A stretch of 55,266 bases of DNA from a virus: positions 1 to 55,266 of IMG/VR virus record IMGVR_UViG_3300008108_000110; one strand, 5' to 3'. Numbering within the stretch: position 1 is the first letter of the stretch; every line of letters starts with the position of its first letter. Below are positions 1-55,266 of this stretch, one piece after another. Below the pieces are notes generated by a model. It was not told the origin of the DNA. It made no database searches and was given only the letters and a program-made list of their open reading frames with translations. A program made the translations under genes and the position numbers.

Positions 1-50
1 TATATTGGACCAAAATTTTTCAATTTGTATGCTGATTTATTTTTGTCCAT
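1..50 (-). CDS. Partial CDS, 5' end only (runs off window)
   Basis: An ATG at position 50 lies inside the 3' end of the epimerase gene (overlap 14 nt) and an open frame runs off the left edge, giving 16 codons starting MDKNKSAYKLKNFG. The overlap style matches the rest of the glycan locus, so a further gene of the same operon probably continues outside the window. Too little is visible to name a family. Confidence 0.4.
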   Translation of the reverse strand, partial: MDKNKSAYKLKNFGPI

Positions 51-933
51 CAATCCAATCCTTTAAATTTACTTTTGGTTCCCATCCAAATACTTTTTTA
101 ATTTTAGAATTATCCGCAAGGGTAATTCTAGTTTCTCCAATTCTAGGAGAAACATATTCTACATTATCAGAAATAAATGCAGCAACCTCATTAATTGAAT
201 AATTTTTTCCAGTTCCTACATTATAAACTTCACCATAATACACATCTTCAGTGTTTGAAATTGCAGACATAATATTAGCATTTACAATATCACTAACGTG
301 AGTGAAGTCACGTCTTTGTTCTCCATCTCCAACAATAGTTAGCGATTCTCCATTTTTTCTTTGCCTTAAGAAAATACCAACAACTGGAGCGTATTGCCCC
401 CTAAGAGGTTGGCGTTCTCCATAAACATTGAAATATCTAAAACAAATAGTTTTTAACCCATACAAATTATTATACATTTTGCAGAGTTTTTCTCCACTAA
501 CTTTAGAAACGGAATAAGGATTCAAACAATCATCTGGTTGAGTTTCTACGTTTGGAAATGGATTCATTCCATATGCAGAAGAAGTAGAAGAGTATAAAAC
601 TTTTTTAACTTTTGCTTCTCTTGAGCACTGCAGTACAGTTGCAGTTCCAACAGAATTGATACTTACTGCTTCTATTGGATTAAGAATCGCAGGTTGGATA
701 CGAGCTTCTGCAGCAAGATGAAAAACATAATCTACTCCATCATAAAGTGGGCGTGTGTTTTCATAATCACGAATATCATACTTGAAATTTTTTGATTTAT
801 CGTTCCAATAAAATTGATCGTGAGCTTCCGAAAATTCATTATCAATAACAATGACCTCGTGCCCCAAATTGATCAATGCATCTACAAGATTAGATCCAAT
901 AAATCCTGCTCCTCCGGTTACCAAACTTTTCAT
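37..933 (-). CDS. NAD-dependent sugar-nucleotide epimerase/dehydratase
   Basis: Extended short-chain dehydrogenase of 298 aa. The N-terminal Rossmann motif TGGAGFIGSN is at about residues 6-15, the serine-rich catalytic strand (SSTSSAYG) near 115-122, the YSVSK pair (catalytic Tyr and Lys) near 140-144, and RYFNVYGERQPL near 166-177. This is the UDP-glucose/UDP-GlcNAc 4-epimerase (GalE/WbpP) type of sequence; substrate cannot be decided from sequence. Its ATG overlaps the stop of the preceding exostosin-like gene (ATGA), so it is translated from the same glycan operon. It would supply an epimerised UDP-sugar to the adjacent glycosyltransferases. Confidence 0.85.
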   Translation of the reverse strand: MKSLVTGGAGFIGSNLVDALINLGHEVIVIDNEFSEAHDQFYWNDKSKNFKYDIRDYENTRPLYDGVDYVFHLAAEARIQPAILNPIEAVSINSVGTATVLQCSREAKVKKVLYSSTSSAYGMNPFPNVETQPDDCLNPYSVSKVSGEKLCKMYNNLYGLKTICFRYFNVYGERQPLRGQYAPVVGIFLRQRKNGESLTIVGDGEQRRDFTHVSDIVNANIMSAISNTEDVYYGEVYNVGTGKNYSINEVAAFISDNVEYVSPRIGETRITLADNSKIKKVFGWEPKVNLKDWIDGQK

Positions 934-1736
934 AGAGTATTATTCCTAATAGATTTAATCCACCAACTAACTTTAAGTTTATCCATATTAAATGTTTTAT
1001 CAGAAAATTCTTGAAGTTTTTTATTTAAAAATTGCTCATTTACTTCTTTAAATGATTCAACTACAACAACAGGAAGATCCGTTAAACATTTACAATAGAT
1101 ATTATTCTCGACAATAGGAATTATACCATGATACATAGATTCCCACAAACGATGGGTATCAATACCATTTCCTCTTGGACAAAGAATAAATTTATGATTA
1201 TCTAATTGTGATTTATATTTCTCTAATGTTAAATTTGGTTGATCTACAGAACACCATTCATTGGTTTCAAAATGATCATAAATCCATTTTCTATCTTTAG
1301 GATAAGTTTCAACTCTATGATTAACATATAAAAGTTTTTCTGGTGATCCACTTTTCACTAAATTATCATATTTTAAAGTAATTGGACAATAATCATTTGC
1401 AAGTCCAATTGGAATTGGGATCAAATCTGGATGATCATAATCTACATTTTGTGCATACCATTTAGAGATGCATTTTGGTTTTGTTGAAAATAAGTTTTCA
1501 TCAACAGCATAATCACCTTCATGTGTTATCAATTTTATATCTTTGATTTCATCTTCATCTCCAAGAGTATCGAATAAAAGAGGAACTAAATCAATTTTAC
1601 AAAAAAGGATATTATCATCATCTAATTCAAAATTTTCATTCACATAAGTTTTATGAGTTCCGTTTTCGGGGATGGTTTCCGAAAAAATAACATCAGATTG
1701 TTTGGCAAAATTGAAACCACTTAAAAAATCATTCAT
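930..1736 (-). CDS. Exostosin-like glycosyltransferase (GT47-like)
   Basis: 268 aa. The C-terminal half contains FILCPRGNGIDTHRLWESMY followed by GIIPIV, the nucleotide-sugar binding signature of the exostosin/GT47 GT-B fold, where the conserved R and E contact the donor. The N-terminal half is not recognisable. ATG overlaps the upstream stop by ATGA and the stop overlaps the epimerase start. The role is transfer of a sugar in a glycan whose structure is unknown. Donor and acceptor are not inferable. Confidence 0.7.
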   Translation of the reverse strand: MNDFLSGFNFAKQSDVIFSETIPENGTHKTYVNENFELDDDNILFCKIDLVPLLFDTLGDEDEIKDIKLITHEGDYAVDENLFSTKPKCISKWYAQNVDYDHPDLIPIPIGLANDYCPITLKYDNLVKSGSPEKLLYVNHRVETYPKDRKWIYDHFETNEWCSVDQPNLTLEKYKSQLDNHKFILCPRGNGIDTHRLWESMYHGIIPIVENNIYCKCLTDLPVVVVESFKEVNEQFLNKKLQEFSDKTFNMDKLKVSWWIKSIRNNTL

Positions 1737-2386
1737 CGTATTCTTTCTCCTGTTTTCTCTCCACTATAAAGTGGTTCATCATTTTCATTATATCCTTGTC
1801 CAATGAAATGCATTTTATCTCTAGTTTCCATCATCCAATCTACTTCTAGAAATCCATGAATCATAGAATCCTTTTCGGCATCTTTCCAAACAATATCCTT
1901 TAAAAATATTTGATCTGATGTATAAAAATGGTGCTTTGCATAATTTTCCATAGTAGAGAGAATGCTATCATCCATTTTACCTTTCATTCCCCACATACCA
2001 GCAAGCATTGGCCAATCATAATGCGGATAATGATCCCTAATGATAGAAAACTTTTTATCGCTTTCTAACCATTCATTAACACATCTAACTTCTCTTTCGG
2101 AAAGTCTAGAATCACTATCTCTAGATAACACAATGTCATCATCATTTTGAAACATAGAATAAAATCTCCAAAATGCTCCAAATATAGATTCATCTTCGAC
2201 TTGTGCTAATTCTACATTTGGAAGTTTCAACATATCTTCAACATAATGTGTTGGAACTGTCCCATCAACAAAAATTCTACAAACCCAATCAGGAAATAAT
2301 TCTTGTGCTATTTGGGCATTTTTAATTGCACCAATAGAATACGCTGGATTATTTCCCCATACACTAATTGATATGATCTTTGCCAT
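1733..2386 (-). CDS. Putative glycosyltransferase (GT-A type, DxD)
   Basis: 217 aa. The region VLSRDSDSRLSERE near residues 86-99 supplies a DxD-like metal/nucleotide-sugar binding motif, and the N-terminus (IISISVWGNNPAYSIGAIKN) resembles small bacterial and viral GT-A transferases. A tryptophan/histidine-rich central section (YPHYDWPMLAGMWG) probably forms the acceptor side. Start and previous stop share one base (TAATG), so it is translationally coupled to the larger glycosyltransferase upstream. Family assignment below the GT-A level is not possible by eye. Confidence 0.6.
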   Translation of the reverse strand: MAKIISISVWGNNPAYSIGAIKNAQIAQELFPDWVCRIFVDGTVPTHYVEDMLKLPNVELAQVEDESIFGAFWRFYSMFQNDDDIVLSRDSDSRLSEREVRCVNEWLESDKKFSIIRDHYPHYDWPMLAGMWGMKGKMDDSILSTMENYAKHHFYTSDQIFLKDIVWKDAEKDSMIHGFLEVDWMMETRDKMHFIGQGYNENDEPLYSGEKTGERIR

Positions 2387-3765
2387 TATTGAAAATATTC
2401 AGCAAGTTTTTCTCTATCATATTTGCTACCTTTGATAAGAGCAAATGCGGTTTTCAACTCATCATCAAGAGTTCTCCAAACTTCTTGCATTTCCTTTCCA
2501 GCAACATCTTTATTGTAGTTTGTTCCTGGTGGATGGTCAATTGTATGATTATAATCACGAATTACTGGACGACCATTAACAAAACAAATAGAAGCAAGAA
2601 CAATATCCCAACCCCAACCCATTTTGTTATTTGAGAAATCCACATTTCTTGTAGTCATTTCCTGAATAACTTCTTTACGGATAAACCAAACAGTTTCATC
2701 CGTGCAAGCAACCATTTTTATATTTTCGTGGTCTGCTTGAATAGAATCAATATCAGTATTCTCTGAAGAATACCAAGTGTAATCGATATTTGGTGCATAA
2801 ATTCCAGCATCATAATAATCAAAATAGGTCCTTGCATCTTCTACAAGTTTTTCCCAATTATCATAAGAAACATCTCCTTGAACGTGCATCAGGATGTCAC
2901 CATCAAATAATTCAAGTGCTTTTCTGAATTGATCGCTGAAATATGCATCATCACCGAGATCAATCCAACCATCTCTGGTATTATTATCATCACTATTAAT
3001 AACAGTTACTTTATCGAAAATCTTAGAAAGAGATTCTTCTATAGCAAAAGTTTTATCAAATTGATTATTCCAATTAAAAATAAAAGGTTGGATGTTCATA
3101 TAATTTAGTTTAATTAAAGATTTCAGTTGATCAATTTCTTCTTTGTGTTTTGAATATGGTCTAGGGCAGTGTGCATCGATGTAAGATATATCTCGTATTG
3201 TCCAATAGACTCTATCTAGTCTATTTTTTGCCATCCCATATTCCCATTCTCTATTATACTTTACTTTATCAAAAGAACAATTATCAATCCTTTCAGTAAT
3301 GTATAACTCATCCGTATTCCATCCTAACCCTAAAGAATTGAGACGTAAAACGAATTCTTCCCAAGTTTCATCATCATTGTCTAAAGCAATTGAAGAAAGA
3401 ACTTTCCCATATGCAGAAAGATAACACATTGGATATCTTTTACCTTCGTGTGCATCAGAAGAGTATATTACAATTTGATTATCAAACTTTGGAAGTTTTG
3501 ACCAATAATAATTTTGATCAAATGGAAGCATATCAATATCAGTAGTCAAAACTATTCTATCTGGGAATAGTTTTGCTGCATATAATCTAACAATTTGAGA
3601 TTGCAAAGAAGATTCTACTCCAGGAATCAGTGGAAATTGTTCGGTTCCTATCTGTGCATAAAATGGTTCAAATCCCAAAGTTTCCCACATTTCGGAAACT
3701 AAGGGAGAAAACTCAGAATAATCTGGATTACTATCGCTAGAAAATATTGCTATTGGTTTTTGCAT
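2386..3765 (-). CDS. Two-domain putative glycosyltransferase
   Basis: 459 aa, about twice the usual single-domain length. Domain 1 (about 1-215) carries RIVLTTDIDMLPFDQN, a DxD motif in a GT-A context. Domain 2 (about 220-459) begins MNIQPFIFNWNNQFDKTFAI and contains a second possible metal site, ILMHVQGDVSYDNW, and the acceptor-type motif MGWGWDIVLA. This looks like a fusion of two transferases that could add two sugars in sequence. It overlaps the upstream gene by 16 nt. The two activities are inference from motif layout. Confidence 0.6.
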   Translation of the reverse strand: MQKPIAIFSSDSNPDYSEFSPLVSEMWETLGFEPFYAQIGTEQFPLIPGVESSLQSQIVRLYAAKLFPDRIVLTTDIDMLPFDQNYYWSKLPKFDNQIVIYSSDAHEGKRYPMCYLSAYGKVLSSIALDNDDETWEEFVLRLNSLGLGWNTDELYITERIDNCSFDKVKYNREWEYGMAKNRLDRVYWTIRDISYIDAHCPRPYSKHKEEIDQLKSLIKLNYMNIQPFIFNWNNQFDKTFAIEESLSKIFDKVTVINSDDNNTRDGWIDLGDDAYFSDQFRKALELFDGDILMHVQGDVSYDNWEKLVEDARTYFDYYDAGIYAPNIDYTWYSSENTDIDSIQADHENIKMVACTDETVWFIRKEVIQEMTTRNVDFSNNKMGWGWDIVLASICFVNGRPVIRDYNHTIDHPPGTNYNKDVAGKEMQEVWRTLDDELKTAFALIKGSKYDREKLAEYFQ

Positions 3766-4412
3766 TTTAGTTCATGAATACGATATATGGAATTTTCATC
3801 TCCTTTGTTTAAGATTCTATAATGATAATAAGACATATCTAAATCTTCAGATATATCTTCTGGATCTAAATCAATCCTTTTTGCTGAAGGATTAATTTGG
3901 ACACCCAAAACTTGAGTTACAAATTTTCCTATCATTACATCATCACACCAACCTGGCATTCTATAATTATACAATACATCTTTGTTTTTAACAATTTCTG
4001 TTACCAAGTCTTTTGAAAGAAAATATGCACTACCAGAAGCAAAATTTATTCCATTCAATTCCCCGTGACATCCACAATAAAAGTTTTCCAATGGTTTATC
4101 TTCTAAAAACTCACTGACAAGATTTAAATCAAAATATCCTGTAGAATTGCATCTGAAAACATAATCAAAATCTGACTCTAAAAATGTCTCATAAGCAGAA
4201 AGAGTTTTATATGGGCAAATATCCAAAGATTCTCTTCTATTAACATAAAAAGAATCGTTTCCATCCCAAAAAATATTATCACCCCCACCATACATAAAAA
4301 TTGTTTTTAGATTTTCTGGAGATCTAGAAGCCCAAGTTTGTTTAGCAGCAGCATCTATAGGACCATAATGACCTTCTTTACAAGCTAAAACTAAATTTAA
4401 AATTCTTTTCAT
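3750..4412 (-). CDS. GT31/fringe-like glycosyltransferase
   Basis: 220 aa. DYVFRCNSTGYFD near 82-94 sits where galactosyltransferase/fringe enzymes have their DDD motif (here degenerate), FASGSAYFLSKDLV near 125-138 matches the GxGY-type strand, and WCDDVMIGKFV near 157-167 matches the W-[ED]-DV acceptor/base motif of that superfamily. This supports a beta-1,3-galactosyl- or similar transferase. Start overlaps the previous stop (ATGA). The weak first metal motif leaves activity uncertain. Confidence 0.55.
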   Translation of the reverse strand: MKRILNLVLACKEGHYGPIDAAAKQTWASRSPENLKTIFMYGGGDNIFWDGNDSFYVNRRESLDICPYKTLSAYETFLESDFDYVFRCNSTGYFDLNLVSEFLEDKPLENFYCGCHGELNGINFASGSAYFLSKDLVTEIVKNKDVLYNYRMPGWCDDVMIGKFVTQVLGVQINPSAKRIDLDPEDISEDLDMSYYHYRILNKGDENSIYRIHELKCKNQ

Positions 4413-5116
4413 CTTGATAAAAACCTTTTTCTAATATATTCCAAATTATCTTTTTGTATATCATTCCACTTTATCAATGCATCACCATCAATACTATTTG
4501 AAATATCGATACCTTCACACTTACAAATATATCCAATTACTCTTTCAGAAAATTGTCCATGATTAAATGTTTCCGCTTTTATATTTTCCAATACTTTTTT
4601 GTTGTCTAGAAGTTTTACAAAATCGTTTGAATATATTCCCATTGTTCCAAATATTGCATAAAAGTCATTAGAAAAATATCCATTAATATCATTAACATAA
4701 TCAATTTTTTCAAAAATATCATTCATCCATTGAATATATTCTTTCTTAATATCGGAATCTACATTATTTAAAGTGTTTAATGGCGAGCTAAAATGCATAA
4801 AAACTTTAACTCTATCAAGAGAATCAATAAAACTCTGAATTGATTTTTTTAATGATACAGAGTCGTGCATTAAAACATAATAACCCTCATTAGGATACTT
4901 TTCGTATGCGTGTTTTAATGCACCTATTAATCTATATGGATTTGATACATCTAATATTTCTACGTTATCATATTCTTCTATGTCTTTATAATAAGACTTA
5001 TCTTCAGATCCAGAATCAACCAAAACAATTTTTTCTGTTGGATGAATTTCTGTTATAGACTTTATAGAATCTAATATTGGAGAACGAGAATCGTATTTAC
5101 AAGGAATTACAAACAT
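4409..5116 (-). CDS. Putative glycosyltransferase (GT2-like)
   Basis: 235 aa. The N-terminus MFVIPCKYDSR and KIVLVDSGSEDKS (about 29-41) are the first beta-strand and the VDxGSxD turn of GT2 nucleotide-diphospho-sugar transferases. YYVLMHDSVSL (about 79-89) occupies the DxD position but lacks the second Asp, so metal binding may be altered. The C-terminal part is unassigned. First gene after a 14-nt spacer from the GT9-like neighbour; same operon. Confidence 0.5.
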   Translation of the reverse strand: MFVIPCKYDSRSPILDSIKSITEIHPTEKIVLVDSGSEDKSYYKDIEEYDNVEILDVSNPYRLIGALKHAYEKYPNEGYYVLMHDSVSLKKSIQSFIDSLDRVKVFMHFSSPLNTLNNVDSDIKKEYIQWMNDIFEKIDYVNDINGYFSNDFYAIFGTMGIYSNDFVKLLDNKKVLENIKAETFNHGQFSERVIGYICKCEGIDISNSIDGDALIKWNDIQKDNLEYIRKRFLSR

Positions 5117-5130
5117 AAAAACTTAATATA

Positions 5131-5934
5131 CTAATTTTCATACCAAATAACGTTCCAGTTATCTAGTTTTGGTTTTAACAACATATTTAGATATGGATTA
5201 TTGCAGTCTGGTCCATCACACTTTCTGTGCCATTCCGTTCTTGAATACGCATGAAGATTGACTTCAACATTCTTCATAAGATTTTTTGATTGTAAATGGT
5301 AAACAAAAAGAGCAACAGAATTTTCAATCAAATGAACTTCTTTTGCATTTTCAATAACTTTTACTGTATCTACAAAATTTGAAGACAATCGATGTAAATT
5401 TACAATACATTTATTGTTAACGTATTTTTTGTTTATGTAAAATGGATCATAATCACAAATAACAGCATAATCAGATTCAAGTTTTAAAGAATCAAATAAG
5501 TCTTTTTCATCATCAACCAATCGTTCAAAATAAAAATTATCAATTCTCATTGAACGAGGGATCCCCATATGAACATAGAACTGTGATGCATTATCTGGTA
5601 TTTCCAGTTCATCTAGATCTATGTTAAGTGCTGTTCCGATTTTTCTAAGTTTATTGTAATAATTTCCATCATAATTTCCTTCGTAATAATAAATCTCTCC
5701 AACTCTAGTATCAATAATATCAAAAGAATCGTTACTTAAACATCTATCGTAATATTCTACAAATCCCAAAGGAATGACATTTTTATTATCGTGAAATAAA
5801 GACTGGACAAAAGAACCGCAAAGATCCGTTACCACAAAAACTCTTTTATATTTCTCCAAAAGAAATCTGATCATTCCATTATTAGAGATATAATCCCCAA
5901 TAGCATCATAACCAATAAAAAATATATCTTTCAT
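5131..5934 (-). CDS. Glycosyltransferase-like protein (GT9-like, uncertain)
   Basis: 267 aa. The start MKDIFFIGYDAIGDYISNNG and the following LLEKYKRVFVVTD resemble the N-terminal GT-B half of heptosyltransferases (GT9), where a G-D-x turn and helix follow the first strand. The second half has CIVNLHRLSSNFVDTVKVIE and AKEVHLIENSVALFVYHL, consistent with donor-side helices. A Cys pair (RKCDGPDC) near 238-244 is unusual. The start overlaps the GDPD-like gene stop (ATGA). The assignment is by pattern only. Confidence 0.4.
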   Translation of the reverse strand: MKDIFFIGYDAIGDYISNNGMIRFLLEKYKRVFVVTDLCGSFVQSLFHDNKNVIPLGFVEYYDRCLSNDSFDIIDTRVGEIYYYEGNYDGNYYNKLRKIGTALNIDLDELEIPDNASQFYVHMGIPRSMRIDNFYFERLVDDEKDLFDSLKLESDYAVICDYDPFYINKKYVNNKCIVNLHRLSSNFVDTVKVIENAKEVHLIENSVALFVYHLQSKNLMKNVEVNLHAYSRTEWHRKCDGPDCNNPYLNMLLKPKLDNWNVIWYEN

Positions 5935-6377
5935 ATAAAGGAAGGATAATCAGTACAAACAGCAAAAGCACCATCAAAACACGTAGTATCGGTCAATCCA
6001 ACAATATCATCCTTACCAATCAAAGGTATAATAACATTATTATCAATTTTCATAGAAAGATCGTGCAACCAAATCTTTCCAGTTGTAGTGTAAGTAAAGG
6101 GATCATTAGTATGACAAAATGAATGATATGCCCAACATTCGACTGCTGCTTCAATGTTCTTACAATGCAACCATAGATAATGTCTACGTTTATCTAACCA
6201 ATTATGGTCAACCTTATATTGAGGTTCATCGTGACCCAACCAGAGTTCACCATTAATTGAACGAACATCAATCTCTACGTGATATCCATTACCAATCGCA
6301 CAATCAATATAACTGGGACGATTTTCTTTATCTGGTATTGGACCACGAATATTTCCTCGATGAGAAATGATTATCAT
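5931..6377 (-). CDS. Glycerophosphodiester phosphodiesterase-like (PLC-like fold)
   Basis: 148 aa, much shorter than the usual 230-300 aa GDPD. The HRGN motif at residues 6-9, ENRPSYIDCAI near 18-28, EIDVR near 35-39 and LGHDEPQY near 47-54 correspond to the catalytic histidines and metal-binding E/D of the PI-PLC-like phosphodiesterase barrel. Only about half a barrel is present, so it may be a minimal version. In a glycan operon it may cleave or transfer glycerophosphate substituents; that is inference. ATGA overlaps on both sides. Confidence 0.65.
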   Translation of the reverse strand: MIIISHRGNIRGPIPDKENRPSYIDCAIGNGYHVEIDVRSINGELWLGHDEPQYKVDHNWLDKRRHYLWLHCKNIEAAVECWAYHSFCHTNDPFTYTTTGKIWLHDLSMKIDNNVIIPLIGKDDIVGLTDTTCFDGAFAVCTDYPSFI

Positions 6378-6685
6378 AGTTCTTCAATCCTCAATGCTTT
6401 ATCTTCAATAAACAAATCATAAAATGGTTTATCTGTTCGCAACTCGTGATACTTTGCGCCCCATTCAGAAAGTTGTTGGCGTGTAAGTTCGGTCCAATCA
6501 ATTTGCTTCCTAGATCCACGAGCAGTCCAATAAACTATTGTATGACCTTCATCATATAATTTATTGATTTTTTTAATATTCTCTACTATAGGTTTTGCTT
6601 TTGTATAATCGTGAGTTGTCCCAAAATCAACAGAAGTTTCCCGATGACAAATGGTTTCGTCAATATCAACATAAATGACTTTCAT
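6374..6685 (-). CDS. HAD-superfamily phosphatase-like protein
   Basis: 103 aa. YVDIDETIC at residues 5-13 is HAD motif I (DxDxT), YWTARGSR near 51-58 is motif II (T/S), and FYDLFIEDKAL near 88-98 is motif III/IV (D/K). The short length and motif spacing match capsule-biosynthesis-type HAD proteins that dephosphorylate sugar phosphates. It lies between a class II aldolase and a GDPD-like gene, with ATGA overlaps to each, so it probably acts on a sugar phosphate in the same pathway. Confidence 0.7.
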   Translation of the reverse strand: MKVIYVDIDETICHRETSVDFGTTHDYTKAKPIVENIKKINKLYDEGHTIVYWTARGSRKQIDWTELTRQQLSEWGAKYHELRTDKPFYDLFIEDKALRIEEL

Positions 6686-7347
6686 TGATACATATTTCTC
6701 CTATATTTTTCATTTGGACAAGTATCAACATCAGCAACTTCTTGTCTGGTAAAAAACTTAACTCCACCTAGAAGTTTTGCTCCGATAAAAATATCGGCAG
6801 ATTTTTCACACATTAAAGTTGCAGCGGCACAATCTTTTTTAGATGTAGATGCTGTGATTATACCATGGTTTTGAAGTAGAATCAACTTAGGAAAAAATCC
6901 TTCGTGATATACAAATTTCGATACGTGTCTCTCTATCAATTTTAATATAGGTTCTCCTGGTGGTGCATAAGGAACCACACATGATTTTGTTCCATTTCTA
7001 ACAATTTGATCTGGAAACCATCTATTATTTGCGAATTGATATAATTGTTTTGAACAAAGAATCTTTGTTGTATTCGGTGGATGTGTGTGAGCAATAAAAT
7101 TTATTTCAGGAAAAGTTCTCATAATCCAAGCGTGAAATGATGTTTCAATACTTGGTTTTTTCTGCAAAAGTTCTATTTGAACTCCTCTAACATTACATAA
7201 AGTCAAGTCTTCTTCAGATAATGTATGAAGACTTGTTCCACTTGCCTTAATCAAAAAAGTATTTTCATCTTGGCGCATAGAAACATTTCCTTCACCACAA
7301 ATAGTATAATCACTAATTTCGTGTGCTAGATCTAATATTTCAGACAT
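6682..7347 (-). CDS. Class II aldolase/adducin family protein
   Basis: 221 aa, family-typical length. GEGNVS (18-23) and ASGTSL (35-40) form the phosphate site, PSIETSFHAW (65-74) supplies the catalytic Glu, HTHP (87-90) gives two zinc-binding His, and LQNHGI near 158 gives the third. Relatives include L-fuculose-1-phosphate and L-ribulose-5-phosphate enzymes and methylthioribulose dehydratase. In this locus an aldolase for a deoxysugar phosphate is likely. Overlaps the upstream GT61-like gene by 8 nt. Confidence 0.8.
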   Translation of the reverse strand: MSEILDLAHEISDYTICGEGNVSMRQDENTFLIKASGTSLHTLSEEDLTLCNVRGVQIELLQKKPSIETSFHAWIMRTFPEINFIAHTHPPNTTKILCSKQLYQFANNRWFPDQIVRNGTKSCVVPYAPPGEPILKLIERHVSKFVYHEGFFPKLILLQNHGIITASTSKKDCAAATLMCEKSADIFIGAKLLGGVKFFTRQEVADVDTCPNEKYRRNMYQ

Positions 7348-8443
7348 CTTTAATGAAGGTTTCTAGGGTATTTAGATTTACTTTCCAAGGTGAGTTTAGA
7401 CCACCAGAAATAGAAAGAGATCCATCACTTTCAACAGTCTCTTCAACCTTCTCAACAAACTCAGTATCATTAAAATGATGAAGTTGAGTATGCATCATTG
7501 AATATTCAAAGCGAGTATTAACATCAAAAAATAGAGGACTATTAATTGAAATCACTTTTGTTTCTGGTGGTGAGAAAATTACATTACACATACCACCACC
7601 AATAGGACCAGCAACATACTTTGCAGAATTAAATAGTCCTATCTTTTCTTTCATAGTCATATTTTCGCAGAAGACTTCTTCATATCCATAAGACTTAAAG
7701 AGTTCTGCAACTTCATCTTCATTTACACAACGGCGGCGTTCGGTGTAGTTTGTACCAATATTTTCAAAGTTATTATGCAACCAAGTTCTACGCGAAATAT
7801 AAATCTTCTCTGGTCCTTGATAATCACCCTTCATACGATTAATAATATCAAATACTCCTGCGTGTGGTGGTGTATTTGAAAAACCATTATGAGTCAATGA
7901 AGATCCAACTACAACAGTATTATATAAGGTATCTGGGTTAAGAAACACAACATCTTTCTTTCTTATTCCCAAGAGTTCAAGACATTCCCAAACAAAAGGA
8001 TATAAATCATCTTTTCCTTCTGGTGGACTTACTAAAAGTTTGAGGTCTGGATGAATTTCTTTCTCATTAAAGTATGAGTAAAGATAAGGTAATGTATCAT
8101 AGATGAAGTGGTAATAGTTCGCCATATTATACACAAAATAAAATACAGGAATTGAACAAAAGTTCTTAAAGTGGAATGGATGATCTACTTCATACGTCAT
8201 CGTTTCTTCATAAACTGTACCACGCCCAAGAGACATAAACATCTCTTTTGTTGGAAGAATTAACTTATGAGTTTGATGAGAATAAATTAGTGGTTGTGGA
8301 TAATGCTTTGATAATCCAGTAAATTGGCAGGAAAAGAAATATGCAACTTCTATGCTTCTACCATTTTCGTCATTTTCTTTTATTAGTCTAGTTCTTCCAG
8401 AATTCCAATATTCAATTGGTAAAATAGTCTTTTGAGTAGTCAT
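7340..8443 (-). CDS. GT61-family glycosyltransferase
   Basis: 367 aa from the ATG at 8443 (MTTQKTILPIEYW); a longer frame would need a TTG. The NYYHFIYDTLPYL segment, the RRTW motif after KIYIS (about residue 217) and GPIGGGMCNVIFSPPE (about 281-296) are the conserved blocks of DUF563/GT61 transferases (EOGT and xylosyltransferase relatives). The GGG-N-FSPP block binds the donor. The start lies 32 nt inside the tandem nucleotidyltransferase gene, implying coupling. Donor is unknown. Confidence 0.75.
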   Translation of the reverse strand: MTTQKTILPIEYWNSGRTRLIKENDENGRSIEVAYFFSCQFTGLSKHYPQPLIYSHQTHKLILPTKEMFMSLGRGTVYEETMTYEVDHPFHFKNFCSIPVFYFVYNMANYYHFIYDTLPYLYSYFNEKEIHPDLKLLVSPPEGKDDLYPFVWECLELLGIRKKDVVFLNPDTLYNTVVVGSSLTHNGFSNTPPHAGVFDIINRMKGDYQGPEKIYISRRTWLHNNFENIGTNYTERRRCVNEDEVAELFKSYGYEEVFCENMTMKEKIGLFNSAKYVAGPIGGGMCNVIFSPPETKVISINSPLFFDVNTRFEYSMMHTQLHHFNDTEFVEKVEETVESDGSLSISGGLNSPWKVNLNTLETFIKDV

Positions 8444-9974
8444 AAGGATGCCAATCAACTTTATCGAAAAATCTTTGCCAATATTCGTAAGTTTTTAAAT
8501 CGTTGGGAGTTCCCCAACAAATGTATTCATCAACAGTAAAGTTCTTAACTTTATATCCCATTTCAATAGCAGAATTGATGAGATTATCTACATAATATTC
8601 ACCATTTGTTGTGGTATTAGTGGAATAAAGATGCTTTAGTGGTTCAATAAATTTTTCTTTATTTCTAAAGAACATTGTTCCAACAATAGCATTTCCTTTT
8701 AGAGGATCATCTCCTTTAAATTCTTTAACATTTACTTTTGTAATATTTCCATCAGGATCAATATCTAACCAAGAATACATATTTGGATTATACTTACTGG
8801 CATAATTTTTAGTATAACTCCAAACTATAATGTCATTGGATTCGTCATTTACTAAGTCAGTAAATTCAAATGTATCATAAAAAACTCCATTATCACAAGC
8901 AGAGATTAAAATTGATAATTTTGGATCAACGTTTTCCAAAATCTTTTCACAAGTACAAGCCTGACCTTGAAGTATTTCATCAATCCATACTATTTCACCA
9001 TTCAAATCAATAAACTCTTGATGATCTTTTAAACATCCATATATCACATTATCCGTTTTGGGTAAGCATCTTACTGCTTGATATACCATTCGTTTTCCAT
9101 TAATTGGAATAAAAGGTTTTGGTACATCATACCCTTCAGACTTAAATCTACTTCCAGCACCAGCCATCGGAAGTACCGTTACAGAATCAACTAAAACTGC
9201 TCTTGGTATTTGAAATAACGATTTAATATTATAAGAAGACCACTTTCTATAAAAATCTAAATCTGATGGTGTCCCCCATTGCAACATATGGGGGACTTCA
9301 AAAACAAAAGAGTTCAATCCATCTTTATTAAGTAGATTATAAATTAAACTTACATAATACTCCCCATTAATATTGACATCTTCATCCATTAATTGCTGGA
9401 AGTATTTTTTTACATAAGAACCTTTTCTAAAATAATATGTCCCAGTAGATGCAAATTCAGACATTTTATTGTCTGTAAATGGTTGCTTTTCCCTAATTTC
9501 TAATATTTTATTATTATCTTCTACTTTACAGAATGCATAATTATCGCTACCTAGCATATGTGGATGGAATCCAGTATAACAAACTACTGCCCCATCACAC
9601 TGAGTATCATTTATGAATTTTTCAAATTCATCATAATTCCAATACATTGAGAAATCACAGTAATTTACTATGACTTGCTCATCATCTTCGATAATATCAA
9701 AGATCTTTGACACAGTATAAACTGGTCCCAATTTGTGAGATGGTATGCTCAATATAGTTTTATTTTCAACTAAATCATTCAAAACTTCTTGAATATTTGT
9801 GGTTTTAGAATGAATATCATTTACTATAAAAACAAATTCAGAATCTTTTGGGAAAAGATCTACGATATGTTCTATTACCGTTTTCCCATCTACCTCAATT
9901 AAGTATTTTGGTTCAGTATATCCAGCAGCAGAAAATCTGCTACTCATACCAGACATTGGAATTATAATTTTCAT
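8412..9974 (-). CDS. Tandem sugar-nucleotidyltransferase fusion
   Basis: 520 aa holding two complete nucleotidyltransferase-like domains. Domain 1 starts MKIIIPMSGMSSRFSAAGY followed by EPKYLIEV; domain 2 starts near residue 265 with TVLPMAGAGSRFKSEGYD then PKPFIPING. Both keep the G-x-G/SRF nucleotide loop, the PK pair and a C-terminal Y-W-G-TP motif (LQWGTPSDL near 230; ICWGTPNDL near 490). Usual relatives are single-domain, about 240-260 aa. Products would be two NDP-sugars, or one domain is regulatory. A late-type motif lies 22 nt upstream of the ATG. Confidence 0.75.
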   Translation of the reverse strand: MKIIIPMSGMSSRFSAAGYTEPKYLIEVDGKTVIEHIVDLFPKDSEFVFIVNDIHSKTTNIQEVLNDLVENKTILSIPSHKLGPVYTVSKIFDIIEDDEQVIVNYCDFSMYWNYDEFEKFINDTQCDGAVVCYTGFHPHMLGSDNYAFCKVEDNNKILEIREKQPFTDNKMSEFASTGTYYFRKGSYVKKYFQQLMDEDVNINGEYYVSLIYNLLNKDGLNSFVFEVPHMLQWGTPSDLDFYRKWSSYNIKSLFQIPRAVLVDSVTVLPMAGAGSRFKSEGYDVPKPFIPINGKRMVYQAVRCLPKTDNVIYGCLKDHQEFIDLNGEIVWIDEILQGQACTCEKILENVDPKLSILISACDNGVFYDTFEFTDLVNDESNDIIVWSYTKNYASKYNPNMYSWLDIDPDGNITKVNVKEFKGDDPLKGNAIVGTMFFRNKEKFIEPLKHLYSTNTTTNGEYYVDNLINSAIEMGYKVKNFTVDEYICWGTPNDLKTYEYWQRFFDKVDWHPYDYSKDYFTN

Positions 9975-9995
9975 ATATTCTTTCGTATTGAATTA

Positions 9996-10002
9996 TATTT
10001 AT
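9996..10002 (-). promoter_or_regulatory. Late-promoter-like motif ATAAATA
   Basis: The T4/cyanophage late motif core ATAAATA is on the minus strand 22 nt upstream of the tandem nucleotidyltransferase ATG, overlapping the end of the epimerase gene. It would let gp55 RNA polymerase express the lower glycan operon late. Confidence 0.45.
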
Positions 10003-11042
10003 TTTTTTAATTGAGAGTTGATCCAATTATATGTTTTTTCAATACCTTCTTCTAATGTCATACTATAGTCCCAACCAAGTTTTTGGCGGATAAGATCGTT
10101 ATTAGAGTTTCGACCTCTAACTCCAAGAGGTCCATCAATGTGATTTTTTTCTACTTTTTTACCAGCAACTTTAGCAGCAATATCCACAAGTTGGTTGATA
10201 GTCACCATTTCCTCGGAACCAATATTCACTGGTCCGATGAAATCACTATCCATCATTCTACGGGTTGCTTCGATGCATTCATCAATATACAAGAAGGAAC
10301 GAGTTTGTAGGCCGTCTCCCCACACCTCGATGGTTCCACCTTCCTCTGGAAGGTAGGCAACTTTACGGCAAATTGCTGCGGGAGATTTTTCCCTTCCCCC
10401 TTCCCAGGTTCCTTCAGGTCCAAAGATATTATGATACCGAGCAACCCGAACAGGGATCCCGTGATTACGAGAATAAGCGAAAAACAACCGCTCTGAGAAC
10501 AACTTTTCCCAACCATATTCAGAATCTGGTGCTGCGGGATATGCTGATTCTTCACGGCAATCTGGATTATTGGGATCAAGTTGATTATGTTCTGGATACA
10601 TACATGCAGAACTAGAGTAAAAGATTTTGGTATTATTTTTACCAAGAAAATCATTAAACTTTCTCACTGATTCGAGAATATTAAGATTAATGGTAACTGA
10701 GTTATGCATAATATCAGCATCATTTTCTCCAGTGAAAACAAATCCTGCACCACCCATATCAGCAGCGAATTGATAGATCTCATCAAATGCCTGAAGATAT
10801 CTTGAAGGAACAAAATGATAAAAGTTTCCACGATCTCCTTTATATTGAATTACTCTTTCTACAAAAGAGGTATCCCTCAAATCTCCAGTAACAAATTCAT
10901 TTGCTTCACTGTCAGAAAACTCTGGGCGCTTAAGATCTACACCACGAACCCAATAACCCTCTTTACGAAGTCTCTTAACCATATGACTTCCAATAAAACC
11001 ACCAGCACCAAGAACGAGTGCTTTTTTTACATATTGTCCCAT
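9999..11042 (-). CDS. GDP-mannose 3,5-epimerase-like SDR
   Basis: 347 aa from the ATG at 11042; an in-frame TTG six bases upstream is closer to the AAGGA and cannot be excluded. Rossmann GAGGFIGSH is at about 13-21. The stretches YSSSACMYPEHNQ, YGWEKL (catalytic Tyr/Lys), RYHNIFGPEGTWEGGREKSP, EVWGDGLQTRSFLYIDEC and VRGRNSNN match plant and bacterial GDP-mannose 3,5-epimerase closely, much better than generic epimerases. The product would be GDP-L-galactose (or GDP-L-gulose). It is first in the glycan operon, behind its own host-type promoter. Confidence 0.85.
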   Translation of the reverse strand: MGQYVKKALVLGAGGFIGSHMVKRLRKEGYWVRGVDLKRPEFSDSEANEFVTGDLRDTSFVERVIQYKGDRGNFYHFVPSRYLQAFDEIYQFAADMGGAGFVFTGENDADIMHNSVTINLNILESVRKFNDFLGKNNTKIFYSSSACMYPEHNQLDPNNPDCREESAYPAAPDSEYGWEKLFSERLFFAYSRNHGIPVRVARYHNIFGPEGTWEGGREKSPAAICRKVAYLPEEGGTIEVWGDGLQTRSFLYIDECIEATRRMMDSDFIGPVNIGSEEMVTINQLVDIAAKVAGKKVEKNHIDGPLGVRGRNSNNDLIRQKLGWDYSMTLEEGIEKTYNWINSQLKK

Positions 11043-11068
11043 AAACAATAAAAAATCCTTTAGTATCT

Positions 11069-11097
11069 ATTATACAAAAAAAGATGGGTTTATGCAA
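11069..11097 (-). promoter_or_regulatory. Host-type promoter for the glycan operon
   Basis: Minus-strand TTGCAT (11092-11097), a 17-nt spacer and TATAAT (11069-11074) lie just upstream of the epimerase gene. The -35 sits in the loop of the terminator hairpin of the preceding GIY-YIG gene, so termination and new initiation are fused. The -10 is perfect, the -35 is weak. Confidence 0.65.
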
Positions 11098-11104
11098 CCC
11101 ATCT
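11076..11104 (-). terminator. Rho-independent terminator
   Basis: Nine-base arms AGATGGGTT and AACCCATCT with a 5-nt loop, followed by seven T on the minus strand. It ends transcription from the GIY-YIG gene region. The 100 nt between it and that gene (11105-11204) hold only a 33-codon frame with no recognised product. Confidence 0.8.
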
Positions 11105-11204
11105 TATGTAACTCAGGCTCGCCACCAATTCTTTGTCTGGAAATTGGAAACCAGGCGGGAGAGAGTCCCATCCGCACCAGCAAGAATATTTAAAGTGCCT
11201 TATC

Positions 11205-11753
11205 TTACGGGCACCAGGAAGACCATTTTTTAGATTTGCTATAAATTCTATTAGCAACTTCCATTTTAGTCATATTATAGTGTTCCATAATAGATTGGAT
11301 GCCAACATACTCTTTACCATCAACTATAAAAATTTTTTTTGAGGGTTTAACAAAATTTGAAATTCTTTTATTTCTTTCTTCTTCAGAAAGAGAATCCCAA
11401 TGCTTTTTTACAGAGTGTTTGATATTATCTTTATGTTCTTCAGTAATGACTTGTAAAGGTCTAACTTTTTTTAGTTTTTTGCTAATTTTTAGTTTATGTT
11501 CTTCACTTAATGGAGTTCTTCCTTTACTTCCACCACTTTTTCTGTTTAAAAGATTATCTAATATTGATATTAGATATTTTTCGTGTTTTAATGCATCCTC
11601 TTCAGAAAGGTTTTTCTTCAAAAATAATATTTTATCTTTGGTGGGTCTTGGAACATTATGATTTTTATGAAATGCTCTACGACCAGTTCCCTTTCCTATG
11701 TAATATGGTGTTCCATTTTCACGAAGATATGCATATGTGTAATAGGTCTTCAT
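11205..11753 (-). CDS. GIY-YIG homing endonuclease with NUMOD3
   Basis: 182 aa. The GIY-YIG domain is at the N-terminus: YTYAYLRENGTPYYIGKGTG (residues 5-24) with the second-motif Tyr and Arg following (RRAFHKNHNVPR), and the metal Glu probably in KHEKYLISILDNLLNRKSGG. A NUMOD3 DNA-binding element (KGRTPLSEEHKLKISKKLKK) follows at about 76-95. This is the architecture of free-standing homing endonucleases of T4-like phages. It stands alone between the glycan operon and the tRNA island, with its own late motif and terminator, and may have moved the neighbouring DNA. Confidence 0.85.
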   Translation of the reverse strand: MKTYYTYAYLRENGTPYYIGKGTGRRAFHKNHNVPRPTKDKILFLKKNLSEEDALKHEKYLISILDNLLNRKSGGSKGRTPLSEEHKLKISKKLKKVRPLQVITEEHKDNIKHSVKKHWDSLSEEERNKRISNFVKPSKKIFIVDGKEYVGIQSIMEHYNMTKMEVANRIYSKSKKWSSWCP

Positions 11754-11777
11754 ATAAATTTTACTATTACATAGTAT

Positions 11778-11784
11778 TATTTAT
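11778..11784 (-). promoter_or_regulatory. Late-promoter-like motif ATAAATA
   Basis: ATAAATA on the minus strand 25 nt upstream of the GIY-YIG endonuclease ATG, in otherwise non-coding DNA; consistent with late expression of the endonuclease. Confidence 0.5.
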
Positions 11785-11801
11785 ATGAATGGCTCCACCA
11801 C

Positions 11802-12035
11802 TTAGTTTTGAGAAACTAAGAAAAGTTGGGTTAACTTTGATATCTCGGAAATACCAAAGAATGCACATAAGAATAGTACATCCCAAAGTTTGAGTTTGAT
11901 TGCAAAAGGTATTGTGAGTATTCCCCCAATACATTTGATCATTAACCCATATTTAAATTCTCCCCATAACATGACTTGATATCCTATTATGAGGAGAATA
12001 TTTCCAATCCACCGTAGTAAATCAGATCTAGACAT
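11802..12035 (-). CDS. Small membrane protein, two to three TM segments
   Basis: 77 aa with hydrophobic stretches at about 8-24 (IGNILLIIGYQVMLWG), 31-46 (GLMIKCIGGILTIPFA) and 49-62 (LWDVLFLCAFFGIS). The order of charges suggests a short multi-pass inner or thylakoid membrane protein. No family recognised. It is the last gene before the GIY-YIG endonuclease, and its ATG is 50 nt after the stop of the acidic 71-aa gene. Confidence 0.6.
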   Translation of the reverse strand: MSRSDLLRWIGNILLIIGYQVMLWGEFKYGLMIKCIGGILTIPFAIKLKLWDVLFLCAFFGISEISKLTQLFLVSQN

Positions 12036-12087
12036 AAGGGGTTTTGCTCCCGACCAGTGCTGTTAAAGTCCATCCGTGACTATTTAC

Positions 12088-12303
12088 TCAAGCAACCTCA
12101 ACAGATTCAAGATCTGCAAGGACATATTCCATAAGCATTTCATAGTCATCTAAAGGATCACCAGAAAATACTACACCTTCGTTTTCGTAGTACCGACGAA
12201 CTTTTTTGAAAAGTTTTGGATTTTTTACATCAAGGTAAAAATTGCCGTTTGCGGCACCACGAAGGGTTTGAAGGTCTTTCTTGAATTTTGCTGTGAGAGT
12301 CAT
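12088..12303 (-). CDS. Small conserved-type hypothetical protein
   Basis: 71 aa from the ATG at 12303 (MTLTAKFKKDLQTLRGAANG); upstream extension of the frame would cross the promoter. Basic N-terminal half and acidic C-terminus (DDYEMLMEYVLADLESVEVA). It has its own host-type promoter with a perfect TATAAT, so it is probably an early protein. No known domain seen. Confidence 0.6.
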   Translation of the reverse strand: MTLTAKFKKDLQTLRGAANGNFYLDVKNPKLFKKVRRYYENEGVVFSGDPLDDYEMLMEYVLADLESVEVA

Positions 12304-12325
12304 TGTTTTGAATGTTGACCTTAGT

Positions 12326-12354
12326 ATTATAAGGGTTTGACTTCGAGAAGTCAA
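12326..12354 (-). promoter_or_regulatory. Host-type promoter
   Basis: TTGACT (12349-12354), exactly 17 nt, TATAAT (12326-12331) on the minus strand, 22 nt upstream of the 71-aa gene ATG. The spacer contains CTTCTCGAAG-like dyad symmetry (GACTTCTCGAAGTC), a possible operator. Confidence 0.75.
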
Positions 12355-12379
12355 GATGGACAGGTGCCAATCTGTCCTA

Positions 12380-12452
12380 TGCTCCTTGCGTGGATCGAAC
12401 ACGCCTCAGGCGAATTATGAGTTCGCTGCATTCACCAGATTGCTAAAGGAGC
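12380..12452 (-). tRNA. tRNA with CAU anticodon (Met or Ile2)
   Basis: Cloverleaf: 7-bp acceptor GCTCCTT/AAGGAGC with discriminator A, anticodon stem GCGAA/TTCGC with loop CTCATAA (anticodon CAT), T-arm GCGTG/CACGC with TTCGATC loop. No CCA is encoded. Elongator Met and lysidine-modified Ile(AUA) cannot be separated by eye. Three bases separate it from the tRNA-Ile-like element upstream. Confidence 0.85.
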
Positions 12453-12455
12453 GAT

Positions 12456-12526
12456 GGGAATACTGGGAGTTGAACCCAGACTAAGCCCTTATAAGGAGCC
12501 CGCTCTAACCATTAAGCTATACACAT
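12456..12526 (-). pseudogene. tRNA-Ile(UAU)-like element with broken acceptor stem
   Basis: D-arm (GCTT..GAGC), anticodon arm GGCTC-CTTATAA-GGGCT (anticodon TAT) and T-arm CTGGG-TTCAACT-CCCAG are intact, and the 3' acceptor strand is TATTCCC plus A. The expected 5' strand GGGAATA is absent; the DNA there reads ATGTGTA and is coding sequence of the Phd-like gene. Only about three acceptor pairs remain. The 5' half of the tRNA forms the last codons and stop of that gene. Probably a tRNA cut by gene insertion or recombination. Confidence 0.6.
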
Positions 12527-12716
12527 CTTCATCCACACCAGAATCATTCAATATATCTACTACTTCTCTATATGGGACTATAACTGCGTTACCTTGCTCG
12601 CTAGTTATAATAAAAGATTCGCCTTGTTCTACTCTATTCATTAAATTATCAAAATCCGATTGAAACTCTTCGACTGTAAATTTTTGGAGATCTGAAATTT
12701 CTGAATACATTTTCAT
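12489..12716 (-). CDS. Phd/YefM-like antitoxin domain protein
   Basis: 75 aa. Residues about 12-53 (KFTVEEFQSDFDNLMNRVEQ, then GESFIITSEQGNAVIVPYREV) match the Phd/YefM DNA-binding antitoxin fold, whose N-terminal half binds operator DNA and whose C-terminal tail neutralises the toxin. No toxin gene is adjacent. The last 12 or so codons overlap the tRNA-Ile-like element. ATG at 12716 or 12710 are both possible. An orphan phage antitoxin could counter a host toxin; this is inference. Confidence 0.7.
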   Translation of the reverse strand: MKMYSEISDLQKFTVEEFQSDFDNLMNRVEQGESFIITSEQGNAVIVPYREVVDILNDSGVDEDVYSLMVRAGSL

Positions 12717-12733
12717 AAAGTGAGGTTTATGAG

Positions 12734-12807
12734 TCGGGGTGACAGGATTCGAACCTGCGACCTATTGCTCCCAAAGCAACCGCGCTACCAAGCTGCGCTA
12801 CACCCCG
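12734..12807 (-). tRNA. tRNA-Pro(UGG)
   Basis: Acceptor CGGGGTG/CACCCCG with discriminator A, anticodon arm with loop TTTGGGA (anticodon TGG), T-arm GCAGG-TTCGAAT-CCTGT. No encoded CCA. It starts 1 nt after the stop of a 38-codon ORF and 15-25 nt downstream of a near-consensus promoter. Confidence 0.95.
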
Positions 12808-12924
12808 TTACTTGTTTTTGTGTATGTACATAATACCAGCAAAAGGAACGATTGTCAAGCCACACCCACAAAGAAAAAGAAAGAAAGGACTTGCTGCTAA
12901 AGTTTCAACTAAGTGGAAGATCAT
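12808..12924 (-). CDS. 38-aa single-pass membrane microprotein
   Basis: MIFHLVETLAASPFFLFLCG then CGLTIVPFAGIMYIHKNK: a hydrophobic segment over about residues 11-32 with a basic C-terminus. ATG overlaps the stop of the 75-aa gene (ATGA), the usual coupling in this operon. The promoter for tRNA-Pro lies inside its 3' half, so the frame could be partly constrained by that. No family recognised. Confidence 0.5.
   Translation of the reverse strand: MIFHLVETLAASPFFLFLCGCGLTIVPFAGIMYIHKNK
12830..12858 (-). promoter_or_regulatory. Near-consensus host promoter for tRNA-Pro unit
   Basis: TTGACA (12853-12858), 17-nt spacer ending TGG (extended -10), TATTAT (12830-12835) on the minus strand. Predicted start is about 15 nt before the tRNA-Pro 5' end. 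Drives tRNA-Pro, the Phd-like gene and the CAU tRNA. Confidence 0.8.
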
Positions 12925-13148
12925 CTTCCTCTCCAATTCTTGTATTCATAATACATGTATTGATCTACTTCGTCAAGTCCTTGCAGAGGAGCGTTAACAT
13001 TCCAATAAGACCACTCAATACAAAACTGCTTAATATGTATATCACTAGCAGCAGACTTTACTCCAAGCATTCTAGAAAATGCAGACATTGCAAAATTATA
13101 CCTTTGCCTAATGAGCGGTTCCATTTCCCTTATATTCTTTGGAATCAT
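12921..13148 (-). CDS. Hypothetical protein, 75 aa
   Basis: Starts at ATG 13148 behind a strong Shine-Dalgarno (GAGGAGG). Aromatic- and Arg-rich soluble protein (MIPKNIREMEPLIRQRYNFA; C-terminal QYMYYEYKNWRGR). No domain recognised. It overlaps the 39-aa membrane ORF upstream by 41 nt and the 38-aa ORF downstream by 4 nt, so it is part of the coupled chain with gnd. Confidence 0.65.
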   Translation of the reverse strand: MIPKNIREMEPLIRQRYNFAMSAFSRMLGVKSAASDIHIKQFCIEWSYWNVNAPLQGLDEVDQYMYYEYKNWRGR

Positions 13149-13227
13149 AATACCCTCCTCGTGTTCCGAAATAGAGTGTTGCTAAAACAAAAGGAATAGA
13201 AATAAAAATAAGTGCTTTACCTAACAT
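13108..13227 (-). CDS. 39-aa single-pass membrane microprotein
   Basis: MLGKALIFISIPFVLATLYF followed by GTRGGYYDSKEYKGNGTAH: one N-terminal TM helix (about 4-20) and a polar Gly/Tyr-rich tail. ATG lies 11 nt inside the 3' end of gnd. The TM-plus-short-tail form resembles small photosystem or cytochrome subunits in size only; no orthology is claimed. Overlaps the next gene by 41 nt. Confidence 0.55.
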   Translation of the reverse strand: MLGKALIFISIPFVLATLYFGTRGGYYDSKEYKGNGTAH

Positions 13228-14251
13228 GATGACCACCAAACATATAACGCATTCCATTTAGGATTTTTGCTCCGAATGATCCGAGATTGCGTGAGTTAAA
13301 TCTTTCAAATAATGCCGTAGTAATAACAGGAGCGGGAACCCCCAGGTCCACAGCGGCAGAAACAGTCCAACGACCCTCACCGCTGTCGGATACGCCTCCA
13401 GAGAACTGTTTAAGGCTACCATCCCTGCGTAACACATCAGCAGTAAGATCGAGTAACCAACTACCAACCACGCTACCACGACGCCATAACTCAGCAACCT
13501 CAGCAACGTCAATGTCATAGCAGTAACTTTCTGGATCTGCCATTGGAGCGACCTCAGCATCTCCTTCTCTGACATATTGTGCTCCATTATTTGCATTCTT
13601 TAAGATATTAAATCCTTCGGCATATGCTTGCATCATTCCATATTCAATACCATTATGAACCATCTTTACAAAATGTCCTGCACCTGGACCACCACAATGC
13701 AACCAACCATACTCTGCAGAAGTTACATCCGAGTCAAATTGAGTCCTTCGGGCAGCACCGATTCCTGGGGCAAGGGCATCAAAAATGCTCGCACAAGAGG
13801 CGACCGCAGTATTTCCGCCGCCAACCATAAGACAGTATCCACGATCCAAACCATAAACACCGCCGCTAGTACCACAATCAATATATTGGATACCAAGTTT
13901 TGAAAGACGCTCTGCTCTTTTCCGACTGTCTTTAAAATTGCTATTGCCATGATCAATAATAATATCTCCTTCACTACAATATCGTAGTAACTCATTGATG
14001 GTCTCCTCTACGGTTTCGGCAGGGACAACCATCTGAAATATTCCTGGTTGATATTTGCCGTTTTTATTTTGTTTAACTACTTTAACAAGATTTTCAATAT
14101 CAGTTGTAATTCCATTAACAAATCCCTTTTCAAAAGATTCATTTGCTTTTTCATAATTCCTTCGATAGCCCCAAACTTCTATACCTGCTTTCATCATACG
14201 GCGAGACATACCTTCGCCCATTCTTCCAAGTCCGATTAATCCAACTTTCAT
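13217..14251 (-). CDS. gnd: 6-phosphogluconate dehydrogenase, decarboxylating (short form)
   Basis: 344 aa. Rossmann GLIGLGRMGEGMSRRM (5-20) binds NADP; DHGNSNFKDS (about 99-108), DCGTSGGVYG (about 125-134), and KMVHNGIEYGMMQAYAEG (about 196-213, with catalytic Lys and Asn) are hallmark motifs. The length fits the YqeC-like short class rather than 470-aa Gnd. It converts 6-phosphogluconate to ribulose-5-phosphate with NADPH, feeding nucleotide synthesis, a known cyanophage auxiliary metabolic strategy. ATGA overlap with a 31-aa ORF upstream. Confidence 0.95.
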   Translation of the reverse strand: MKVGLIGLGRMGEGMSRRMMKAGIEVWGYRRNYEKANESFEKGFVNGITTDIENLVKVVKQNKNGKYQPGIFQMVVPAETVEETINELLRYCSEGDIIIDHGNSNFKDSRKRAERLSKLGIQYIDCGTSGGVYGLDRGYCLMVGGGNTAVASCASIFDALAPGIGAARRTQFDSDVTSAEYGWLHCGGPGAGHFVKMVHNGIEYGMMQAYAEGFNILKNANNGAQYVREGDAEVAPMADPESYCYDIDVAEVAELWRRGSVVGSWLLDLTADVLRRDGSLKQFSGGVSDSGEGRWTVSAAVDLGVPAPVITTALFERFNSRNLGSFGAKILNGMRYMFGGHHVR

Positions 14252-14343
14252 AAAACTCCTGGATATGCGTGATTTAATCCCCAGATTACAAAAATTCCAA
14301 TGACCCCAAAAATAGTCATCGTCGTATATATGAGTTTAGTCAT
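14248..14343 (-). CDS. 31-aa single-pass membrane microprotein
   Basis: MTKLIYTTMTIFGVIGIFVI then WGLNHAYPGVL. Almost the whole chain is one TM helix (about 8-22) with a short polar tail. The start overlaps the previous stop by 8 nt (ATGACTAA) and its stop overlaps the gnd start (ATGA). Tight coupling on both sides makes it likely to be translated. Function unknown. Confidence 0.6.
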   Translation of the reverse strand: MTKLIYTTMTIFGVIGIFVIWGLNHAYPGVL

Positions 14344-14626
14344 CCTCTTCATCCTCATAAGTAGATGGTTCTTCAAAGAGTTCATCCATTTTTTGTTGAA
14401 GAATTCTTTGATGTAGTTCTTGTAAATCTTCTTCTGTAAATCTAATCACCAGTAAAGGATCTCCTGCCTTAACGTCGTTTAATTCTGGGTGTTTGACTTT
14501 TGGACTTTTTGAATACCCATGATTAGCATTCATTATCATCCAACCCTGAACAAACATTGTTAGAGAAATTACAACAAGTACAAACCACGGAACCAAATAT
14601 ATTAATTCAGAGTGATTTTGATCCAT
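14336..14626 (-). CDS. Membrane-anchored hypothetical protein, 96 aa
   Basis: One TM helix near residues 10-31 (YLVPWFVLVVISLTMFVQGW) and an acidic soluble C-terminus with LLVIRFTEEDLQELHQRIL and a final EEPSTYEDEEDD. ATG at 14626, 25 nt inside the 67-aa gene. Unknown family. Part of the coupled gnd operon. Confidence 0.65.
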   Translation of the reverse strand: MDQNHSELIYLVPWFVLVVISLTMFVQGWMIMNANHGYSKSPKVKHPELNDVKAGDPLLVIRFTEEDLQELHQRILQQKMDELFEEPSTYEDEEDD

Positions 14627-14805
14627 GGTAGTAATGGAGGAATTACACCTACAAGTCTCAACAGTCCCTCAGCAAATAAAGCAAGAACCACCCAACCGAC
14701 GCACATACTAATGATAGAAGCATTACGGTTGTGTCTTCTGATAGCAGCATCGATCATCTCCTGAACTTCAGAACGTGTAATAAATTCTTCTTGTTCGTGC
14801 ATCAT
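14602..14805 (-). CDS. Small membrane protein, 67 aa
   Basis: Charged N-terminus (MMHEQEEFITRSEVQEMIDA) followed by a TM segment around 33-52 (MCVGWVVLALFAEGLLRLVG). ATGATG start overlaps the stop of the 49-aa gene (ATGA). No family recognised. Confidence 0.65.
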   Translation of the reverse strand: MMHEQEEFITRSEVQEMIDAAIRRHNRNASIISMCVGWVVLALFAEGLLRLVGVIPPLLPWIKITLN

Positions 14806-14951
14806 CTCTCGTCTCCAAGAAATTTTGCAAGAGGATCTCTTTTGGTTTTTACAATCTCACAGGCTCTGTAGTAAAACATATTATTGGTGTTTCCAGAGGC
14901 TTCAAAAGTTGCCTTGATCTTCACCCAATTCTCATAGGTGTGCTGGTCCAT
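14802..14951 (-). CDS. Small hypothetical protein, 49 aa
   Basis: MDQHTYENWVKIKATFEASG then NTNNMFYYRACEIVKTKRDP and LAKFLGDER. Soluble, amphipathic. It has the look of a short cyanophage protein with the YENWxKIKxxxExSGxTxNM pattern, from memory. First gene of the gnd chain; start 25 nt downstream of a host-type -10. Confidence 0.65.
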   Translation of the reverse strand: MDQHTYENWVKIKATFEASGNTNNMFYYRACEIVKTKRDPLAKFLGDER

Positions 14952-14975
14952 AGTAATGACCCATATTACTACTAT

Positions 14976-15003
14976 ATAATAGTTTCGAATACTTCAACGT
15001 CAA
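14976..15003 (-). promoter_or_regulatory. Host-type promoter for the gnd chain
   Basis: TTGACG (14998-15003), 16-nt spacer, TATTAT (14976-14981), minus strand, just upstream of the 49-aa gene. Placed after tRNA-Ser, it would start transcription of the gnd and microprotein operon early in infection. Confidence 0.65.
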
Positions 15004-15064
15004 CATTTTGTGTTCATTACGTAACACTGTTGAAGGAAATATTAAATTTGTAACTTATCTTAAA

Positions 15065-15147
15065 CGGAAAGAACAGGAATCGAACCTGCGAGGGCGTTAA
15101 CCCCAGCCGCTTTCAAGGCGGTGTCCTCGACCAACCGGACTCTTTCC
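15065..15147 (-). tRNA. tRNA-Ser(UGA)
   Basis: Acceptor GGAAAGA/TCTTTCC with discriminator G, anticodon arm ACCGC-CTTGAAA-GCGGC (anticodon TGA), class II long variable arm, T-arm GCAGG-TTCGATT-CCTGT. No encoded CCA. Confidence 0.95.
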
Positions 15148-15157
15148 ACTAGAAGGT

Positions 15158-15415
15158 TCAACGAACCTCAAAATCCAAACGCTTTACTTTGCGTTGGCGT
15201 CTTGCCTCTTGCCAGGCAATATCTTCATTTGTGAGAATTCCTTTCTTTGATTTATTACCTAATGAGTTTAGCATAACAATCTTAGATAAGTCAACAGCAG
15301 AAATTACTCCTCCACGAATTGTCGTCATATTCGAACATCCACAGGTTACTGTTTTTACTGGATGTCCTTCTATTTCTCTATTACAAACTTTGCAACGAAC
15401 ATTTAAATTTTCCAT
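15158..15415 (-). CDS. Putative zinc-binding protein, 85 aa
   Basis: Cysteines in CKVC (8-11) and CGC (25-27) suggest a small zinc knuckle. The rest is basic at the C-terminus (ARRQRKVKRLDFEVR), which could bind nucleic acid. No family assigned. It lies 26 nt after the 58-aa gene and 10 nt before tRNA-Ser. Confidence 0.6.
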   Translation of the reverse strand: MENLNVRCKVCNREIEGHPVKTVTCGCSNMTTIRGGVISAVDLSKIVMLNSLGNKSKKGILTNEDIAWQEARRQRKVKRLDFEVR

Positions 15416-15441
15416 TATCCCATAATGTTTAATTGTTTTAT

Positions 15442-15618
15442 TTAGTCTCCATCTCCACCGTCACCAGATCCATCATCCCCATTTCCTCCAGCACTCGATG
15501 AAGAACGTTTTGCCATCGCTCTACCAGCACCTATATTAGTGACTTTTCCTTTGTTATAAACCTTATGAGGTTTAGCCATACTATAGGCAATTTGTTTAAA
15601 CTGTTTGAAAGTTTTCAT
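15442..15618 (-). CDS. Small protein with MKTFKQF N-terminus, 58 aa
   Basis: Start chosen at ATG 15618, which shares ATGA with the stop of the Dps-like gene; the frame extends further but inside that gene. N-terminus MKTFKQFKQIAYSMAKPHKV is basic and resembles T4 capsid-targeting leaders (MKTYQEFIAEA), though it lacks the Glu for gp21 cleavage. The C-terminus is Gly/Asp/Ser low complexity. Could be an internal head protein or a Dps accessory; undecided. Confidence 0.55.
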   Translation of the reverse strand: MKTFKQFKQIAYSMAKPHKVYNKGKVTNIGAGRAMAKRSSSSAGGNGDDGSGDGGDGD

Positions 15619-16049
15619 TGGAGATGTGCTCTTAACTGCCAAACAAATTTACCGTGAGATTCCATTAAATCTTGAACTAGATTAGCAGTAGAATATGACT
15701 TTTGTTCTTCTGCTTCTTCGGAAATTTCTCCCATCAACTCACAAAACTTTTCGTTGTTTTCAAGAAGTTCTTGAAGCATTTCTCTTGCTCCAGTTGAACT
15801 TGCAGCCTCTTTGATTTGAGTTACCTCAAGCATTCTAGAGAGAGAACTGAGAGGTTTTACATTCAAGTAACGCATATGTTCTGAGAGACGATCAATCTCC
15901 TCAAACATAGTTTCATACTGACCACCAAAGAGTTGATGAAGTTGAGTAAAATCTTCTCCAACAACATTCCAGTGAAATGCCCAAGTTTTATGGAATAAAA
16001 CAAAAAGCGATGACTGAGCATCACTTAGTAGTTTATAAAGTTTTTCCAT
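15615..16049 (-). CDS. Dps/ferritin-like protein
   Basis: 144 aa from the ATG at 16049 (MEKLYKLLSDAQSS); the longer frame runs back through tRNA genes and is not real. The sequence AFHWNVVGEDFTQLHQLFG (about 24-42) and EEIDRLSEHMRYL (about 50-62) match the Dps signature hWNvxGxxFxxLH...DxxAER, which holds the ferroxidase site. Dps dodecamers oxidise iron with peroxide and protect DNA. Late motif 18 nt upstream of the start. Cyanophages are known to carry Dps-like genes. Confidence 0.75.
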   Translation of the reverse strand: MEKLYKLLSDAQSSLFVLFHKTWAFHWNVVGEDFTQLHQLFGGQYETMFEEIDRLSEHMRYLNVKPLSSLSRMLEVTQIKEAASSTGAREMLQELLENNEKFCELMGEISEEAEEQKSYSTANLVQDLMESHGKFVWQLRAHLQ

Positions 16050-16066
16050 TATACTCTTTTTATTTT

Positions 16067-16073
16067 TATTTAT
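16067..16073 (-). promoter_or_regulatory. Late-promoter-like motif ATAAATA
   Basis: Minus-strand ATAAATA 18 nt upstream of the Dps-like gene start and directly after tRNA-Val, suggesting late expression of the Dps-like protein. Confidence 0.5.
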
Positions 16074-16077
16074 CAAG

Positions 16078-16150
16078 TGGGCAATCACGGATTTGAACCG
16101 TGGACTTTCTGCGTGTAAAGCAGACACTCTGACCGCTGAGTTAATCGCCC
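16078..16150 (-). tRNA. tRNA-Val(UAC)
   Basis: Acceptor GGGCGAT/ATTGCCC with discriminator A, anticodon arm TCTGC-TTTACAC-GCAGA (anticodon TAC), T-arm CACGG-TTCAAAT-CCGTG. No encoded CCA; 3 nt from tRNA-Asn. Confidence 0.95.
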
Positions 16151-16153
16151 ATA

Positions 16154-16225
16154 CTCCCCCGACAAGATTCGAACTTGTGACCTGGAAATTAACAGTTTCT
16201 CGCGCTACCGCTGCGCCACAGGGGA
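16154..16225 (-). tRNA. tRNA-Asn(GUU)
   Basis: Acceptor TCCCCTG/CGGGGGA, discriminator G, loop CTGTTAA (anticodon GTT) on a stem with one A-C mismatch, T-arm ACAAG-TTCGAAT-CTTGT. Confidence 0.9.
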
Positions 16226-16230
16226 ATAAG

Positions 16231-16250
16231 TGTAGGTGAACCAACCTACA
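16231..16250 (-). other. Inter-tRNA hairpin
   Basis: Perfect 7-bp stem TGTAGGT/ACCTACA with a 6-nt loop directly before tRNA-Asn in the transcript. No T-run follows, so it is more likely an RNA-processing or stability element than a terminator. Confidence 0.4.
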
Positions 16251-16282
16251 GTTTAGAGATTACTCTCAAGGTCTTTTGTGTA

Positions 16283-16353
16283 CCTCTGTCAGGGAATCGA
16301 ACCCAGTTTCCAAGTGCATTGTCTGCCTGTCCTTACCAATAGACTACCAGAGG
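16283..16353 (-). pseudogene. tRNA-like element, anticodon arm degenerate
   Basis: 71 nt with acceptor CCTCTGG/ACAGAGG (6 of 7 pairs), D-arm GTC..GAC with GG in the loop, and T-arm CTGGG-TTCGATT-CCCTG. The anticodon region (GGCAGACAATGCACTTG) does not form a 5-bp stem with a U33 loop, so isotype is undefined. Either a decayed tRNA or one with an unusual anticodon arm. Confidence 0.5.
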
Positions 16354-16357
16354 AAAT

Positions 16358-16379
16358 GGGAAGTATTAGAAGACTTCCC
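16358..16379 (-). other. Inter-tRNA hairpin
   Basis: Seven-base arms GGGAAGT/ACTTCCC with 8-nt loop between two degenerate tRNA-like elements; no T-run. Confidence 0.4.
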
Positions 16380-16455
16380 GCAGGGGTGATCAAATCCCTG
16401 ACCTATGAGAGTCCCATAGGATTTAGTTGGCGTCTACCTAGTTAATCACTAGGGA
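16375..16455 (-). pseudogene. tRNA-like element, Leu-type D-arm, noncanonical
   Basis: Three hairpins in a row: CCTAGT-GATTA-ACTAGG, CCTATG-GGACTCT-CATAGG and CAGGG-ATTTGATCAC-CCCTG, with GGTAGACGCC as in tRNA-Leu between the first two. The T-loop is TTTGATC rather than TTCGATC, the acceptor ends pair only over about 4 bp, and no U33 anticodon loop is seen. A decayed tRNA or a structured RNA of another kind. Confidence 0.35.
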
Positions 16456-16463
16456 CTACCAAG

Positions 16464-16535
16464 AGCGAAAGACGAGATTCGAACTCGCAACAACCTGCTT
16501 GGAAGGCAGGGACTCTACCGTTGAGTTACTTTCGC
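16464..16535 (-). tRNA. tRNA-Gly(UCC)
   Basis: Acceptor GCGAAAG/CTTTCGC with discriminator T, anticodon arm CTGCC-TTCCAAG-CAGGT-type (anticodon TCC), T-arm GCGAG-TTCGAAT-CTCGT. Confidence 0.95.
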
Positions 16536-16544
16536 AATGAGACA

Positions 16545-16573
16545 ATCATAAACTATTTTAGTTTGATTGTCAA
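16545..16573 (-). promoter_or_regulatory. Host-type promoter before tRNA-Gly
   Basis: TTGACA (16568-16573), 17-nt spacer, TATGAT (16545-16550), minus strand, between tRNA-Leu and tRNA-Gly. It can start a separate transcript for Gly, the tRNA-like elements, Asn and Val. Confidence 0.75.
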
Positions 16574-16574
16574 G

Positions 16575-16656
16575 TGCGAGAGAAGGGACTCGAACCCTTA
16601 CACTTTTCAGCATTGCTTTCTAAGAGCAACGTGGCTACCAATTACACCACTCTCGC
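16575..16656 (-). tRNA. tRNA-Leu(UAG)
   Basis: Acceptor GCGAGAG/CTCTCGC, discriminator A, anticodon arm TTGCT-CTTAGAA-AGCAA (anticodon TAG), long class II variable arm, T-arm AAGGG-TTCGAGT-CCCTT. The 130 nt on to tRNA-Arg (16657-16786) contain no gene I can support. Confidence 0.95.
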
Positions 16657-16786
16657 TAATGATTGTTAAGCACATCTACCAATATTTTAGATGGAGTAAG
16701 CGTAATATACCACATAAGGATATAACAGAGGCTTACCCTCTATCTTGCTACGGCATTCTGGTTTATCTTTCCAGCGCAAGTAGCAA

Positions 16787-16860
16787 CGACTCAGGAGGGA
16801 CTTGAACCCCCGACCAACTGCTTAGAAGGCAGATGCTCTATCCAACTGAGCTACTGAGTC
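16787..16860 (-). tRNA. tRNA-Arg(UCU)
   Basis: Acceptor GACTCAG/CTGAGTC type pairing with discriminator G, anticodon loop TTCTAAG (anticodon TCT), T-arm with TTCAAGT loop. First tRNA of the island in the direction of transcription. Confidence 0.95.
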
Positions 16861-16876
16861 ATTTGTTTACCTGTTT

Positions 16877-16905
16877 ATTGTACTACTCCTTTTTACAGGT
16901 GTCAA
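16877..16905 (-). promoter_or_regulatory. Near-consensus host promoter at head of tRNA island
   Basis: TTGACA (16900-16905), 17-nt spacer, TACAAT (16877-16882) on the minus strand, 17 nt before tRNA-Arg. The -35 overlaps the last codons of the 136-aa gene. Confidence 0.8.
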
Positions 16906-17293
16906 GCCACTGGGCACAGAGTCTCATTTCTCCTCCAAGTTTTTTACACTCTTCAGAATAACATAAATCTTCATCTGGAGCTTTCTCGATCAACCGTGGC
17001 AAAGGTACTCTAGGTGGTTCTGTACCTCTTGTCAAGTCCTCATAGTCTCTGATGGCCCTGTCTACGTCCCTCTTTACTCTCCTATCCACCACACCAGGAT
17101 CCTGGAGCAGCACATCGTTGATTACGGTGCCTGGGAACAGAGTTTTCTGAACCTCGTCTAGAAGGTCCCAGAGACGCTCCTGGGACGCTCCAGTGCATTG
17201 GGAGAGGGTTGCTACGATACCACTGAGTATGGCGCTTATTATGATTATCTGCTTCTTATCTGGTTTCTTCTTACCGAAGTTAAAATTGAACAT
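16883..17293 (-). CDS. Membrane-anchored hypothetical protein, 136 aa
   Basis: Basic N-terminus (FGKKKPDKKQ), one TM segment around 16-32 (IIIISAILSGIVATLSQC), then a soluble charged region and four C-terminal Cys (residues about 111-133). Follows the lysozyme gene with its own terminator and late motif, so a role in lysis (spanin- or holin-like) is conceivable, but no family is recognised. Confidence 0.6.
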   Translation of the reverse strand: MFNFNFGKKKPDKKQIIIISAILSGIVATLSQCTGASQERLWDLLDEVQKTLFPGTVINDVLLQDPGVVDRRVKRDVDRAIRDYEDLTRGTEPPRVPLPRLIEKAPDEDLCYSEECKKLGGEMRLCAQWLDTCKKE

Positions 17294-17323
17294 AAAAAAA
17301 GAGGAGTAGCAACCGCTCTCCTC
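17294..17323 (-). terminator. Rho-independent terminator after lysozyme gene
   Basis: Stem GAGGAG/CTCCTC with 11-nt loop, then seven T on the minus strand; the next ATG follows at once. It may terminate most lysozyme transcripts or overlap the leader of the 136-aa gene. Confidence 0.65.
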
Positions 17324-17330
17324 TATTTAT
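17324..17330 (-). promoter_or_regulatory. Late-promoter-like motif ATAAATA
   Basis: 31 nt upstream of the 136-aa gene and adjoining the terminator hairpin. A transcript from it would still pass through the hairpin, so its contribution is uncertain. Confidence 0.4.
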
Positions 17331-17355
17331 TATTCAGTTGTTATATTCTATTTTA

Positions 17356-18012
17356 TCAAACTTCTACCGTGATCAGTTTGGAAGCATACTCATAAGCATA
17401 CGAAGTGCGGGCACCATGATGCCCCCAACCAATCCAACTATACGCATAGTTCATGTAACGATCGATAGACTTACCAGGAGTTTTCATCCTGTCTTCAATA
17501 CGTTGCCATTGAACTTCAGTCGTTAGATAACGAAGCTGCGTGTGAAGTTCTGATGGAGAACCACCATACTTCTTAGCAAATTCACCCAATCCATAATATC
17601 TGTTGGCAGATGTCCATTGGATCAGTCCATAACCGCGGCCGCAGTTATGCCAACTGGTCCTACTACCACCTTCGCAAATGTTAGGAATAAAAGTTGATTC
17701 CTGACGAATATTGCCCATGATGGTAGCAAGGGCGTTTCTGTCTTTAATACCACGATCCTGGAAAAATGCCAGGGCAGTATTTTCGTGTTCATTACACCCT
17801 TTACAAATTAGCCTTTTCTCTTTTGGCTTTGGTGGTGGTGCAACCTCGCGGATTGCTGTCGTCTCTGGTTCAAACTCTTTGATAATAGAATAAGGTTTTT
17901 CTTCCACTGGGGGAGGAGGACCTTGCAGTTTATAACTAGAGAAAGGCAGTGATGCCGTACTGGTTGTAACCGTTGCCAAGAGAGGCAGGGCTACTGTAAA
18001 GATAGATTGCAT
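17356..18012 (-). CDS. Phage lysozyme with N-terminal signal peptide
   Basis: 218 aa. Residues 1-22 (MQSIFTVALPLLATVTTSTA) look like a signal peptide or signal-anchor. A Pro/Glu-rich linker (about 30-65) precedes a lysozyme domain (about 75-218) with IMGNIRQESTFIPNICEGG, GYGLIQWTSANRYYGL and YAYSWIGWG, the pattern of phage tail-type lysozyme (Phage_lysozyme2), where the Glu in RQES is the likely catalytic acid. Acts on peptidoglycan; sec export is inferred. Preceded by a structured leader and a host-type promoter. Confidence 0.75.
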   Translation of the reverse strand: MQSIFTVALPLLATVTTSTASLPFSSYKLQGPPPPVEEKPYSIIKEFEPETTAIREVAPPPKPKEKRLICKGCNEHENTALAFFQDRGIKDRNALATIMGNIRQESTFIPNICEGGSRTSWHNCGRGYGLIQWTSANRYYGLGEFAKKYGGSPSELHTQLRYLTTEVQWQRIEDRMKTPGKSIDRYMNYAYSWIGWGHHGARTSYAYEYASKLITVEV

Positions 18013-18110
18013 TAAATTTAATTGAACTCTACATCCGTATAGGCAAAGGAGAGGTTCCCCTTCTCAGGGGCAGCGCCCACGGCTCTAAATGTCACTCAAG
18101 GACTAATAGC
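18013..18110 (-). other. Structured 5' leader of lysozyme gene
   Basis: The leader can fold CCCCT-GAGA-AGGGG and GGGC-GCT-GCCC, and alternatively GAGAAGG pairs with CCTCTC, excluding the first hairpin. CCGT near the 5' side can pair with ACGG near the 3' side and enclose both. This is the layout of a regulatory leader or riboswitch but I do not recognise a known class. Confidence 0.4.
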
Positions 18111-18137
18111 GAAAAACCCACCATTTAGGTGGGTTTT
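18111..18137 (-). terminator. Terminator fused to a promoter
   Basis: Ten-base arms AAAACCCACC/GGTGGGTTTT with loop TAAAT, T-rich 3' side on the minus strand. It ends the 73-aa gene unit; its 5' arm lies at the predicted start point of the promoter just upstream. Confidence 0.75.
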
Positions 18138-18140
18138 CAC

Positions 18141-18169
18141 ATAATAATCTAATATTTAGATTTTGTCAA
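18141..18169 (-). promoter_or_regulatory. Near-consensus host promoter of lysozyme unit
   Basis: TTGACA (18164-18169), 17-nt spacer, TATTAT (18141-18146), minus strand. The spacer has the inverted repeat AATCTAAATATTAGATT. The initial transcript would begin with a terminator hairpin. Confidence 0.75.
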
Positions 18170-18178
18170 TTGGTTAGA

Positions 18179-18400
18179 TTACCGAACATCAATTTCTTGA
18201 TCCCCAAATCCCTCTTCTCTTTCCAAACAGAGATAATCCAATTCATTTTCTCCTTCTGGAAGATTGATCCATTCATCAAATTCTTCTGCGATTGCAACAG
18301 CATCCAATTGCTGCTCAATATTTCCAGTATCTGCAAGATGATGAATTCTATCAATAGACCAATCTCGGATTTGAACTAAAGGTTCAATCGTGGTTTCCAT
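18179..18400 (-). CDS. Acidic hypothetical protein, 73 aa
   Basis: Start at ATG 18400 (METTIEPLVQIRDWSIDRIH), which overlaps the previous gene by 17 nt; the longer open frame would overlap it by 194 nt and is Ser/Thr junk. Strongly acidic (AEEFDEWINLPEGENELDYL). No domain recognised. Confidence 0.55.
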   Translation of the reverse strand: METTIEPLVQIRDWSIDRIHHLADTGNIEQQLDAVAIAEEFDEWINLPEGENELDYLCLEREEGFGDQEIDVR

Positions 18401-18827
18401 AATAATCTTTTCGGAAGTACCTGTTGAGGATGTTTGAATTGTAGTACCTTGGAGTTCCGTCGTCAAGGGATTCTGTGAGGACATTGTTGAAGAAGAGTTG
18501 CCTCGTTTCTTCAAAATTTGTTTTTCCCTTTGTTTTGTGTAATGAGAGAATAGTGCGCTTAAAATTTTCCTTACCATACTTTTTCACATCCTCCTTGAGT
18601 TCTGGGCACGATCCATAATAGCACTTCCAGTCAGATTCTGCCTTAACCTTTCTAGATTTTCCTCTCGGAGTGCGGAAGCTCCAGAAATATTTTCTACCAA
18701 TATAGTCACGACCAGTTGAATTGCAATGAATATGGTATACAAAACCATAATAATCCAAAATGTCACTTGAACCAAATTCCTTTCCACTATAGGTCCAAGG
18801 ATTTTCATAGTCAATATCTGTATTCAT
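18384..18827 (-). CDS. GIY-YIG-like putative endonuclease
   Basis: 147 aa from ATG 18827. YGFVYHIHCNSTGRDYIGRK (about 27-46) fits the GIY...YIG motif spacing, and KYGKENFKRTILSLHKTKGK plus NFEETRQLFFNNVL provide the downstream basic strand and a Glu-containing helix as in GIY-YIG nucleases. Unlike the 11.2-kb homing enzyme it lacks a NUMOD element. Possibly a repair or homing-derived nuclease. Confidence 0.55.
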   Translation of the reverse strand: MNTDIDYENPWTYSGKEFGSSDILDYYGFVYHIHCNSTGRDYIGRKYFWSFRTPRGKSRKVKAESDWKCYYGSCPELKEDVKKYGKENFKRTILSLHKTKGKTNFEETRQLFFNNVLTESLDDGTPRYYNSNILNRYFRKDYYGNHD

Positions 18828-18972
18828 CAATTATATCAAGAACTTCGTTCAGATATTTATGGGCTAGACCTTTCATATCCATTTCTGGTCTAATATGGTC
18901 TTTATAAAGATTATCCTTTAACTTTAAAACTCGAACTTTAATTTCATCTTTAGTCAGTTGATTTTTAGGCAT
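18811..18972 (-). CDS. Small hypothetical protein, 53 aa
   Basis: MPKNQLTKDEIKVRVLKLKD then NLYKDHIRPEMDMKGLAHKY and LNEVLDIIDEYRY: charged, helical, soluble. Overlaps the GIY-YIG-like gene start by 17 nt. Style (TKDEIKVRVLKLK, LDxIDEYRY) is as in short cyanophage proteins. No known domain. Confidence 0.65.
   Translation of the reverse strand: MPKNQLTKDEIKVRVLKLKDNLYKDHIRPEMDMKGLAHKYLNEVLDIIDEYRY
18854..18860 (-). promoter_or_regulatory. Late-promoter-like motif ATAAATA
   Basis: 27 nt upstream of the GIY-YIG-like gene, within the 53-aa gene. Confidence 0.35.
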
Positions 18973-18995
18973 AAAAAAAGGAGGCATAACCTCCT
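18973..18995 (-). terminator. Rho-independent terminator
   Basis: AGGAGG/CCTCCT stem, 5-nt loop, seven T on the minus strand, ending the 218-aa gene unit immediately before the ATG of the 53-aa gene. Confidence 0.7.
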
Positions 18996-19059
18996 CTATC
19001 TATATAAATTTTGATTATTTAAATATAACCATTATTTACAATAGTTATAATCACAAAAT

Positions 19060-19716
19060 TTATCCTTTATATTTTGATTTTGCTTTTGCTTTTTCTGCTT
19101 CGCCTTCTGGATCTTTTTTATATGCGTCCAGAACACCTCTAATTCTTTCATTACGGGAACTACCAGCAGCTTCTCCTGTCTTCATATTCACATAATATCT
19201 TCTATTTTGCATTTTTTGAGTTGGAAGAGGTTTGTGTGCTTCAAGAATTTCTTCAACATCTTCAGATGTTAATTGATTTGCCATAATCCACTCTGCTTCT
19301 TCAAGTGTTTCTGCATAACCTTCTACACAGAGATACTCAAGAACTAAATCGTAAATATCAATTTCTTCAGGAAGTCCCTTTGGACCACCCACTTTATTAT
19401 ATTGTGCTCTATTTTTAGCACCACTCTTATTGTATTGATGATAGGTTCTTTCATCTGAACTAAGTTTTGGTGTATTTACTGGTTTTGCTCCAGGTGCAGT
19501 AGGTGCATCTGGTTTTGTACCTCTTGCACGACCTAAAGTGTAATATCTTGGTCCAGTAGATGAGTCTCCAGAGATTCTTTTACCAGCGTCAGAGCGTCCA
19601 TCTTGATACTCAGTATCTGACTGCCCGTGCTTACCTTTATACAATTCTTCGATTTCTTGCTCGGTATAAATTTTAGAATATGCTTCTAAAATGTCCTTAA
19701 AATTATTAGAATTCAT
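19060..19716 (-). CDS. Cyanophage virion-type hypothetical protein
   Basis: 218 aa from ATG 19716 (MNSNNFKDILEAYSKIYTEQ); the longer frame would include the NrdB terminator. Low-complexity Gly/Ser/Asp centre, then YDLVLEYLCVEGYAETLEEA and basic tail AKAKSKYKG. The MxxFKDxLEAY start and EGYAETxEEA helix recur in cyanophage late proteins, some related to virion structure. It has its own late motif 23 nt upstream behind a terminator. Confidence 0.55.
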   Translation of the reverse strand: MNSNNFKDILEAYSKIYTEQEIEELYKGKHGQSDTEYQDGRSDAGKRISGDSSTGPRYYTLGRARGTKPDAPTAPGAKPVNTPKLSSDERTYHQYNKSGAKNRAQYNKVGGPKGLPEEIDIYDLVLEYLCVEGYAETLEEAEWIMANQLTSEDVEEILEAHKPLPTQKMQNRRYYVNMKTGEAAGSSRNERIRGVLDAYKKDPEGEAEKAKAKSKYKG

Positions 19717-19738
19717 TTTTTGTTTTGATTCTTTTATG

Positions 19739-19745
19739 TATTTAT
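19739..19745 (-). promoter_or_regulatory. Late promoter TATAAATAC
   Basis: Minus-strand TATAAATAC directly after the T-run of the NrdB terminator, 23 nt upstream of the 218-aa gene. Confidence 0.6.
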
Positions 19746-19770
19746 AAAAAAACCCCTCCTTGCAGAGGGG
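19746..19770 (-). terminator. Rho-independent terminator after nrdB
   Basis: CCCCTC/GAGGGG stem with 6-nt loop and seven T on the minus strand, closing the primase-nrdA-nrdB unit. Confidence 0.8.
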
Positions 19771-19777
19771 CAATATA

Positions 19778-20956
19778 TTAAAGTTTGAATCCACTAAACG
19801 TATCTTTTTTAACGTCTTGTTTAATTCCACCAACTACATACGATTCGACTTCCGTTTCCTGGGGGGCGACCTGGAGACCTTTAGAGGAAATCCAGTGCTG
19901 AGTCCAAGGTAGTGGATTATTGTTTGCTGATATATCGTATTGGGGTTTTAATCCAATTGCTTTGAGTCTTCTGTTTGCGATCCACTCTACGTATTGTTGA
20001 AGAAGTTTATCATTAAGACCAATCATGCTTCCATCCTTGAACAGATAATCTGCCCAACGCTTTTCTTCATTGACAGCACGATCGAACATTTTATAAGTCC
20101 ATTCTTCCTCTTCTTTCATAATCTGTTTCATTTCTGGATCATCACCATCACGCCACTTATTCAGAATATTCTGAGTAATTGCTAGGTGTTGATTTTCGTC
20201 TCTCGCAATAAGACTAATAATTTTGGCAGATCCTTCCATAAGCTTAAGTTCGCCAAAGGCGAAACTACAAGCAAAACTAACGTAAAAGCGAATACCTTCA
20301 AGAATATTAACGTTTGCGATTGCTCTATAGAGTTTTCTCTTAACGTCATTGAGTGATTCCTTTGCGTATGGAACTCCTTCAATTTGATGCACCCATTGAT
20401 CGGTAGAACCATAATATTGTGCAGATTGAATGAAGTCATCATATGACTCTGTAACGCTCTTAGCGCGTTCTAGAATGCGTTCATCTTTAATGATAGTATC
20501 AAACACCTCACTTGGGTCTGAATAGACATTTTTAATGATATACGTGTATGAACGACTATGGATCATTTCCATAAATCCCCATACTTCCATACACGCTTCC
20601 AATTCTGGAATAGAGCAATATGGAATAAATGCCATCCCAGGACCACGACCTTGAATAGAATCAAGCATAATCTGATACTTTAAATTAGAAGTATAGATAT
20701 GCTTTTGTTCTGGGCGGAGAGTTTGATAGTCTCCACGATCTTTCTGAAGAGATACCTCCTCAGGTCTCCAGAAGTATCCAAGTTGTTGAGTAGTTAGTTT
20801 ATCAAAAACTGGATATTTGTAGGAATCATACCTTTGGATTCCCAAAGGTTTCCCAAAAAACATTGGTTGTTTTTTGGAATCTACCTTATCCGTATTGAAT
20901 ACGGTCATTCCTTTAACATTCGTTGGTGCGTCTGTAGATGAAATTTTAAATTCCAT
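19778..20956 (-). CDS. nrdB: Ribonucleotide reductase small subunit (class Ia)
   Basis: 392 aa from ATG 20956 behind AGAAGGAGTT. Iron ligands are seen in FMEMIHSRSYTYI (ExxH plus the radical Tyr region) and RDENQHLAITQ (ExxH). Forms the diferric-tyrosyl radical that is passed to NrdA to reduce ribonucleotides to deoxyribonucleotides. Lies 33 nt downstream of nrdA; both supply dNTPs for phage replication. Known cyanophage gene. Confidence 0.95.
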   Translation of the reverse strand: MEFKISSTDAPTNVKGMTVFNTDKVDSKKQPMFFGKPLGIQRYDSYKYPVFDKLTTQQLGYFWRPEEVSLQKDRGDYQTLRPEQKHIYTSNLKYQIMLDSIQGRGPGMAFIPYCSIPELEACMEVWGFMEMIHSRSYTYIIKNVYSDPSEVFDTIIKDERILERAKSVTESYDDFIQSAQYYGSTDQWVHQIEGVPYAKESLNDVKRKLYRAIANVNILEGIRFYVSFACSFAFGELKLMEGSAKIISLIARDENQHLAITQNILNKWRDGDDPEMKQIMKEEEEWTYKMFDRAVNEEKRWADYLFKDGSMIGLNDKLLQQYVEWIANRRLKAIGLKPQYDISANNNPLPWTQHWISSKGLQVAPQETEVESYVVGGIKQDVKKDTFSGFKL

Positions 20957-20989
20957 AACTCCTTCTCTCACGTAAATTATTTAATAGAC

Positions 20990-23290
20990 TTAGATTTTAC
21001 AACTTTCACAATCATCTTCAACTGATTCCATAATATCATCCAAAAGACTTTGTAATTCGGATTTAGTTTCTTCAACTACTTCATCAGTTTTAATATCATA
21101 CGTATTTTGATAATAACTCGTTTTCCAACCATATTTGTAGGTCATCAAGAAATCTTGTGCCATTACCGAAGTAGGAACTTCATTATCGGAATAATTTTCT
21201 GGATTATACGACCAGTTTCCAGAAATTGCTTGATCAAAGAACTTCTGCATAACAGCAACAATATTGATATAACCACGATTACTAGGCATATCCCAAAGAA
21301 GCGTATAATTATTCTTAAGAGTTTGATACTGGGGTACAATCTGCTTAAGAGGTCCTTTCTTCGATTTCTTAACGGACAAATATCCTCTAGGTGGTTCAAT
21401 TCCGTTGGTTGCATTTGACACAACGGAACTGCTCTCCGAAGGCATCTGTGCGGACAATGTTGAGTGCCTGAGACCGTACTCCAAGATAGATGCTCTAAGT
21501 TCTTCCCAATCATGTTGATAAGAAATGGATACAATTTCGTCTACGTCTTTTTTGTAAGTATCAATTGGAAGAATTCCATCAGCATATTTTGTACGACCAA
21601 AATATTCACAATACCCCTTTTCTTTTGCAAGTTGATTTGATGCTTTCAGAAGATAATATTGGAATGACTCAGAAAGTCCATGGACCGCATCCCATGCTTC
21701 TTGAGAATCATAACTAAATCCAAGTTTTGCCAAATAGTGCGCAAGACCGATAAATCCTATACCAAGAGAACGACGCGCCTTAGTGGCGATTTCTGCTGCC
21801 GCTACGGGGTATTTTTGATAATCAATCAATTCTTCAAGACCACGAACAGAAAGGTCGCAAAGTTCTTCAAGTTCTTCGTCCGACTTAACCTTTCCGACAT
21901 TAATTGCAGAAAGAATGCAAAGTGCAATTTCACCCATCGAATCATCAATGTGTTGAATTGGATCAGTAGGAAGAGTAATCTCTTGGCAAAGATTACTCAT
22001 ATTCACCTTATCCTTAAATGAAGAATGAGAATTGCAATGGTCGATATTCATAATATAGATTCGACCCGTTTCCGCACGTTCTTTAAGAAGATTAAGGATG
22101 AGTTCTTGTGCTTTAATAGTTTTTTTCTTAATGGTCGGATCTTTTTCATATGAACAGTAGAGTTCATCAAAGCCAGGGAGTCCAAAGCTATCATAAAGTC
22201 CAGGTACATCATGAGGGGAGAAAAGCGTAATCTCACCGTCCTGAATGAATCTCTCATAGAAGAGTTTGCTGATCTGAATACTGTAATCAAGTTTGCGAAC
22301 ACGATTATCCTCCGTACCCTTATTGTTTTTAAGAACAAGAATATCTTCTATTTCTTGGTGCCAGATTGGGAAGTGGACTGTCGCGGATCCACCTCGTATG
22401 CCATTTTGCGTGCAACATCTGACAGTCGCTTCAAACTTCTTGAGAAATGGTACAACACCTGTATGTTGAACTTCTCCCCCTCTGATTTTGCTGTTGATGC
22501 CACGGATGCGACCAGCGTTGATGCCGATGCCCGCCCTCTGTGCAACGTATCTGCCAATAGCCATATCACTACTAAAGATACTATCGAGGGTGTCATCAAC
22601 GTCAACAAGGACACAGCTAGCAAATTGTCTAAGCGGAGTTCGCACTCCCGCCATGATTGGTGTTGGGATGTTGATTTTGTGCTTTGAGATTGCGTCATAA
22701 TACCTCTTTACATATGAAAGACGGGTTTCCTTTGGATACTCTGCAAAAATAGTCAGGGCAATCATCATGTACATAAATTGCGGAGTTTCATATACTCCAC
22801 CACCACTTCTATCTTGCACGAGGTACTTATCAACGACTTGACGTAAACCTGCATAAGTGAACAAATAGTCACGATCATGATCAATGTATGAGTTACACTT
22901 ATCAATCTCCTCTTTTGAATACTTGTTAAAAATATCACTATCATAAACCTCGGAATTGACGCACGTATAAATATGCTGCTCAAGATGAGGAAGTTCTTTC
23001 ATCTTCCCATAAAGTTGCTTACGAACAGCAAACAGAAGTAACCTTGCGGCAACATATTGGTAGTTTGGGTGGTCTAGATCAATCAAATCTGAAGCAGAAC
23101 GAATTAAAATTTCTTGAATTTCTGCTGTAGTAATTCCATCGTAAAATTGAATACCAGATGTCATCTCAACTTGACTCGCAGAGACACCTGCAAGACCCTT
23201 ACACGCTTCCCCAACCATCAAATGCATCTTGTCTAGGTCGAGAGATTCAATTCTACCATCACGCTTTTTAACTTTTGTGCCGTTACTCAT
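20990..23290 (-). CDS. nrdA: Ribonucleotide reductase large subunit (class Ia)
   Basis: 766 aa from ATG 23290, ATGA overlap with the primase stop. The catalytic NLCQE motif (Asn, Cys, Glu) is in MSNLCQEITLPT near 430, the substrate-site Cys is in FASCVLVDVDD near 223, and the C-terminal CESC pair re-reduces the site. An N-terminal ATP-cone (VKKRDGRIESLDLDKM) is present, so dATP regulation is likely. Complete length for the family. Confidence 0.95.
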   Translation of the reverse strand: MSNGTKVKKRDGRIESLDLDKMHLMVGEACKGLAGVSASQVEMTSGIQFYDGITTAEIQEILIRSASDLIDLDHPNYQYVAARLLLFAVRKQLYGKMKELPHLEQHIYTCVNSEVYDSDIFNKYSKEEIDKCNSYIDHDRDYLFTYAGLRQVVDKYLVQDRSGGGVYETPQFMYMMIALTIFAEYPKETRLSYVKRYYDAISKHKINIPTPIMAGVRTPLRQFASCVLVDVDDTLDSIFSSDMAIGRYVAQRAGIGINAGRIRGINSKIRGGEVQHTGVVPFLKKFEATVRCCTQNGIRGGSATVHFPIWHQEIEDILVLKNNKGTEDNRVRKLDYSIQISKLFYERFIQDGEITLFSPHDVPGLYDSFGLPGFDELYCSYEKDPTIKKKTIKAQELILNLLKERAETGRIYIMNIDHCNSHSSFKDKVNMSNLCQEITLPTDPIQHIDDSMGEIALCILSAINVGKVKSDEELEELCDLSVRGLEELIDYQKYPVAAAEIATKARRSLGIGFIGLAHYLAKLGFSYDSQEAWDAVHGLSESFQYYLLKASNQLAKEKGYCEYFGRTKYADGILPIDTYKKDVDEIVSISYQHDWEELRASILEYGLRHSTLSAQMPSESSSVVSNATNGIEPPRGYLSVKKSKKGPLKQIVPQYQTLKNNYTLLWDMPSNRGYINIVAVMQKFFDQAISGNWSYNPENYSDNEVPTSVMAQDFLMTYKYGWKTSYYQNTYDIKTDEVVEETKSELQSLLDDIMESVEDDCESCKI

Positions 23291-24264
23291 ATTTTCTTCC
23301 AAGTAGTAAATTTAAGTTTTGCTTCTAATCCAGAGTAAGTATTTGATTCTATCACAGACTGAACATCTAGTCCAGACAAAACCATATCATTAATATCCTT
23401 TTCTTTTATTGTTGAAGGCCAGATGACAACTTTTTGTCCATTTCCGATAACACGGGAAATTCTTGATACGATTTCTGAATTGCGTGGTTCGTTATCGTAT
23501 ATCCAAACAGGATCGCTAATATCCCACTTACTAAGATCACCGTCAGCTCCGCAAAGAGCAATCGCGTTTGAAATGAAAGTGGAATCGAATGGACCTTCGG
23601 TGACGTAGATAGTTTTATCTTTTTGTATTTCATCGAGACCATATATTTTTGGTGCATCATCGTTGAGCATTATTGTAATGTATTTTACTTTACTTGGACC
23701 AAGTGATCTCCCCTGAAATCCAACCAAATCGTTTTTATATAATATTGGAATAATAATTCTTGGTTCATCATTTTGGACATTATCAAAAGTTGGTTTAAGT
23801 GAATTGCACCAACTTTTAAAATTTTCACTGTAATAAAATTTATAAGGGTTTAATTTTCTATTTTCTAGATATTCTTTTGCTTTTAAATTTTCAGATGCTT
23901 TAGGTAAATTTATTTTTATATTACTTTTTTTAAAAATTGGTTTTTCAAAATTAAATTTTGGATCTGGAATAGCGGAGCATATTCCAGTATGACCTTCTTT
24001 AAACTTTTCGAAAATATATTGCTTATGTGTAGCAGGATCAATATCTTTCAGAAAATTATTGAATGATACATTTATCCCACAATTATGGCATTTATAATTT
24101 GTATTATTTTTTACTTGATATAAATATCCCCTTGCCTTTGTTTTATTCTTTTGTGAATCACCGCATATTGGACAACGAAAATTATAAAGATTATTTTTTA
24201 CTCTTTTAAACTTTTCAAGTCTTGAAGAAATCATTCCAATATACTTGACATCAATAAAATCCAT
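23287..24264 (-). CDS. 61: DNA primase (T4 gp61 homologue)
   Basis: 325 aa from ATG 24264 (MDFIDVKYIGMISSRLEKFK). N-terminal zinc ribbon CPICGD...YKCHNCG, a TOPRIM-like core (IYVTEGPFDSTFISNAIALC then WIYDNEPR) carrying the Glu and DxD metal site. Primes lagging strands together with helicase gp41. Fits T4 gp61 (342 aa). In this genome it sits with nrdA, not next to gp41. Confidence 0.85.
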   Translation of the reverse strand: MDFIDVKYIGMISSRLEKFKRVKNNLYNFRCPICGDSQKNKTKARGYLYQVKNNTNYKCHNCGINVSFNNFLKDIDPATHKQYIFEKFKEGHTGICSAIPDPKFNFEKPIFKKSNIKINLPKASENLKAKEYLENRKLNPYKFYYSENFKSWCNSLKPTFDNVQNDEPRIIIPILYKNDLVGFQGRSLGPSKVKYITIMLNDDAPKIYGLDEIQKDKTIYVTEGPFDSTFISNAIALCGADGDLSKWDISDPVWIYDNEPRNSEIVSRISRVIGNGQKVVIWPSTIKEKDINDMVLSGLDVQSVIESNTYSGLEAKLKFTTWKKI

Positions 24265-24311
24265 AATAAAAACTCGATCCCACCGAATTATAGGTCGGAT
24301 TTGCGGTAGAG

Positions 24312-24431
24312 TCAAGAAGTAAATTCTTTACAGCATGAAGAAATTATTGCCGTCCATTTAACTACAGAATTAGTAAGTTTTTGCAAAGAGTATAAAGTTA
24401 CTCTTTTTCCATTTTTGTATTCTTTCTTCAT
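24312..24431 (-). CDS. Possible 39-aa ORF
   Basis: MKKEYKNGKRVTLYSLQKLT then NSVVKWTAIISSCCKEFTS. Fills the gap between primase and the coiled-coil gene, but its ribosome binding site is poor and no overlap signature exists. Listed as weak. Confidence 0.25.
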   Translation of the reverse strand: MKKEYKNGKRVTLYSLQKLTNSVVKWTAIISSCCKEFTS

Positions 24432-24456
24432 GGCAACTATGTGCCAATACTAAAAA

Positions 24457-24903
24457 TTATTTAGTATCAGAAACATCTGTTTGTTGATGTATATGTCCAT
24501 TTTTTCGAATTTGAATTTCACTTGGAGTGAAAAATCCAGAAGCTAAACTTGATATTATTGTAATGCAAATAGCAATCGCAGATGCAATTCCAACTGACAT
24601 CCATTTAGTTTTATATAAATCTTTTATATTCTCTTCTATTTGTTCAATTCTTTTTAAAAATAAATTGGATTCTTCTTTATTTTCATTCTTTAAATCATCT
24701 ATCATTCTAACAATAAGTTCATCGTTTCTTATACTTTGCTCTATTCTTTCATCGTGTTTTGCAAGAATAGTTGCAATACGCGAATTTCCTTCTGAAATTT
24801 TATCTACTGCCGCTTCTAACTTTTGAAGCATTTCGCGGGATAAATCTTCATAAATGTTGAGTTTAGATTCAAGAACCGCTAGTTTTGATTCTTGGGAAAA
24901 CAT
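24457..24903 (-). CDS. Coiled-coil protein with C-terminal TM segment
   Basis: 148 aa from ATG 24903, two bases after the previous stop. Residues about 5-100 are heptad-rich (SKLAVLESKLNIYEDLSREM; RIEQIEENIKDLYK) and a TM helix spans about 103-125 (MSVGIASAIAICITIISSLA). Topology of a membrane-anchored coiled coil. Function unknown; possible virion or membrane tether. Confidence 0.6.
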   Translation of the reverse strand: MFSQESKLAVLESKLNIYEDLSREMLQKLEAAVDKISEGNSRIATILAKHDERIEQSIRNDELIVRMIDDLKNENKEESNLFLKRIEQIEENIKDLYKTKWMSVGIASAIAICITIISSLASGFFTPSEIQIRKNGHIHQQTDVSDTK

Positions 24904-24905
24904 TT

Positions 24906-25118
24906 TTATATCTTTGGTTGAGATCTTTTCCAAACACTACGGTATCCCTTTTGAGTCGGGAAAATGTATCTATTTTTCTTTCTTACAGGTGGATTACCAG
25001 GATCAGCAGCAGGAGTTCCAGCAATTTTACCAGCACTAACATTATTAGTGGGCATTGCAATCATTCCTTCCTCTTTCAATTGATGAATAATCTGAATTAT
25101 TTTATCTAACTTATCCAT
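24906..25118 (-). CDS. Small hypothetical protein, 70 aa
   Basis: Start ATG 25118 (MDKLDKIIQIIHQLKEEGMI), overlapping the 126-aa gene by 8 nt. Helical N-terminus, then Gly/Pro-rich loop (AGKIAGTPAADPGNPPVRKK) and basic tail. The pattern is familiar from cyanophage structural regions; role unknown. Confidence 0.6.
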   Translation of the reverse strand: MDKLDKIIQIIHQLKEEGMIAMPTNNVSAGKIAGTPAADPGNPPVRKKNRYIFPTQKGYRSVWKRSQPKI

Positions 25119-25491
25119 TTGCAATTGTCTGTAGTTCTTGCATACAATAGTCATCTATTGGAACATCATGAATATAACATCTGGGGTAATCTGGAAGACG
25201 ATTTAAAAAGATTATAAACGTTTTCATAGGAGACCAAAGATCTTTTTCAATTTTATAAAACAACATTGGAGTTGTCGCATCACCAAAAATATTATAAAGA
25301 ATAATAAAATGATTAATCAGAAGATGAGTCTTCAATTGCCCAGAATTTTTATATCGTTTCAATAATCTTTTTATATACTTGAAGTGATTCAAGTCTTTAT
25401 GGAAATCGTCTTCCGTAACCGCTTGAGGATTTTCATAATGTTTAATAGCAAAGAGGAGAAAAGTTTCCTCATTCAATTCATTAAAAAACAT
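25111..25491 (-). CDS. Hypothetical protein, 126 aa
   Basis: Aromatic helical protein with MFFNELNEETFLLFAIKHYE, HFKYIKRLLKRYKNSGQLKT and FGDATTPMLFYKI. Six bases after the stop of the 176-aa gene. Looks like a conserved T4-like cyanophage late protein but no domain is identified. Confidence 0.6.
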   Translation of the reverse strand: MFFNELNEETFLLFAIKHYENPQAVTEDDFHKDLNHFKYIKRLLKRYKNSGQLKTHLLINHFIILYNIFGDATTPMLFYKIEKDLWSPMKTFIIFLNRLPDYPRCYIHDVPIDDYCMQELQTIANG

Positions 25492-25497
25492 AGATTA

Positions 25498-26028
25498 TCA
25501 GATAGGAGTTGGATAAAGAATTCCGTCAGATCCAGTGGCAATACCAGACATTGAAACAAGAACTTCACTCTTGACTCTCAAATTTCCGTGAGAATCCATA
25601 TATGTGGTAACACCAACCCAACCTTGATGAGTAAATCCTTGATAAGCAGAAGAGACACTAGAAGAGTCTTTAGAAATACCATAAACTTGCTTATCAGTTA
25701 CACCATAAGAAGATTGACTAAATGTTGAATCAAGAGTGGTATATTTTGGAAGTTCGCTAATATAAAATGAAGTAGATGCAATTGCTGCACCACTTAAACC
25801 AGCAGTAGATCCAATAGTTAAAGAAGTTGTACTTGCAATACTAACAATTACAGCGTCTCCAAAATAGGTTCCGCCTGCACCGCGAATACCAAATCTAATC
25901 ACATCACCAGTCGCTGCAGCACCAACTCTACCAAAAGTAGTTCCACTTCCAACAACTTCAAGGGTAGAGTAGTTTAAAGTTACTGTGCCTCCAGAACCTT
26001 TATTGTCATTGTTTCCCCAGAGTGCCAT
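25498..26028 (-). CDS. Probable virion structural protein, 176 aa
   Basis: MALWGNNDNKGSGGTVTLNY and the repeated Gly/Ser/Thr beta-rich composition (VVGSGTTFGRVGAAATGDVI; VSIASTTSLTIGSTAGLSGA) are typical of phage head or tail surface proteins. Late promoter and upstream terminator give it its own late unit. Cyanophage relatives are generally called structural, from memory. Confidence 0.55.
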   Translation of the reverse strand: MALWGNNDNKGSGGTVTLNYSTLEVVGSGTTFGRVGAAATGDVIRFGIRGAGGTYFGDAVIVSIASTTSLTIGSTAGLSGAAIASTSFYISELPKYTTLDSTFSQSSYGVTDKQVYGISKDSSSVSSAYQGFTHQGWVGVTTYMDSHGNLRVKSEVLVSMSGIATGSDGILYPTPI

Positions 26029-26062
26029 GTCTTTCTTCCGTAAAAAAATTATTTGCTATGAA

Positions 26063-26069
26063 TATTTAT
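26063..26069 (-). promoter_or_regulatory. Late promoter TATAAATATTC
   Basis: 35 nt upstream of the 176-aa gene, directly behind a strong terminator. Confidence 0.6.
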
Positions 26070-26098
26070 AAAAAAGGGAGACCTTACTTTTGGTCTCC
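26070..26098 (-). terminator. Rho-independent terminator
   Basis: GGAGACC/GGTCTCC stem, loop AAAAGTAA, T-run on the minus strand. The loop contains the TAA stop codon of the 54-aa gene. Confidence 0.8.
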
Positions 26099-26248
26099 TT
26101 TATGTAACACTACTTTTAAAAAGTGTGTTATTAAGTCAAGTATTCCATTTTCCTCAAATCTTTTTGTTTTTGCTAACCATTCGGAAGTAGTTAGCAAAAG
26201 ACCGAGAACAATCGTTACTCCCCAATTAGTAACAAGACAAGTAATCAT
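26084..26248 (-). CDS. Small hydrophobic protein, 54 aa
   Basis: MITCLVTNWGVTIVLGLLLT then TSEWLAKTKRFEENGILDLI. One N-terminal TM helix (about 3-20) with an amphipathic C-terminus. ATGA overlap with the 57-aa gene. Stop codon is inside the terminator loop. Size and topology are holin-like but no homology is claimed. Confidence 0.6.
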   Translation of the reverse strand: MITCLVTNWGVTIVLGLLLTTSEWLAKTKRFEENGILDLITHFLKVVLHKGDQK

Positions 26249-26418
26249 GCTTGTGGAGTGAAGAGTTTATCCTTGACCAGTTCATAAACGACATTATCAA
26301 TACTGTTATCTGTGCTATCAACATACTTTTTCAGTAAGTCAAGAACAAGATTTTTAACAGATGGATGAGTTGCAATTGAGATGAGAAGTGGTTTTACCAC
26401 TGCTACTACTGCGTCCAT
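26245..26418 (-). CDS. Small hypothetical protein, 57 aa
   Basis: Start ATG 26418 behind a strong GGAGGA (longer frame discarded). MDAVVAVVKPLLISIATHPS and VKNLVLDLLKKYVDSTDNSI: amphipathic helices, no clear TM. Coupled to the 54-aa hydrophobic gene, so the two products may act together. Confidence 0.65.
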   Translation of the reverse strand: MDAVVAVVKPLLISIATHPSVKNLVLDLLKKYVDSTDNSIDNVVYELVKDKLFTPQA

Positions 26419-26457
26419 AATGTCCTCCGTGAAAAAATATCCTGTTCTATTTAGCAA

Positions 26458-28791
26458 TCAATCTCTTGGAGAATGCCTTAGATCTTGAGATCTTTGAGCA
26501 GCAGCACGACGAAGTGCTACTTTTTGAGCAGGAGATCTTGGAGCACCATATTCACCAGCAGCAGGTGGTTTTTTACCAGGAACTTTTTTACGTTGTCCTG
26601 CTGGAGTTCCAGTCTGTTGACGAATCATTCTCTTCACAGAAGTGAATGCTCTGTCATCCTTAGCGCCTCCCTCTACAGATGGTTTTCCTGGACGAGTTGC
26701 AGACATTCCCGTTTCTTTAGCATATCTAGTTCTTTCATCAACTAATTCACCATCTAATTCATAAGATTGCTTAAGAGTAGTTTGATTGTCTGCGGAGATA
26801 TTTTTATCTTTTTTCTGCTGAAGTGCATTTTTGTCTGCATCCGAAACCTTTCTTTGAGCAGAAATAAGATTTCTTCTAGCATTAATTTGCTGAGCACTCA
26901 TAGTAGATGAAGAATCTACCGCTTGTTCACCAAGTTTCTTTCCTCCTCTACGAGCAGTCAGTACAGCAGCAATTGCTGCCTTTCTTCTTTCTTCTTTAGT
27001 TCTACCAGCAAGTTGAGGAGAAGTGGATGCCTGGAAATCTCTAATTGCAGTTCCAATATCAGTTTTAGCAGTAATCTTCTCATCTAATTTGTATTCTTCT
27101 TTTGGAACACAATTTGGAACTTCTTTACCACCTTTCTTTTTGGTTCCGACCATTTCATATCCTTTCCAGCAAGGATCTTCACCTTTCATTTTTTTTGCTT
27201 CACCAAGATGTGGTGCTGCTTTATATGAAGGATGTCCTGCTTTAAATTTTTTATACGCAGGAGTGTTTGCCTTTTTATCAGCGGCAGTTACAACCATTCG
27301 AGTATCTTTTGGTTCTTCCTTTTCTCCACCATAAACTGCTTCACCCAATCCCTTTGTCGCAATGTGTCCTGCAAGTCTAACAGTGCCACTTGCACCCTTA
27401 CCAACTTCACGAGCAACTTGACCAGCACCCTTTGCTGCTTTGCTAATTACTTTACCAGTCTCACGGGCAGCACTCATTGCTGCTTGATGTCTTTTAATTC
27501 CCTTATTCACTTGATTAGCAACTTTATCTAAGAAACTCTTTTTCTTAGGTTGCTGTTTTTTAGCATTAGCAATTGCAGATTGTCTTTGAAGAGACGCTTT
27601 CATTCCAGATGGTTTTTCTGAAGATGCTTTCTCTTCTCTTTCCTTTCTTTCTGCTTTGAGTTTTTGAAGTCTTTCTAAACCTTTTTTGGTTGGTTTTCCA
27701 CTCTTAAATGGTTTTCCAGTAGCAGTAACAGGTTCTACTTTTACTCCACCTGCTCTTGCTTCAGAAATGACTTCATCACCAATCTCAAATACAAAACTTA
27801 CGAATTCATCAAGACCCAGTTCATCAATAAGAATTTCTACTCCATCCTCATTAAGTCCCTGCTCATAAAAATACTGAGCAGCGATATTTACAGATTCTGC
27901 AATATAATCTTCAGATAATTCTACAGATTCAATTAGTTGTCCGCCAAGATTTTCAATAGATTCAGATAACTTAGGATTAATTTCTACACACTTATTCTTT
28001 CCAGCATAATTATCTACTTTCTTTTCTTTGATCTGATTCTTCTTTTCAGATGCAATATCATCAGAAACAATCTCAGATAAATCTGTTCTCCAATTGGAGA
28101 ATCCTTCTTTTACATCTCCACTTCTTTTAGCGATTGCAGCACCACGAACATTTCTACGATTCTGAAGATACTTATCAGTCTTATCTACTTTCTTATCATT
28201 ATTTACATCGGCATCTTCTTTACCTACAGGATCAAGTCCTTTACCTGCAGTTACTGCTGCTGTCGATTTTCCTTTCTTCTTTTCTCCCTCGTATGGAGAA
28301 CCATATTGAGTCATTTCTACAGAAGAAATATTTGGATTTGCTCTCAGAGAATTAATTTTTTCTCTGGTTGCCATACGAACATATGACTTACCAGAATTTT
28401 TATCTGTTACTCTAACTTTATATTTTTTAGTATTAGAATCATTATACTTATTATAATGAGGTGCCTCGTCAATATACTCTTCTTTAACTGGAGATGCACC
28501 AGATCCAGCAATTAATCCCAGTTTCTCTTTGACTGCTTTCTTCTCAACAGCATTCATAGAGGTGTGAGACATATATTGATTGAATGCCTGACTCAATTCA
28601 ATATCTTCCCTTCTCGCTCTATAGCGAATATCATAAACTGCCTGACGAATTCTCTTCTCCGAAGTAGCATCAGACTTCTCAGATGCTTTAGGTGCTTCTG
28701 GAGCACTAGCTTGTTGCTTTTTGCCCAGTTGTGGAGTCAGGATCTCTTCAACGTATGCTTCGTAAAGATCAGATACAATATGAGACAGCAT
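26458..28791 (-). CDS. Large Lys/Ala-rich probable virion-associated protein
   Basis: 777 aa, mostly low complexity. N-terminus MLSHIVSDLYEAYVEEILTP; helical regions with heavy Lys/Ala/Gln; a middle acidic helical part (ESVELSEDYIAESVNIAAQY; EDGVEILIDELGLDEFVSFV); a PCWKGYEMVGTKKKGGKEVP motif near 530 that recurs in cyanophage virion proteins (recalled). A late motif lies 28 nt upstream. Candidate internal head or scaffold protein; not provable from sequence. Confidence 0.55.
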   Translation of the reverse strand: MLSHIVSDLYEAYVEEILTPQLGKKQQASAPEAPKASEKSDATSEKRIRQAVYDIRYRARREDIELSQAFNQYMSHTSMNAVEKKAVKEKLGLIAGSGASPVKEEYIDEAPHYNKYNDSNTKKYKVRVTDKNSGKSYVRMATREKINSLRANPNISSVEMTQYGSPYEGEKKKGKSTAAVTAGKGLDPVGKEDADVNNDKKVDKTDKYLQNRRNVRGAAIAKRSGDVKEGFSNWRTDLSEIVSDDIASEKKNQIKEKKVDNYAGKNKCVEINPKLSESIENLGGQLIESVELSEDYIAESVNIAAQYFYEQGLNEDGVEILIDELGLDEFVSFVFEIGDEVISEARAGGVKVEPVTATGKPFKSGKPTKKGLERLQKLKAERKEREEKASSEKPSGMKASLQRQSAIANAKKQQPKKKSFLDKVANQVNKGIKRHQAAMSAARETGKVISKAAKGAGQVAREVGKGASGTVRLAGHIATKGLGEAVYGGEKEEPKDTRMVVTAADKKANTPAYKKFKAGHPSYKAAPHLGEAKKMKGEDPCWKGYEMVGTKKKGGKEVPNCVPKEEYKLDEKITAKTDIGTAIRDFQASTSPQLAGRTKEERRKAAIAAVLTARRGGKKLGEQAVDSSSTMSAQQINARRNLISAQRKVSDADKNALQQKKDKNISADNQTTLKQSYELDGELVDERTRYAKETGMSATRPGKPSVEGGAKDDRAFTSVKRMIRQQTGTPAGQRKKVPGKKPPAAGEYGAPRSPAQKVALRRAAAQRSQDLRHSPRD

Positions 28792-28795
28792 TTTT

Positions 28796-29386
28796 CTACT
28801 TTTGTTTTACCTTATACTTATTTATAAAATTTTTAATATCCTTAGTTCCCGTCATTTTCATTGCATACTTACGGAATTCATCCGTTCCAACTTCTCTTTG
28901 ATCTGCAGGAACTCCAGATACTTCAGTCCATTCAACAACATCTGTAATCCAAGATTTAAACATTGTTTCGTCTTCGGTCACACAAATTAAATAATTTGTT
29001 CCTTTACGAATTATCTTACCTACTTTTTCATTAATAACACTTTGAACCCATTCACCTTCATTAAATATTTCTCCTCTAATATATCTCTCTCTTAATTCTT
29101 TTTGATGTTCTTCGTTAGTCTGTTGAGATGCAGGAACTTTAGGATTTATAATATTACGATTTTGTTTTGGGTCTTTTCTATTTGGAAGTTCATTTTGATT
29201 ATAAAATTTCAATCCAACTTGTCCCGATGGAAGTCTTTTTGCTTTCGCTTGAAATTCCAAGTCTCCAGTTATTGGATTCTGCTTATAAAAATCACTCCCA
29301 TTTTTCCGTATTAATCCAAGTCTCTTTGCGTTAAAAGATGCAAGAGAAACTTTTGATTCAGATACAAACTGAGAAAATGGTTTCAT
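28796..29386 (-). CDS. Protein with capsid-targeting-like leader, 196 aa
   Basis: N-terminus MKPFSQFVSESKVSLASFNA resembles T4 capsid-targeting leaders (MKTYQEFIAEA), with a possible gp21 cleavage after VSE. The C-terminal half has KVGKIIRKGTNYLICVTEDE followed by TMFKSWITDV, a block recurrent in cyanophage proteins. Basic C-terminus. Likely packaged with the genome as an internal head protein; inference. Confidence 0.6.
   Translation of the reverse strand: MKPFSQFVSESKVSLASFNAKRLGLIRKNGSDFYKQNPITGDLEFQAKAKRLPSGQVGLKFYNQNELPNRKDPKQNRNIINPKVPASQQTNEEHQKELRERYIRGEIFNEGEWVQSVINEKVGKIIRKGTNYLICVTEDETMFKSWITDVVEWTEVSGVPADQREVGTDEFRKYAMKMTGTKDIKNFINKYKVKQK
28819..28825 (-). promoter_or_regulatory. 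Late promoter TATAAATAAG
   Basis: 28 nt upstream of the 777-aa gene ATG, inside the 3' end of the 196-aa gene. Confidence 0.55.
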
Positions 29387-29427
29387 ATTTTTAGATATAT
29401 CTATATTTTTTGTATTAGAGTCATATT

Positions 29428-30540
29428 TTATTTATCCATATCAACTACGCCCCTACCTTTCATATATCCCCGAGTCCAGAACCCACCTCTAACATTTCTT
29501 AATTCTTGCAGTACTGTAGTATTTTCATCGTCTCTAATATCGATAATTCTACCTTCTTCAGAAGACTTTCTTGCTCCAATAACAGGAGTATATTCACCTC
29601 TCAATCCAGACAGTCTTCCATTAACTACCATTTTGGGAAAAGTGACAACTATTAAATTCGCCCTTTTAGTAATAGTCGGATCACCTTGAACAAAATAATT
29701 TACATTATCGTGTCCGTGCATAGACCCATATCTTTTACCAAATACAGACTTTTTCTTTAAACTGTTACTTCTAATTTTTCTAAAAATCCTTGTTTTTCCT
29801 TCATCTAATACTTTATTTTGCCATTCACCATTTACTAGATCTTCTCTAAATTTTTTAACTTCAGGATGGTTATAAATTGAATTTCCAGCAACGTTTCTAC
29901 TTATACCACCATATTGTTGGAAGTCCATTGCGGTATCGCCTTTTTTGTGTGAAATATAACATTTTTCTTCAGCATCATAATTTACTATAACAAAATCTGC
30001 CTTCTTTCCGGAAATTCCACCAACAAATCCGGCAGCATTTTTATAAATTTTATTTCCAAATTTAAGATCTACAGGTTGCCCACCACCAAGTTCTTGAATT
30101 TTTTGATTTATTTTTTTAATAACTTTTAATTCCTCTGCATATGATGATGTTCTTCTCAATGAACTATCTTTTTTGAATACATCATCTAATAGAGAATTCC
30201 AAATATTATAATCTTTTTGCTCTCTACCACTAGCAAACTTAAAACGAATTCTTATCTCTTTTTCTTTTCCTTCTGGTATTATTGAAGTTATTTTTATATT
30301 ACCAGTAAAAGTACTTTGAGGAAGTTTAGTAAAAACCCAATCCTTATTTTCTTTCAATTCAATATCAATCAAATATTGTTGAACCAATTCTTTAATGTCT
30401 TGTCTACTATCACATTCTAGAATTATTTCTTTAAAATCTCTTCTTGGATTATATTTTACTTCAACCTTATTATTATTAACTTTCTTATTATTAAATTTCT
30501 CATTAATTAATACAAATAATCTTCCAGAAGAATATGACAT
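29428..30540 (-). CDS. Hypothetical protein, possible nuclease-like core, 370 aa
   Basis: Basic N-terminal part of unknown fold; the core has KKADFVIVNYDAEEKCYISH followed by KKGDTAMDFQQYGGIS (about 179-214), where D182 and K199 in an Asp...SxK layout recall PD-(D/E)xK nucleases with Glu replaced by Ser. C-terminus WTRGYMKGRGVVDMDK is conserved-looking. It has its own terminator-plus-late-promoter cassette and lies before the capsid-targeted 196-aa gene. Family not established. Confidence 0.45.
   Translation of the reverse strand: MSYSSGRLFVLINEKFNNKKVNNNKVEVKYNPRRDFKEIILECDSRQDIKELVQQYLIDIELKENKDWVFTKLPQSTFTGNIKITSIIPEGKEKEIRIRFKFASGREQKDYNIWNSLLDDVFKKDSSLRRTSSYAEELKVIKKINQKIQELGGGQPVDLKFGNKIYKNAAGFVGGISGKKADFVIVNYDAEEKCYISHKKGDTAMDFQQYGGISRNVAGNSIYNHPEVKKFREDLVNGEWQNKVLDEGKTRIFRKIRSNSLKKKSVFGKRYGSMHGHDNVNYFVQGDPTITKRANLIVVTFPKMVVNGRLSGLRGEYTPVIGARKSSEEGRIIDIRDDENTTVLQELRNVRGGFWTRGYMKGRGVVDMDK
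29429..29435 (-). promoter_or_regulatory. Late-promoter-like motif ATAAATA
   Basis: 43 nt upstream of the 196-aa gene, overlapping the stop region of the 370-aa gene. Confidence 0.4.
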
Positions 30541-30549
30541 TTTTATTTG

Positions 30550-30556
30550 TATTTAT
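30550..30556 (-). promoter_or_regulatory. Late promoter AATAAATAC
   Basis: 10 nt upstream of the 370-aa gene ATG and directly after the T-run of the terminator. Confidence 0.6.
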
Positions 30557-30580
30557 TAAAAAACCTCCCGAAGGAGGTTT
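30557..30580 (-). terminator. Rho-independent terminator
   Basis: AAACCTCC/GGAGGTTT with UUCG-type loop and a T-run, ending the gp41-mazG unit. UUCG loops are very stable. Confidence 0.85.
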
Positions 30581-30583
30581 CAA

Positions 30584-30760
30584 TTAATCTTTTAGAATAG
30601 CACTAATACTATCATCAAGATCAGCAATCACTTCACGAAGTTCAAAGATACGAGGTGGAGTGCTTACAATATCACTTGTATATCCTTTTTGTGCCTCAAA
30701 AAGAACTTGACGGACTGCCGCAGCAGAACGAACATCCATTTCAATAGTTACTTTATTCAT
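30584..30760 (-). CDS. Small hypothetical protein, 58 aa
   Basis: MNKVTIEMDVRSAAAVRQVL then FEAQKGYTSDIVSTPPRIFE. Strong ribosome site GGAAGGAG and ATGA overlap with mazG. Soluble, mixed alpha/beta. No domain recognised; last gene of the helicase unit before a strong terminator. Confidence 0.7.
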   Translation of the reverse strand: MNKVTIEMDVRSAAAVRQVLFEAQKGYTSDIVSTPPRIFELREVIADLDDSISAILKD

Positions 30761-31161
30761 AGATCTCCTTCCTTACGATTTTCTGAACGTTCTATACTAA
30801 ATGCACCTTCAGGATATCGAGCACTTAGTTTCTCAAAGTTCATTTGAATGACTTCTTCAATAGAAATATCAAGTCCAAGACACGCTTGAGAAACATACCA
30901 CATAATGTCTCCAAGTTCACGCTTCAGGTGAAATAGATTCTCTTGATTAACTGGTTTACCTTGGAAAACGATCTTTTTTACAATCTCAGTAAACTCACCT
31001 GCTTCGGCAGACATTCCTACAGCAGCAGTAAGTAGTCGTTCAGTAGGAAATTCTTGTTCATGAAGTTCCATTAGACGATCAATGAATGGGGTATATTCCT
31101 TGCTTGGGTTTGATGTCGTTGCATTAACAAACTCAACGTACTTATTAAGATCAATAGTCAT
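30757..31161 (-). CDS. mazG: MazG-like nucleotide pyrophosphohydrolase
   Basis: 134 aa single-domain form. SAEAGEFTEIVKKIVF (about 51-66) provides the ExxE pair and HLKRELGDIMWYV (about 78-90) the ExxD pair of the all-alpha NTP pyrophosphatase superfamily. Known cyanophage auxiliary gene; proposed to degrade (p)ppGpp or dNTPs, disputed in the literature. Coupled to the 75-aa gene upstream by ATGA. Confidence 0.85.
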   Translation of the reverse strand: MTIDLNKYVEFVNATTSNPSKEYTPFIDRLMELHEQEFPTERLLTAAVGMSAEAGEFTEIVKKIVFQGKPVNQENLFHLKRELGDIMWYVSQACLGLDISIEEVIQMNFEKLSARYPEGAFSIERSENRKEGDL

Positions 31162-31385
31162 ACAATAAAAGGTTCTAATTCAGATTGGGGTAAAATTTGT
31201 TGTGCTGAAAGTTGAAAATCATCATCCAACCTTATATGAGAAACATTAACTGTCTCTGGATTAATGTGTCTAACCTGACGATAAGTTCTTTCTGAATCAA
31301 ATTCAACTAACATTATAGCATCTCGGATACTTGAACAATCGGCAATTTTTTTACCGTTCTTGTCAAATACCGAATAATAGTTCAA
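31158..31385 (-). CDS. Small hypothetical protein, 75 aa
   Basis: MNYYSVFDKNGKKIADCSSI then RDAIMLVEFDSERTYRQVRH. Compact beta-rich soluble protein without recognised domain. ATGA overlaps with gp41 upstream and mazG downstream. Confidence 0.65.
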   Translation of the reverse strand: MNYYSVFDKNGKKIADCSSIRDAIMLVEFDSERTYRQVRHINPETVNVSHIRLDDDFQLSAQQILPQSELEPFIV

Positions 31386-32758
31386 AACTTAAATCCCTCA
31401 AATGTTTTCTTTGGTTTTCTTTCTTCAAAATCATACTCTTCTTCTTGCTTGTTGTCAAGAATATCGTTTTGAGCAGATTGCTCGCAATCATAAAGTCTCA
31501 TCTTAGCGCGATCAATGCCAACTACAAAACGTTTATGAATAGTAGGATCATTATAGCGATTCTTAAGTTGCTTAACAAGAATCTGCCCAAGTTCTTCCAG
31601 TTCTTCCGTAGAAATAAGAGCAAACATTAGATCAGCAGTTGCAGGCAAACCAAACGATTCTGAAGTATCAGTCAGTTCCACATCAGAAGAACCATAACCA
31701 GAACGAGTAGTTTGAGTAGCACTCACGATAGGAACATTAAACTCCACAGCAAGACCACGAAGTTCTTCTGCAATTGCTTTTACAAAGGTATAGGAGTTGA
31801 TATTGCTATTTCCTTTATACCTTGAAGATGAACAGATATTCAAGTAATCAATAAAGATAATATCTGGTTTAAATGATTTCTTAAGAGCAAGTTCATTCAA
31901 AAGAGATTTGAAATGCCCAGAGTGTGCTGAAGCAGTTGGATACTCTTTAATAATCAAAGTGCCTTGAGTTTTCTTAGCAAGATTAGTGATCTTATTCTCA
32001 AACATTTGTTTTGGAAGATCGACAATATCTTGAATAGGCACATTCAAGAGATTTGCATCAATTCTTTCAGCAATGCGTTCTTCTGCCATTTCCAGCGTAA
32101 TGTACAGAACGTTCCGTCCTTGGAGCAACACGGAGCTAGCAAGGTGGCACATGAATAGAGACTTCCCGACACCTGTACCAGCAAGCGCGATATTAAGAGT
32201 CTTGTTAGGTAGACCACCTTTGGTGATTTTGTTAAAGTATTCAAGATCAAATTCAATTTTATCCTCCTTTTTGTGATACGATTCGTAACGTTGTTCATAG
32301 TCCTGAAGATAATCATGTCCAACGTGATTATCAAAACTTACAGCAAGAGCATCAGAAAGAATAGAAGGAATGATGTCACGATTCTTCTTTTCATCTTTTC
32401 CATCGGCAATATGAATAGATTCCATAAGTGCCAAATAAATGGCACGATCTCTACACCACTTTTCAGTAGTGTCAATCAACCAATTTTGCTCAACTACAAC
32501 ATCATCCAAACAAGAAATTAATTGAATAATTTCTTTGAATGTTTGCTCATTGATATCTGTTCGTTTTTCTATTTCAATAGAAAGAACTTCTTTTGTTGCT
32601 GGTTTATTATACTCTTGAATAAAATTAAGAATCTCTTCAAATACAATTTTTTGATTTGAATCTTGAAAATACTCGGATTTAATAAATGGTATTACTTTTC
32701 TAAAATATTCTTCATTATGTAACAGGTTTCTAAGAATTAGAAACTCAACTTTCTCCAT
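31382..32758 (-). CDS. 41: Replicative DNA helicase (T4 gp41 homologue)
   Basis: 458 aa. DnaB-type RecA core with Walker A LAGTGVGKS (about 191-199), Walker B IIFIDYLNI (about 302-310), and the H4-type QTTRSGYGSSDVELTDTSES. Unwinds DNA at the fork, loading gp61. Overlaps uvsX by 14 nt. Length is as expected for T4 gp41 (475 aa). Confidence 0.95.
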   Translation of the reverse strand: MEKVEFLILRNLLHNEEYFRKVIPFIKSEYFQDSNQKIVFEEILNFIQEYNKPATKEVLSIEIEKRTDINEQTFKEIIQLISCLDDVVVEQNWLIDTTEKWCRDRAIYLALMESIHIADGKDEKKNRDIIPSILSDALAVSFDNHVGHDYLQDYEQRYESYHKKEDKIEFDLEYFNKITKGGLPNKTLNIALAGTGVGKSLFMCHLASSVLLQGRNVLYITLEMAEERIAERIDANLLNVPIQDIVDLPKQMFENKITNLAKKTQGTLIIKEYPTASAHSGHFKSLLNELALKKSFKPDIIFIDYLNICSSSRYKGNSNINSYTFVKAIAEELRGLAVEFNVPIVSATQTTRSGYGSSDVELTDTSESFGLPATADLMFALISTEELEELGQILVKQLKNRYNDPTIHKRFVVGIDRAKMRLYDCEQSAQNDILDNKQEEEYDFEERKPKKTFEGFKF

Positions 32759-33752
32759 AACTAAATTCCTTACGTGCGATTTGATCCAACTGTTGCATCA
32801 CTTCTTCAGTGAAGTATTCTTTAGGATTTGCAAGAATCTGTTTTGCATAGATTTTCTTACCATCCATCTCATAGCGTCCTGCTACATTCTTCCAGAGTCC
32901 ACCAATCTCACCAAGTTCCAGAAGACCGTAGTAACGATCAAGACCGCGCTCATCATAATACAGACGGATCTCAACATCTTTATTCTCCTTACTCAAACGC
33001 GATTTAGCAGTCTTAGCCTTGATAATATTTCCGACCACTTCCGTTCCATCCTTTTCTTTTTTCTTGCTGAGATAGATGATCGTACTTGCTGCGTACTTGA
33101 GTCCAGAACCTCCGCCCATTTCTTTCGTTGGTACGTAAGCTCCGATGACATCGTATGTATGATTTGTGACAATGAGTGGAACATTTGCTTGACCTAGTTT
33201 AAGTGTGAGCATTCGAAATGCACCCTTAACAAGTTGCGATTTAGTCATATCACGAACTTGTTTATCATTGAGTGCGTCAGTAATTTCTTTCTCAGTAGAA
33301 AGCATCCCCAAAGAGTCTAGCACAAACATACAAGGTTTGCGTTCTCCTTCAGGTTTTTTTAAGTAAAGGTCTACTGCCTTGAGCGCCTTTCCACGAAACT
33401 CTTCGATAGTAACAACATTAACAACAACCAAGCGAGAAGTATCAATTCCACGGGATTCTACAAGTGACTTGGTAATAGCAGCTTCAGTATCAAAATAGAG
33501 ACAATACCCATCGGGATTGGTATCAAGAAAATTCTTAACAACGGCGAGGCTGAAGAAAGTTTTTCCAGTAGAAGACTCTCCAGCAATAGCAGTAATCTTA
33601 TTCCCAGATACACCGCCAAATACACTACCTGAAACCAGTGCATTAAAAATGTACGAACCTGTATCAACATACTTTTCAGTTTCATCAATATCCGCAGCAA
33701 GTTGTGTATACTCGCCACCAATTTCCTTTACAATATCTTTAAGAAAATCCAT
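32745..33752 (-). CDS. uvsX: UvsX RecA-like recombinase
   Basis: 335 aa. Walker A GESSTGKTF (about 57-65), Walker B CMFVLDSLGM (about 138-147), and a DNA-binding loop region around EMGGGSGLKYAAST. Catalyses strand exchange with UvsY (present at 52.8 kb). Shorter than T4 UvsX (391 aa), as in other cyanophages. Confidence 0.95.
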   Translation of the reverse strand: MDFLKDIVKEIGGEYTQLAADIDETEKYVDTGSYIFNALVSGSVFGGVSGNKITAIAGESSTGKTFFSLAVVKNFLDTNPDGYCLYFDTEAAITKSLVESRGIDTSRLVVVNVVTIEEFRGKALKAVDLYLKKPEGERKPCMFVLDSLGMLSTEKEITDALNDKQVRDMTKSQLVKGAFRMLTLKLGQANVPLIVTNHTYDVIGAYVPTKEMGGGSGLKYAASTIIYLSKKKEKDGTEVVGNIIKAKTAKSRLSKENKDVEIRLYYDERGLDRYYGLLELGEIGGLWKNVAGRYEMDGKKIYAKQILANPKEYFTEEVMQQLDQIARKEFSYGES

Positions 33753-33781
33753 AATACATACGCAATAGAACTAGTATAGCA

Positions 33782-36280
33782 TCAAGAGAAGAAAGATTCA
33801 AGAGATGCTGTTTTTTCAATTTGCCATCCAATAACATCCAAAATAGATTTAATTGGTTGAACAAAAGTTTTATCAAATTGTGTTTCGTAATCTACATAAC
33901 TATTCAATCCAAGTTCAGTTGGAAATTTTTGAATGAAAGTAATTACGTTTTCTCTTATTGGATTTGGCATTTTCAAATAACAATATTTGATCTTTTCTCC
34001 ATTTTTAATAAGAGAATACTTTTGAGTTAATTTTTTTTCTTTAATATAAAAATTATATAAAAGTGCCCCTCTAGAGTGAATCGGTGTCCCTTTAGAATAA
34101 ATTGAAGATGAAGATTTAAATTTATCTACATCCGATACAGTTCTCGGGAAAGAAATCTCCTCTGGGGTAAGATTATTAAATTGTTCTCTACACGATTCAA
34201 TAAATTTTATTACCGAATCTTCATCAGATCCCATAATTAATTCAAGAGTCGCTTTAATTTTTTTCCTACAAAATTCTGGTGTGGAAGACTTAATTGCCTC
34301 AATACCCATCATCTTAAGTTTTGGTTTTGTATATCGAACTCCTTCGGAATCCCAAACATTCAGAATATATCGCTTCTTAGCAATCCAAATTCCACGATCA
34401 GAAATATTCTCACGCTTCATTTGCATCTTCTGATCATATGCATTCACGTAGTCGGCCAATTCTTGGTAAGAACTTTCAATATATTTTTCAAGTTCCATTT
34501 TACAGACCTTATCAAGGAACGAAACAATGCTTTCAGTAGTTTTCTCTCGTTTTTTGAATATAATTTCAACCAAAGGACCCATATTAAGATAAATGGAATC
34601 AGTATCTGAAGCAATAACATAATCAACCTCTTGAGTTTTCAAAAGTTTGTTTAAGTATGTATTCATCTTATTTTCAATCCAACGAATAGCAACTTGACCA
34701 GAAAATGTAATTGCTTCTGCATTTGCTAATTTGTAGTAACGAAAATATTGATTACCAATAGCACCATAAGCGGAGTTCAAAGAAATCTTTTTTGCCATCT
34801 GGATATTATTGCAACGAGCAATCTCCTTTTCCAATTCTTTGGTAGGAGTTTTTTCATATGCTTTTTTTGCCTCAATCATTTTCTTTTTGAAAATGACTCG
34901 CTCATTATACATTTTTTCCATTAACTCTGGAAGAATTCCACGTTCGTCTTTGCGATACATGGCACCATTAGCACATACAGCATAATCTGAATACGATTCA
35001 AGATTAATCTGCTTCTCTAGAATTTTATCTACGGATACTGAAGGGTGACGTGTATCCATAAGAGTTTCTGGTGAGATGTTATACATCATAATCAGATGTG
35101 GATACAGTGAGTTCAAGTCAAAACTTACAACCCAATCGTAAATTCCAGGAATGGGCGCTTTTACATATGCACCTTTATATTTTTCATCTTTGGAGATTCC
35201 AGTTTCTTTTTCTGGAACAACAATGTTCTTTTTCCTCAGATAATTGTAGATGATAGTATCCCACATCCTAACTTGGAAAAATACATCCTCATAATTAACT
35301 TTTGCGTCATATGCCATAGTAATGGCAAGTTCAATCAATTTGATCTTATCCTCAATTCTATCAACGAGTTCTACGTCAATTTTATTATATTCTACAAAAG
35401 TATCCCAATCTTTAGTATAAAATTCCTTAAATGTATCATATTCAGTGTGATCAAGTTTCCTATCTCCAAGTTCCTCATACGCAACAGTATCAAGACGATA
35501 GTTTTCTGGATTTTTAAATGAATACTTTTTATAAAGATCAAGATAATCGAGAGTAGAAATACCAGAAAGTTCGTATGTGGTTTGAATTTCTCCACGAACT
35601 TCCGTCTGCTTTTCACGAATGAAATTCCAAGCAGTCAAACGCTTTGCAGATTTTTCTCCAAGAATCCTATTGATTCTCCTAACAATATATGGAATATCAT
35701 AAAATTCTACGTTCCATCCAGTGATAACTTCTGGAGTATTATTTGACCAATAATCCAAAAATGAATTTAAAAGATGTTGCTCATCGTTACACAAAATATA
35801 ACGATAGTTATCAAATTTCTTATTAAATGGTCTTGATCCCCAGGTAATAATTTCTTTAGTAGTATAATCTTGTATTGTAATAAGAAGAATTTCTTCATCA
35901 CAATTTTTTACATCAGGGAATCCGTTTTCTGATGCAACCTCAATATCAAGAGTAATTAATTTAATCTTACTAATGTCAAATTGGATTTCATCTTCAGGAT
36001 ATGTATCTGAAATGTATTGATAGATGGAGTTATCGTTACCATAAACATTAAATCCTTCTACATCTTTATACTTTTTAATAAACTCTCTAGTTTCTCTAAT
36101 AGTTCCAGGATTAATTGGTTTTACGTTATATGAATCTAGAGTTTTATATTCTGTTTTTTTATCTGTCTTCAGATATAGAGTTGGATGATATTGAATACGG
36201 TCTTTAAAGTGATTACCATTTTCGTATCCACGAACATAGATGTAATCACCAATCAATTTTACATTAGTGTACCAACGCAT
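33782..36280 (-). CDS. 43: DNA polymerase B (T4 gp43 homologue)
   Basis: 832 aa. Exonuclease motif ITLDIEVAS (about 109-117, DxE), motif A SFDLNSLYPHLIMMYN (about 390), motif B KKISLNSAYGAIGNQYFRYY (about 497), motif C IASDTDSIYLNM (about 562; catalytic DTD). C-terminal region ends KTASLESFFS, a clamp-binding-like tail (LxSFF). Replicates the phage genome with gp44/62/45. RegA, the translational repressor, is encoded just upstream. Confidence 0.97.
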   Translation of the reverse strand: MRWYTNVKLIGDYIYVRGYENGNHFKDRIQYHPTLYLKTDKKTEYKTLDSYNVKPINPGTIRETREFIKKYKDVEGFNVYGNDNSIYQYISDTYPEDEIQFDISKIKLITLDIEVASENGFPDVKNCDEEILLITIQDYTTKEIITWGSRPFNKKFDNYRYILCNDEQHLLNSFLDYWSNNTPEVITGWNVEFYDIPYIVRRINRILGEKSAKRLTAWNFIREKQTEVRGEIQTTYELSGISTLDYLDLYKKYSFKNPENYRLDTVAYEELGDRKLDHTEYDTFKEFYTKDWDTFVEYNKIDVELVDRIEDKIKLIELAITMAYDAKVNYEDVFFQVRMWDTIIYNYLRKKNIVVPEKETGISKDEKYKGAYVKAPIPGIYDWVVSFDLNSLYPHLIMMYNISPETLMDTRHPSVSVDKILEKQINLESYSDYAVCANGAMYRKDERGILPELMEKMYNERVIFKKKMIEAKKAYEKTPTKELEKEIARCNNIQMAKKISLNSAYGAIGNQYFRYYKLANAEAITFSGQVAIRWIENKMNTYLNKLLKTQEVDYVIASDTDSIYLNMGPLVEIIFKKREKTTESIVSFLDKVCKMELEKYIESSYQELADYVNAYDQKMQMKRENISDRGIWIAKKRYILNVWDSEGVRYTKPKLKMMGIEAIKSSTPEFCRKKIKATLELIMGSDEDSVIKFIESCREQFNNLTPEEISFPRTVSDVDKFKSSSSIYSKGTPIHSRGALLYNFYIKEKKLTQKYSLIKNGEKIKYCYLKMPNPIRENVITFIQKFPTELGLNSYVDYETQFDKTFVQPIKSILDVIGWQIEKTASLESFFS

Positions 36281-36549
36281 TACTTAATAAGTGCCTCGTA
36301 TTTTTCAATAAGTGTAGGTTTGGGATCTGCAATTGTTAAAATTTTATCTGAATGAATCATATAATCCTTCTGACTTGTATAACTGATCATCCAAGGTTCC
36401 ATTGTAATTGATGCACTTTCATTTTTTGAATCAATTAAAAGGTATGGATCAATTAATTTACAGTCGGGTTCTCCTAATTCAGATTGAACTTCTTCAATTT
36501 TCGAGATTAAAAGTTCCTTCGTACAGAGATGAATTATTTTTATCATCAT
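36280..36549 (-). CDS. Small-barrel-like hypothetical protein A, 89 aa
   Basis: MMIKIIHLCTKELLISKIEE, then CKLIDPYLL, MEPWMISYT and KILTIADPKPTLIEKYEALI. Same ordered pattern (strand with GE/KE-type turn, PC/PY, PW, ITxxxP, Y) as the 116-aa neighbour and the 129-aa gene at 50.9 kb, so probably a paralogous family. Overlaps the neighbour by 56 nt and abuts gp43. Confidence 0.6.
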   Translation of the reverse strand: MMIKIIHLCTKELLISKIEEVQSELGEPDCKLIDPYLLIDSKNESASITMEPWMISYTSQKDYMIHSDKILTIADPKPTLIEKYEALIK

Positions 36550-36844
36550 TTGTGTCCTCTTTTTTTAAGATGTCATTTATATAGAGAGATTGCAATTTTT
36601 CAATTGGATCAACTAAAGTAATAACCCAATCTAAAGTAACTGGAACTTTAGTATCTGAAGAAAGTGGTATCCAAGAAGACAGAGAAATTTCAAATGAAGA
36701 TGTATCACCTTCCGTATTTTTTCTCAATTTTACTGTGCAAGGTTTATTGAAAAAATATCCTACTACCCTGCCATCAATAACCATTTCTTGAACGTCAGAT
36801 ATAACGTCTTCTCCAGATTTAAGTAAAGCTAATTTTATGGTCAT
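36494..36844 (-). CDS. Small-barrel-like hypothetical protein B, 116 aa
   Basis: MTIKLALLKSGEDVISDVQE, GYFFNKPCTVKL, SLSSWIPLSSDTKVPVTLDW then VITLVDPIEKLQSLY. Beta-rich; the KxxSGExxxxxV start recalls Sm-like barrels, but this is only pattern. Has its own promoter fused to the Hsp20 terminator. Confidence 0.6.
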   Translation of the reverse strand: MTIKLALLKSGEDVISDVQEMVIDGRVVGYFFNKPCTVKLRKNTEGDTSSFEISLSSWIPLSSDTKVPVTLDWVITLVDPIEKLQSLYINDILKKEDTNDDKNNSSLYEGTFNLEN

Positions 36845-36866
36845 TGCTACTATTCATTTCATTAAA

Positions 36867-36895
36867 AGTTTAGCAAGAAAAATGGGAGGCGTCAA
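36867..36895 (-). promoter_or_regulatory. Promoter fused to terminator
   Basis: TTGACG (36890-36895), 17 nt, TAAACT (36867-36872), minus strand. The -35 is formed by the 3' arm of the Hsp20 terminator hairpin. Start 20-25 nt before the 116-aa gene. Confidence 0.55.
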
Positions 36896-36917
36896 CTGGA
36901 TTTTGCCAGTTGCCTCC
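36884..36917 (-). terminator. Rho-independent terminator after hsp20
   Basis: Long stem GGGAGGCAACTGG with GACGCCTCCC and CCAGTT (small internal loop), followed by ATTTTTCTT on the minus strand. Confidence 0.75.
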
Positions 36918-36942
36918 CTGCGCCGACGATATTCAGATCTAT

Positions 36943-37383
36943 TTATAGATAGTCCTTACGCTTATGATGGTCTGGAACAATCCTACCGAGAGTAATATTC
37001 AAAAGCCCATCCTCAAAAGTAACTGATCTAACTTCCGTATCATCAGAGAGCGTCCACGCTCTCTTAAAGCTCCGTTGAGCCAAACCTTTGTGGAGATAGT
37101 TGGACTCCGTTTCTTTATCTTCTTTTTGGCCCTCCACAAAGAGTTTTCCATCTTGCGTGTAGACATAAACCTCCTTCTTTTTAAATCCAGCAAGAGCAAG
37201 TTCAAGTCTTGATTCCACATTACTGACTTGAACGAGGTTATATGGTGGATAGTTTGTAGTGGTTTCGTGCAGATGGAAAAGGCGATCAAAATACTCATCC
37301 ATTCCAATACTATATTTGTTGATCCTCTCCATCAAAGCAGGAAGATCAGCAGAATTAAACCTTGATGTTGCAAGATTAGTCAT
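36943..37383 (-). CDS. Small heat-shock protein Hsp20 (alpha-crystallin)
   Basis: 146 aa. Alpha-crystallin domain at about 47-140: YNLVQVSNVESRLELALAGF, KKEVYVYTQDGKLFVEGQKE, FKRAWTLSDDTEVRSVTFED and the C-terminal GLLNITL signature. ATP-independent chaperone; a common cyanophage gene. Preceded by a terminator and an isolated TATAAT at 37444-37449, with a 60-nt leader. Confidence 0.9.
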   Translation of the reverse strand: MTNLATSRFNSADLPALMERINKYSIGMDEYFDRLFHLHETTTNYPPYNLVQVSNVESRLELALAGFKKKEVYVYTQDGKLFVEGQKEDKETESNYLHKGLAQRSFKRAWTLSDDTEVRSVTFEDGLLNITLGRIVPDHHKRKDYL

Positions 37384-37443
37384 TATTGTAGCTCCTTTAA
37401 AAGCGAGTTTGTGTTGTGTGGACCCTTACGGCATCCATTACTA

Positions 37444-37449
37444 ATTATA
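37444..37449 (-). promoter_or_regulatory. Perfect -10 element upstream of hsp20
   Basis: Minus-strand TATAAT just behind the regA terminator T-run, no clear TTGACA at 17 nt. Similar layout to the glycan operon promoter. Confidence 0.45.
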
Positions 37450-37457
37450 CAAGAAAC

Positions 37458-37493
37458 GAAAAAGAGAGGAGCGGTAAAAACCGAACCTCTCTT
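37458..37493 (-). terminator. Rho-independent terminator after regA
   Basis: AGAGAGG/CCTCTCT outer stem and CGGT/ACCG inner stem with T-run on the minus strand. A second hairpin (GAGACC/GGTCTC, 37516-37535) lies between it and regA without T-run. Confidence 0.8.
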
Positions 37494-37542
37494 TAGGGTG
37501 TTCCGACTTTCGTAGAGACCGCACGAAAGGTCTCATACTTAT

Positions 37543-37983
37543 TTATTCAGATTCTTGAACTTTCTTTTTAGCACCAATATTATATTTCTGTTCGAGTTCC
37601 CAATCAGATTTTTCTTTATATGCAATCACTTTAATTTGATTGAGTGGAGCAATATCGGAAATTTTATCTTGATTTACAACAGTAACCAGTCCCCAATCTG
37701 CGAGGAGACGAATAATTCGGTTACGTCTTTGAACATCATTTACAGTAAGATTAGCGTGTTTGCCATCTAAAGCAAAGAGTTCTTTAAAATGAGTAATATA
37801 ATATCTTCCTTGTTTATGAAGAATATGAGCACTTTGATAGAGCTTTTTCTCTTTTCTTGATGCTACTCCGATGCGAGTCAAAGTTTCACGAACTTTCAAA
37901 AAATCATCGGGCTCATTCAGAATGACCTCCACCATCATATCGGGAGACCAATTTACTTGTGGTTCAATTGTTTGGTTAGTCAT
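37543..37983 (-). CDS. regA: RegA translational repressor
   Basis: 146 aa. VEVILNEPDDFLKVRETLTR IGVASRK and YQSAHILHKQGRYYITHFKE match T4 RegA (122 aa) which binds start regions of early mRNAs, including its own and gp44/45. ATGA overlap with gp62 keeps the T4 order 62-regA-43. C-terminal tail is longer than in T4. Confidence 0.9.
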   Translation of the reverse strand: MTNQTIEPQVNWSPDMMVEVILNEPDDFLKVRETLTRIGVASRKEKKLYQSAHILHKQGRYYITHFKELFALDGKHANLTVNDVQRRNRIIRLLADWGLVTVVNQDKISDIAPLNQIKVIAYKEKSDWELEQKYNIGAKKKVQESE

Positions 37984-38357
37984 TTCGTTCCGCCAGTTTC
38001 AAGTCTTTGTTTTATAAAATTTAGTTGTGTTTTATTTAGTATTTTCAAAGCCTGAAATGCTTTCTCATTACTATAACCATAGTATTGTTTAACGCATTCT
38101 AAATCTTTGACTTTATCTTTTCGGATCCAGGGAGAAAATCTCTTTCGTTTCCTAAGACTATTTAGATAAAACAAATATTGCATATCTTTATCTAAATGAG
38201 AATTCATATTCATTTCATTCGCAAAAAGAATACAATCGATGTGACCAGATAAACAACGATTAATAACATACGGAGCATATTCTCTAATCGTTGATGGATC
38301 TTCTATCAAATTTTCTTTTGTCAAATTAATCGAGTTTAACCAATCCTTCAATTCCAT
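37980..38357 (-). CDS. 62: Clamp loader small subunit (T4 gp62 homologue)
   Basis: 125 aa from MELKDWLNSINLTKENLIED at 38357. An upstream extension of the frame to 38438 would lie deeper inside the dam gene and is not family-like. EYAPYVINRCLSGHIDCILF and DMQYLFYLNSLRKRKRFSPW match gp62. With four gp44 subunits it loads gp45 on DNA. Overlaps dam by about 32 nt. Shorter than T4 gp62 (187 aa), as in cyanophages. Confidence 0.85.
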   Translation of the reverse strand: MELKDWLNSINLTKENLIEDPSTIREYAPYVINRCLSGHIDCILFANEMNMNSHLDKDMQYLFYLNSLRKRKRFSPWIRKDKVKDLECVKQYYGYSNEKAFQALKILNKTQLNFIKQRLETGGTK

Positions 38358-39174
38358 AATTAAAAAGCAGAAGTTCTTTACGTTGTTTTTGCTCACGCAT
38401 ATATTCTCCAACCGAACGCATCGTATAAGTGAGATCAAACTCAGCAGCGTTCCAGTCTTTAAACCTATCTTTCACAAGTTGATCCGAGTTATAACTTACC
38501 AGCATATCCATATCGTTAGAATCGCAATCAGCAGCAAACTTATCGTGATCAAATCCTTTATGCATTGATCCCTTGTTCCCATAGAGATTATCCTTAATAT
38601 CATAAGGAGGATCGAGATACATAAAAGCACCCTTGTTTCCATCCATCAGATAATCATAGGAGTAATTAGTTATACGCCACTTAGAAATTAACGCAGAATA
38701 CGCAGGCAGTTTTTCGATCCCGCGCATAGAGAAGTTGGAATTCGATGCTTGCTCTGAAAATGATGAACTCTCTGTGAGACCACTGAAACTACACTTATTG
38801 ACAACATAGAAAGCCACAGCACGATCAATACTGGGCAGAGTTTGGTCATTGACCTTCTCCTTAGAAACTAGAAAAAGTTGTCTTGCTTTATCAGGTGTAT
38901 TACAAGTACTTTTAAGAGTAGAAAGAGCATTAGACAATTCACTACCAAACATCTGGAGTTGTTGCCAGAAATTTACAAGTGGTTCATAAAGATCATTTAC
39001 CCAAATATCTAGGTTAGGATGCTTCTTAGTGACATAAATCGCAACACTTCCACCACCAAGAAATGGTTCTCGGAACTCATCATAATTGCGAAGATCGGGA
39101 AAATAAGGATCCATCTTAACGCAAGCACGAGACTTACCACCAGGATAACGAAGAGGGGTTTTAAGGGATTTCAT
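38326..39174 (-). CDS. dam: DNA adenine methyltransferase (Dam/D12 class)
   Basis: 282 aa. Motif X-like RYPGGKSRA (9-17), AdoMet motif I EPFLGGGSV (36-44), catalytic DPPYD (188-192). Complete D12-class N6-adenine methylase; target probably GATC by family, not proven. Start shares a base with the stop of the putative endonuclease gene (TGATG), so the two are made together. Confidence 0.92.
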   Translation of the reverse strand: MKSLKTPLRYPGGKSRACVKMDPYFPDLRNYDEFREPFLGGGSVAIYVTKKHPNLDIWVNDLYEPLVNFWQQLQMFGSELSNALSTLKSTCNTPDKARQLFLVSKEKVNDQTLPSIDRAVAFYVVNKCSFSGLTESSSFSEQASNSNFSMRGIEKLPAYSALISKWRITNYSYDYLMDGNKGAFMYLDPPYDIKDNLYGNKGSMHKGFDHDKFAADCDSNDMDMLVSYNSDQLVKDRFKDWNAAEFDLTYTMRSVGEYMREQKQRKELLLFNYGIEGLVKLD

Positions 39175-39716
39175 CAGAGAATCTCCAAAAGATTGTCAAG
39201 AATTTCAGCAGAACTAATATTCTTTTTTGCTGGTTTTACATTAACTGCCAACATTTTATAGTCGCCATTTTCCAATTTAAAAGTTGCGCCTGCTCCATCA
39301 CATTCTGTACGAGAATAAACAGTATCCCAATCAGTATATCCAATACTCATATTTTTAGTATCAACAAGAATCATGTATTCAAATGTTTTTTGAATATTTT
39401 CCTTTTTTAATTTTTTAATTTTATTCTTACCTGGTCGTTTGTTGATGAGAACTACTCGCTTACAACTTCCATTTTTATTAAAAAGACCCAAAGATCCTTT
39501 CATTTCATAATTTACTTTATCCGTAGAAATAAAATCTACTCCATCCATAAAATCACCAACATACTCTACTTGCCCACTACTCCATTTTGCAAAGGATTTT
39601 TCTTGCAACCAAGTTCGTAGTGTTTTAAATGCATTGGATTTCATTTGAGTTGTATTAGTTGCTTCAACACAACCAAAAAACTGTTCAAGATTAATTTTAT
39701 CAAAATTAAGTTTCAT
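39174..39716 (-). CDS. Putative restriction endonuclease-like protein
   Basis: 180 aa. GDFMDGVDFISTDKVNYEMK (54-73) gives D61-x9-E71-M-K73, the PD-(D/E)xK active-site layout, in an otherwise unassigned alpha/beta protein with VVLINKRPGKNKIKKLKKEN and YMILVDTKNMSIGYTDWDTV. Direct coupling to the methylase supports a restriction partner. Alternatively a structural gene with chance motif. No known family recognised. Confidence 0.45.
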   Translation of the reverse strand: MKLNFDKINLEQFFGCVEATNTTQMKSNAFKTLRTWLQEKSFAKWSSGQVEYVGDFMDGVDFISTDKVNYEMKGSLGLFNKNGSCKRVVLINKRPGKNKIKKLKKENIQKTFEYMILVDTKNMSIGYTDWDTVYSRTECDGAGATFKLENGDYKMLAVNVKPAKKNISSAEILDNLLEIL

Positions 39717-39737
39717 AATTAAAAAGTTAAAATAAAG

Positions 39738-39950
39738 TTATTCGAATTCAGAAGTTTTATTGGATACTTGTTTAATAGGAGTTTCGTAAGGAACAATACA
39801 AGATACTGTTATTGCAGTGGATTTTGTTGCTTCTGCCATCTTACGATATCCAGTTCCAACATAAACTTGACCACCAACTACGGCAACTGCCATAGCACCC
39901 CAAAAAATATAATACCATTGAGATTTTATTTGATGTCTGATGTTTTTCAT
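39738..39950 (-). CDS. Single-TM protein, 70 aa
   Basis: TM helix around 13-30 (YYIFWGAMAVAVVGGQVYVG) followed by a hydrophilic tail (ATKSTAITVSCIVPYETPIK). ATGA overlap with the 2OG oxygenase stop. No family recognised. Confidence 0.6.
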   Translation of the reverse strand: MKNIRHQIKSQWYYIFWGAMAVAVVGGQVYVGTGYRKMAEATKSTAITVSCIVPYETPIKQVSNKTSEFE

Positions 39951-40549
39951 ATATCTAAATTAAAAGAAAAAGTCATTCTCATTTGATTTGTTGAATCAGA
40001 TTCTGGAACATAATGCATTAAATGTGGAGGAAATAATACTATGTCTCCACTATCAACAAAAGGATACCATTCTTGATAATAGAATTCCTTTAAATTGCTT
40101 TCTTGTTGATTAGGAAAGAGTTGTGTTCTCCACAAATGCGAATCTCTTACAAAGACTGTAGAAGAAGTTGTTCTATAATAATAGATTCCAGACCAATATG
40201 GATTATTACGCCCGCAAGATCCAAAATGTGAGTGAAGTTCTTGTCCCTGATTTTCATAATAAACGTTATACCAAAACTCTATAAAGTTAGAAAAATGTGG
40301 TATTTTTAATTCATCAAATTGTTTATTGATGCAATCTTGCAAATCTTTTTTTAGGTCATCTCTAGTTCTTGCATTTATATACTTATCGTCATCTAAAATA
40401 TTTGGAAAAGTAGTATATAAATCATTTACCCATTCATTTGGTTTATTTGTAGATTTGGGTATATTTGGAAAATTATATTTTGAATGTTTATCAAATTTAA
40501 ACTGAATTACTGGAGTTGAAAAAACGTGATGTATTTTCAGTTCTGTCAT
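39947..40549 (-). CDS. 2OG-Fe(II) oxygenase
   Basis: 200 aa. Iron ligands likely H106/H108 in ELHSHFG and H179 in FPPHLMHYVPES; R191 in MRMTFSFNL binds 2-oxoglutarate. Matches the putative 2OG-Fe(II) oxygenase family common in cyanophages. Substrate unknown (protein, nucleic acid or lipid hydroxylation). Inserted between gp44 and the methylase block, ATGA overlap to gp44. Confidence 0.85.
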   Translation of the reverse strand: MTELKIHHVFSTPVIQFKFDKHSKYNFPNIPKSTNKPNEWVNDLYTTFPNILDDDKYINARTRDDLKKDLQDCINKQFDELKIPHFSNFIEFWYNVYYENQGQELHSHFGSCGRNNPYWSGIYYYRTTSSTVFVRDSHLWRTQLFPNQQESNLKEFYYQEWYPFVDSGDIVLFPPHLMHYVPESDSTNQMRMTFSFNLDI

Positions 40550-41490
40550 TTAAACTCACACTCACACATAATTTCAGTTAATGCTGCTAGGAGGTTAATT
40601 TCCTGATCAGCCACGAACGCACATTGGTATTGATACTTAGCAATAACAAGAACGGCAGCAGGGATAGATTGGGGAAGTAAGCAATCATAAAAGGCGTCAT
40701 AAATCCTGCGAAGAAGACTAGAAGCATCGTTGTCCAAGTTGGAGACCACCCACTTTCGTACTTCTGAGAAATTTTTATCTTTAAGATTTTTGATAAGTTC
40801 ATTTACAGAGATGTCTGAGAAAGATGCAAGAATACCAGAGTCAATTTTACCACCAGTAGAGTATCGTTGAATTTCATTTAAGACTCTACGGAAGTCTGGG
40901 AAATGTTTTGATACAAGTTCTGCAACGACTTTTTCATCATATTCAATCTTTTCTGCACCCAAGATTGTTTGAAGTCGTTGAAAGAAACTTCCTGCAAGTT
41001 GAACTCTTTGCTTCCCTTTGATGGTGAAGTCGATAACTGCACAACGGGAGTGAAGAGGTTCAATAATTTTGTTCTTGTAGTTACAGGTGAAGATGAATCG
41101 GCAGTTGTTATAAAATGCCTCAATATTCGCCCGTAGTAGGAGTTGTACGTCGTTCCCCGTGTTATCCGCCTCATCGATGATGATGACTTTGTGTTTAGAA
41201 GATCCCGTAAGTGAAACGGTCGAAGCGAAGTTCTTTGCTTGGTTCCGTACAGTATCCAAGAAACGTCCTTCGTCGGATCCATTGATGACATAATAATCTG
41301 CCCCCAGTTCATTACATAATGCTTTTGCAATAGTGGTTTTGCCAATACCAGGAGGTCCTGCAAGAAGAAGATTTGGGATCTCTCCTTTCTCTACAAACTC
41401 CTTAAATGTTTTTTTAGTTTCATCAGGAAGAATACAGTCATCAATTACTTGAGGACGGTATTTCTCCACAAAAAGAAATTCACTTGTCAT
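40546..41490 (-). CDS. 44: Clamp loader ATPase (T4 gp44 homologue)
   Basis: 314 aa from ATG 41490. Walker A LLAGPPGIGKTTIAKAL (about 41-57), Walker B VIIIDEADN (about 104), sensor 1 FTCNYKN and SRC motif HSRCAVIDF. AAA+ ATPase that loads clamp gp45. Two bases after the stop of the upstream gene. Confidence 0.95.
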   Translation of the reverse strand: MTSEFLFVEKYRPQVIDDCILPDETKKTFKEFVEKGEIPNLLLAGPPGIGKTTIAKALCNELGADYYVINGSDEGRFLDTVRNQAKNFASTVSLTGSSKHKVIIIDEADNTGNDVQLLLRANIEAFYNNCRFIFTCNYKNKIIEPLHSRCAVIDFTIKGKQRVQLAGSFFQRLQTILGAEKIEYDEKVVAELVSKHFPDFRRVLNEIQRYSTGGKIDSGILASFSDISVNELIKNLKDKNFSEVRKWVVSNLDNDASSLLRRIYDAFYDCLLPQSIPAAVLVIAKYQYQCAFVADQEINLLAALTEIMCECEFK

Positions 41491-41492
41491 AA

Positions 41493-42005
41493 TCAAATCC
41501 AATCAGGTTTTCTTTGGGGCATACGGAGGTAATTATCAGCGACCCAAGGTTTGGATGCGATATATTTCTTGTATGCTTCAAATGTATCAATAGTGTCGTC
41601 AAACTTCCATTCCTCAGGCATAGCACGAGCAAATGGAGTCACTTCTGTAATCTTACCCTTGGGAAACAAATAGTATGCATCAACAAGAGTCTTGTAGCAA
41701 GAGTGAGTTTTATTATACCGCAGGCAGTATTCATCAGACAAGTTCAATCCCCACTTGATCAACCAGTAGGCATTATGGATACTCTCCATTGCCCACTTGG
41801 TACAAGGATGATTGCGGAATGCTCCTTTTTCGGTTTTGTAAGGTGTTCCATCTGCCTTAGGGAGAGTACCATACCCGTGTCCCCACTTGTCTGAAGCAAC
41901 GATAGAGAGCATTTGACAGCACTCTAGAGGCATCTTGACAATATGTTTGTCGGGAAGGCAAATGGCACTCTCAGCGGGCCAAGGAGAAGTAACAAAGATG
42001 TTCAT
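41493..42005 (-). CDS. Phage hypothetical protein (DKHIVKM type), 170 aa
   Basis: ATG 42005, one base shared with the gp45 stop (TGATG). LPDKHIVKMPLECCQMLSIV, HPCTKWAMESIHNAYWLIKW and DEYCLRYNKTHSCYKTL are strongly patterned (conserved His, Lys, Trp, Cys). The D-K/Q-H start resembles T4 endonuclease V-like glycosylases (DQHL) only loosely. Always near gp45/gp44 in cyanophages as I recall. Confidence 0.6.
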   Translation of the reverse strand: MNIFVTSPWPAESAICLPDKHIVKMPLECCQMLSIVASDKWGHGYGTLPKADGTPYKTEKGAFRNHPCTKWAMESIHNAYWLIKWGLNLSDEYCLRYNKTHSCYKTLVDAYYLFPKGKITEVTPFARAMPEEWKFDDTIDTFEAYKKYIASKPWVADNYLRMPQRKPDWI

Positions 42006-42670
42006 CAACCAAAAGTAGAATCAGGTTCCAGAGCAATATGATAGGTCACATTAAATCCAGTATTCTTGAATCGTGACAAAAGTTTAGAAGAAATCACGAC
42101 CTCATAGTTTCCAGGAATAATCTTGATGTTTTCCACCTTAAAGTTGAAAGTAAATACTTCATCGGTCTCACCAACAACCACAGAGAAGTCATTAGAGGTA
42201 TCGTTTTTCTTATCACGAACAACCAGTTTCACCACACCTGCTTCACCAACCACAGACAGGTCAGGAAGTTGATAAACAGCAGCAGCTTTAAGAAGTTTAT
42301 CTAATTCTTTAGTATCAAGAAGGAAACAAACATCTTCACTTGGAAGAACAATATCTTTATCAGGAGGAGTAACAATTACATTGGGATCAGCAAAGAAATA
42401 TTTGGAACGAGATTTACCTTCTTTGATGACAACATAATTATCATTCTGAAAGTCCAGTTCTGCATTTTGGTGAAGATTGAGTCCATTCAGAAATTGATTT
42501 AGATCATAAATTCCAAAATCCTTAGGAAGTTCTTCTTCGATCGTTGCCTCTGCAAGAATATTCTTCATCACAGAAATAGTACGAAGAGAATTTCCTTGCT
42601 TGAACAGAATGGATTGATTAATAGAAGAAAAATTCTTCAAAAGAGTCAGAGTTTTATCAGAAAGTTTCAT
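42005..42670 (-). CDS. 45: Sliding clamp (T4 gp45 homologue)
   Basis: 221 aa from ATG 42670, TGATG overlap upstream. KLSDKTLTLLKNFSSINQSI and LRTISVMKNILAEATIEEEL start the first clamp domain; GNYEVVISSKLLSRFKNTGF is the last. Trimeric processivity factor for gp43, and also the mobile enhancer of gp55-dependent late transcription. Confidence 0.93.
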   Translation of the reverse strand: MKLSDKTLTLLKNFSSINQSILFKQGNSLRTISVMKNILAEATIEEELPKDFGIYDLNQFLNGLNLHQNAELDFQNDNYVVIKEGKSRSKYFFADPNVIVTPPDKDIVLPSEDVCFLLDTKELDKLLKAAAVYQLPDLSVVGEAGVVKLVVRDKKNDTSNDFSVVVGETDEVFTFNFKVENIKIIPGNYEVVISSKLLSRFKNTGFNVTYHIALEPDSTFG

Positions 42671-43158
42671 CACTTATTCTCAATAAGGTTAAGATGATTG
42701 ATCAGAAGAATAGTGTAATGTAGGACTTTAAAAAGATCAGCACGAGGAGTCCCCTTTGTATCGTACCGATCAATATACTTGGTTACATTACCTGCACAAA
42801 ATCCTTCACGACGATTGTGTTTGATCTTATCAAGAGTTTGTTCTTTACCACCACCAGTTCGATCAACATAATGTTGGCGATAAGTACTTGCGATGTACTC
42901 TTCAAGTTGCTTCAGGATTTTATCTTCATTATATTTCCAAAATCCGTTTTTGTTTGTATCTTCGGGCATAGTAAAATTAAAATTAATAGTATCAGGAGAA
43001 GAACAAGGATTACCAGTCAGACTAATTCCATCGTAGTTCCAAAAATCTTGAGATCCAACATAACTAATGGTATCAGATCCAGTAGAACCAGAAATTACGG
43101 TAAAATTATTTGAACTTGGAATTGAGTTTTGATAAGTGCTTTCAAAATTTTCAGACAT
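42670..43158 (-). CDS. DUF3310-containing protein, 162 aa
   Basis: N-terminal half is low complexity (SSNNFTVISGSTGSDTISYV). C-terminal EGFCAGNVTKYIDRYDTKGT and PRADLFKVLHYTILLINHLN fit the DUF3310 pattern (GNxxKYxxR...K...DLxKxxxY), as in T7 gp1.7, a nucleotide kinase-type protein. The long N-terminal extension is unusual. Confidence 0.7.
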   Translation of the reverse strand: MSENFESTYQNSIPSSNNFTVISGSTGSDTISYVGSQDFWNYDGISLTGNPCSSPDTINFNFTMPEDTNKNGFWKYNEDKILKQLEEYIASTYRQHYVDRTGGGKEQTLDKIKHNRREGFCAGNVTKYIDRYDTKGTPRADLFKVLHYTILLINHLNLIENK

Positions 43159-43178
43159 TTTGTTTCATAGTAAAGGAC

Positions 43179-43206
43179 AAAAAGAGGAGGCACTCTTTAC
43201 CTCCCC
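43179..43206 (-). terminator. Rho-independent terminator after cobS-like gene
   Basis: GGAGG/CCTCC stem, loop TAAAGAGTG, then TCTTTTTG on the minus strand. Confidence 0.65.
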
Positions 43207-43214
43207 ATATTCTA

Positions 43215-44342
43215 TCAGAAAGGAGTAGGTTGGTCAATATTTGGGTTATAATCAACCTGCTCAGTAGGCATCTGAAAATCAGCATCCACCTTGTCATACA
43301 GTTCCAAGAAGGATTGCTTGGTTTCATCGTCAAAGCGGTTTACACACACTTGGATTGCCTTTGCCTTATCTTGGAAGATGCTGTAGGCACGGATGATGTG
43401 AACCAGGCGGCGGGTGCTGATGATTTCCTCAATACCACCATCGTAGAAGGTCTTGCGGATAATGTCTGCCCAGTCCACCAGGCGCTTGCAGAAGTCACGG
43501 TCTTCCACACCAAGATCCAGAGCGACGCCTTCAAGGATCTTCTGCTCGGTCGCAGGGGCAGGGTAGGACTGCTCAAAGGTCACGGGGAAGCGTTCTAGGA
43601 ATGCCTCATTGAGTACATTGGTGCCGATGAAGCGACCATCATCAGAACCCTTACCCTTGGTATTTGCGGTGGCAATCACATTGAAACCAGCAGCAGGTTT
43701 TACGAAACGACCGATCTTTTTAAGGAAAACACCTTTACCCTCCAAAATAGATTGGAGACAAAGAATTTTATTAGAAGCAAGGTCGATTTCGTCAAGAAGC
43801 AGGATTGCTCCTCGCTCCAGTGCTTCCACCACAGGTCCATTATGCCAGGCAGTTTCGCCATTAACAAGACGAAAACCACCAATCAAATCATCTTCATCAG
43901 TTTCAATCGTAATATTGACGCGGATCAATTCACGTCCAAGTTGAGCACAAGATTGTTCAACCGAAAACGTTTTACCATTACCCGAAAGACCCGTAATGAA
44001 CGTCGGATAAAAGAGACGGGACTGAATAATGCGTTTAATATCTTTAAAATTACCAAACTGGACGAAGGTATCATCTTTATCGGGAATAAGATTTTGTTCC
44101 ACAGAAGGGATAGTTGAGGGAGATTGGTAGGAACGTTCAATCTCTTGAATTCGTTCCCGAGTAATTTCCATATTCCAACGACCGCGACCTACTTTAAATT
44201 GCTCCAGTCGCTTAGTTACAGTTGGGTAGGAAATACTTTTAGAAGCACAATAACCACGAACGTCAGCAGCAGTAAATTCTGTTCCGAAAGTATTTTTAAT
44301 ATCGGTAAGAATTTGATCGTCGGTCATTTGAATTCGGGACAT
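43215..44342 (-). CDS. cobS: CobS/MoxR-like AAA+ ATPase
   Basis: 375 aa from ATG 44342. N-terminal helical region, Walker A GLSGNGKT (118-125), Walker B ILLLDEIDLAS (about 183-193), AAA+ sensor VIATANTKGKGSDDGRF. Annotated as cobaltochelatase CobS in cyanophages. The partner is the HExxH/vWA protein 70 bp upstream; the pair also fits a MoxR-vWA chaperone system, so a cobalamin role is not demonstrated. Confidence 0.85.
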   Translation of the reverse strand: MSRIQMTDDQILTDIKNTFGTEFTAADVRGYCASKSISYPTVTKRLEQFKVGRGRWNMEITRERIQEIERSYQSPSTIPSVEQNLIPDKDDTFVQFGNFKDIKRIIQSRLFYPTFITGLSGNGKTFSVEQSCAQLGRELIRVNITIETDEDDLIGGFRLVNGETAWHNGPVVEALERGAILLLDEIDLASNKILCLQSILEGKGVFLKKIGRFVKPAAGFNVIATANTKGKGSDDGRFIGTNVLNEAFLERFPVTFEQSYPAPATEQKILEGVALDLGVEDRDFCKRLVDWADIIRKTFYDGGIEEIISTRRLVHIIRAYSIFQDKAKAIQVCVNRFDDETKQSFLELYDKVDADFQMPTEQVDYNPNIDQPTPF

Positions 44343-44380
44343 AATGTGAGTGGTTTGTTTCAACTGAAGTTATCATAATG

Positions 44381-44403
44381 CAAAGGGGGTCGCTTAGACC
44401 CCC
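44381..44403 (-). terminator. Rho-independent terminator
   Basis: GGGGGTC/GACCCCC stem, 5-nt loop, short TTT. Separates the vWA unit from the AAA+ gene, possibly attenuating rather than stopping. Confidence 0.6.
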
Positions 44404-44410
44404 ACAGTGG

Positions 44411-44596
44411 TCAGTTTGCCAACTGGTTCCTTAATTTATCAAGATAATCACCAGTAGCAATACGACCAATATATCCTGGATAATATTTATCCACAAGTGC
44501 TGGAATTGCCATAGCACTAATACTGTTATTACATCTAATCCATACTTCTTTAGTATCGCATTTTACTACGTGTTCAAGTGGAAATTTGGTTTTCAT
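44411..44596 (-). CDS. Small hypothetical protein, 61 aa
   Basis: MKTKFPLEHVVKCDTKEVWI then RCNNSISAMAIPALVDKYYP. Coupled by ATGA to the vWA protein. No domain recognised; may be a small partner of the AAA+/vWA pair. Confidence 0.6.
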   Translation of the reverse strand: MKTKFPLEHVVKCDTKEVWIRCNNSISAMAIPALVDKYYPGYIGRIATGDYLDKLRNQLAN

Positions 44597-46803
44597 ACAA
44601 CTAAAGAAATAAACTCACCTAGAACTTTTTTATTTAGTTTTTTGGTTTTAAGAGACTTAACAAAAGCAGATTTAATCTGAGACTTAGTTGCACACTCAGC
44701 AACTTCAAACTCAGTATCCTGAGAAAGTGCAGTGGCAGACATTCCAAAATATGCATCATAACCAGATTTAGTGATAGTAAAACTCTTTAGTTTCTTCCAA
44801 TCACTTTGGATTTTCTCATATTCTTTATCATTATAAGAGTGATACATTTGCACAAACCTGCTCATATTGCGACCTTCGAGAACACGAATACCGATGAAGT
44901 TTGTAGTGGAAAACTTATCCTTTAGATTTTTGAGTAGAACATCGGTGAATTCATGATACCCATACCCAAACCTATAAGTAGTTCCCAATTTTCGATCACG
45001 AAGAAATGTACTCATTGGATGAATATATCCAGTTCCAAGACGAGGTTCTTTTTCCCAATGGCGAATTACTTCTTTATGGTGAACAAGTTGATTTGCTTCA
45101 CCGTCAGTAAGAACAATACATTGAACTTTCTGAAGTTTATTTTCCTTTTGAAACTTAGGAAGAATTTGATGAAGAGTAATGAGTGCCTCATTCAAGGGAG
45201 TTCCAGAAAGACTCATACGATTAGAATAAGTATATGAACAACGATATGGATTTTCAAAACAAAAGGCAAGACGCCAAATATTAAGCATCTGATGTTCTAG
45301 AGCACCACCAGAAACTTTACTGGTAAGAATATTCATCATTGAAAATGTCTCATCTACACAAATTAAACCATCCCGTTTTTTGTAATGAGGAGTTCGATCT
45401 GCAGCGAGATAACGGTCATTCTCATAATCATACTCACCACGACGCCATTCGCTAGTAAAAGCATAAACCTCAAAAGGAATAGAAACTTTCTTGCAGAACC
45501 AAACAAGGTTAAAAAGTTGCTTGCAAGTATCAAGCATCACATCAGCCATAGATCCGCTCCAGTCCAGAACAAACACCAGACCGTGATTCTTACCATCAGG
45601 AATTACAGAAACTTTCTTGAACAAGTCTTCATTGTACTTGTAAGTATGCAGACGAGTGGTATCAAGAATACCAGTACGAGCAGTTGAAGCACGAGAATAC
45701 TGATCTGCTGCCTTACGACACTCAAACTCTTTAACAAGATAATTGACTTCTTTCTGAGCAGAGGACTTGAGCTTCTTAAATTCTGTATCAGATTCTTTAT
45801 AGATATCACGAGTTGGTACTTTCTGTGTATTTGCAGCATTGTTGTAAATTTTTTGTTGATGATTAAAAGAATCATCAATGTCTTTATGAACATCGGAGTT
45901 TTTACCGATAATTGTGTTCAAATTTACTTCAGGAATTTCAATATAAACATTTTCATATCCATCAGCATTTACAAGATCCTTAATTTTATCTTCAAAAGAT
46001 TCTGCAGTCCGAACTTCTGGATCTTCATCTTTTTTATTTGATTCGAAGTTAGTTTGATCTCCCTGAGCAGTTCCACCATAAGATTCATCAGGTTGTTGTG
46101 GTTGAGATTGACTATCACCTTCTTGTTGTTCGGATTGAGAGTCATTATTCTCAATCATTTCATTTGCAGGAGACTGGGAATTTCCTTGCATTTCGTGCGA
46201 ATCAAAATCAGCAACCTTTTGTTGTTCATTTTCTTTCTTGCAATACTTGTAAAGTTCTTCAGCGGCAATCAAAGTGTCTACAAAACTTTCGCAAGCACCA
46301 ATCAAATTAACAAGTTCTTGTTCTTCAGGTTTGAAGTCTATGTTAATAAAGTTACCAATCTTGTAGTAAAGATTAACACGGTCAGCAAGATTAAAAGTAG
46401 AGATATCGTCATCAGCAACTTGGAAGAAGTCTTCTTCATTAAGTTCTTTATATCCATTGAAGAAAGTCTTGGCAAGTCCAGCATACTTTCTTTTCATTAG
46501 TTTCTCGATACGAACATCCTCAACCACATTCACAAACTGAGAAGGAACTTTTACCTTTTCAGTCCAGTCCTCATCAGGAGTATAAAGAGCATGACCTACT
46601 TCATGACCCACCAAAAGATCATATACAACACCGCTTGCCTTTTCCCACAAAGGGAGAGTCAGAACGCGAGTATGAACGTTAAAGCAAGCAGTGGGAACTT
46701 TTTTATGCTCTACCACGAGATCTTCAGTGGCAAGCAGTTTAGCAAGTTGAGATTTGATTTCGTGGCGAATTGGCATTGGATGTGTTTCGTATGCAAATAT
46801 CAT
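44593..46803 (-). CDS. HExxH metallopeptidase-like/vWA (CobT-like) protein
   Basis: 736 aa. HEVGH at 67-71 in LLVGHEVGHALYTPDED is a zinc-protease-type HExxH. A long acidic Gln/Ser/Asp region (about 205-270) follows. C-terminal von Willebrand A domain with MIDAS FVLDWSGSMADVMLDT (about 415) and TDGEANQ (about 570). CobT of cobaltochelatase has a similar vWA end. Partner of the AAA+ gene. ATPase-plus-vWA modules remodel protein complexes; the substrate is unknown. Confidence 0.75.
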   Translation of the reverse strand: MIFAYETHPMPIRHEIKSQLAKLLATEDLVVEHKKVPTACFNVHTRVLTLPLWEKASGVVYDLLVGHEVGHALYTPDEDWTEKVKVPSQFVNVVEDVRIEKLMKRKYAGLAKTFFNGYKELNEEDFFQVADDDISTFNLADRVNLYYKIGNFINIDFKPEEQELVNLIGACESFVDTLIAAEELYKYCKKENEQQKVADFDSHEMQGNSQSPANEMIENNDSQSEQQEGDSQSQPQQPDESYGGTAQGDQTNFESNKKDEDPEVRTAESFEDKIKDLVNADGYENVYIEIPEVNLNTIIGKNSDVHKDIDDSFNHQQKIYNNAANTQKVPTRDIYKESDTEFKKLKSSAQKEVNYLVKEFECRKAADQYSRASTARTGILDTTRLHTYKYNEDLFKKVSVIPDGKNHGLVFVLDWSGSMADVMLDTCKQLFNLVWFCKKVSIPFEVYAFTSEWRRGEYDYENDRYLAADRTPHYKKRDGLICVDETFSMMNILTSKVSGGALEHQMLNIWRLAFCFENPYRCSYTYSNRMSLSGTPLNEALITLHQILPKFQKENKLQKVQCIVLTDGEANQLVHHKEVIRHWEKEPRLGTGYIHPMSTFLRDRKLGTTYRFGYGYHEFTDVLLKNLKDKFSTTNFIGIRVLEGRNMSRFVQMYHSYNDKEYEKIQSDWKKLKSFTITKSGYDAYFGMSATALSQDTEFEVAECATKSQIKSAFVKSLKTKKLNKKVLGEFISLVV

Positions 46804-46804
46804 A

Positions 46805-46831
46805 CAAAAAAAGGAGGCATTTCAACCTCCT
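46805..46831 (-). terminator. Rho-independent terminator
   Basis: AGGAGG/CCTCCT stem with 8-nt loop and seven T, followed at once by TATGAT and the vWA gene ATG. A second hairpin (GGACA/TGTCC) is just upstream. Confidence 0.75.
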
Positions 46832-46858
46832 AATGGACAGTTTAAAAAGTGTCCTCTA

Positions 46859-47089
46859 CTAGTCCTTAGTCGCATTAGCAAAATCTTCTACGCCTTTTCT
46901 AAATTCCCTTTCCTTATCGGATAAATCGTTAAAACGTTTTCTAGCAAGTTTAGCAGTTTTTTGTGCCTTAACATCAGTTGTTGCACTACGTTGCTGAAGA
47001 TCTTTAAGTCTATCACCAAGATCTTTTACACGATTTTCATTTATATTATTTGCGGTTTCTATAAATTGATTAAAGGTTTTATACTTCAT
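46859..47089 (-). CDS. Small helical protein with KTFNQFIETA leader, 76 aa
   Basis: MKYKTFNQFIETANNINENR then heavily charged helix (DLGDRLKDLQQRSATTDVKA). The leader resembles T4 capsid-targeting sequences. Late promoter 21 nt upstream and terminator behind it make it a single-gene late unit, as expected for an internal head protein. Confidence 0.6.
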   Translation of the reverse strand: MKYKTFNQFIETANNINENRVKDLGDRLKDLQQRSATTDVKAQKTAKLARKRFNDLSDKEREFRKGVEDFANATKD

Positions 47090-47101
47090 TTTACCTTCGT
47101 T

Positions 47102-47251
47102 TTAAAAAATATTTATACAAAAAAAAACACCCCCTTTGGAGTGCTTTTTCTTAAATGCCTTGAGTCTAGATTTCGCTTGCCTCAGTGCTTGTGGTTTAAG
47201 TTTTCGTTTCTGTTCTTTTTTAGAATGATGTTTCCAGTTTGGGACTTGCAT
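47102..47251 (-). CDS. Small basic protein, 49 aa
   Basis: MQVPNWKHHSKKEQKRKLKP then QALRQAKSRLKAFKKKHSKG. Very Lys/Arg-rich, so nucleic acid binding is plausible. Starts 15 nt after gp46 stop. Its last codons (GGVFFCINIF) are formed by the terminator and T-run, so the C-terminus is dictated by RNA structure. Confidence 0.5.
   Translation of the reverse strand: MQVPNWKHHSKKEQKRKLKPQALRQAKSRLKAFKKKHSKGGVFFCINIF
47110..47116 (-). promoter_or_regulatory. Late promoter TATAAATAT
   Basis: 21 nt upstream of the 76-aa gene, directly after the terminator T-run. Confidence 0.6.
47119..47143 (-). terminator. Rho-independent terminator after gp46
   Basis: CACTCC/GGGGTG stem (one G-T pair), 4-nt loop, nine T on the minus strand. 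Confidence 0.7.
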
Positions 47252-47265
47252 TTTTCTTTAGTGGT

Positions 47266-48978
47266 TCATGCCACCATACTAGAGAAATTTTTCTTTTTCT
47301 CAAATTTTATGACACTTTCAAATTTGTCTTCTAATCCTGTTTTATGTGAGATGACAAAGATATTAGCATCTTTAATTACATAACGGATAATCTTAAGGAA
47401 CTCTTCTGTCCCATATCCATCAAGAGAAGAATCAAAAATTTCATCCAATATCAATAAATTAGTATTAGTTGAATTTTTAAATTTAGCAACTTCTCTCCAA
47501 GTAAAAAGAAGTGCCAAATCAATTCTTTGTTTTTCTCCCTCACTAAAAGAAGCATAGGAGAAATCTTCATGAATAGGTGACTGGACGGTTTCGTTAAACT
47601 CTTCATCAAGAGTAAAATTAATATAAAAGTCCATCATCTGCAAATATCTGTTAACTTGCTGATTGATGAGTGGCAAATACTTCTTGATGATTTTGGTTTT
47701 TACTCCACCGTCTTTAAGCAAACTATACGAAAAATCGTAATAGTTAATTAAGTCTTTTTTAGAAGCGAGTTCTTCGTATGTAGTTTTTAAATTTTCTCTA
47801 AAGGATTCTAACTTTTCATGTTCAGTATTTCTGTTTGCAAGGTTCTCGGTAAGAACTTGAATTTCTGATTCAAGATTTCGGATTTGTCTCCGCAATCCAT
47901 TAATCTTAATATTGTTTTGAGAAATGCCATTCGTTAGTTTTGAGATCTCCTTCGATAGAGAATTGAATTGACGCTCTCGATCTTCCTCCTCTTTAATTGC
48001 CTCCTCTAGTTCTTTATAACCAGATTGCAACTCCTTTGCTTTAGATTGAGCGTCTTTAATTCTATTTATTCTGAAGGTCTCTTCGATTGACTGTGTGCAA
48101 GTGGGGCATACCGTATTCTCTGTGAAGAACTTATGCTCTTTAGTAATGGTAGATACTTTCTGAGAAATCTTACCCTTCAAATTTCCAAGTTTGCGAAGTT
48201 TCTCCGCATATCCAACCAACTTATCTTGCTCTCTAATATACTCATAAAGAGGTTCTTCTAAAGAAGTATTATCTTCCATCAAATGACCGATTTCCTCAGT
48301 CAAAGACATTATAGAAATATTTTTATCATCAATATCTTTCTTCCCGCGATTTTCAAGTTCTTCAATAAATTCTTTTTGCATTTCAACTTTATCGTTCAAT
48401 GATTCTTTTTTTAATTCAAAAGTTTTTATTTCGTCCTTGAGTGATTTAATCTTTTCTTTAATGATTGCATTCATAGAAGAAAATATTTTGATATCCAACA
48501 AATCTTCAATAACTTCTCTTCTGTGAGATGAAGAAAGTTGCATAAAAGGAACAAAGTTACTACTACCCAAAATAACGATTTGAGTAAATGACTTATAATT
48601 CATTTTAATAATAGTTTGCTCAAACCATTTTTGTTGATCTATGGATGATGAACTTTGATCTAATAAATTTCCGTTTCTATAAATTTCAAAAATATTTGGT
48701 TTAATTCCCCTTCTTACTTTATATTCTACACTACCAATTGAAAATTCTATTTCCACCAAACAATCTTTTTCATTAGTAGAATTTACTAACTGAGGTTTAT
48801 TGATATTTCTAAAAGCTTTACCAAAAAGTACAAAAGTCAAAGCATCCAACATAGTGCTTTTACCAGCACCATTTGAACCAATAATTAAAGTAGTTAAACT
48901 TTTTTTGAAATTAATTTCAGTAAAATGATTTCCAGTTGAAAGAAAATTTTTCCAACGTATAGTCTCAAATAAAATCAT
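47266..48978 (-). CDS. 46: Recombination nuclease ATPase (T4 gp46, SbcC/Rad50-like)
   Basis: 570 aa. Walker A LIIGSNGAGKSTMLDAL (about 32-48), coiled-coil arms with zinc hook CPTC (about 289), ABC signature SFSEGEKQRIDLALLF and Walker B LLILDEIFDSSLDG near the C-terminus. Works with gp47 to process DNA ends for recombination-dependent replication and host DNA breakdown. Confidence 0.95.
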   Translation of the reverse strand: MILFETIRWKNFLSTGNHFTEINFKKSLTTLIIGSNGAGKSTMLDALTFVLFGKAFRNINKPQLVNSTNEKDCLVEIEFSIGSVEYKVRRGIKPNIFEIYRNGNLLDQSSSSIDQQKWFEQTIIKMNYKSFTQIVILGSSNFVPFMQLSSSHRREVIEDLLDIKIFSSMNAIIKEKIKSLKDEIKTFELKKESLNDKVEMQKEFIEELENRGKKDIDDKNISIMSLTEEIGHLMEDNTSLEEPLYEYIREQDKLVGYAEKLRKLGNLKGKISQKVSTITKEHKFFTENTVCPTCTQSIEETFRINRIKDAQSKAKELQSGYKELEEAIKEEEDRERQFNSLSKEISKLTNGISQNNIKINGLRRQIRNLESEIQVLTENLANRNTEHEKLESFRENLKTTYEELASKKDLINYYDFSYSLLKDGGVKTKIIKKYLPLINQQVNRYLQMMDFYINFTLDEEFNETVQSPIHEDFSYASFSEGEKQRIDLALLFTWREVAKFKNSTNTNLLILDEIFDSSLDGYGTEEFLKIIRYVIKDANIFVISHKTGLEDKFESVIKFEKKKNFSSMVA

Positions 48979-49243
48979 AACCTTCGTATTCTTCTGGGGG
49001 TATTACAATATCATTAGGTGTAATTATTGTATACAAGTATCCTTGCACATCACACGTTTTTATTATTAGATCATCATCAATTTCTATAACGTGCATTTCC
49101 GGATAATCCATCTCTTCTAACATCATAGCAAATCTTACAGCATCATCTTCTTCTTCAAACAAATAGAGGACTTGTTCTCCATCTTCATTTGTAGCGGAAT
49201 ACGCACCTTCTTGTTCTTTGCCATTGATTGTTAGTAACCACAT
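48965..49243 (-). CDS. DUF3110-like small protein
   Basis: 92 aa. VLYLFEEEDDAVRFAMMLEE, then MDYPEMHVIEIDD match the cyanobacterial DUF3110 pattern (VLMFESEDDAERYALLLEAQ). Acidic. Located precisely between gp47 and gp46, overlapping gp46 by 14 nt. Family is mostly cyanobacterial, so it was likely acquired from a host. Confidence 0.65.
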   Translation of the reverse strand: MWLLTINGKEQEGAYSATNEDGEQVLYLFEEEDDAVRFAMMLEEMDYPEMHVIEIDDDLIIKTCDVQGYLYTIITPNDIVIPPEEYEGYDFI

Positions 49244-49244
49244 C

Positions 49245-50279
49245 TTATATCATTTCGCAAGCTTCCTGATATATTTCTTTTATTAGACTTTTAATAGAAG
49301 ATTTATCCAATTGAATCTCAGACTCCTGTATATATCTATTCAATATAGAAAGAGTATCTTCAGATTCAAACTCTTCAAAATCATCTGACTCAACGATTTG
49401 AAAATTTTCTATGATTTTTAATTCTGCTACATTAGAAGAATAAATTTTATCTACAAACTTTTCAAATTTTTTAGGGTCTGTCTTTTTTCTTACTACAAGT
49501 TTTACAATTTTATCTTTGTATTGAGTAGCATTAAAAGTTTGATATGGAGTATCTTCGTAGTATACAACATAAAACATTCTATGAGGATTATCAATTGAGA
49601 AGTGTTCTAGTGTTTCAGTATCAAAGATAGTAAATCCTCTAGTATCATTCAAATCATTCCAATATATTTCATATGGATTACCTAAGTAATATATTTTCCC
49701 ATCTGTCGATCTAGTGTGATAGTGTCCCGAGAAGACACGTTCGAACTTTTTAAATAATTTGCTTTCCACACCATCTTCCATGATGTGTCCTTTATAAGCT
49801 GCAAATCCGTTGATCTCAAGGTGCCCCATCGCACACTTGCAAGATGTAGTTTGAATAAGTTTATAAACAATTTCCTCATTTTCTTGATTTATCCAGGGTA
49901 ATAGTAAAACATCTAAATTTCCAATTTTTACTTCTGTTGGTGAATCGTATGTTTTAATATTATTGTACGATTGAAGAAGAAGTTGAGGCGAATTTACATT
50001 ATTTGTATTTTTATAGTAACAATCGTGATTACCAACGATCATATGAACATTATACTTTTTAAGTCGATCAAAAACTACTCTTTTTGCCCATTCAAGACTT
50101 TGATAATCTATTGATTTGCGACTATCAAAGGCATCACCCATATGAATGACTGTATCAATCCCTTGCTCTTCGAGTGTAGGGAAAAATACTTCGTCATAAA
50201 ATTTTTCGAAGTAGTCGTGGAATAATTTTGATCCTTTTCTAGCTCCATAATGAGTATCAGTAATAATTGCTACTTTCAT
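49245..50279 (-). CDS. 47: Recombination nuclease subunit (T4 gp47, SbcD/Mre11-like)
   Basis: 344 aa. Calcineurin-like metal motifs: ITDTHYG (6-12), HMGDAFDSR (46-54), VGNHDCYY (about 81-88), GHLEINGF and FSGHYHTRS. Nuclease of the gp46/47 complex. Ten bases downstream of gp55. Confidence 0.95.
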   Translation of the reverse strand: MKVAIITDTHYGARKGSKLFHDYFEKFYDEVFFPTLEEQGIDTVIHMGDAFDSRKSIDYQSLEWAKRVVFDRLKKYNVHMIVGNHDCYYKNTNNVNSPQLLLQSYNNIKTYDSPTEVKIGNLDVLLLPWINQENEEIVYKLIQTTSCKCAMGHLEINGFAAYKGHIMEDGVESKLFKKFERVFSGHYHTRSTDGKIYYLGNPYEIYWNDLNDTRGFTIFDTETLEHFSIDNPHRMFYVVYYEDTPYQTFNATQYKDKIVKLVVRKKTDPKKFEKFVDKIYSSNVAELKIIENFQIVESDDFEEFESEDTLSILNRYIQESEIQLDKSSIKSLIKEIYQEACEMI

Positions 50280-50288
50280 TACAAAAAA

Positions 50289-50786
50289 TTAATACCTCAG
50301 TTTAGAATGGACACTATCTTTGATTGAATTATAGTCGCTATAGTTCTCACCGTCAATAGTATTATCGTCAAAGAATACTTCATCAAATCCAGTTCTCTCT
50401 AAAATTTTATTCTTAATTTCTAATTGACGCTTTTCTCTTTGGATTCTGCGAAGAAAAGCATAGTGAATGATTTGAGTAAAATATGCAAAGGGGTTTTGTG
50501 ATTTCTCAGGATCAAAATTGTGAATGTACTGAACACAATTTTCAATTCCATCCGAAATCATATCATCTTTAAAAATGTAATTGACAAAGTTTGGTTTAAA
50601 TGAAAGATGAGTAGCAATCTTCAAAAAACACTCACCAAGATAATTAGTAATTCTTGGCTTTGGATCTCCCCTTTCTTGTGCTTCGTTTATTTCTTTTTTG
50701 TATTGAATTAAAGCAGCAAGAAATTCCTTGTTATTAACGTAATGAATCGATTTTTTTCTTTTAGTCATTACACCAGTTGAAATCAT
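50289..50786 (-). CDS. 55: Late sigma factor (T4 gp55 homologue)
   Basis: 165 aa. HYVNNKEFLAALIQYKKEIN, DDMISDGIENCVQYIHNFDP and QNPFAYFTQIIHYAFLRRIQ REK correspond to T4 gp55 (sigma region 2-like) that recognises the TATAAATA late promoter with gp33 and gp45. ATG 50786 preferred; ATG 50768 possible. A host-type promoter lies 30 nt upstream. Confidence 0.92.
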   Translation of the reverse strand: MISTGVMTKRKKSIHYVNNKEFLAALIQYKKEINEAQERGDPKPRITNYLGECFLKIATHLSFKPNFVNYIFKDDMISDGIENCVQYIHNFDPEKSQNPFAYFTQIIHYAFLRRIQREKRQLEIKNKILERTGFDEVFFDDNTIDGENYSDYNSIKDSVHSKLRY

Positions 50787-50812
50787 TTTAATACCTATCT
50801 TAATATCTAGAT

Positions 50813-50841
50813 ATTATAACATTTACGCTTCGGAATTACAA
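50813..50841 (-). promoter_or_regulatory. Host-type promoter for gp55
   Basis: TTGTAA (50836-50841), 17 nt, TATAAT (50813-50818), minus strand, upstream of the late sigma gene. Confidence 0.6.
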
Positions 50842-50844
50842 CGC

Positions 50845-50873
50845 TTGACTTACCCCCTGAAACAGTTTATAAT
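50845..50873 (+). promoter_or_regulatory. Plus-strand host-type promoter
   Basis: TTGACT (50845-50850), exactly 17 nt, TATAAT (50868-50873), on the plus strand, back to back with the gp55 promoter. No plus-strand gene follows. See the finding on a possible small RNA. Confidence 0.6.
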
Positions 50874-50879
50874 TACCTT

Positions 50880-50932
50880 TGTCGAGGTTCAAGATTAATT
50901 TTAGTATCTATAGATTCTTATAGATCTTTTCT
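50880..50932 (+). ncRNA. Candidate small antisense RNA
   Basis: From the predicted start of the plus-strand promoter to a hairpin ATCTATA-GATTCT-TATAGAT followed by CTTTTCT (50906-50932). About 50 nt, antisense to the 3' end of the 129-aa gene. The hairpin is AU-only and weak, so read-through into uvsW antisense is possible. Hypothetical. Confidence 0.3.
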
Positions 50933-51297
50933 AAAAGTTCTTTAGCATCATTTACATTCCCGATGTATCCCATTCGTTTGGATATATTGGGTTTTTTAGT
51001 TTTTAAATTGTAGAATTTTCTGACATAAGATTGATACATTGTTATCATCTCTATATCATTTGATTCAATTATAGTTAAAACATTTTCCATATCTATAACA
51101 AACATATCTTCTTTTGTTGTCTTTAACCAAGGTTCAATCTTATATCCAGATCCATTTCTTGTTTGAATATTAGAAACCACTATAGGATTCGATAAAAGAA
51201 GAACTGTTTTGTTCCTTTCAAAAGAAGGAGAAACTTTTGCAAATATTTCTTCTCCAGAAATTAATTTTAATGTTGCATAAAAATCGTCTTCCATCAT
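50908..51297 (-). CDS. Small-barrel-like hypothetical protein C, 129 aa
   Basis: FYATLKLISGEEIFAKVSPS, LLLSNPIVV, YKIEPWLKTTKEDMFVID and ENVLTIIESN. Same motif order as the 116- and 89-aa proteins near gp43. ATGA overlap with uvsW stop. Function unknown. Confidence 0.6.
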   Translation of the reverse strand: MMEDDFYATLKLISGEEIFAKVSPSFERNKTVLLLSNPIVVSNIQTRNGSGYKIEPWLKTTKEDMFVIDMENVLTIIESNDIEMITMYQSYVRKFYNLKTKKPNISKRMGYIGNVNDAKELLEKIYKNL

Positions 51298-52757
51298 TGT
51301 TTTAAATTTACGGTAATTATTTCGTAGTTAAAATTTTCTTCATTGTATATCTTAATTCTTTCTATAAAATGATTTAAAGTATAATTTTTTCTTGAATTGT
51401 AAGTACAATCATCAGAAATATCATAAAGAACTGCTTTAGTCTTATTATTTCCTTTCCTTAATACTCTACCTATACTCTGAAGATTTCTAATTCTTGATTT
51501 ACTAGGAGATGAAAAAATAACATTATGTAAATTTTTAATATTTACACCTGTACTAAACACTCCATAAGAAGCAACTATTATTGCATTAGATTCAGTTTCT
51601 GTAATTGCTCTTACTTGCTCTCTTTCATCGGTGCTTATACCACCATGAACAAAGAATACTTTTCTGTTGCTAGTTGCAGAACTATTTATTAAATTGAATA
51701 ACGGTTCTCCGTGTGATTCAACTCTAGAAAATAAAATCAAAGTATTTCCTTTTAAATCTAATGCAAGATTTTTAATAAAATTATTCCTCTTTTGATGATT
51801 TATTATAAATTGAACCTCATCTTCATATGTTTCGAATTTTTGAGGTTTATGCTTTAATACAATACACCTAATATCTAATGCGGAAAGATGTCCCTGTTCC
51901 ATTAACTTGGAGGTTTTAGTTACCTTATATGAAGGTCCAAACAATCCTTCAAGAACCCACTTGTGAGTTTGAGTTCCATCAAGAGTTCCAGTAAATCCAA
52001 ATCTATATTTTGCGTGATGAAGTTTTGTCATTATATTAATCAATGACTTACTTTTAAATAAGTGTGCTTCATCACCTATAATGACTTCATAATCCTCAAA
52101 AAAACTTTTTTCAAGTTTGTAAATTGATTGCCAAGTTGTAATAGTTACAGGATGGGTATTATTTTTCTCTCTACCACCATATATTTTGTGACAATATGAG
52201 TCAGCATCCCAACCATAATCTTGGAAATCCTTGTACATCTGTTCTACAAGAGATGTCGTTGGAACAACTAAAAGAATTTTTTTCCCTTTATCCACATAAT
52301 ATCGCACGAGAGAATAAATCATCAGACTTTTTCCTGATGCAGTGGGACTTATCAATAGTTTTCTATTATGCTTTAGAGCATCATATACTCCATCTATTTG
52401 ATACTCTCGTGGAGAATGAGCACAAATAGATCTCATATAATCTTTTACTCCTTCATAAGAAATTTCTTCATTAATTTCATAAGGAAGTCCATAATACTTA
52501 TTATTCTTAAATGAAAAATTATATCCGTGACTTTTTAATTTTTCTGCGATCTTATCGATAAGTCCAACATAAATTTCACCGTTATGGACAGATAGCAATC
52601 TAATCCTCCCATCCCAGTGTCTATTTCTCATTTGAGGCATGAACTTTGCGCCTTCTACTTCAAAAGTAAAATATGGTTGAAGTTCATACAAAATATGAGG
52701 TTCGCATTCAAGTTTGATGAAAACCTCATTCTTTTTAGATATTACTACATCACTCAT
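51294..52757 (-). CDS. uvsW: UvsW SF2 helicase
   Basis: 487 aa. Motif I SPTASGKSLM (about 136), motif II IGDEAHLF (DEAH, about 232), motif III GFTGTLDG, motif VI QSIGRVLRKG (about 441). Unwinds R-loops and branched DNA, driving the switch from origin- to recombination-dependent replication. Late motif 22 nt upstream matches T4 where uvsW is late. Confidence 0.93.
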   Translation of the reverse strand: MSDVVISKKNEVFIKLECEPHILYELQPYFTFEVEGAKFMPQMRNRHWDGRIRLLSVHNGEIYVGLIDKIAEKLKSHGYNFSFKNNKYYGLPYEINEEISYEGVKDYMRSICAHSPREYQIDGVYDALKHNRKLLISPTASGKSLMIYSLVRYYVDKGKKILLVVPTTSLVEQMYKDFQDYGWDADSYCHKIYGGREKNNTHPVTITTWQSIYKLEKSFFEDYEVIIGDEAHLFKSKSLINIMTKLHHAKYRFGFTGTLDGTQTHKWVLEGLFGPSYKVTKTSKLMEQGHLSALDIRCIVLKHKPQKFETYEDEVQFIINHQKRNNFIKNLALDLKGNTLILFSRVESHGEPLFNLINSSATSNRKVFFVHGGISTDEREQVRAITETESNAIIVASYGVFSTGVNIKNLHNVIFSSPSKSRIRNLQSIGRVLRKGNNKTKAVLYDISDDCTYNSRKNYTLNHFIERIKIYNEENFNYEIITVNLKQ

Positions 52758-52778
52758 AGCATAAATTATTGCTATGAA

Positions 52779-52785
52779 TATTTAT
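52779..52785 (-). promoter_or_regulatory. Late promoter AATAAATAT
   Basis: 22 nt upstream of the uvsW ATG, at the end of uvsY; T4 uvsW is late-transcribed. Confidence 0.55.
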
Positions 52786-53222
52786 TACCCAAGTCCAGAC
52801 TGGAATCTCATAAATTCAATACTGTTCTTAATTTGATAAGTTCTATTATGAATCATCTTCAAAATGTTTTCAATATATGAAAGCATAACATCATAATATT
52901 CTACTTTTAATGAAGATTGAGATAACCTTTCATCCGCATCTAGATATTTTTGTAAAGTATCTTTATCTCTTATTTTTTTAGGAAATGGATCTTCCTGATA
53001 TACTTCTGGATCCGCTTTTCCAGAGTAATATTCGTATCTTTCGTGTCTAATATTTCTTTTTTGTTGATCTGCTCTTTTTCTTAATAAAAGAAGTTCATTA
53101 TAAAGATTATAATATTTTGCATGAAGAATTGGTATATTTAAAGATTCTACGTGTAAATTATCCATATCCATTTTAGAATCTTGTTCCCACATTTTTTGGA
53201 TAGTATCCAAATCTATACTCAC
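52785..53222 (-). CDS. uvsY: UvsY recombination mediator
   Basis: 145 aa starting with GTG (53222) in a GTGA overlap with gp3. DLDTIQKMWEQDSKMDMDNL, HAKYYNLYNELLLLRKRADQ and YTIENI-type helices match T4 UvsY (137 aa), which loads UvsX on gp32-covered ssDNA. The GTG start is unusual for this genome. Confidence 0.88.
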   Translation of the reverse strand: MSIDLDTIQKMWEQDSKMDMDNLHVESLNIPILHAKYYNLYNELLLLRKRADQQKRNIRHERYEYYSGKADPEVYQEDPFPKKIRDKDTLQKYLDADERLSQSSLKVEYYDVMLSYIENILKMIHNRTYQIKNSIEFMRFQSGLG

Positions 53223-53785
53223 AATGGTTTTCCTCGTTTATCTACTATATTATACATAGTATACTTGAATGAGACTTCTGCTGTAAAGTATTCAATATCT
53301 TCATCCGTCGCATCAAACTCCAGTGAAGAGAGAGAATATGGGAACATATCTTTAAAAACTACATTAAAATTGAAATTTTGATTGCTATTTAAAACTTGCA
53401 ACGTACCATCAGAATAAACGGATAGCATTTCATTTATTTCATTATTAACTGAAGTATTTCCTGGAGATCTTTGTAATTTATAAATTTCACTTAAAGATTC
53501 TGGAAATCCAAGTCCTCGCATCCAATTTTGGATTTCCATGTAATTTTCTAAATTTTCATCAACAATAAATCTTAAGTTCAAATCCCCAAATTCCATCTTA
53601 TCTCCAGGTTGTGGAAGAGTTCTAAGGTAATTTGGTTGCTCTGCTATGCCCAAAGTTATATCTGGTATATTTGCACTGTTCAGAAAAAATGCAATCTTTG
53701 GAGATCTAGTCAATGTAAATATAAATCCTACAGGAGATAGAAAATTTCTATTCTCTATCTGTTTATCGTATATATTTCTAGTCAT
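53219..53785 (-). CDS. 3: Tail completion and sheath stabilizer (T4 gp3 homologue)
   Basis: 188 aa. MTRNIYDKQIENRNFLSPVG, NSANIPDITLGIAEQPNYL and FGDLNLRFIVDENLENYMEI match the cyanophage protein next to gp23 annotated gp3, forming the head-proximal tip of the tail. Own late promoter. Confidence 0.75.
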   Translation of the reverse strand: MTRNIYDKQIENRNFLSPVGFIFTLTRSPKIAFFLNSANIPDITLGIAEQPNYLRTLPQPGDKMEFGDLNLRFIVDENLENYMEIQNWMRGLGFPESLSEIYKLQRSPGNTSVNNEINEMLSVYSDGTLQVLNSNQNFNFNVVFKDMFPYSLSSLEFDATDEDIEYFTAEVSFKYTMYNIVDKRGKPL

Positions 53786-53797
53786 ATTTTTTATAAG

Positions 53798-53804
53798 TAT
53801 TTAT
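53798..53804 (-). promoter_or_regulatory. Late promoter AATAAATAC
   Basis: 13 nt upstream of gp3, just after the gp23 terminator T-run. Confidence 0.65.
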
Positions 53805-53814
53805 TTGATTTTCA

Positions 53815-53843
53815 TAAAAAAAGAGGGTCCTTTTGGACCCTCT
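53815..53843 (-). terminator. Rho-independent terminator after gp23
   Basis: Perfect 9-bp stem AGAGGGTCC/GGACCCTCT, loop AAAA, seven T on the minus strand. Confidence 0.9.
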
Positions 53844-53861
53844 GAAAATATGTGAATAAAA

Positions 53862-55250
53862 TCACATAAGGTTCTTAACCTGTACTCTTCTGTAGTAACG
53901 GTTAGAATTGGTCTTAAGACGACCCAGACCTTGATCGAGACCTTCAGCAAATGGGTTAGCAACAAGACCATAACGAGTCTTGAATCCAATTTTTGGCTGG
54001 AAGGTGTCCTGACCAACGGCACGAACCATTTGGAGAGGAACGTATGGGCAATAGAACAGACCTGCATCATAAGGGGAAGAACCCTTATAACCTACAACGT
54101 AGTACTGGTTAGCAGATACGTTAGCAGCATATGGGTCGATATATACACGGAACTTACCGAGCAGAACACCAGCGAAGGTGTTACCAGTGTCATCGACGTT
54201 CAGGTTTGCATTCAAAGCAGGGGTGTAATCGAGAACACCAGCCATGCTCAGAGCAGAAGCAACGTCAGCAGAACACATGATAACGTTACCCTTTCCTCTA
54301 CGAGTTCTTTGTGCGATTGCGTTAGCGTCGCGCTCGATTTGGAACAGAAGACCCTTGAACTTTTCAACCGACCAACGACCGTTGGAATCGATATCGAGGT
54401 CAAATACACCCTGAGTTGCAACGTTAGTTACAGCACCCTGTTCAGCAACCTTGTAGATGGTTCTGATAACTTCACGGTTGATCTCGGAAAGAATCTCAGT
54501 GGAGAGAATATTTGCGAGTTCCGCTTCAGCATTTAGACCGTGGATTGCTTTCAGGTCTTGTGCAAGCTCAAGGCTGTACTCAGCTTTCAGAGCACGGGAC
54601 TTTGCTTCAACCAGAACTTTCTCGATTGAGAAAGCCATTTCGTTGAACTGTCCAGAACCGTCGCCTAGACCTTCTGCATCGCCAGTGGTCATTGCCTGAC
54701 CAACGTTATAAGCAGTCTCGCTTGCGCTTGCGGTTGGGTTGAGCAGACCTGGGTTGGATCCTGCCTGTGCGGTAGTACCCATACCAGCTGCAGGATCAGT
54801 CATACCTGAAACATTGTTCAGAGAAGCACTCTGACCAGAGAATGCAGTATTTACTTCATTGTAGAATGTCTCTGCACCACTCTGATTGTTGTAGCGTGAA
54901 CGCATTGCGAAGATTAGTCCAGTAGGACCGCTCATTGGTTGAACGCCTGCGAGGTCATAAGCGACCAGGTTAGGCATTGAACGACGGATCAGAGAGATCA
55001 GAACTGGATCGAAACCAGCTACAGGACCACCAGCAGCAGCAGAACCGGTGAATCCACCAGTTCCAGCTTGGTTGGTTGGGGATTCAGTCAAGAATCCGTT
55101 AGAGAAAGATTGCTCTTCTCTTAAAAACTTTTCTTGGTTTTCGAGCAGGACGGCGGTTACAGCTCTTCTGTGCGAATCTTTGATTGGGTCAAGACCCTCA
55201 TAGTTCAGAAGTGGTGCCCACTTTTCCTGCAGATGCTCAGATTGGAACAT
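53862..55250 (-). CDS. 23: Major capsid protein (T4 gp23 homologue)
   Basis: 462 aa. Pro-sequence with candidate gp21 cleavage after FLTE (about residue 55), then the HK97-fold with FDPVLISLIRRSMPNLVAYD and GVQPMSGPTGLIFAMRSRYN, conserved in T4-like capsids. C-terminus KIGFKTRYGLVANPFAEGLD. GC content is higher than the accessory genes. Forms hexamers of the head. Confidence 0.97.
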   Translation of the reverse strand: MFQSEHLQEKWAPLLNYEGLDPIKDSHRRAVTAVLLENQEKFLREEQSFSNGFLTESPTNQAGTGGFTGSAAAGGPVAGFDPVLISLIRRSMPNLVAYDLAGVQPMSGPTGLIFAMRSRYNNQSGAETFYNEVNTAFSGQSASLNNVSGMTDPAAGMGTTAQAGSNPGLLNPTASASETAYNVGQAMTTGDAEGLGDGSGQFNEMAFSIEKVLVEAKSRALKAEYSLELAQDLKAIHGLNAEAELANILSTEILSEINREVIRTIYKVAEQGAVTNVATQGVFDLDIDSNGRWSVEKFKGLLFQIERDANAIAQRTRRGKGNVIMCSADVASALSMAGVLDYTPALNANLNVDDTGNTFAGVLLGKFRVYIDPYAANVSANQYYVVGYKGSSPYDAGLFYCPYVPLQMVRAVGQDTFQPKIGFKTRYGLVANPFAEGLDQGLGRLKTNSNRYYRRVQVKNLM

Positions 55251-55266
55251 TTGCTTTTACCTTTGT

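Follow-up and report, generated by a model that had tools for sequence, protein, structure and literature searches.

An ordinary deletion probably joined an antitoxin gene to a tRNA-Ile(UAU) remnant in a T4-like cyanophage

Results

The window, the whole 55,266-nucleotide stretch of DNA analysed here (IMG/VR record IMGVR_UViG_3300008108_000110, a genome fragment), derives from a T4-like, Kyanoviridae-like cyanophage. The surroundings of the locus (tRNA cluster, wcaG RNA and nucleotide-sugar epimerase) match those of the Kyanoviridae phage S-SM2, in which the order tRNA-Pro, phd-like antitoxin, tRNA-Ile, tRNA-Met is also annotated. The features of the locus are given below; L001 denotes the contig IMGVR_UViG_3300008448_002388 (9970 bp), cited together with L081 for its identity to the window.

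12733..12807 (-): tRNA-Pro(UGG), intact, called by ARAGORN and Rfam upstream of the antitoxin gene; belongs to the conserved order tRNA-Pro, phd, tRNA-Ile, tRNA-Met
12489..12716 (-): Phd/YefM-like, apparently orphan antitoxin ORF of 75 aa, 3'-truncated, from PHROG, Pfam and the comparison with L001
12521..12522 (-): deletion junction, at which 158 bp of L001 (3196-3353) are absent, from the alignment with L001
12455..12526 (-): tRNA-Ile(UAU) remnant, from ARAGORN, Rfam, acceptor pairing and folding
12380..12452 (-): intact tRNA(CAU), called tRNA-Met, directly downstream of the tRNA-Ile remnant, from ARAGORN and Rfam; in the conserved order

The ORF runs from 12716 to 12489 (-) and ends in EDV-YSLMVRAGSL-stop. 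It had been proposed to be Phd/YefM-like, and this assignment is borne out by matches to PHROG 375 (E 1.8e-12) and to Pfam PhdYeFM (PF02604; E 6e-5), though the latter, at 23.2 bits, falls below the curated cut-off of 29.8. Residues 1-65 are native and identical to those of L001; the last 10 are tRNA-coded. The codons of YSLMVRAGSL and the TAA stop are part of the tRNA: they extend from the acceptor strand's end into the anticodon loop, of which the TAA forms the 3' end. On this overlap, described in the original prediction as an ORF running into a tRNA-Ile(UAU)-like element with its stop in the anticodon loop, ARAGORN, Rfam and the ORF coordinates agree. Of the three frames that can be read into the tRNA past the join, one stays open for 10 codons, so the new residues need no explanation: YSLMVRAGSL is a chance reading of one frame, not acquired by special recombination.

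ARAGORN places the tRNA-Ile(UAU) at 12456-12525 (-), and the Rfam tRNA model matches 12455-12526 (-) with 45.9 bits (E 7e-8; gathering cut-off 29 bits), compared with 65.3 bits for the intact L001 counterpart. By both programs the D, anticodon and T arms are retained together with the UAU anticodon, and in the Rfam alignment mismatches and non-standard pairs all fall in the acceptor stem. Nucleotides 5-72 are native and identical to those of L001 and of a second relative, L002; nucleotides 1-4, AUGU, come from the antitoxin gene. The tRNA has indeed lost its 5' acceptor strand, as had been supposed: AUGUGUA opposite UAUUCCC forms 4/7 pairs, with 1:72, 2:71 and 4:69 unpaired, whereas the stem is paired 7/7 in 18/18 measured tRNA-Ile genes, that of L001 included. 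The native strand is nevertheless not the expected GGGAATA, for relatives have GGGAGTA. The cloverleaf is not the minimum-energy fold of the remnant, at -16.9 kcal/mol versus -24.5 kcal/mol for the intact tRNA. Judging from these pairing and folding properties, the remnant is probably neither matured and processed nor charged. ARAGORN finds no further tRNA-Ile(UAU) within the 55-kb window, itself a fragment of a genome, in which AUA accounts for 17% of isoleucine codons. The adjacent tRNA(CAU) at 12380-12452 may instead be a tRNA-Ile2, decoding AUA once modified with lysidine, and if so would compensate for the lost tRNA-Ile(UAU).

Elsewhere in the window, a ferritin-like (Dps-type) gene lies inside the tRNA cluster (15615-16049; Pfam E 1.5e-22). 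A tRNA-Ser(UGA) at 15065-15149 reaches just 30.4 bits in Rfam (scored in the identical L001; cut-off 29) and may be degenerate. Upstream of the nucleotide-sugar epimerase gene, the wcaG RNA motif (11111-11216, 78.4 bits) overlaps the terminal part of a small ORF (11205-11753) that gives a weak GIY-YIG-like signal. An intein suspected in the ORF at 44593-46803 was rejected, as this is an ordinary phage peptidase family (phrog_459).

L001 and the window match at 100% identity for 9699 bp to one side of the junction and 114 bp to the other, with 0 differences in 9.8 kb, and L001 carries 158 extra bp exactly at window position 12522 (L001 3196-3353). These 158 bp encode the last 11 codons of the antitoxin, IRIYTDHEEGS, with a TGA stop (L001 3196-3231), and contain a complete tRNA-Ile(UAU) gene (L001 3271-3342, 52.2 bits) and the start of a second tRNA-Ile. 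The view that the window joins an antitoxin gene to a true tRNA-Ile(UAU) gene is upheld by the whole versions of both in L001. The more distant relatives L002 (86% protein identity) and L003 likewise have the native tail and its stop, with an intact tRNA-Ile at the corresponding position. On the strength of these alignments, relatives with both genes whole show the window to represent the derived state and the event to be a deletion, because they keep the tail and stop, the intact tRNA-Ile and the tandem tRNA-Ile arrangement. Microhomology at the junction amounts to 1 bp, the G at 12522, which fits either side; no longer direct repeat and no inverted repeat bridging the deletion was found.

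The original prediction had held that a recombination at a tRNA gave the antitoxin its C-terminus, and had named relatives with the same ORF but no tRNA-like 3' end as telling against this. Relatives carry just that, their native tail and stop preceding an intact tRNA, and a deletion of 158 bp in one allele takes the place of the proposal. Given microhomology of 1 bp, no tRNA-specific recombination is needed.

Antitoxin relatives are encoded at 70 IMG/VR loci, 68 of them with a complete gene, and 63/68 complete relatives possess the native tail, typically IRIHTDHEEGS, which in its L001 form (IRIYTDHEEGS) is missing from the fused ORF. Variability in the tail codons is 0.35 at the third position versus 0.08 at the first and 0.06 at the second, as in the protein core, a pattern indicating that the tail is under purifying selection. 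In these orphan cyanophage Phd-like antitoxins, the dozen residues before the tail vary freely and the tail itself is strikingly conserved. From this conservation, IRIHTDHEEGS is likely a functional part of the antitoxins. Phd/YefM antitoxins contact their toxin through the C-terminal part; since the fused ORF has lost the conserved tail in this part, its neutralising activity is probably reduced.

An AlphaFold model of the intact L001 protein has moderate confidence (mean pLDDT 71.6), with the tail below 50; its best PDB matches in Foldseek are P1 Phd (3hs2) and YefM (prob 1.00, TM(target) ~0.8, best E 3.9e-3). Sequence searches against solved structures returned no credible relative, and no relatives in cellular genomes were confirmed.

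In five contigs the antitoxin is followed by a tandem of two different tRNA-Ile(UAU) genes: L001 and, again with an intact antitoxin, L102, L120, L121 and L134. The first tRNA-Ile(UAU) type occurs in 49 viral contigs, 29 of which have an antitoxin gene just upstream. Further fused proteins suggested by tblastn matches to residues 66-75 (L004, L033, L043 and others) were discarded, as these alignments continued past the stop codon and into the tRNA.

Three toxin families were searched for, ParE/RelE-type (PF05016), YoeB (PF06769) and Fic/Doc (PF02661), and none was found in the window record, a fragment, or in five relatives that include the complete genomes S-SM2, S-TIM5, DSL-LC02 and Bellamy. 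For these families, the earlier statement that no toxin is nearby stands. The family looks like one of orphan phage antitoxins, and the result would fit orphan antitoxins directed against toxins of the host. By analogy, an anti-toxin-antitoxin (anti-TA) function of the intact family against host toxins is plausible; the fused allele of the window is a poor anti-TA candidate, because it has lost the conserved tail.

Discussion

We consider it highly probable that a recent 158-bp deletion joined the stumps of the antitoxin and tRNA-Ile genes, and that the chimera is an ordinary deletion scar, not a new device. In the ancestral state, an orphan Phd/YefM-like gene would have lain between tRNA-Pro and tRNA-Ile(UAU) in the tRNA cluster. 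An illegitimate joining would then, very recently, have deleted 158 bp, and with them the last 11 codons and stop of the antitoxin, one whole tRNA-Ile(UAU) and the 5' end of the tRNA-Ile(UAU) behind it. Both genes would probably have been damaged, the antitoxin without its conserved tail being weakened or dead. A point against this reading is that the junction lacks the 5-10 bp direct repeats by which published deletions of phage tRNA regions are bordered.

With 0 substitutions in 9.8 kb, the deletion is either very recent or an artefact. The second reading, in which a chimeric molecule from library preparation or a mis-joined contig produced the junction and the phage is really L001-like, is distinctly less probable, though it deserves weight before any other alternative. 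It draws on the otherwise complete identity of L001, on the repeat-like nature of tRNA genes and on the end of the L001 contig 114 bp beyond the junction, where assembly was perhaps difficult. The junction was also found in no other contig searched: two junction patterns had no match in other viral contigs, which is weak evidence as records very near the window fell outside the search. However, the 1 bp common at the junction is too little for an overlap-based collapse, making pure assembly collapse unlikely, and the window contig runs on for many kb on either side. Assemblers need reads spanning a join.

Should the deletion be real, it seems improbable that it was selected, as an adaptive escape variant in which the tail swap or the loss of tRNA-Ile alters the encounter with a host TA system or a tRNA-cutting defence. 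Still harder to credit is an adaptive fusion, in which recombination at the tRNA supplied a new C-terminus able to neutralise another host toxin and the tRNA remnant is dispensable. The frame does stay open past the join, the part replaced is the established toxin-contacting part, and with no toxin family detected in cis the target would be a toxin of the host. But one frame in three is open that far anyway, the strongly conserved native tail is missing, and the fusion is known from one allele only, as the sole change in 9.8 kb, with no sign of time for selection. An old, conserved overlap, with the tRNA maturing from the antitoxin mRNA, is next to negligible: the genes adjoin in many relatives, often with 5-7 nt between the end of the ORF and the tRNA, yet in every other relative with a detected downstream tRNA-Ile(UAU) the ORF stops before it, which refutes an ancient overlap. 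Co-transcription of the neighbouring antitoxin and tRNA genes is possible.

On the favoured reading of a recent deletion scar, the fusion matters little in itself, and illustrates how a convincing, probably meaningless gene-tRNA chimera can arise by deletion in a phage tRNA cluster. The window allele also provides a naturally occurring deletion of the tail against a background that is otherwise identical.

Orphan antitoxins are known from related phages. Cyanophage S-CREM1 has three orphan antitoxin genes (YefM, TacA and MazE), proposed to counter host TA systems (PMC9964418); compared by description only, these too are antitoxin genes in a T4-like cyanophage, but unlike the window gene they are described without any tRNA fusion (PMC9964418). 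The PHROG 375 Phd-like antitoxins of cyanophages S-SM2, S-TIM5, Bellamy and S-PM2 resemble the window ORF in residues 1-65, and the S-SM2 gene occupies the same genomic place, between tRNA-Pro and tRNA-Ile/Met; the window copy differs in its tRNA-coded end, without the IRIHTDHEEGS tail of the IMG/VR relatives. With the cyanophage tRNA-Ile(UAU) next to phd, the window shares nucleotides 5-72, whereas the first four acceptor nucleotides are replaced and the stem is broken. Deletions at tRNA clusters have a precedent in T4-family Serratia phages, in which 21/24 ToxIN escape mutants had lost 6.5-10 kb of a tRNA-rich region in spontaneous deletions, with the 5' border mostly inside a tRNA gene and flanking direct repeats of 5-10 bp (PMC5449768). 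The window likewise comes from a T4-like phage and has one deletion border inside a tRNA gene, but its deletion spans 158 bp rather than 6.5-10 kb and is joined at 1 bp rather than at repeats of 5-10 bp.
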